The notes beneath the pieces are model-generated. The model did no database searches, was not told the DNA's origin, and was given only the letters and a program-made list of their open reading frames with translations. Of a stretch of DNA of 24,071 bases, positions 1-24,071 are shown piece by piece. The stretch's first letter is position 1, and every line of letters begins with the position of its first letter. Source of the stretch: a virus; IMG/VR virus record IMGVR_UViG_3300031565_000367, positions 1 to 24,071 of that record, one strand, 5' to 3'. The position numbers and the translations under genes are program-made.

Positions 1-511
1 GATTGATGGTCAAGGTGTATGGTATGCTAAGGAATTTACATTTCCGGAATTAAGTGCAACCACCGAAACTGTACAGGGTGCCGGAATTGATTATAAATAT
101 GCTGGGCAAACGCAATTTGGGCCTGCATCACTTGTGCTATATGATGCATCAATAAGTGAAGGTACTAGTTTATTATTGTTACTGACGGATTGGGTACGTA
201 AAGTGCACGCTACGGATGTAACTACGGCTGGCAGGTCAAGTGTTGTTGGTAGGGTGGCGATAGCAAATGAATATAAAGATAGATCTATTTTCGAAATGAC
301 AAGCAATACGGGTTCTAAATTATATAGTATTACATTGCATGGCTCTTGGCCATCGAAATTGACCCATAGCGTATTGAATTATTCATCATCAGAGATTTGT
401 GACGTTAATTTAGAATTAACGTATGATTGGTACACGAGTAGTGGTACTGGTGGTGGAAGAAATGATAGCCCGATTACGCAAGATAAATCCGCTGGAAAAG
501 CAGGAAAATAA
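1..511 (+). CDS. Tail tube protein, T4 gp19-like (5' end outside window)
   Basis: The frame is open from base 2, so the gene begins before the window; 169 C-terminal residues are visible. It is read as the protein that polymerises into the inner tail tube, through which DNA passes. The basis is the family-like C-terminal part: a beta-rich stretch (YSITLHGSWPSKL), then an Asn-Tyr-Ser turn and a final strand ending in LELTYDWY, as in T4-type gp19. The position, two genes upstream of the tape measure, also fits. The last 25 residues are Gly/Ser/Lys-rich and probably disordered. GTG at 134 is an internal Val codon, not a start. The next gene follows after 39 nt with its own Shine-Dalgarno. A paralogous tube-like protein (gp54/gp48 type) is possible but less likely. 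Confidence 0.72.
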   Translation, partial: IDGQGVWYAKEFTFPELSATTETVQGAGIDYKYAGQTQFGPASLVLYDASISEGTSLLLLLTDWVRKVHATDVTTAGRSSVVGRVAIANEYKDRSIFEMTSNTGSKLYSITLHGSWPSKLTHSVLNYSSSEICDVNLELTYDWYTSSGTGGGRNDSPITQDKSAGKAGK

Positions 512-539
512 AATAACACTCCGGTAGTATATAAAAATC

Positions 540-544
540 GGAGG
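540..544 (+). promoter_or_regulatory. Shine-Dalgarno GGAGG for the gp26-like gene
   Basis: GGAGG lies 6 nt upstream of the ATG at 551. It is one of the best ribosome binding sites in the window and fixes the start of the 284-residue protein. Confidence 0.8.
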
Positions 545-550
545 ATAAAC

Positions 551-1405
551 ATGCCTGTAGAAGATGAAGTAGAAGAACAACCAGAACAAAACATGCTTGA
601 CAATTTCCTTTCCAAAGCATCCACTAGGGATGTATGGGAGGAGATTACACTCCCATCTAATGGCATTTATTATGGCCAGAACCATTGGTCAAATGTGCCT
701 GTTCCGGGTGGGAAAATCAAGGTCAAGCCTTGGGGGTTAAAAGAAGAAGAAATTATGACGACCACGAGATATGTTCGTACTGGTCGTTCGTTGGATATGG
801 TATTGGATAGGTGTTGTAAATTCCCAAATGGATTTAAGTCTACCGATTTGTTGATTGGCGATAGAAATTTCCTGTTATATTATTTCCGTGGTATTTCCTA
901 CGGTGATGATTACGAATTCGGTGTGACTTGCACCAATGATGATTGCAAGGCTGTCTCAAGACATGATATCAGTCTTAGCGAATTGCTCAAGAATATTAGG
1001 CAGGCTACTATAGTCGGTAAAGAGCCATTCAGAGTTAAGCTGCCTGATGCTTCAAAGCAAATGGGTAGTGATTTTTTCGCTGGAATAAGATTCCCACGCG
1101 CATTTGATGCAACAAATATCAAAAGGCGTGTTGATATGTCTAAAAAATTGCATGATAAAATAGATAACAGTTTAGAAGCGATGTTTGAGTCATTGATTGT
1201 ATCTGCTGGTGGTTCAGAAGATCAGTCTAAGATACAAGAGTTTATTGGGCTTTTGTCTGCTAGAGACTCTTCGGTAATTAGAGATTTCATTTCATCAAAA
1301 GGTCCTGGATTTGATCCGACGATTGATATCGTCTGTCCGGAGTGCGAAAATGAAATGAATATGGAGTTGCCATTCTCTGAAAACTTTTTTCGCCACTCAG
1401 ACTGA
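551..1405 (+). CDS. T4 gp26-like baseplate hub / tail assembly protein
   Basis: This 284-residue protein resembles the gp26 family of T4-type phages, which is assigned to the central baseplate hub. Visible family traits are the early segment with Leu-Pro-Ser-x-Gly (about 34-38), the conserved middle, and the C-terminal end, a CPEC pair followed by Leu-Pro-Phe and Asn-Phe-Phe. It has two Cys pairs, Cys127-x4-Cys132 and Cys262-x2-Cys265, which could bind one zinc. The start is fixed by GGAGG at 540-544. It sits between tube and tape measure, where many tailed phages encode tail-assembly chaperones made by frameshifting. The 3' end carries a TTTTTTC run, and the +1 frame stays open into the next ORF, so a longer 351-residue product is possible. 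Family call is moderately sure; whether it acts as hub or chaperone here is inference. Confidence 0.65.
   Translation: MPVEDEVEEQPEQNMLDNFLSKASTRDVWEEITLPSNGIYYGQNHWSNVPVPGGKIKVKPWGLKEEEIMTTTRYVRTGRSLDMVLDRCCKFPNGFKSTDLLIGDRNFLLYYFRGISYGDDYEFGVTCTNDDCKAVSRHDISLSELLKNIRQATIVGKEPFRVKLPDASKQMGSDFFAGIRFPRAFDATNIKRRVDMSKKLHDKIDNSLEAMFESLIVSAGGSEDQSKIQEFIGLLSARDSSVIRDFISSKGPGFDPTIDIVCPECENEMNMELPFSENFFRHSD
1385..1391 (+). promoter_or_regulatory. Candidate +1 ribosomal frameshift site (TTTTTTC)
   Basis: In the gp26-like frame the codons read TTT TTT CGC. A +1 slip of tRNA-Phe (anticodon GAA) from TTT to TTC would continue in the frame of the 64-residue ORF, which is open upstream to 1359 and has only a TTG as start. 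The product would be 280 residues of the gp26-like protein plus 71 more, ending at 1604. Frameshifted tail chaperones (lambda G/GT by -1, Listeria phage PSA by +1) lie at the same place, before the tape measure. No stimulator was identified; the hairpin at 1587-1617 is too far downstream to act on this site. Confidence 0.35.
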
Positions 1406-1412
1406 CGAAGCA

Positions 1413-1607
1413 TTGGAAAGTAAATGGGCTTCCTTGCAAGAGGAAGTTTATATATGCAAGAAACATATAGGATTTGATTATGATGAACTACTCGATATGC
1501 CTCCAGAACAACGTAGATGGCACATTAATAGATTGGTAAAAGAGTTAAATAAGCAAAGTAGAGACGCGTCTGATATACCGTCAAGAAACTTGCCCCCTGT
1601 ACCATAG
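1413..1607 (+). CDS. Small conserved-type protein before the tape measure (TTG start or frameshift product)
   Basis: Sixty-four residues if translation begins at TTG 1413. The first ATG in frame is codon 28, inside the conserved-looking core. The body contains Tyr-x-Cys, then Phe-Asp-Tyr-Asp-Glu-Leu-Leu-x-Met-Pro-x-Glu-x-Arg-Arg-Trp. This pattern, an aromatic/acidic helix followed by MP-x-(E)RRW, occurs in short proteins found next to tape-measure genes of contractile tails. No good Shine-Dalgarno precedes the TTG, and the gene starts only 7 nt after the previous stop, so it could be coupled to it or made by a +1 frameshift at 1385-1391. The stop codon lies inside a perfect hairpin. A role in tail assembly is inferred from position only. 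Confidence 0.55.
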   Translation: MESKWASLQEEVYICKKHIGFDYDELLDMPPEQRRWHINRLVKELNKQSRDASDIPSRNLPPVP

Positions 1608-1617
1608 GGGGCAAGTT
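1587..1617 (+). terminator. Perfect 12-bp hairpin overlapping the stop codon, upstream of the tape measure
   Basis: Arms 1587-1598 and 1606-1617 pair perfectly (12 bp, including a run of five G-C pairs) around a 7-nt loop. The stop codon TAG at 1605-1607 is within the loop and 3' arm. No T-run follows, so this is not a standard intrinsic terminator. It is better read as an mRNA processing or stability element, or a partial terminator, setting the level of the tape measure, which starts at 1635 with a weak ribosome binding site. Confidence 0.6.
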
Positions 1618-1634
1618 CATATCAAAGATAAATT

Positions 1635-4502
1635 ATGGCCGATATTACCTCGTATGCAATAAGTATTGAACTCAAGGTTCAAGATCATCTCAAAGCGGCT
1701 CTTGAGGATAATATTAAATTAGCTAGTAAACTTACCGGCGTCCTGGATGAAATGAATTTTGGTAAAAAACTATCAGAGAATATGGAGTCAATTTCCGATA
1801 GTTTTAAAGCAGTTAATGTAGATGCCGACAAAATAAAATCTGGTCTTGAGGACATTGGCGTTCCGATAGAAGAGCTTGGAGATAAGGCCGATAAATTTAA
1901 AAAACATATCGAAGGTATAGACTTTGGTGATTTTGAGGATGATGCTTTCGGCGCTGAGCGTTTCTTCGACTCAATATTACGATCAACCAGCACTGTAGAA
2001 GAAGCATTGGTGAGAGGAAGAAAGCACATACTAGAGCACAATAAAGTTGTGCAAATGGGTATTGTATTATATGATGAAACCAAACAAGCGATGGGCGGCG
2101 TAGTAAAGGGCGCTGCTGATATTTTAGGGCTTGGTAATGCTTGGGATTATGTAGTTGGTAAGTGGAAAAAGGGTAAAGAAGTAATATTAAAATTATCTAG
2201 CTTGGCTGCTGGGAAAGAAATAAATTTAGTTAAGAGATATTTAAATATGTTAGTTCTTCGTAGATTGGAAGAGGGATTGCAGGCTAAGCACCGAAGAGTT
2301 GCTGACGGAGATAATGTTAAAGGAACTATGAAGCAGATTGAAAAAGGTGAGAAGTTTCTTAAGCTCGCTGAAAAAATGGGGAAGATAAAAAGAACGACAA
2401 CGGGGGCTGAAACAGCCGCTGGAGCAAGTAAAGCTGCTGGTGGCGGTGGTGGCGGTCTTAATGGAATTATGGGTATGTTTGGTGGTGGAGGCGGTGGGGG
2501 TGCTGCCGCTACCGCTGGTATGCGAGGTATGAGCACTGCAATGGCTGGTATCAGCGCTGCCGCTGCCGTCGCTGCTATTGCCATTGCCGCTGTTGTAGCG
2601 GCTGTCATTGTTGCAGTTGTCATTGTAAAAGCAGCGATTGAAATGGCAAAACTTGCGAGTAAGGCTTTGGAAGAATTTCATACTGTTAACTTCAAGGCTG
2701 CTGGCGGCGCTAAGATGCTGGCTATGAATACTGAACTTGTAGCTCAGAAGCACGGTGTTCTACGTGAAGAAGCACTTGCGGCTACGAAAGCATTAGCAGA
2801 AGTCGGATTTACCTCTAACGTCATTAGACAGGATATGGATAACCTGTCTGGATTTGTTGCTGATTTCACGCGAGTTACTGGCGTTTCTTCTGAGGTTGGA
2901 GCTAAATTTACTCGTATGTTCGATGTTGCTGGTATGTCTATTGGTGATGCTAAAGAATCGATGGGCGCTATGACTGCGGCAATGGAACAATATGGATTAA
3001 CATCGCAGGATGTTACTAGTCTAATGGAAGGTTTCAACAATTCATTACAAACAATGAAATCATTCCATTCGGATAAGACGATTAAGGCTTATGCTAGCGC
3101 ATTGGCAATCTTTGGATCTGCGGCTAAGCAAGCTGGTGTCCCGGTTGAAACGGCTGCTCAGTTCATGGAAGCGTTAACGAAGCAAGTCGATCAGTTTATT
3201 CTGCTGACAGATGGTAAATCGTTCGCTGATCCTATTCAGGGTGCTGCTGCAGCTATAAATAAAGTAGAAGACATAGAAGCCAAGATCGCTAACGTACCAG
3301 CCCATATGAAGGGGAAAATGGGTCAAGTTTATATGGATATGTACAATCTTGATGCCAATATGTACCAAATGTTGCTTAAGACTGGCGATATGTATGATGA
3401 ATTCTTAGTCAAACAGAAAAGTCTTGGCACAAAAGAAGTGATGGGTAGAGAACAGTGGTTAGCCACCATGGAGAAGGGAAATGAATATGCTAAAAATATG
3501 GCTAAAATGTCAGAAGAGTCCAACAATAATATGACAAGAATGATGGACCAAATTAAAGACCAAGTTCTTAGCATTTTGGCGGCAATTGGAATTAAGTTGA
3601 TGCCAATATTTATAGGAATAAGTAAAATAATATTGAAAGTTGTTGGTTTTGTACATGGGGCACTTGGTCCAATCCTAAAATTTTTGGGGTTAGGCGATGG
3701 GTTAGGTGACTTAGATGTTAGTGGTATTGAAAAAGAATTCGGCGCTGCTGCGCAAAGCATGAAAGGTTTTAGTAATGACATTAAAGCTATGGCTGGATTT
3801 AAAGCGAAGCAACTTTCAATTGATGCCGCTGTTACTGAAACCAAGCGTCAGGCTAAGATGGGCATTATTGATCTTAGCTATAACAAAATGTTGGAAGATC
3901 GTCAGAATGCCCTAGATAAAGAAATTGAAGCATATCAATCCAAAAAGGATGAAGAACTTATTAAATCTGCTGGCATCGGATTTAAACAGAATATAGTTCC
4001 ATCCATAAACGAATTTAAGTCTGGTATAAAAAGTTCTATTGACGATGCGGCAGAAGGACTTAAGTCTAGTGGTTTACGGAATGGTGATAATTGGGATAGG
4101 GTTGATAAGCATTTGGAGAGGAAGGCTGCAAACGACAATACAATATACGATGCTAACGATGCTGCCAATAAAGCATTAGAAGGAAAAGCGGAACCAGAAA
4201 AAGTTAAAGAGGTTGAATTAAGTGCCGCTATTATACAGAAAGTTACAGACAAATTCGACTCGATGTATGCGATGAATCTGAGAAATCTGAAGGGCGGTAG
4301 CGCTACTTCTGAAGAGGCTGCATCTCAAGCGGCGTTTGATTATAGAGATAAGTGGGCCGGGGATCTGATTGATAAGGGCGATGTTGAACAATTGAAAGCT
4401 CTTGATGGTATATTGAAGTCGTTGCAAGAGAATGCGAAACATAATAAGAGAACATCATACGCCGTGCGAAATAGCGGCCCGCAAGAAGCGATGGGGAACT
4501 AG
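1635..4502 (+). CDS. Tail tape measure protein
   Basis: This 955-residue protein is the longest in the tail cluster and follows the tube and chaperone-position genes, the standard place for the tape measure that sets tail length and is released during DNA entry. The N-terminal 260 residues are charged and helical. Two Gly runs near 268-290 form a flexible linker. A long Ala/Val/Ile membrane-like segment follows at about 305-340. The middle is helical and Met/Ala-rich. A second hydrophobic stretch lies near 642-685, and the C-terminus is charged. At about 0.15 nm per residue the tail would be near 143 nm, longer than expected from T4 gp29 (590 residues). No peptidase or lytic domain is evident. 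The start ATG is the first codon of the frame and has only a weak Shine-Dalgarno. Confidence 0.82.
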   Translation: MADITSYAISIELKVQDHLKAALEDNIKLASKLTGVLDEMNFGKKLSENMESISDSFKAVNVDADKIKSGLEDIGVPIEELGDKADKFKKHIEGIDFGDFEDDAFGAERFFDSILRSTSTVEEALVRGRKHILEHNKVVQMGIVLYDETKQAMGGVVKGAADILGLGNAWDYVVGKWKKGKEVILKLSSLAAGKEINLVKRYLNMLVLRRLEEGLQAKHRRVADGDNVKGTMKQIEKGEKFLKLAEKMGKIKRTTTGAETAAGASKAAGGGGGGLNGIMGMFGGGGGGGAAATAGMRGMSTAMAGISAAAAVAAIAIAAVVAAVIVAVVIVKAAIEMAKLASKALEEFHTVNFKAAGGAKMLAMNTELVAQKHGVLREEALAATKALAEVGFTSNVIRQDMDNLSGFVADFTRVTGVSSEVGAKFTRMFDVAGMSIGDAKESMGAMTAAMEQYGLTSQDVTSLMEGFNNSLQTMKSFHSDKTIKAYASALAIFGSAAKQAGVPVETAAQFMEALTKQVDQFILLTDGKSFADPIQGAAAAINKVEDIEAKIANVPAHMKGKMGQVYMDMYNLDANMYQMLLKTGDMYDEFLVKQKSLGTKEVMGREQWLATMEKGNEYAKNMAKMSEESNNNMTRMMDQIKDQVLSILAAIGIKLMPIFIGISKIILKVVGFVHGALGPILKFLGLGDGLGDLDVSGIEKEFGAAAQSMKGFSNDIKAMAGFKAKQLSIDAAVTETKRQAKMGIIDLSYNKMLEDRQNALDKEIEAYQSKKDEELIKSAGIGFKQNIVPSINEFKSGIKSSIDDAAEGLKSSGLRNGDNWDRVDKHLERKAANDNTIYDANDAANKALEGKAEPEKVKEVELSAAIIQKVTDKFDSMYAMNLRNLKGGSATSEEAASQAAFDYRDKWAGDLIDKGDVEQLKALDGILKSLQENAKHNKRTSYAVRNSGPQEAMGN

Positions 4503-4555
4503 GCCCGCTCCAATCGATATTGGCCATACTCAAATATAGATAGGAGTGAAAGCTT

Positions 4556-5335
4556 ATGTCCAGTCCAAGATTGACCGGAAGAATCGGATCTACAGTCTAT
4601 TTGAACACATCCTTTTACAAGGATGGTGTGCAAGCGGCCCCATACGCTATAAGAAGAATTGATATATATAAAGGGTCGATAAAAGAAGAAAATAAAGTAG
4701 AAGAGATAGCTATCGTTGATCCCGACGATCCATCATATCCTTCCCCACTTCAACAACAGGACGCTGATAGCGATGGCGTGATTGAAAGTGGCGAATATAT
4801 CCTACCTTGGCTGGCTGGTCAAGAATTGGATATGGATATTTATTTTGATGTCTGGTATTTTCTACCGGAACCACTTGGGACCGGTGGCGATATTAATGAT
4901 GAAACATTATGGTTTAAATGTTGTAACCAGTTTTGGCTGAGAGATGGTGGGTGGTTCTGCACAGACAATCTTACGTCATTACAATTTAAGTTTGAGCAAC
5001 TAACCACTAAATTTTATAAGCCGGAACTAAAATGGTTTGAAGTTGGTATTATGCCATTGCCGTTGTACGACTTTGATCAGAATAAGTCAATCCCGGCGAT
5101 ATTGATGTCGAATGCTACTATTACCGTAGAAACAAATAATTGTGAGTTGTTGGTCGATAATGTGCCAATGATTTGTGGTCTAAGACAAGGTAGTTACAGA
5201 ACCAATCCATTCGTCTTCAAGCATAAGTTAGACACAACTGCATTTTTGGTTGGCAATTACCGCTCCCGTGTCACTATGAACTTACCGGATGGCACTAGAC
5301 AAACAAGCCCTTGGATGCATTTTAGCGTGGCCTAA
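4556..5335 (+). CDS. Unknown beta-rich protein, probable virion component
   Basis: I do not recognise this 259-residue protein. It begins 9 nt after AGGAG (4542-4546), so the start is secure. The sequence is rich in aromatic residues and short hydrophobic strands, with Asp/Pro-rich turns around residues 59-75 (DADSDG looks like a calcium-loop-like turn) and four Cys in the middle third. It has no signal peptide and no membrane helix. The N-terminal pattern (TGRIGSTVYLNTSFYKDGV...) resembles the beta-sandwich start of tail or neck accessory proteins, but this is only a fold impression. It is the first gene after the tape measure and is followed after 2 nt by another unknown gene. A structural role is inferred from place. 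Confidence 0.7.
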   Translation: MSSPRLTGRIGSTVYLNTSFYKDGVQAAPYAIRRIDIYKGSIKEENKVEEIAIVDPDDPSYPSPLQQQDADSDGVIESGEYILPWLAGQELDMDIYFDVWYFLPEPLGTGGDINDETLWFKCCNQFWLRDGGWFCTDNLTSLQFKFEQLTTKFYKPELKWFEVGIMPLPLYDFDQNKSIPAILMSNATITVETNNCELLVDNVPMICGLRQGSYRTNPFVFKHKLDTTAFLVGNYRSRVTMNLPDGTRQTSPWMHFSVA

Positions 5336-5337
5336 AA

Positions 5338-5874
5338 ATGATACCATATGACAAAAACGGATTGTCGATAACATTAAAAGAAGATGGCGTACCGGTGAAT
5401 GAATGGATTGTTGATTCCGGTGCCGCGAATGTTATTGGATACATGCTCGATGCGTTAGATGAAGTGATGTACGTACCGTTGGTATCAGAGAACCTTCACC
5501 ACGAATTGTCTGAATCAATCCCATTTTTACATTTTGATAATGGTAGAATGCTTACGTATGATATTGAAAGAGTTATGATTGAATGCAAGAAAAAACAATA
5601 TGTGGTAATGATTGAGAATAAAGTTGGATCATCGTGGGCCATTAGAATTTTGGCCCCAATCAGTAAGGTGGTTTTAGAAGAAACCACTGCTGAATTGTCT
5701 GATCATCAGGAACCGAAGGAATTTGAGCAAGAATACGTTAAAATATCTGACGTACCGGGATTATTTGAGAAATATCTCCCAGAGGCCGTCAAGCAGATGG
5801 ACTTAGTTTCGGCAGAAGAAGTGAAAAGATTCATTGCCACGGCGTTTGCGAATATGTCATCGGCGGTAAAATGA
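5338..5874 (+). CDS. Protein of unknown function (tail cluster)
   Basis: This 178-residue acidic protein was not recognised. It starts 2 nt after the previous stop, without a clear Shine-Dalgarno, which suggests translational coupling. Residues 1-120 are predicted mixed alpha/beta (strands such as YVVMIENKV and SWAIRILAPI). Residues 120-178 are acidic and helical, ending in Ala/Ser/Met. It has no Cys pair metal site, signal peptide or membrane segment. Its stop overlaps the next start as ATGA (5871-5874), so the three genes 5338-6730 are probably translated as one unit. A structural or assembly role is possible from its neighbours but not shown. Confidence 0.65.
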   Translation: MIPYDKNGLSITLKEDGVPVNEWIVDSGAANVIGYMLDALDEVMYVPLVSENLHHELSESIPFLHFDNGRMLTYDIERVMIECKKKQYVVMIENKVGSSWAIRILAPISKVVLEETTAELSDHQEPKEFEQEYVKISDVPGLFEKYLPEAVKQMDLVSAEEVKRFIATAFANMSSAVK

Positions 5875-6086
5875 GACTAGAAGAGCTACATAGAGACGCT
5901 ATAAAAAGAAAAACTTCCGAAAAGGGCAGGAGATTAGAAGATTACTTTGATGGGAGAGAAGACGAAACAGACGACTTGGAAAATGAAACACAAGTCAGTA
6001 CACAATTATCGCAGTTAAACAAATCGGGAACGATGCCAGATACCTCCTCAGCTTCCGATACGAGGGGATATGGTCGGCAAATTTAA
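5871..6086 (+). CDS. Small hydrophilic protein upstream of fic-like gene; possible Fic-antitoxin analogue
   Basis: Seventy-one residues, highly charged: basic in the first 21, acidic at 23-39, Ser/Thr-rich at the end. It begins in an ATGA overlap with the gene before it and its stop TAA overlaps the ATG of the Fic-like gene by 1 nt. In class I Fic modules (VbhA/VbhT, FicA/Fic) a small antitoxin is encoded directly upstream of Fic and carries an inhibitory (S/T)xxxE(G/N) motif. Residues 33-38 here read T-D-D-L-E-N, which fits that pattern. The motif is short and the region is acidic, so chance is a real alternative. I otherwise see no recognised domain. Confidence 0.6.
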   Translation: MRLEELHRDAIKRKTSEKGRRLEDYFDGREDETDDLENETQVSTQLSQLNKSGTMPDTSSASDTRGYGRQI

Positions 6087-6730
6087 TGGACAGCCTCAGA
6101 CTACTATCTGAATTCATACACAACAACAATGTTATTGATGGTAAACCATCTGAAACTGTTGATGTTATTTACAAGTTATTGACTACCACCAAAAGAATAA
6201 CACCAGCATTTGAAGCCAAATATCCATCTGTTGCTGGTCAGTATGCTGCGTATGCTTGGATGGTCGAACGCGTAAGAATTACTGATGGTATCACATTTAA
6301 TGATGTTAGAGCAATACATTATAAGCTTGATAGGAATAGAGAAGATAGAGGGGCAATAAGAACAGAATCTAAAATAGTTAGAGCGTATGAATGCCCAGAT
6401 CCAGTTGGTTTAGGCGATGTCGTTAAAAAGTTTGATTACTTATTAACGTTATGTGATGGCATTATTCAAAGCGGAGATGTAGCCGCCAACAACTATTTCT
6501 GGTACGTCCATAATGTATTTGAATGTATGCAGCCTTTTAGATCGGATAATGGTCGTGTTGGAAGGCTGATGTTCAACATGCTTCGTTTACGACATTTTAT
6601 GGACATATCAAATTTTGATGTTGATACTGTTACTTATTACAACGCGATAGAGAGTTTTCATTCTGTTTTTGGAAGTAGATATGCATATAAGCCCGAAGGA
6701 AATAGAAAATTGGGTACGGGCAAACTTTGA
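6086..6730 (+). CDS. Fic-fold protein with altered active-site motif
   Basis: This 214-residue protein has a Fic domain: the flap-like hairpin near residues 90-98 (GAIRTESK), a leading His142-x-x-Phe-Glu helix, and the core motif at 149-160 read as QPFRSDNGRVGR. Active Fic AMPylases use HxFx(D/E)GNGRxxR. Here the catalytic His is Gln149, the acidic metal-binding position is Ser153 and the first Gly is Asp154, while Asn155, Gly156, Arg157 and Arg160 (anion binding) remain. The protein may therefore have lost nucleotide-transfer activity, use another chemistry, or act as a binding module. It sits inside the tail gene cluster, overlaps a small upstream gene by 1 nt and overlaps the primase by 50 nt. 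The fold is fairly sure; activity is unknown. Confidence 0.72.
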   Translation: MDSLRLLSEFIHNNNVIDGKPSETVDVIYKLLTTTKRITPAFEAKYPSVAGQYAAYAWMVERVRITDGITFNDVRAIHYKLDRNREDRGAIRTESKIVRAYECPDPVGLGDVVKKFDYLLTLCDGIIQSGDVAANNYFWYVHNVFECMQPFRSDNGRVGRLMFNMLRLRHFMDISNFDVDTVTYYNAIESFHSVFGSRYAYKPEGNRKLGTGKL

Positions 6731-7784
6731 TGTTAGAGATGGCATTAAAGAACTTAAGATTTGTAATCCATTCCAAGAATTAGAAACAGGCACTCCAGAT
6801 ACAAAATTTCACATGAATGTGAACCTTAAAAAGGGTTTAGTTCATGATTGGAGGCCACACCACCAAAATCACGATGGTCCGTTCGTGAATTTCGTTATGG
6901 CTTATCTTCAATGCGATTATCGAGCCGCAGTTAGGAACATAAAGTCTGCGAAGCACGCTAATATCACCTCATATTTAGAGACACCTGAGGAAGATGGGGA
7001 TGAGGAAATAATAGTTGGTGATTTGGAATTACCACCGGGTTCTAAGGAATTTAAACCGGATGGCGAAAAAAGAACTATGATGGAAACAATGGTTCTTAAT
7101 TATCTAATTGGAAGATGTGTAACTTTAGAAAAGATTAAAAAATGGGGCGTGATGTATGCCGTTTCTAAAGTAGTATTTCCATATATTGAATATGGCGAAG
7201 TTGCATATTGGCAAACTAGGGATACTGATTCAAAAAGATTTGAGTTCCCAGATGCCAGTACTGGTGTTTTAAAAACTAGTTTCTTATATGGTTGGGATAG
7301 AGCAGATCATAAATCAGATTTGTTCGTAACAGAATCGTTATTTGGAGCTATTTCTATTGGTGATGGTGGGTTAGCCTCTGGTGGTGCCACTCTAGATTTA
7401 AAACAAATAATGAGACTAAAAGTTTTTTCGCCAATCAGGGTGATATTGTGCCCAGATAACGATGAAGCTGGAACCACTTCTATTTACCAAAACAGAATGT
7501 TGATGCATGGTATTTTCGATGATGTATTATATTATTGCCAACCGCCACTCATAAAAGATCAGAACGGTAATAATATTAAGGATTGGAATGATTTCCATAT
7601 TCTTTGCATGTTCTTCCCCAATCTTGTGCCGCAGGAATATGCAAAGAGAGATGATTGTGTGAAATTGTATATCAATAAACATGCTAAAAAATTAACGAAA
7701 GAAGTGGCAATTAAGCTTCGGTTGACAATTAAAAAGCAGCCTAGAGATAGGATGAAATTCTTGAAAATTTTAGAGGGAAATTAA
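6681..7784 (+). CDS. DNA primase, DnaG/T7-type with Toprim domain
   Basis: 367 residues from ATG 6681, which has GGAAG 5 nt upstream; a TTG at 6669 would add four residues and is less likely. It should make RNA primers for phage lagging-strand synthesis. The N-terminal part (about 20-75: ICNPF ... KKGLVHDW ... GPFVNFV) has the shape of a primase zinc-binding domain, yet almost all zinc-ligand Cys are missing. The Toprim domain follows: Glu218 (VTES), Gly-rich GGLASGG, and Asp259-x-Asp261 (PDNDEAG) for metal binding. No helicase domain is fused, so the helicase must lie elsewhere. A replication gene among tail genes is an unusual location. Its start lies 50 nt inside the Fic-like gene. Confidence 0.75.
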   Translation: MHISPKEIENWVRANFDVRDGIKELKICNPFQELETGTPDTKFHMNVNLKKGLVHDWRPHHQNHDGPFVNFVMAYLQCDYRAAVRNIKSAKHANITSYLETPEEDGDEEIIVGDLELPPGSKEFKPDGEKRTMMETMVLNYLIGRCVTLEKIKKWGVMYAVSKVVFPYIEYGEVAYWQTRDTDSKRFEFPDASTGVLKTSFLYGWDRADHKSDLFVTESLFGAISIGDGGLASGGATLDLKQIMRLKVFSPIRVILCPDNDEAGTTSIYQNRMLMHGIFDDVLYYCQPPLIKDQNGNNIKDWNDFHILCMFFPNLVPQEYAKRDDCVKLYINKHAKKLTKEVAIKLRLTIKKQPRDRMKFLKILEGN

Positions 7785-7785
7785 A

Positions 7786-8181
7786 ATGGATTTCACTGAG
7801 ATTATTTTTAATGCCAACAAGATTAGGATTATCAATACTGATCTTTATGTCACTGGCATATCTTGTTTTACGTTGGAACAAATGGTAAAGGAGAAGTTGA
7901 AATTTAGGACGCATTATAAGGGTGTTATATTCGTACGTATGTCTGACGGTGTAAATCCAAGAAAAATTTGGTATACTGTAAATATGACGCATGATGGGCT
8001 AAAGTTTAGTTTTCATATAGATGGTGACGGTAAAAGCGATCTATCGAACCATGCTGATGGGTTAGAAGAATATGTTAAAAAATATTTACTGATATTTGAT
8101 ATATGGCATTCGATTGACTACGGCACATTGGAATGCAAACACGAGCCGACTATTATTTCGCATATCAAATCTATGGTATGA
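7786..8181 (+). CDS. Protein of unknown function
   Basis: This 131-residue protein was not recognised. It starts 1 nt after the primase stop with GAGGG about 10 nt upstream. It looks like a small alpha/beta protein: strands near 1-25 and 45-80, then an acidic, aromatic helix near 95-115. It has two Cys (27 and 117), no membrane segment and no signal peptide. Its end overlaps the next gene as ATGA (8178-8181). Position between primase and hub gives no clear hint; it could belong to either module. Confidence 0.6.
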   Translation: MDFTEIIFNANKIRIINTDLYVTGISCFTLEQMVKEKLKFRTHYKGVIFVRMSDGVNPRKIWYTVNMTHDGLKFSFHIDGDGKSDLSNHADGLEEYVKKYLLIFDIWHSIDYGTLECKHEPTIISHIKSMV

Positions 8182-8552
8182 AGTTAGTTTGGGTACGATA
8201 CGAAAATTATAATCCAAAAGATAAACGTAGAAAAAAGCGTGCGAAGAGGAAATATATACTTGGCCTTTTAATAGGACAAGTGTATAGTAAAATTCATATA
8301 TTAGAAACCAAAAGTCTTTCGAAAGATGAATCTAACTTGATAAGAATGAACGTAAATAAGTTAGACAGAATGGATGTGATTAAAAGAGAAATATGGCTCA
8401 GAAAGGTAATGCCAAGAGCATACAATTTGTCATATAAAACCATAAACAAAGATAATATTGAAATTGTGAAAGAATATGAGGTAGCGCCACTTGACGATTC
8501 CAAGAGGACTAGGACCCTTCCTGCGCCTACAGATAGGGGCAGGAGACAATAA
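8178..8552 (+). CDS. Small basic protein of unknown function
   Basis: 124 residues from ATG 8178, chosen because it forms an ATGA overlap with the stop of the preceding gene; an ATG at 8133 in the same frame would add 15 residues inside that gene. Residues 10-24 are very basic (KDKRRKKRAKRK), and the rest is Lys/Arg-rich with a few hydrophobic strands, so binding to nucleic acid is possible. The 3' end overlaps the hub gene by 62 nt in another frame, a long overlap for this genome, and the last 18 residues there are Pro/Arg/Thr-rich. Not recognised as any family. Confidence 0.55.
   Translation: MKLVWVRYENYNPKDKRRKKRAKRKYILGLLIGQVYSKIHILETKSLSKDESNLIRMNVNKLDRMDVIKREIWLRKVMPRAYNLSYKTINKDNIEIVKEYEVAPLDDSKRTRTLPAPTDRGRRQ
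8478..8482 (+). promoter_or_regulatory. Shine-Dalgarno GAGGT for the TTG-started hub gene
   Basis: GAGGT is 8 nt upstream of TTG 8491, inside the preceding gene. It supports TTG as the start, since no ATG or GTG exists near the N-terminus of the hub frame. Confidence 0.55.
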
Positions 8553-9846
8553 AGTTGATATAGGTGATGGCCTTGTTCAATTGGTTTGGTCTTCATTTAT
8601 TAATTCCGGGTATAGTGTTGAAGCTACGGTAACAGATAATTATTATGAAAGATTAAGACAAATAGCAGTTAATGATTATTTGTCAGAAGCCCGCTTTAAT
8701 CCAGTTCCGATAACATTTAGCATAAGTTGGGCAAGCGATAAAGCCGACCTAAGCACTCCTAAAATCACCGCATATATTACCAACTTATCCGCACTCGGTG
8801 AATCGAGTAGTGGAGAGCTAAATTTTATGGCTATCGACCCACCTTCCTTTGTTTTAAGCCACGGTGATTCTTTTGGCGGAGCCTATAAGGGCAATATTTC
8901 CAGTGTCTTAAAACAGGTTGTAGAAAAATACAGCAAAATAGCCTTTCAGCATACGAAACAAGATCCTAAACCCAAAATTGTAGTAGAGGTATCTGAGACT
9001 AAGGATAATAAGGATGGCATTTGGTATCAGATGCGGCAAGATCCCCGTACTTTCATAAATTCGCTTCTTGAATGGTCATCTAGTTTAACTAAAAATAAAA
9101 CGAATTGGGTGATTGCAAGTGGTGAAACGATAGTTGAAGCCAATGATCGTAAGGTTGCGCAACCTAAATTAGTAATTAAAGAGTGGTCAGATCTTCCAAA
9201 CTTTGATTATAGCGATCCCGGCAATGGGTTTGGACACGGACCTATCGATATCAACACTGCAGGTGCCGATGGTGGTAATGATATAAATTTTGTGGAGTTA
9301 CTATCTGATAACCATATAGGAATTTTGCAATCTAAGTTAACAACATCTGGGCTTAGTGCTGTAAATGGGAAGTATATTGATCCGAATAAGATTAGTAAAG
9401 CTGTTGTCGATGATAGCACTACTGCGAATAAGGTTAAGCCGTCTGGTCTTAGTCAGGAAAGAGCATTTAAAAAGCCGGAATCGGAAAAACCACGTTTAAG
9501 TCAGTCAACAACCGTCCCGCCAGTTCCAGAGTTGAATGGTGGGGAAATGGGCGTGGACTATGAAGATTGGATAGATGGAAGAGCACGTGGATTGTTTTTA
9601 GGAATGTTAAACTCCGTTATGCGGATTAAAGTTAATGTATCTGGGTGGCACGTTATTGGCGATAGTACGTTGCTTGGAGCATCTACCGTTAATCTGTCGT
9701 GGATTGGCATTGATGGCAATCCGTATTTCCTGTCTGGTAGATGGTTGCTGTACGGGTTTAGACATATAGTAACTACTGACGATTGGCAGACTGAACTTTA
9801 TTTGGCCCGCATTGATTGGGATGCGCTGGCTCGCAAAGAAATATAA
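8491..9846 (+). CDS. Baseplate hub protein, gp27/GpD-like
   Basis: This 451-residue protein is read as the baseplate hub that joins the tube to the spike. The N-terminus (FLRLQIG ... IGDGLVQLVWSSFINSGYSVEATVTDNYY) has the first tube-like domain of gp27/late-control-D hubs: a strand, a turn, a segment about orthogonal displacement, then a second beta unit near 85-115. A Ser/Pro/Thr-rich linker at about 310-350 precedes a final beta domain (375-450) with Trp-rich strands (SWIGIDGNPYFLSGRWLLYGF) and the ending LYLARIDWDAL. It is five genes before gp25, with spike and gp53-like genes between, as expected for a hub. The start is TTG with GAGGT upstream, and it overlaps the previous gene by 62 nt. 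The family assignment rests on pattern and context, not on a single diagnostic motif. Confidence 0.62.
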   Translation: MTIPRGLGPFLRLQIGAGDNKVDIGDGLVQLVWSSFINSGYSVEATVTDNYYERLRQIAVNDYLSEARFNPVPITFSISWASDKADLSTPKITAYITNLSALGESSSGELNFMAIDPPSFVLSHGDSFGGAYKGNISSVLKQVVEKYSKIAFQHTKQDPKPKIVVEVSETKDNKDGIWYQMRQDPRTFINSLLEWSSSLTKNKTNWVIASGETIVEANDRKVAQPKLVIKEWSDLPNFDYSDPGNGFGHGPIDINTAGADGGNDINFVELLSDNHIGILQSKLTTSGLSAVNGKYIDPNKISKAVVDDSTTANKVKPSGLSQERAFKKPESEKPRLSQSTTVPPVPELNGGEMGVDYEDWIDGRARGLFLGMLNSVMRIKVNVSGWHVIGDSTLLGASTVNLSWIGIDGNPYFLSGRWLLYGFRHIVTTDDWQTELYLARIDWDALARKEI

Positions 9847-9859
9847 TCAAAAATAACCT

Positions 9860-10444
9860 ATGGCTAAACAAGAATACGCGGAGTGGGATAGCAATATACT
9901 GCGAAATGTCAAGATGAGCCTCGTAGGCCCAGCCGTTGATGGTGGTGAGAGGGAAATTAAGTTTCAATTCCCACCACGTGTGATGAAAGATGGGAAAACA
10001 GCATCGTGGGACGAAATTTATCAAGGAACTTTCGAACCATTTCCGGTTTATAAGGGCTCTGACGCTAGACTGATAACTGTTCAATGGGAATATATAGTAG
10101 ATGGTGATCCTTGGACAGTAACTAGAGTAATGGAAGAAATACGTCAAGCAAAAGCTTATTTCTACATATCGATGGCAGAGGCTCAGGACAAATTCCCAAT
10201 CATCAACTTGAAACTGTATGAATATTCGCCAAGCGGTGGTACGTGGAGAGGAATTTCAGTTAATGTGACTCCTTCTGGCCCATTGGTTGGTACCGGGAGT
10301 GGCGCAACAGTTTGTCATTTGAAACATCAAGTTAGTATTGATATGAAGTTGATAACTACTGCGCAATTAAATCCTAAACCGGGTGATGGGTCACAAATCC
10401 AAGCTTCTAATTTACTTGGTAGTCCTAAAAGTAAGTGGTTCTAA
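9860..10444 (+). CDS. Baseplate/tail structural protein, tube-fold-like
   Basis: This 194-residue protein starts 13 nt after the hub stop. Residues 33-75 (IKFQFPPRV ... EPFPVYKGSDARLITVQWEYIVD) follow a pattern seen in phage baseplate adaptors: a Phe-Pro-Pro turn, then a strand after an Ala-Arg pair, followed by a helix (about 85-100) and a beta strand (about 114-122). The C-terminal third is Gly/Pro/Ser-rich with one strand (QVSIDMKLI). It could be a tube-initiator or LysM-type adaptor between hub and wedge. Place in the baseplate operon (hub, this gene, gp53-like, spike) supports a virion role; the exact part is inference. Confidence 0.6.
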   Translation: MAKQEYAEWDSNILRNVKMSLVGPAVDGGEREIKFQFPPRVMKDGKTASWDEIYQGTFEPFPVYKGSDARLITVQWEYIVDGDPWTVTRVMEEIRQAKAYFYISMAEAQDKFPIINLKLYEYSPSGGTWRGISVNVTPSGPLVGTGSGATVCHLKHQVSIDMKLITTAQLNPKPGDGSQIQASNLLGSPKSKWF

Positions 10445-10752
10445 TGGCTAGATTAACCACAAACTCTAGATATTTTCACACTCCAATCATTAATATTGAT
10501 GGGAACGATACTGTTGGCCTATGGACTGCGCCAAATTGGATTAAAAATTTGAAGTCGATTGATTTTCAGGTATATAAAGTTGATAGTGAAACGGAAGGTA
10601 GACCGGACAAGATTTCTTTTGAATTATATAATTTTTCTAACTTAATGTGGATATTGCTAGCTGTAAATAAGCCACTAGACCCAATGAATTGGCCAAAAGC
10701 CGGTAGCATAATCTACGCTCCGAAAAGAACCATAGTGATTGCCAATATTTAA
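10444..10752 (+). CDS. Baseplate wedge protein, gp53/LysM-like
   Basis: 102 residues from ATG 10444, which overlaps the previous stop by one base (TAATG); a GTG at 10435 would add three residues. The central stretch, Gly-Arg-Pro-Asp-Lys-Ile-Ser-Phe-x-Leu-Tyr-x-Phe then Trp-x-x-Leu-x-x-Asn and Pro-x-x-Trp-Pro-x-x-Gly-x-x-Ile-x-x-Pro, is the pattern of small T4 gp53 and LysM-type baseplate proteins, where an RPD/ISF strand is followed by W..L..N and a closing I.AP strand. These proteins link the wedge to the hub or tube. It ends in an overlap with the spike gene. Confidence 0.65.
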   Translation: MARLTTNSRYFHTPIINIDGNDTVGLWTAPNWIKNLKSIDFQVYKVDSETEGRPDKISFELYNFSNLMWILLAVNKPLDPMNWPKAGSIIYAPKRTIVIANI

Positions 10753-12827
10753 TGCCTACTCCATTCGGTGACAGTCTTGATCTAGTAAGAAACCGTTTCC
10801 AAGAAACAAGGAAAAAACGGTTAAGTAATAACCGTATTCAGCCAATCCTAAGGGCAGTGGTAGTAGAAACTAATGACCCATTGAATATGCATAGGGTCAA
10901 ATTCCGTTGCCCAGACATTCACGACGAAGATTTATCGACTGATATGCTGCCTTGGGCATTGCAAATGCAGCCGCTTGGCGGTACCGGTTCTGGATCTTGG
11001 AATAGCTTTGCTATTGATGATATAATTTTTGTTTCTTGGGAGCGTGGACATCCTTACGCCCCGGTCATTGTTGGTGCGGCAGATCCAACTCGCGTTCGTT
11101 CTTATGTAGTTGATTCTGTCTATACCCAATCACCTGCCTATCAAAATTCTGATGGTGGCATAGAAGAGCCACCAAATCCACCAGATTACAATAAAGATTA
11201 CTTACCGAAAGATGGTAGGCCGCTATCTCACGGTATCAAGACTAGATATGGGCACATGCTTATTCTTGATGATGTTGGATTTTTTCCAAACACTCACGAT
11301 TTAACTGCTACCGATGCTGGCAATGATGTTTTGGCCGGTACTCCATTTGAATCGCCAGAAGCAAAACCAATTAAGAATAATCCTGATCTTAAGAATATAA
11401 TATTACAATCAAAATACGGTAACAGAATTATTATCAGTGATGTTGGATATGATTGGCAGGCTGAATTTACTGGCAATGCGGAAGAAGATTTCGATTTTGA
11501 GGCAAAAAGATCTACATATTTACAAAAAGTAAACCATGAAAATAAACCCACAGGCAAGGATCAGCGAAGAATTGAGTTAGCTACTAGATATGGTCATAAA
11601 ATCGAGCTTAGAGATGTTGGTTGGACTAAATCTAGGCCAGAGTACACTGATGATAGCGTTACATTATCGGAAGGCGGCGAAGATCAACGCTGGTTAAAGC
11701 TTCGAACAAAAGCAGGAATGTTAATTGAATGTATCGACGTTGGTTTCGATCAGGATGATACGTTTGTTTCAAGAAATGCAATAGATGAAGTGGATGATAT
11801 TGATAGAGAAAGTGAATTTCCATCTGATGATAAGAGGTGTATTCGTCTTGCAACTAGATATGGTTTCAAATTAGTACTAGATGACCGTGGATCTAGTAAA
11901 ACTGATGCGGATATAGAAGAAACTCCAAGAGGAAATGGGTTTTTAGTAAAAGGAAGAAGAGATAACAGAGGCTTTGGCGTAGAATTCAATGAAAAAGATG
12001 AATTGAATTCTATGAAAATGTATTCACCAAATAGCAAACTAATAGAAATTAATGATAAGGACGGTTTTGTACTTATCACGACTGATTTACCACATCATAT
12101 ATCAAGACCGTGGGCTGGTTTGGGAGATAACGAATTTTCAACCGCATCTGGCATGTTGAAGAAGTTTGCTCAAGAGTCATCATTCCATTTGTTATTGCAT
12201 GAAAAGGATAAATACATAAGGCTTAAATCCCCAAAGCAACAGGGAATTGAAGTAAGAGATAATGAAAAATGGGTTGATGTAAGAGACGTTGATAATCGTG
12301 GATTACATTTGTCATCGAACGATTCTAGGGTATCACTTAGATCTAAAGATGAAAAGAATATGAGTGTTATTTTGGATGATGGAACTAATAAAATCCTTAT
12401 TCAAAATAGTGAAGAAGGTGTGATCCAAATATATTGTGCTGGTAAAATTGAGGTTATTTCTGAACAGGAATTGAATTTCAAGTCGAACAAGATAAGCTTT
12501 AAGGCTCAAACAGAGATTAATTTTGAGGCTAGTGGAACTACGGCACAATTGGCTAATGGCTACTTTGGAACTAATGGCGATTTAAGAGGTAGGGAAGTTA
12601 AAGCAAAACTTCCGGGAGCTATGGCCGGAAGTGGTGCTCAAACGGAAGATCCGGTCAGTTCCATTGCTGCCAATCCAACACCTGTTCCAATCACCAAAGA
12701 TGATGTGAAACCAGATGACGCAGAAGTAGGTAAAGTTGATAATTATCAAACGCAAGAACCATTAACCACAGTGGTTTCTGGCACGCCACCTCCGGTGTCA
12801 CATTTATCACTTGAGGTTGAAGGCTAA
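10752..12827 (+). CDS. Central tail spike, gp5/VgrG-like, without lysozyme domain
   Basis: This 691-residue protein is the membrane-piercing spike. Residues 28-125 form an OB-fold (Val-Val-Val-Glu-Thr-x-Asp-Pro, then HRVKFRCP, then the strand ISWERGHPYAPVIVGAAD). Next are five diverged copies of a strand pair, (L/I)-x-(T/S)-(R/K)-Y-G-x-x-(I/L)-x-L-x-D-V-G, centred at 164-176, 220-232, 278-290, 319-331 and 368-380. Residues 480-600 look like a beta-helix with short repeating strands (IRLKS, IEVRD, LHLSS, VSLRS, IQIYC, IEVIS, INFEA). The C-terminal 90 residues are Pro/Thr/Asp-rich. T4 gp5 has a lysozyme domain between OB-fold and helix; I see none here, so wall digestion must come from another protein. 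The gene starts as an overlap (TAATG) with the previous stop. Confidence 0.75.
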   Translation: MPTPFGDSLDLVRNRFQETRKKRLSNNRIQPILRAVVVETNDPLNMHRVKFRCPDIHDEDLSTDMLPWALQMQPLGGTGSGSWNSFAIDDIIFVSWERGHPYAPVIVGAADPTRVRSYVVDSVYTQSPAYQNSDGGIEEPPNPPDYNKDYLPKDGRPLSHGIKTRYGHMLILDDVGFFPNTHDLTATDAGNDVLAGTPFESPEAKPIKNNPDLKNIILQSKYGNRIIISDVGYDWQAEFTGNAEEDFDFEAKRSTYLQKVNHENKPTGKDQRRIELATRYGHKIELRDVGWTKSRPEYTDDSVTLSEGGEDQRWLKLRTKAGMLIECIDVGFDQDDTFVSRNAIDEVDDIDRESEFPSDDKRCIRLATRYGFKLVLDDRGSSKTDADIEETPRGNGFLVKGRRDNRGFGVEFNEKDELNSMKMYSPNSKLIEINDKDGFVLITTDLPHHISRPWAGLGDNEFSTASGMLKKFAQESSFHLLLHEKDKYIRLKSPKQQGIEVRDNEKWVDVRDVDNRGLHLSSNDSRVSLRSKDEKNMSVILDDGTNKILIQNSEEGVIQIYCAGKIEVISEQELNFKSNKISFKAQTEINFEASGTTAQLANGYFGTNGDLRGREVKAKLPGAMAGSGAQTEDPVSSIAANPTPVPITKDDVKPDDAEVGKVDNYQTQEPLTTVVSGTPPPVSHLSLEVEG
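11238..11893 (+). repeat. Five diverged strand-pair repeats coded within the spike gene
   Basis: The units begin near residues 164, 220, 278, 319 and 368 of the spike protein (spacing 56, 58, 41 and 49). Key residues of each unit are Thr/Ser-Lys/Arg, Tyr-Gly (Ala-Gly in unit 4), alternating hydrophobic residues, and Asp-Val-Gly (Asp-Arg-Gly in unit 5). Acidic, variable linkers separate them. VgrG/gp5 proteins usually show one or two such T+YG...DD units, so the array looks expanded. Confidence 0.65.
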
Positions 12828-12835
12828 AATAATAT

Positions 12836-13552
12836 ATGATCATTAGGTTTCCTACCGGCTTATATTCAAGACAGATTCCATCAAAGCCCTCACAGGCTGG
12901 ATCTGTGACGTGGGTCATATCCACTGATGATCCACTACGTCCAAACACTCAGATTCAACAATTTCCTTTAGTTGCGCAATTGCGCAAATTGCCTAGTAAG
13001 GATTTTACTAAAACCCAAAGCAGACAGTTACGTGGTGATTTGATGTATTCAGTTACTACGGCTAGTGCTGCCTCTGCTAGCGATGGGTCAATCCTTTTTG
13101 AGGTTGGTCAAGTAGTTGATAGTGGTGAGATTGAACTTGCAATTTCAAGACCTCAATCTGCGCCAGACGTTGATCTACAGCACGGAAATAATAGATTCGA
13201 TCTCGCATCGACTGGGCTAACTAGTGATCAGATTGACCAACTAAATATTAAGACTGCTGAACTTCTAGATGTGCTTAGGGGTGAATATTCAACGCTCAAA
13301 TCTGATTTAGAGAGTTTGGATAATAGAATATCAACAAATCAAAAACAAATCAATGAAGTTAACGCCTCAATAGAAGCTGTTAAGTTACTGAGTAATGATG
13401 CGTTTGTTGATTCTGTCCTTGATACGTTAGAAGATAGATTGGATGCTTTAACTACAGAAAAAGATCAATTATTCGAATTAAACAAAACTGCTACACAATT
13501 AGTAAATGATAAATATACTGAAATTCTGAGAATCAGTAGGTTGGTTAGATAA
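12836..13552 (+). CDS. Baseplate-region protein with C-terminal coiled coil, function unknown
   Basis: This 238-residue protein starts 8 nt after the spike stop. Residues 1-110 look beta-rich with a Thr/Ala/Ser-rich patch near 75-85. Residues 125-235 show a heptad pattern with few Pro or Gly, a long coiled coil (segments such as LKSDLESLDNRIS and LEDRLDALTTEKDQL). It ends in an overlap of 1 nt with gp25. A trimeric or dimeric rod connecting baseplate parts would fit, but no family was recognised. A perfect 16-bp palindrome at 12972-12987 lies in its coding sequence and is probably chance. Confidence 0.65.
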   Translation: MIIRFPTGLYSRQIPSKPSQAGSVTWVISTDDPLRPNTQIQQFPLVAQLRKLPSKDFTKTQSRQLRGDLMYSVTTASAASASDGSILFEVGQVVDSGEIELAISRPQSAPDVDLQHGNNRFDLASTGLTSDQIDQLNIKTAELLDVLRGEYSTLKSDLESLDNRISTNQKQINEVNASIEAVKLLSNDAFVDSVLDTLEDRLDALTTEKDQLFELNKTATQLVNDKYTEILRISRLVR

Positions 13553-13959
13553 TGGCTGAATGGATAGGACTAAATCCGCCATTTTTGCGTAGAAACAGAT
13601 TCATGGATACGCAAATCGATGATCGTTTAATAAAGAACGATCTTGTTCAGTTATTGCTTACTAGTCCGGGTGAAAGGGTTTTTCGTCCGACATTTGGCAC
13701 GCCTATAAGAAAATTTGTTTTTGAAAACACCACTCCTGAGGCAATGCTAGAATTAAAAGCTGAAATAACAATTGCTATTGAAAGATTTGAAACTAGAGTG
13801 ACCGTTAAGACCCTTGATATTGTTGATAATACCGATAGAAATGAAATTGTGATTAAATTGACTGTTACCATAAATGGCAGTAAAGATAGAAGTTTACTAG
13901 TAGAATTAGCTGTTCCGTTTGGTGGTGTTAGTGAAGAAGTTAGGGAAATAAATGGCTAG
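13552..13959 (+). CDS. Baseplate wedge protein gp25-like (GPW/gp25 family)
   Basis: This 135-residue protein belongs to the gp25 family that forms the inner baseplate wedge and starts sheath assembly. The diagnostic part is residues 27-55: Lys-Asn-Asp-Leu-Val-Gln-Leu-Leu, Ser-Pro-Gly-Glu-Arg-Val-Phe-Arg-Pro-x-Phe-Gly-Thr-x-Ile-Arg. The Gly-Glu-Arg-x-x-x-Pro-x-x-Gly core is kept in T4 gp25, P2 GpW and type VI secretion TssE. The length matches the family. The start overlaps the previous stop (TAATG), and the 3' end overlaps gp6 by 8 nt. Confidence 0.88.
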   Translation: MAEWIGLNPPFLRRNRFMDTQIDDRLIKNDLVQLLLTSPGERVFRPTFGTPIRKFVFENTTPEAMLELKAEITIAIERFETRVTVKTLDIVDNTDRNEIVIKLTVTINGSKDRSLLVELAVPFGGVSEEVREING

Positions 13960-15553
13960 CGAAACGGTATTCGATTTACCAAACAATCCGGAAGAATTCG
14001 GTCTGGATTTACCATTATCTTCATTACGCAAAATAGATTTTACTGCTCTTGAATTCGATACCGCTTTAAGAGCGATTATTGAATATACAAAAACATACCA
14101 TCCAGATAAATTTAACGATTTCGTTTCTGACAACGGCTTTATTGTTATTTCTGAAGTTTTATCTTATCTAACAGAGTTGTTATCGTTCAGAGCAGATAAT
14201 CTAGCTAACGAATCATTTTTACCAACAGCACTGACGAGAGATGCTGTTTCCCAGCATTTAGAACTTATTGGCGAGGCAATTCAAAGTGCGACGCCAGCGA
14301 TTGCTAACATAATGTGCTCTTTGAATTCTCCCATAAAGACTGATTTAATTATCTCGGCTGGTACGACGTTTGAATTATCTGGTAGGGCTGCTGACGGTGG
14401 GAGTTTGTTTTATGAGATATATAAAACTCCGGGCGATTTTGACAGTAATATAATCATTCCTGCTAGTAAAGCTGGTACTGTAGCGTATGGGATTGAAGGA
14501 AGATTTGCCACCCCGTTCACTGCTGTTTCTGGTGGGGACGTTGATCAGAAGGTTGTGGTAGTTGATGATAATATTCTTTCATCTCCAGTGTTTGTAGAAC
14601 TTAGTACTGGTAATGGCCCTTTGGAAAGATGGGCAAGAGTCGAAGTAATTGAAAGATCAGATCCGGGAGCTAAAGTATTCGAAGCTAGATTTGAAGAAGG
14701 CAAGATGGTTATTGTCTTTGGTAATGGCGAATTTGGTAGAGCACCAACGGAAGGCCAAAAGATAACCATCAGGTATAGAACTGGTGGCGGTGTTAATGGT
14801 AGGATTGTAAGTAATTTAATAAATTCAACAAAGCTTCTTACGCCACAACCACCACTAACTGCACCTGTTCAAGTTAGATTTAGGAATTTAGAGCCATCGC
14901 AAGGTGGTACAGACGAAGAGAGTTTAAAATCAGCTAAGCGTAGAGCGCCAAAGGTTGCCGCCACTCATAATTCCATCATAAGCGGCGAAGATTATGCAGT
15001 ATTCGCACAGGGATTTAAGCACCCGGTGTATGGCGCTGTGTTGAAGGCATCTGCTGCTGTTAAAACGTCGATTAATATTAACAGAATCGAATTGTACGTA
15101 CTGGCTATTGGAGCCAGTGGTGAGCCCGTAAAGCCAAGTCTTGGATTGAAAACTGGTTTAGCTAACGCTTTGTCTGATATAAATGTGTTTACAGATGAAG
15201 TCGTAGTAATGGATGGAAATATTAAACCAATCAATATCGATATGGTTGTGTCTATTTCGAAAAGTGTTGATCCACCGACTGTAAAATCGGCAGTTGATGC
15301 CGCTGTTGAATCGTTTTTTGATACTGACAATCTTGATATGGGTGTTGGCATTAAAATAAGTAATTTGTACGAATTAGTACAAGATATTGATGGTGTTCAA
15401 TATGTTGATATTTATGAACCAACTGATAATGTTTTAGAGGCTAATGTTGCAACGACAACAGATAAGAGCAAGATAGGATTTGGTGAACTAATAACTGTTG
15501 GATCGTTAAAGATAACATATTACTTAGAGCCACCATCGCAGCAACGAATTTAA
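13952..15553 (+). CDS. Baseplate wedge protein gp6-like (Baseplate_J type)
   Basis: This 533-residue protein lies directly after gp25, the usual place of gp6/GpJ. The N-terminal helix pair, with Leu-Arg-x-Ile-Ile-Glu-Tyr and then Tyr-Leu-Thr-Glu-Leu-Leu-Ser-Phe-Arg-Ala-Asp-Asn-Leu-Ala-Asn-Glu-Ser-Phe-Leu (about 72-91), is typical of T4 gp6 and J proteins. The centre has beta strands and the Gly-Asn-Gly-Glu-Phe-Gly motif (about 254-259). The C-terminal part is alternating alpha/beta (residues 390-530), as in GpJ. The gene has GGGA 6 nt upstream, overlapping the gp25 end. Its stop TAA interlocks with the stop of the minus-strand gene in TTAA (15550-15553). Confidence 0.82.
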   Translation: MASETVFDLPNNPEEFGLDLPLSSLRKIDFTALEFDTALRAIIEYTKTYHPDKFNDFVSDNGFIVISEVLSYLTELLSFRADNLANESFLPTALTRDAVSQHLELIGEAIQSATPAIANIMCSLNSPIKTDLIISAGTTFELSGRAADGGSLFYEIYKTPGDFDSNIIIPASKAGTVAYGIEGRFATPFTAVSGGDVDQKVVVVDDNILSSPVFVELSTGNGPLERWARVEVIERSDPGAKVFEARFEEGKMVIVFGNGEFGRAPTEGQKITIRYRTGGGVNGRIVSNLINSTKLLTPQPPLTAPVQVRFRNLEPSQGGTDEESLKSAKRRAPKVAATHNSIISGEDYAVFAQGFKHPVYGAVLKASAAVKTSININRIELYVLAIGASGEPVKPSLGLKTGLANALSDINVFTDEVVVMDGNIKPINIDMVVSISKSVDPPTVKSAVDAAVESFFDTDNLDMGVGIKISNLYELVQDIDGVQYVDIYEPTDNVLEANVATTTDKSKIGFGELITVGSLKITYYLEPPSQQRI

Positions 15554-15789
15554 GATATCTTGTCTGCAATAATATTAGATAGCTCGTTTTTAGCGTGCGC
15601 CAACATCTGTGCCGCTTTATATTCGTCTATAGTTGATGGGAAATATACCACTTTGCCTTCGGAATCATCATTTATGATTTTATAGCATATTACAAAGTCG
15701 TTTATTCCGTGTTTCAAAAGTAGTTCAGACAATTCATCAATCACGATGTTATTATCGTTGTTTTTAAGAGTTTGATTGTTCTCATTCAT
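15550..15789 (-). CDS. Small minus-strand gene, function unknown
   Basis: Seventy-nine residues read on the minus strand, the only gene here on that strand. Support for reality: AGAGGA (15799-15804, read on the minus strand) lies 9 nt before the ATG; the frame fills the gap between two + strand genes exactly; and the protein has sensible composition with a helix (Glu-Leu-Ser-Glu-Leu-Leu-Leu-Lys-His-Gly), a strand pair (DFVICYKI ... GKVVYFP) and a C-terminal helix rich in Ala. Its stop shares TTAA with the gp6 stop. The divergent + strand gene starts 15 nt beyond. Any promoter would lie inside that gene. Not recognised; a small regulatory or early protein is possible. Confidence 0.65.
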   Translation of the reverse strand: MNENNQTLKNNDNNIVIDELSELLLKHGINDFVICYKIINDDSEGKVVYFPSTIDEYKAAQMLAHAKNELSNIIADKIS

Positions 15790-15798
15790 GTATGTTAA

Positions 15799-15804
15799 TC
15801 CTCT
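15799..15804 (-). promoter_or_regulatory. Shine-Dalgarno AGAGGA for the minus-strand gene
   Basis: Read on the minus strand, AGAGGA lies 9 nt before the ATG at 15789. It ends at the base next to the ATG of the divergent + strand gene (15805), which itself has no clear ribosome binding site. Confidence 0.65.
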
Positions 15805-16446
15805 ATGATTACAGAAGAAAAAGTTCTATTAGTATTTACTTGGTATCGTGATGCCATGATGAAAATTGCTAATAGAAAAATTAAAGATCCATCTAAAAAT
15901 TTTCACAAAACTTACCAATATATATGGTTTAAGAAATTTTTGGACTTTATTGAAAGCAACGATCTAGACGACACATTGGGTCGTATGGCAATGTTTTCAA
16001 TTCTTAAATACGCAAAGCAGAAAAAGATTTTGCATAAGGGTGCTGCTATTTTGCAGCACAATCACATATACGACATTGTTTTAAAATCACTCGAAAGTCA
16101 AGAACAAGAATCTATTGAAAAGCATGACCGTGATTTAGAAAGCATAGTTAAATCGAATAAAGTAGTTATAAATATGAATAGCGATGCCAGAATTGAATAC
16201 TTCTTGGGTAAAGACAGAATCGGCGCATATCCAAGAATTGTAAGTCTATACATGTCTAACACTTTATCACTACCATTTCTTTCAGTATCTAAGAGCAGTC
16301 GCATCGCAATTAATCAATTAGATGCTGAATCGCTTAGTGAATTACCTCCAATTGATAAACTATTCGCTGTCCAGCAATTGGCCAAACTAGATATTGAAAA
16401 AACAAATCAAATAAAGAAAGTACTCGGTGATGACTGCTATCTATAG
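15805..16446 (+). CDS. Protein of unknown function
   Basis: This 213-residue protein was not recognised. It starts 15 nt from the divergent minus-strand gene and has no good Shine-Dalgarno, so the start is uncertain, though no later ATG precedes Met18. It is helical and basic in residues 1-90 (a motif Tyr-Gln-Tyr-Ile-Trp-Phe-Lys-Lys-Phe near 38-46) and has a second helical region (150-213) ending in Asp-Asp-Cys-Tyr-Leu. It has no signal peptide, membrane segment or obvious metal site. It precedes nrdJ with a gap of 74 nt that contains a candidate promoter. It might be regulatory or assembly-related; no evidence supports either. Confidence 0.65.
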   Translation: MITEEKVLLVFTWYRDAMMKIANRKIKDPSKNFHKTYQYIWFKKFLDFIESNDLDDTLGRMAMFSILKYAKQKKILHKGAAILQHNHIYDIVLKSLESQEQESIEKHDRDLESIVKSNKVVINMNSDARIEYFLGKDRIGAYPRIVSLYMSNTLSLPFLSVSKSSRIAINQLDAESLSELPPIDKLFAVQQLAKLDIEKTNQIKKVLGDDCYL

Positions 16447-16460
16447 GAATTAACTGTTAT

Positions 16461-16466
16461 TATAAT
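16461..16466 (+). promoter_or_regulatory. Candidate sigma70-like promoter (-10 TATAAT) for nrdJ
   Basis: A perfect TATAAT lies in the gap after the previous gene, in one of the few non-coding stretches of the window. Transcription would begin near 16473 and give a leader of about 48 nt to the ATG at 16521. The expected -35 region (about 16438-16443) does not match TTGACA, so the promoter is weak or needs an activator. If real, it means that the GTG at 16470 cannot be the start. Confidence 0.35.
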
Positions 16467-16511
16467 CGGGTGCTAAAAATAGAAGACGAAACTGATAAAA
16501 TTACAACTAAT

Positions 16512-16515
16512 GGAG
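16512..16515 (+). promoter_or_regulatory. Shine-Dalgarno GGAG that decides the nrdJ start
   Basis: GGAG lies 5 nt before ATG 16521. The alternative start GTG 16470 has no purine-rich site upstream. Confidence 0.6.
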
Positions 16516-16520
16516 TTGAG

Positions 16521-19028
16521 ATGTTTTCAACAGACGACGTTAATTCTTCCTCTCTAGCCTACTTTAAGGGTGACCAACTTGCCGCAGATTCATTTAGAAA
16601 GAAATATGCATTAAGGGATAAAGATGGAAATTTTCTGGAAAAGAATCCAGACGACATGCATCGAAGATTAGCTTCTGAATTCCACAGAATTGATAATAAA
16701 TTCAAAGCATTGAACAATGATGCTTGTATTTATTCAGAAGATGAATATTTTAACGCGTTGAAGGATTTTAATAAAGTCGTGCCTCAGGGATCGCCAATGA
16801 TGGCGATTGGTAATGATTTTAAAAACGTGAGTGCATCGAATTGCTTTGTTATTGACGCTGAATCGTTTGGTGATTCTATTGGTGGCTTGTTTATGGTCAT
16901 CAATGAAGCTGCGGAAATCATGAAACGCAGGGGTGGTGTTGGTATTGATGTCAGTGTTTATAGACCAATGTATACTACAGTAAACAATGCAGCCGAAATT
17001 TCAGAAGGCGTACCATCGATCTGTGATGCTATTTCATACTTTGGTAGGTATATTGGTCAGCAAGGCCGTCAAGGCGCGCTAATGCTTACCATTAGCGATA
17101 GACATCCTGATATTATTGCGTTTACTAAGATGAAAAGTGATCTAAAGAAGGTCACTGGTGCTAATGTCTCTATTCGTGTGTCTAATGATTTAATTGCTGC
17201 TGTTAAGGAAGATAGAGATTGGGATTTGCAATGGCCGGTTAATACTAGTACCCCAAAGATCACAAAGACAGTGAAGGCTCGTGAAATATGGGATGAAATC
17301 GTACAACAGGCTTGGGGTAATGGCGAGCCCGGATTGTTAATGTGGGACAACTACTGTGAAAATTTACCAGCGCATTGCTATAAAGAAGAAGGATTCACAA
17401 CTCTCACCACTAATCCATGTTCTGAGATTGGCCTTAGTGCCTATGATAGTTGCAGACTCATTTCGATAAATCTTCTTGGGTTTGTCACCAATAAGCATAA
17501 AGATTCCGCCAAATTTACTACTAAAGAATTTATCAAGTATGTTGAAATAGCTATGCAGATGGAAGACAATTTGGTGGAATTGGAAATTGAAATTATAGAT
17601 AAGATTCTTGCTAATATTGAAAAAGATGAAGACGAAGCTAAGCTTCCATATAGTGTACAGAAAAATCTGTGGAATAAAATTAAAGACGCTGCTGTGAAGG
17701 GTAGAAGAACCGGGCTTGGCACGCATGGGCTTGCTGATTGTTTATCGGCATTAGGTCTTGAGTATGGTAGTGCAATGTCGCTCAAGGTTGTTGATAGTAC
17801 TTATCGCTTGTTTAGAGACACTGCATATAGCAAGTCTGTTGATATGGCGAAAGACAGAGGAGCATTTCCTGTTTTTGACTTTGAGAAAGAAAAGAACTGC
17901 GCATTTATCAAGAGGCTTCCAGATCCGTTAGTACGTGCTATGAGCAAGTATGGAAGACGTAATATATCGCTGCTGACTTGTGCACCAACTGGGACCGTTT
18001 CGCTGTTGTCACAAACTAGTTCCGGAATAGAACCTGTTTATGATTACGCTTACATCAGAAAGCGTAAACTTCTCGGTGAAGACCACGTTGCACATCATTC
18101 AATCAACAATGGTGATAGATACATTCACTACGCTGTGATTCATCATGAGCTATTGGCGTGGGCTGAGGAAAATGGCTTTGATAAAGAGGAAATTAGACAA
18201 GCTGTTATCGATAATAGCGTAGCTAAGAATCCAAAATCAGCGATGGATGTCATTAATAAGAAAATTGGTGGTTTGCCGCCACAGTGGAAAGTTACTGCTC
18301 AAACTCTTGATGCTAGAGATAGGCTTAATGTTGTTAGCATTATACAGCAATATATTGATCATGGTATTAGCCAAACATGCAATTTCCCCAGTGGCACATC
18401 GAAAGAAGAAGTTGAAAAATTCTACATCAAGGCGGCGGAATTAGGTCTGAAAGGCGTTACGGTTTACATTGATGGGTCTAGACACGGTGTGCTGACCAGT
18501 TCTGCGAAACAAGAGAAGAAAGTAATAAAAGAGCGCCCGACAGATATAGATTGCAATGTCCATAGAGTCAATGGTTCTGGTTTGGTGTTGGTTGGCCATG
18601 TTGACAATGTAGTTCATGAGATTTTTGTTGGTAATAAAGATGACTTGCCAGTACCGACGAATGCTAAAGATCTCAAAATACGCAGACTTGGATCTAGAGC
18701 GTATGCACTAGTCTATCCTATTAAAACAACGATGGGACAAGTGCACGACGCCATTATTCCAATTCGTGAATCATTTACTCAAGATGAAGGTATGGCGGTG
18801 AGGCTGTTAACAAATCTATCCATCAGAAGCGGGATTGATTTGGAAGTGGTTGTAGAAACGTTAATGAAGAGTGCGGATATCACACACCCAATCAGATGGA
18901 CCGCCAGAGTTCTCAGCAATTACGTGAAGAACGCTAAGATGCATGAGGGCTGCTGCGATGCACCTAATATAGTTTACGAAGACGGCTGTAAGAAGTGTCG
19001 AAATTGTGATTGGTCTAAGTGCAGCTAG
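16521..19028 (+). CDS. nrdJ: Class II (adenosylcobalamin-dependent) ribonucleotide reductase
   Basis: 835 residues from ATG 16521, which has GGAG 5 nt upstream; a GTG at 16470 would add 17. The enzyme reduces ribonucleotides to deoxyribonucleotides for phage DNA synthesis. Active-site residues visible are Cys108 (SNCFV) and Cys311 (DSCRLISINL) as the reducible pair, Cys300 in the NPCSE loop (298-302) as thiyl-radical Cys with Asn298 and Glu302, and the phosphate-binding APTGTVS loop at 488-494. The YIDGSR segment is typical of the cobalamin-dependent branch. The last 26 residues carry six Cys, a zinc/redox tail used for re-reduction. No radical-generating NrdB gene is nearby, in keeping with class II. 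I see no cobalamin riboswitch in the short leader. A strong hairpin follows the stop. No intein is present. Confidence 0.9.
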   Translation: MFSTDDVNSSSLAYFKGDQLAADSFRKKYALRDKDGNFLEKNPDDMHRRLASEFHRIDNKFKALNNDACIYSEDEYFNALKDFNKVVPQGSPMMAIGNDFKNVSASNCFVIDAESFGDSIGGLFMVINEAAEIMKRRGGVGIDVSVYRPMYTTVNNAAEISEGVPSICDAISYFGRYIGQQGRQGALMLTISDRHPDIIAFTKMKSDLKKVTGANVSIRVSNDLIAAVKEDRDWDLQWPVNTSTPKITKTVKAREIWDEIVQQAWGNGEPGLLMWDNYCENLPAHCYKEEGFTTLTTNPCSEIGLSAYDSCRLISINLLGFVTNKHKDSAKFTTKEFIKYVEIAMQMEDNLVELEIEIIDKILANIEKDEDEAKLPYSVQKNLWNKIKDAAVKGRRTGLGTHGLADCLSALGLEYGSAMSLKVVDSTYRLFRDTAYSKSVDMAKDRGAFPVFDFEKEKNCAFIKRLPDPLVRAMSKYGRRNISLLTCAPTGTVSLLSQTSSGIEPVYDYAYIRKRKLLGEDHVAHHSINNGDRYIHYAVIHHELLAWAEENGFDKEEIRQAVIDNSVAKNPKSAMDVINKKIGGLPPQWKVTAQTLDARDRLNVVSIIQQYIDHGISQTCNFPSGTSKEEVEKFYIKAAELGLKGVTVYIDGSRHGVLTSSAKQEKKVIKERPTDIDCNVHRVNGSGLVLVGHVDNVVHEIFVGNKDDLPVPTNAKDLKIRRLGSRAYALVYPIKTTMGQVHDAIIPIRESFTQDEGMAVRLLTNLSIRSGIDLEVVVETLMKSADITHPIRWTARVLSNYVKNAKMHEGCCDAPNIVYEDGCKKCRNCDWSKCS

Positions 19029-19029
19029 A

Positions 19030-19061
19030 TAATAGGGCCGGGATTAATCCCGGCCCTATTA
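19030..19061 (+). terminator. Strong 15-bp hairpin between nrdJ and the helicase gene
   Basis: Arms 19030-19044 and 19047-19061 are perfectly complementary, with a core of GGGCCGGG, only 1 nt after the nrdJ stop (19026-19028). As the middle ATTAAT is itself self-complementary, the real loop is about 4 nt. Only a short T/A stretch follows, not a long T-run. It is read as a terminator or 3'-end stabiliser separating nrdJ from the helicase. The symmetric arms would work on both strands. Confidence 0.75.
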
Positions 19062-19077
19062 GTATCTAATACGTTAG

Positions 19078-20610
19078 ATGATAGCTAACATTAAAGACAC
19101 TGGCTTTATCCACTTAGAACTCATCACCGATGATATAGATGAGGTTTTGGTTAACCACTTTAGTGCGGTTGATCCAAAGACTTCGTATATCACAAGCGTT
19201 GAGGATCAAGCTTGGGATGGCCGACATATTAGATATTTTGTTAGAACAAAAAGATTGAATTACTCGTTTCTTAATGAATTAAAAGAAGTCTGTGAAGAAA
19301 ATGGTATTCCACTGGATGTTGTTGATTCTCGCTCCGCACCAAAATTTGGGCCAGCAGAAACAATAATAAGAGCGGATATGTTGCCCAATATTACTTTGGG
19401 TGATCATCAAATGCGCGCAATAAAAGCGTGTATGGCTAACGAACGTGGTATCCATTGGCATGTGACAGGTGCGGGTAAAACAGAAATCATGGCTGGCATA
19501 ATAAAAGCCTACCCCGGTTGTCCCACTGCTATTATTGTTGAAGAAGTTATCATCGCACAACAGATTAAAGAACGATTGGAATTAAGAGAGGTCGTCAATA
19601 AAGTTGGTGAATTTTTTGCTGGTAAAAGACCTGAAAATGACCAATTGGTTATCGTTGGGTCGATTCAATCTCTTAGATCACCGACAGAAGATGAGAGATT
19701 TAAGGAATTAAAAAAGAAGGGAACTGATAAAGCTTGGCAAACCCGTAGAGAAAATGCTGAGTTATTGCAAAAACTTGTATCAAAATGTCATATGGTCATG
19801 GTTGATGAATGCGACAGAGCTTCTTCTAAGCAGTATCGCGAGTTGTTTCGAAAGCATTCTAAAGCTAGATATATTTACGGGTTCTCTGGTACACCATTCG
19901 ATAAGGATAGGCCGGTTGAAAATCTCTACATTAGGGAGTTGTTTGGGTCTGTAATAAGTAAGTCGGATCGAACAGAGATGGAAAAAATCGGCAGGATTAT
20001 TCCTGTTCATTACTACATGGTGGCAATGGAAGAAGATGGCGATAAGCATGATTCTTCAACTAATAATTCAGCTATTGAAGAATGGATGATTGATAATGGT
20101 AATTTTCATAAACAGATTAGAAAGATATGTGAGGCATTTCCCGATGATGGCACTTTAATTTTAGTTGATCGTGAATACCATGGTAGGATTTTAGAAGAAT
20201 TCATACCCGGATCTAAGTTCATATTTGGCAAAACACCATTGAAACAGAGGAATGCGGCATTAAAAGCGTTTGAAAACCGTGAAATAAAGGTGCTGATAGG
20301 GTCTAAAATTCTGAAACGCGGATTAGACTTAGATGGTGGGTGTGAAAATTTAATATTGGCTTATGATGGTAAACTAGGGTCTGATTTTGAACAACGTATA
20401 GGTAGAGCAGTTCGCCAAAATAAAAAGGGCAGCGCTAGAGTGTTCGATTTTATATGGTATTGCAATCGTTATCTTTATAGACATTCAAGAGAGAGATTGA
20501 AAAAAATAGTCGAAATGGGGTACGACTCTACTGTTATATTCAGCAACGCAAACATAAGTGGTGCGGATTTAATTAAGCGAAATTGGGTTAGGCCGAAATC
20601 AAAGAAGTAA
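19078..20610 (+). CDS. uvsW: SF2 helicase, UvsW-like
   Basis: This 510-residue protein has the motifs of a superfamily 2 helicase and the size of T4 UvsW (503), which unwinds branched DNA, resolves R-loops and helps switch from origin-dependent to recombination-dependent replication. Seen motifs: Q-like site HQMRAI (about 116-121), Walker A TGAGKT at 130-135, Walker B Asp243-Glu-Cys-Asp246, motif III SGT at 270-272 (FSGTPFD), motif IV/V around KVLIGSKILKRGLDLD, and motif VI QRIGRAVR at 439-446. The N-terminal 100 residues form a small alpha/beta domain like the UvsW substrate-binding domain. The start ATG lies 17 nt after the hairpin, with no strong Shine-Dalgarno. The DECD box differs from the common DE(A/x)H. 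Confidence 0.82.
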   Translation: MIANIKDTGFIHLELITDDIDEVLVNHFSAVDPKTSYITSVEDQAWDGRHIRYFVRTKRLNYSFLNELKEVCEENGIPLDVVDSRSAPKFGPAETIIRADMLPNITLGDHQMRAIKACMANERGIHWHVTGAGKTEIMAGIIKAYPGCPTAIIVEEVIIAQQIKERLELREVVNKVGEFFAGKRPENDQLVIVGSIQSLRSPTEDERFKELKKKGTDKAWQTRRENAELLQKLVSKCHMVMVDECDRASSKQYRELFRKHSKARYIYGFSGTPFDKDRPVENLYIRELFGSVISKSDRTEMEKIGRIIPVHYYMVAMEEDGDKHDSSTNNSAIEEWMIDNGNFHKQIRKICEAFPDDGTLILVDREYHGRILEEFIPGSKFIFGKTPLKQRNAALKAFENREIKVLIGSKILKRGLDLDGGCENLILAYDGKLGSDFEQRIGRAVRQNKKGSARVFDFIWYCNRYLYRHSRERLKKIVEMGYDSTVIFSNANISGADLIKRNWVRPKSKK

Positions 20611-21014
20611 TGCACAATCACCTATATAATAAATATCACGCCCTTGCAAATAAGTTTCATTTTTCAGCCAGATTTGCTGATCTAATAATCGATAAGTTAG
20701 GAATAGATCATTCGCCCGGTATATGTTCCATGCGGGTGACTGAATATTATTTCTTGATTACATATATTGAAAATGAAAATTTAATATTTGATATAGAAGG
20801 ATTGCACGACGATCAGCCAAAAACCAGTTTTTTCTTGCCCTTCCAATCTCCACCACAAAGGCTGGTTGGAAATTTAGAGATAAAGATTTCTGTACATACC
20901 AATTTAGAGGTTGATGTCAAGCCGAAAATTGTGTCTATGGCCAATCCTAATTACATTAACGTAATTAGCGACTATATTAAGTATGCCACGGAGTTAATTA
21001 TTAATCAAAAATAA
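20610..21014 (+). CDS. Protein of unknown function
   Basis: This 134-residue protein is not recognised. Its ATG overlaps the helicase stop by one base (TAATG), so it is probably co-translated. The N-terminal half is helical and aromatic, with His and Tyr residues (HNHLYNKYHALANKFHFSARF). A beta region follows at 60-110 (ITYIENENLIFDIEGL ... LEIKISVHTNLEVDVKP), and the end is helical. It has no membrane segment or metal motif beyond scattered His. Linkage to the helicase suggests a DNA-metabolism role, which is only a guess. Confidence 0.6.
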   Translation: MHNHLYNKYHALANKFHFSARFADLIIDKLGIDHSPGICSMRVTEYYFLITYIENENLIFDIEGLHDDQPKTSFFLPFQSPPQRLVGNLEIKISVHTNLEVDVKPKIVSMANPNYINVISDYIKYATELIINQK

Positions 21015-21045
21015 TTACTACAAAAGTGTATGTCACCAGTAGTAA
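21015..21045 (+). other. Weak inverted repeat in the gap before the sigma gene
   Basis: TTACTAC (21015-21021) and GTAGTAA (21039-21045) can form a 7-bp AT-rich stem with a 17-nt loop, followed by a short T-rich stretch. It begins at the preceding stop. Too weak for a firm terminator; it may be an operator or simply chance. Confidence 0.2.
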
Positions 21046-21054
21046 ATATTTTTG

Positions 21055-21990
21055 ATGGCTAAATTAAGCACACCAAAACCGACAAAACTTAAGCCAATAA
21101 AGAAAAAGCGGAACATGTATTTCGACAATCCGCTTGTTGAATCTTTATTGCGTGAATATGTATTGAATGGGTGTGTACATATCACCTTGCGTAATGAGAT
21201 AATGAGTCACGCTGGTGAATTAATAAGACAAGTCATTAGAACTCACGGCCTAGATCACACGTATGGTGGCGGTGAATCATCGTTTCACGATCTTTTCCAA
21301 GTGGCTTGGGTTCAAATAGAGAAAACATTATATAAGTTCGATTACTCCGAAATATTTACATTGGCCTGTATGGTCAGCGATAAAAAAAGAAAATACAAAA
21401 TAAGAGGGTGTGTTGTTAATAGGAATAACGAATATATCACAATAAGATTGACAAGAGATAATATTTATGATTTTGGTGGTAATGAAATAACATTTAAAGA
21501 CGGATGTTTGATGGCGCTAAACGTTAATAGCATAGTGTCAAGAAGATATGATAATACCAAAGCTTTTAATATGTGGTCGCAAGTTGTAAAAACCGTCGTT
21601 TTAGCCTACATTAAAAAAGAAACCAGAGATAAGAAGAACTATAATAATTATAGTGGATACTTGAAATATAGACCAATAGGCGAGGGTAAGAAGCTTTCAA
21701 GATTTCTAGAGGAAGCCAAATCCTTTTCCAATTTTGATGATGAAGAATTGCAGATATTAAGTTCGATAGCCAATATCGCAGAACATGGCCTCGAATCAGC
21801 TTCAAACGGTTTAGTTTCCAAAATACAGGAATCAACAAATTTATCGAGAATGAAAATAGTGTCTTATCTTAAAAAATTAAGGCAATGCCAGTCAGAATTC
21901 ACCGATTCACCAACCAATACAGAAAAGACTTGGATAGGGAATCCGGGTGGTTCAACGAGAAAATATAATATAGACGATGAAGACTGGTAA
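21055..21990 (+). CDS. Late-transcription sigma factor, T4 gp55-like, with an insertion
   Basis: 311 residues from ATG 21055; TTG 21052 directly before it is less likely. The protein resembles T4-type gp55, which directs host RNA polymerase to late promoters. Visible traits: region 2.2-like core-binding helix DLFQVAWVQIEKTLYKFDYS (about 79-98) and region 2.3/2.4-like helix AFNMWSQVVKTVVLAYIKKETR (about 170-191). Between them are 70 extra residues (99-168) with beta character. A second helical region (230-280, NLSRMKIVSYLKKLR) looks like a helix-turn-helix. The C-terminus is acidic (DDEDW), like the clamp-binding tail of gp55. No strong Shine-Dalgarno is present. Confidence 0.7.
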   Translation: MAKLSTPKPTKLKPIKKKRNMYFDNPLVESLLREYVLNGCVHITLRNEIMSHAGELIRQVIRTHGLDHTYGGGESSFHDLFQVAWVQIEKTLYKFDYSEIFTLACMVSDKKRKYKIRGCVVNRNNEYITIRLTRDNIYDFGGNEITFKDGCLMALNVNSIVSRRYDNTKAFNMWSQVVKTVVLAYIKKETRDKKNYNNYSGYLKYRPIGEGKKLSRFLEEAKSFSNFDDEELQILSSIANIAEHGLESASNGLVSKIQESTNLSRMKIVSYLKKLRQCQSEFTDSPTNTEKTWIGNPGGSTRKYNIDDEDW

Positions 21991-21992
21991 AC

Positions 21993-22808
21993 ATGATAAG
22001 ATATAGCAATCAGGATAAAGAGCTAAATATTCACCCAATATCGGTTGGCGACAAGTACAAAGTTGCTGGCGATGTTAATGGGTTTATATCAAAAGATGAT
22101 ATAATTAAATATCTAGCCGAACATGAATTGCATGGTCCACCCCTTGAACTCAGTGTTGGTGGTGATGTGTTGGTATGGAATACTATAAGAAATACTAGAA
22201 GTACCGACATACGCGCTTATGTCAATGTTGCCGGTACGGTTGCCGAATGTGACGTTACTGTAACACGTAATGGATGTAGTAGCGAATTAGTAGAGGCTAA
22301 AGATAATATAACATCCAGAAAACTAGTATACGATGCTAATGTGATTTTTGAGAAATCGCTGCTATTTTTTGAAGAAAAAGAGAAGTTGCGATCCATTCCA
22401 GATTACAGTAATGATATTAAATTAGCATTAAAAGAAGAATTTAGCAACATAATAGTCATGGATGACATTGACTTGATGGGTGATGATAAATGCAAATCGG
22501 CTTATATACCGGTCCAAATTATAGAGGATGGCGAACTGTCGCCAATGGTAGCTGCGAAAGTGCTAGTATCAGATGGCGAAATTAATATCGATGATGTTAA
22601 GAGCAAGGTGATGCACTTGAAGGAAATGCATTTTGGTAGAATTGGAAATAAAGCAGAAAAAGTTGCCAAGAAAACTAGGCTGAGTTATAGAAAAACAAAG
22701 AACAATAAAAGTTCTTCCAAGAAGCCTAAGAATTTTAAAAATTCTATCAATGTAAGCAGAAGTCAGACAAATCAACGTAAGAAAAAAGAAGAAAAATCGG
22801 ATGAGTAG
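21993..22808 (+). CDS. Protein of unknown function with Lys-rich C-terminal tail
   Basis: 271 residues starting 2 nt after the sigma gene. The body (1-215) alternates short strands and helices, with several Asp/Glu clusters and no motif I know. Residues 216-271 are Lys/Arg/Asn/Ser-rich and probably disordered; this tail would bind nucleic acid or an acidic partner. The stop overlaps the next ATG by 8 nt. It lies between the late sigma factor and the packaging genes. A co-activator role like T4 gp33, or a packaging accessory role, would fit the place, but the size differs from gp33 (112 residues), so I leave it unnamed. Confidence 0.65.
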   Translation: MIRYSNQDKELNIHPISVGDKYKVAGDVNGFISKDDIIKYLAEHELHGPPLELSVGGDVLVWNTIRNTRSTDIRAYVNVAGTVAECDVTVTRNGCSSELVEAKDNITSRKLVYDANVIFEKSLLFFEEKEKLRSIPDYSNDIKLALKEEFSNIIVMDDIDLMGDDKCKSAYIPVQIIEDGELSPMVAAKVLVSDGEINIDDVKSKVMHLKEMHFGRIGNKAEKVAKKTRLSYRKTKNNKSSSKKPKNFKNSINVSRSQTNQRKKKEEKSDE

Positions 22809-23433
22809 TGACGACGAAATCAATATAGACATACCAGACGAACTGGCCGATTTGCTAGATAGAGTTTCTGATAAGCCAAAACAAGTGCCACAACCAAAGG
22901 AAATAGTAGAACCGAAAATAGAAAAGCCAAATAGTAAGAAGTTAAAGCACGACGAGACAACACGTAGTGAGGTTCTGGATACTGAAATTATTGATGTGTC
23001 TGGTAATATAGAGAGCGATAGAGAAATAGTAGCTGATGTTCGCAGAGTTGGAGACAATCCAGTAGATGCGTTTGAAGCTGCCAATGAAGAAGTACAGCTC
23101 GATGAATTAGATGAAAAATTAACTGAGAAAATCTTTACCACATTTACTGATATTATTAATGATTGCAATTTGGACAGAGAAGAAGCTCAGCATGCTATAA
23201 ATGGCTTAAGGCAAGAATTTGAGGATAACGTTGCTAGAAGAGATATTGTTGTTGAAGGCTATATTTCTGCTATTCAAACAAAGGCAACTGCACTTAACAC
23301 CAAAGTAAGAGCGGCTGAACTACTTGTTAAACTAAAAAATTCCCGTAAGAGCAATATTAGCATTAAAGATAGCAATGTTCTTATACCAGAACAAGCATTA
23401 CATGATATACTAAATAAGAAAAAGAAGAAGTAG
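22801..23433 (+). CDS. Probable terminase small subunit
   Basis: 210 residues ending 5 nt before the large terminase, the usual place of the small subunit that recognises phage DNA and stimulates the motor. The first 100 residues are very acidic and probably disordered. The middle (about 105-180) is helical, with a coiled-coil-like stretch (DREEAQHAINGLRQEFEDN ... AELLVKLKNSRK), like the central oligomerisation helices of T4 gp16. The last residues are Lys-rich (NKKKKK). No HTH motif is certain. The assignment is by position and helical pattern, so moderate. Confidence 0.5.
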   Translation: MSSDDEINIDIPDELADLLDRVSDKPKQVPQPKEIVEPKIEKPNSKKLKHDETTRSEVLDTEIIDVSGNIESDREIVADVRRVGDNPVDAFEAANEEVQLDELDEKLTEKIFTTFTDIINDCNLDREEAQHAINGLRQEFEDNVARRDIVVEGYISAIQTKATALNTKVRAAELLVKLKNSRKSNISIKDSNVLIPEQALHDILNKKKKK

Positions 23434-23438
23434 CTTGA

Positions 23439-24071
23439 ATGAATCCAACAGTAGTCAAAATACTGGAGAAGTGTAAAGAATCTCCCGAGTTCTTTATTGA
23501 AAACTTCTGCACTGTTGAGCACCCAACTGCAGGAGTTATGCCATTTAAATTATTTTCATACCAACTAGATGTTTTAAGAGACTACAGAGAAAATCGCTTT
23601 AACATATTTAAAAAGTGTCGTCAATGTGGTATATCAACATTGACTGGGGCATATGCGTTATGGACCGCTATGTTCAGCACGAATAAGAAAATATTGGTTG
23701 TATCAAAGACAGATGAAGATGCGAAAGAGTTCTTGAAAAAGAACGTTAAGGGTGTTTTTGATAGACTACCGCAGTTTTTGAAAGACATATTTCATGATGA
23801 AACTTGCACATATAATGCACACGAAATTTCTTTTAGATCTAAAAGCACAATTAAGTCTCATACTTCCAACCCAGAAACCTTAAGATCATCATCGGCTAAA
23901 TTGGTGATTATCGATGAAGCTGCATTCATGCAGCATATGGAAGACATGTGGGCTGGAGGGCAACAATGTGTCTCTTTTGGAACGTTATTGTCAACTAGCG
24001 ATGGCTTAATAGATATTGGTGATATTGTTGATAAATCAAGAATTAAAAATTTCACCAAGGGTGATTTGAAT
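23439..24071 (+). CDS. Terminase large subunit, gp17-like, interrupted by an intein (3' end outside window)
   Basis: 211 codons are visible from ATG 23439, 5 nt after the previous stop; the frame runs off the window. The protein is the packaging ATPase/nuclease that pumps DNA into the head. The ATPase N-terminus is typical: an adenine-type aromatic/Gln motif (FSYQLDVLRDY, about 39-49), a Walker-A-like loop Arg61-Gln62-Cys-Gly64-Ile-Ser66-Thr67, and Walker B LVIIDEAAF with Asp159 and Glu160. After Trp-Ala-Gly-Gly-Gln-Gln (171-176) the terminase pattern stops and an intein N-terminal block begins at Cys177. The rest of the ATPase, the coupling motif and the nuclease domain must lie beyond the intein, outside the window. 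Confidence 0.85.
   Translation, partial: MNPTVVKILEKCKESPEFFIENFCTVEHPTAGVMPFKLFSYQLDVLRDYRENRFNIFKKCRQCGISTLTGAYALWTAMFSTNKKILVVSKTDEDAKEFLKKNVKGVFDRLPQFLKDIFHDETCTYNAHEISFRSKSTIKSHTSNPETLRSSSAKLVIIDEAAFMQHMEDMWAGGQQCVSFGTLLSTSDGLIDIGDIVDKSRIKNFTKGDLN
23967..24071 (+). mobile_element. N-terminal end of an intein inside the large terminase
   Basis: Thirty-five residues from Cys177 of the terminase frame. The first 21 (C-V-S-F-G-T-L-L ... D-G-L-I-D-I-G-D-I-V) match intein block A: Cys1, hydrophobic residue 2, Thr6, hydrophobic 7 and 8, Gly13, then Ile17 and Ile20. The sequence before it ends like a terminase just after Walker B, and what follows does not continue the expected strand and Ser-Thr-x-x-Asn-Gly coupling motif. 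Terminase inteins are known near this ATP-site region. Whether a homing-endonuclease domain is present cannot be seen. Confidence 0.82.

Follow-up and report, generated by a model that had tools for sequence, protein, structure and literature searches.

Terminase gene at the end of the record

The stretch analysed here (the window) is a complete IMG/VR record of 24,071 bases that ends within a gene for the large terminase subunit, TerL. The TerL frame (23439-24071) encodes 211 residues and is open at its 3' end, because the record stops 105 nt into an intein (Table 1). The preceding gene is a candidate small terminase by position only; it matched no PHROG family up to an E-value of 0.01 and no Pfam model over its cut-off. 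The N-extein had tblastn matches in 2342 phage records. With the TerL fragment, NCBIfam searches returned a terminase model only, at 29.4 bits, far under its cut-off of 150, and Pfam searches up to E 0.1 returned only ATPase/terminase-type families; Terminase_6N, with the single sequence, reached 19.2 bits, under its 22-bit cut-off. No NCBIfam intein model matched the fragment in a search up to E 10, so the intein that the initial annotation called from 35 residues was unprovable inside the window, although the call was right.

The P-loop of the window TerL reads RQCGIST instead of RQxGK[ST], with Ile in place of the classic Lys and a conserved Lys at its upstream end. The upstream Lys is present in all six T4-like sequences that lack the classic one (window, Mel-JY01, immuto, RM378, LR756508, LR756511), as it is in the 16 IMG/VR relatives printed in the alignment (16/16), all of them without the classic Lys. 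In PA5oct, S-H38, Miro, XacN1, and Marshall, the classic Lys is present and the upstream Lys is absent. In this respect the P-loop of the window is similar to that of lambda gpA, whose Walker A is also deviant.

Table 1. Features of the window and loci with an intein at the same TerL residue
Feature	Position or loci	Strand	Basis
Class II ribonucleotide reductase, NrdJ	16470-19028		TIGR02504 over cut-off
Gene directly 5' of TerL, 210 aa, candidate small terminase by position only	22801-23433	+	ORF
TerL N-extein, T4-like large terminase, residues 1-176	23439-23966	+	PHROG terminase families, best 1.1e-34
P-loop (Walker A) region KCRQCGIST, residues 59-67	23613-23639	+	Alignments
Walker B LVIIDE, residues 155-160	23901-23918	+	Alignment; D159/E160 correspond to T4 gp17 D255/E256
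Intein, first 35 of 412 residues, block A onwards	23967-24071	+	Read-through in L002; models on full element
Eight same-residue intein loci	L145 (the L002 contig), L102, L103, L108 and L134 (one contig), L109 and L133 (the L023 contig), L118

Read-through of the intein in sibling contigs

Single-sequence IMG/VR scans with the N-extein, intein, and C-extein matched only two sibling contigs. L002, which differs from the window at 7 positions over 5,633 common nucleotides, contains the remaining 1131 nt of the intein beyond the record end. Its TerL precursor is one uninterrupted frame of 1,068 aa, consisting of a 176-aa N-extein, a 412-aa intein (C177-N588; 5529-6764 in L002), and a 480-aa C-extein with Thr589 as the +1 residue. 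The junctions read QQ/C...HN/T (slashes mark the splice points); the intein ends ...YIANGFISHN/T, and TerL then resumes. L003, the third contig of the population, carries an identical intein and has 3 mismatches to L002 in 5,154 nt. The frame thus neither stops early nor continues as ordinary terminase without blocks F and G, and both outcomes that the initial annotation had set against an intein are excluded by L002.

As that annotation had proposed, Cys177 (23967-23969) starts intein block A: the residues from there are CVSFGTLLSTSDGLIDIGDIV, with T6, G13, I17, and I20 in place. Reading past position 24071 in L002 revealed block B (TxxH, as ATSDH) and blocks F and G (HTGDISVPETSTYIANGFISHN/T), which end in His-Asn with Thr at +1. 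On the 412 aa, four intein and LAGLIDADG models scored over their curated cut-offs: intein_Nterm (TIGR01445; 34.4 bits, cut-off 24.5), intein_Cterm (TIGR01443; 25.4 bits, cut-off 15.6), Intein_splicing (PF14890; 51.8 bits, cut-off 35.8), and LAGLIDADG_3 (PF14528; 72.1 bits, cut-off 22.5). C1, H73, D394, H411, and N412 were invariant in an alignment of 29 intein sequences. Under the class definitions of inteins, the element is assigned to class 1 because Cys1 and the terminal His-Asn are present. Its G+C content is 32.4%, compared with 36.7% and 39.2% for the exteins.

The AlphaFold model of the intein, built on the 29-sequence alignment, had a pLDDT of 94.6 and a pTM of 0.93. The best Foldseek matches of this predicted model, both over the full length, were the TliVMA intein (7qss, E 3.7e-23) and PI-PfuI (1dq3, E 5.3e-23), and the best sixteen PDB rows were all endonuclease-bearing inteins (TliVMA, PhoVMA, PI-PfuI, intein homing endonuclease II, PI-SceI). 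The GyrA intein (1am2) and a splicing intermediate (4oz6) were superposed at 2.0 Å and 1.7 Å, respectively, each over 106 columns. The 412-aa intein is thus predicted to have the Hint fold. Whether the element carries an endonuclease, which the initial annotation had left as a question, is answered by the PF14528 match, the fold match, and two motifs, NLAEIIGYYIGDG (115-127) and AFLRGLFEADG (215-225), both with the acidic catalytic residue.

The host gene had been called a large terminase, and this was borne out. A profile of the extein and six relatives matched the T4 gp17 structures 3ezk (6.7e-106; residues 99-564 of 577) and 3cpe (4.2e-104), and a T4-type portal gene lies directly 3' of TerL (PF07230, 9.1e-73). 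By homology of both the ATPase and the nuclease domain and by the adjoining portal gene, TerL is a T4-like large terminase of the gp17 family.

Two of the three contigs of the population end within a 154-nt zone at the intein start (window 23918-24071; L003 1-154): the window ends 105 nt inside the intein, and L003 starts 49 nt 5' of it. A mixture of intein-plus and intein-minus genomes could be the cause. A degenerate pattern across the joined site, designed for an intein-minus strain of this population, had 0 matches in IMG/VR.

Insertion site between Walker B and motif III

The initial annotation placed the intein at the end of the helix after Walker B, and the alignment agrees: the insertion site, WAGGQQ/TLMHGG, lies between Walker B and motif III and corresponds to T4 gp17 272/273 (Walker B at 255/256; motif III TTT from 285). 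The intein-free Mel-JY01, immuto, and RM378 read QQTLATGG at the site. The extein matched 2,494 phage records; in a spread sample of 60 of these, 59 alignments crossed the site in one piece, and the remaining one (H214) ended before it. The best 60 of the 2,494, many of one species, all crossed the site unbroken. Fourteen of the 48 nt around the site were invariant across 21 sequences, all but one of them at codon positions 1 or 2. Among relatives with an empty site, L143 had the site DNA most like that of the window, agreeing at 36 of the 48 positions.

TerL has long been known as an intein host, and this kind of element is already known. In the open literature searched, supplements and figures aside, the portions of text available name no intein at WAGGQQ/TLMHGG in a T4-like terminase. 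TerL inteins are reported in other jumbo phages (PMC7412058) and in crAss-like phages (PMC7886860), where the accessible text gives no placeable site. As far as this search reaches, the exact site and its recurrence look new for T4-like terminases.

Alleles at the same residue

Relatives beyond the siblings were reached with a four-sequence intein alignment and two-row extein alignments. After removal of L101 and L131, both from the population of the window, from the 72 loci that the extein alignments returned, 70 TerL loci were compared. The site was occupied at eight loci from six contigs and spanned empty at 61, which include distant, weakly aligned loci and a few from the same contig; L149 falls short of it. 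Among the matches listed (78 of at least 80 loci of the intein alignment, the other two being from the population of the window), L023 was found at the same residue. Since L108 and L109 are near-identical (1 base different in 4,561 overlapping), IMG/VR holds five distinct alleles at this residue, that of the window included. Their inteins comprise 412 (window allele), 413 (L102), 470 (L103), 461 (L108/L109), and 479 aa (L118, in a 395-kb contig). The sole difference between L108 and L109 is the last intein codon, which encodes Asn in L109 (1948-1950) and Lys in L108 (5726-5728). The intein of L108, unlike that of the window, therefore ends in Lys instead of Asn, which reflects a sequencing error or else a natural change at a residue that is critical for splicing.

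The other alleles (L102, L103, L108/L109, L118) share with the window the insertion residue, Cys1, Thr+1, the LAGLIDADG region, and the TerL clade. Intein and extein identities to L002 were 65 and 55% for L102, 42 and 49% for L103, 43 and 45% for L108/L109, and 35 and 47% for L118; apart from L002/L102 and the near-identical L108/L109, each pair was more similar in its exteins than in its inteins. Unlike the window allele, the inteins of L103, L108, L109, and L118 have an extra segment with two CxxC pairs, and TerL of L103, L108, and L109 carries a P-loop insert besides the intein at the present site. The two-CxxC segment is zinc-ribbon-like and precedes the first LAGLIDADG motif; it is absent from the window allele and L102.

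On a C-extein tree of 26 rows, five with intein and near-duplicates left out, carriers and non-carriers were intermixed, and the presence or absence of the intein needed at least four changes, of which the starred branches force only two. In this tree, RM378 has a very long branch, no single branch sets the outgroup apart, and the L114 row starts within the last part of the insert that L114 has in motif III. The distribution could not be told apart from that of shuffled labels (125 of 500 shuffles were as low). The window allele and L102 were sisters by extein, so no transfer is required between these two.

Other insertion points in the same gene

Among the matches listed, at least 13 loci have an intein that ends HN/TGG, three residues 3' of the present site and ahead of the position that corresponds to His180 (179/180). 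Both junctions were found in 12 of the loci listed (L027, L033-L036, L040, L074, L081, L086, L092, L094, L097) and the downstream HN/TGG junction only in L071. In 7 of the 13 loci listed (L035, L036, L071, L081, L086, L092, L097), LIS/CVTED or LIS/CVTDD comes next, which looks like the start of another intein within the motif III strand. The extein match restarts at residue 189 in all seven, which makes 188/189 a third insertion point. From Walker B to motif III there are thus at least three places of insertion in a span of about 12 residues (176/177, 179/180, 188/189). L111, L112, L119, and L123 have P-loop inserts only.

Endonuclease and mobility

Both motifs are intact in the window allele (GYYIGDG and GLFEADG) and in L102, L103, L108, and L109, and L118 has lost the Asp of both (NGAG, EASC). 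Between L002 and L102, identity was 69% in the endonuclease region, 58% in the first 100 intein residues, 68% in the N-extein, and 51% in the C-extein; between L103 and L109 it was 44% in the endonuclease region versus 69 and 57% in the exteins. In dN/dS comparisons of the endonuclease, dS was saturated or undefined, and selection on the endonuclease is therefore only suggested. Homing elements pass through a cycle of invasion, fixation, and decay; the allele set fits this cycle but does not prove it. The intein is probably homing-competent.

Proposed splicing and homing

The TerL precursor would be translated whole. Cys1 would begin an N-S acyl shift, after which the chain would move to Thr+1; Asn412 would then cyclise with the assistance of His411, and the exteins would join, restoring the ATPase core ahead of motor assembly. 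In relatives infecting the same cell, the endonuclease would cleave the site that lacks the intein; copying of the intein into this site would then account for its patchy distribution. TerL is a favourable target for inteins, since imprecise loss or failed splicing would abolish packaging. Because the insert separates residues needed for ATP hydrolysis, packaging very probably requires prior splicing of TerL.

Weighing of alternative readings

The frame continuity, the splicing blocks, both endonuclease motifs, the same-site alleles, and the empty sites are established at the level of sequence, and we are confident that the window ends with the 5' part of a complete class 1 intein, which has a LAGLIDADG homing endonuclease nested in it and lies in frame in the ATPase domain of TerL. 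A different origin, as a group I intron or as a free-standing endonuclease brought in by misassembly, gains something from the contig ends clustered at the element, since two of three contigs could end so at an assembly problem. Yet the frame is unbroken through 1068 aa in L002 and likewise in L003, the HN/T junction is exact and the Hint fold is predicted, and the same junction residue recurs in other alleles from different contigs; we consider this origin ruled out for all practical purposes by the open frame, the splicing blocks, and the predicted fold. An intein that is real but immobile, which splices, has an inactive endonuclease, and is vertically inherited, is unlikely but deserves more weight. 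Its presence and absence are not clustered on the tree differently from shuffles, the intein common to the window allele and its extein sister L102 needs no transfer, and L118 demonstrates that decay happens at this site. Against immobility stand the motifs intact in the window allele and four other loci (L102, L103, L108, L109), an endonuclease region that, between L002 and L102, matches the N-extein in conservation, and the mixing of carriers and non-carriers on the tree.

An intein in the ATPase core should, to judge from the site, leave a precursor that does not package, and an oxidative-stress-sensing intein has been reported in a mycobacterial DnaB helicase (accessible text of PMC6195587). 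Both points would suit a regulatory switch that delays TerL until late infection or a host signal. We nevertheless regard such a switch as highly improbable: in a reporter, each of the five mycobacteriophage TerL-type inteins that were tested spliced readily (accessible text of PMC5050341), the site is free of an intein in 61 of the 70 related TerL loci, no carrier-specific sensor feature was noticed in passing, and the P-loop CxxC also occurs in intein-free relatives such as L104. Control of packaging timing by splicing, which the initial annotation had suggested, is possible but unsupported. The combined proposal that the segment is a recurrent, undescribed intein landing zone and that splicing gates motor assembly, with packaging waiting for it, is likewise very doubtful.

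The intein marks a defined, repeatedly occupied site that lies between Walker B and motif III of T4-like packaging motors; relatives with and without an intein there are available, as are intact and eroded endonucleases. This set of carriers and non-carriers makes homing, decay, and any effect of splicing on motor assembly directly testable. In practical terms, terminase calls on metagenome contigs can end early at such inteins.

Comparison with known inteins

The mycobacteriophage inteins TerL1-a to -e, TerL6-f, and Pham3880-g also lie in the TerL ATPase domain, in terminase families other than that of the window (PMC5050341, as far as its available text describes them). Five of the seven were tested for splicing, a precursor was readily visible for one of these five, and the two assayed for cleavage both cut (same text). 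Their sites a, b, and g are separated from the present site by description only, and the description of sites e (Walker B) and f (C-motif) suggests that they, too, differ from it (same text).

Within T4-like TerL of jumbo phages and Kuttervirus, inteins occur in RaK2, K64-1, fENko-Kae01, Marshall, and Maynard. Those of RaK2 and K64-1 are reported to combine Hint with LAGLIDADG (PF14528; available text of PMC5259590). The site set out by the initial annotation was compared with three of these, and it differs from them: RaK2, fENko-Kae01, and Marshall (Cys110-Asn268, 159 aa, per annotation) have the intein in the P-loop, as do Perkons and KLEB27-3. In PhiXhv-12 the intein precedes the P-loop by 8 alignment columns. 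The intein of the crAss-like cr56_1 TerL is at a different place, downstream of the present site, and has stops in frame under table 11. In Agrobacterium phage Atu_ph07 (L257), TerL is encoded by two ORFs (280-651 and 663-2471) split at the P-loop; the first had no model match, and the opening region of the second ends FYTNGILSHN/T (intein_Cterm 19.5 bits, cut-off 15.6), which makes the L257 terminase a candidate host of a split intein.

Among cellular sequences, inteins of class II ribonucleotide reductases (APTG/C...N/TI), in another host gene than TerL, figured prominently in the best matches (24.6-31.3% identity); all three frames checked scored over the NrdJ model cut-off. The APTGTV motif, which is the intein site in these cellular NrdJ homologues, is uninterrupted in NrdJ of the window. 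TliVMA (7qss), PI-PfuI (1dq3), and PI-SceI resemble the intein of the window in combining the splicing fold with a two-motif LAGLIDADG endonuclease; the archaeal VMA, PI-PfuI, and PI-SceI inteins reside in other host proteins and share 11-19% identity with it over the structural alignments.
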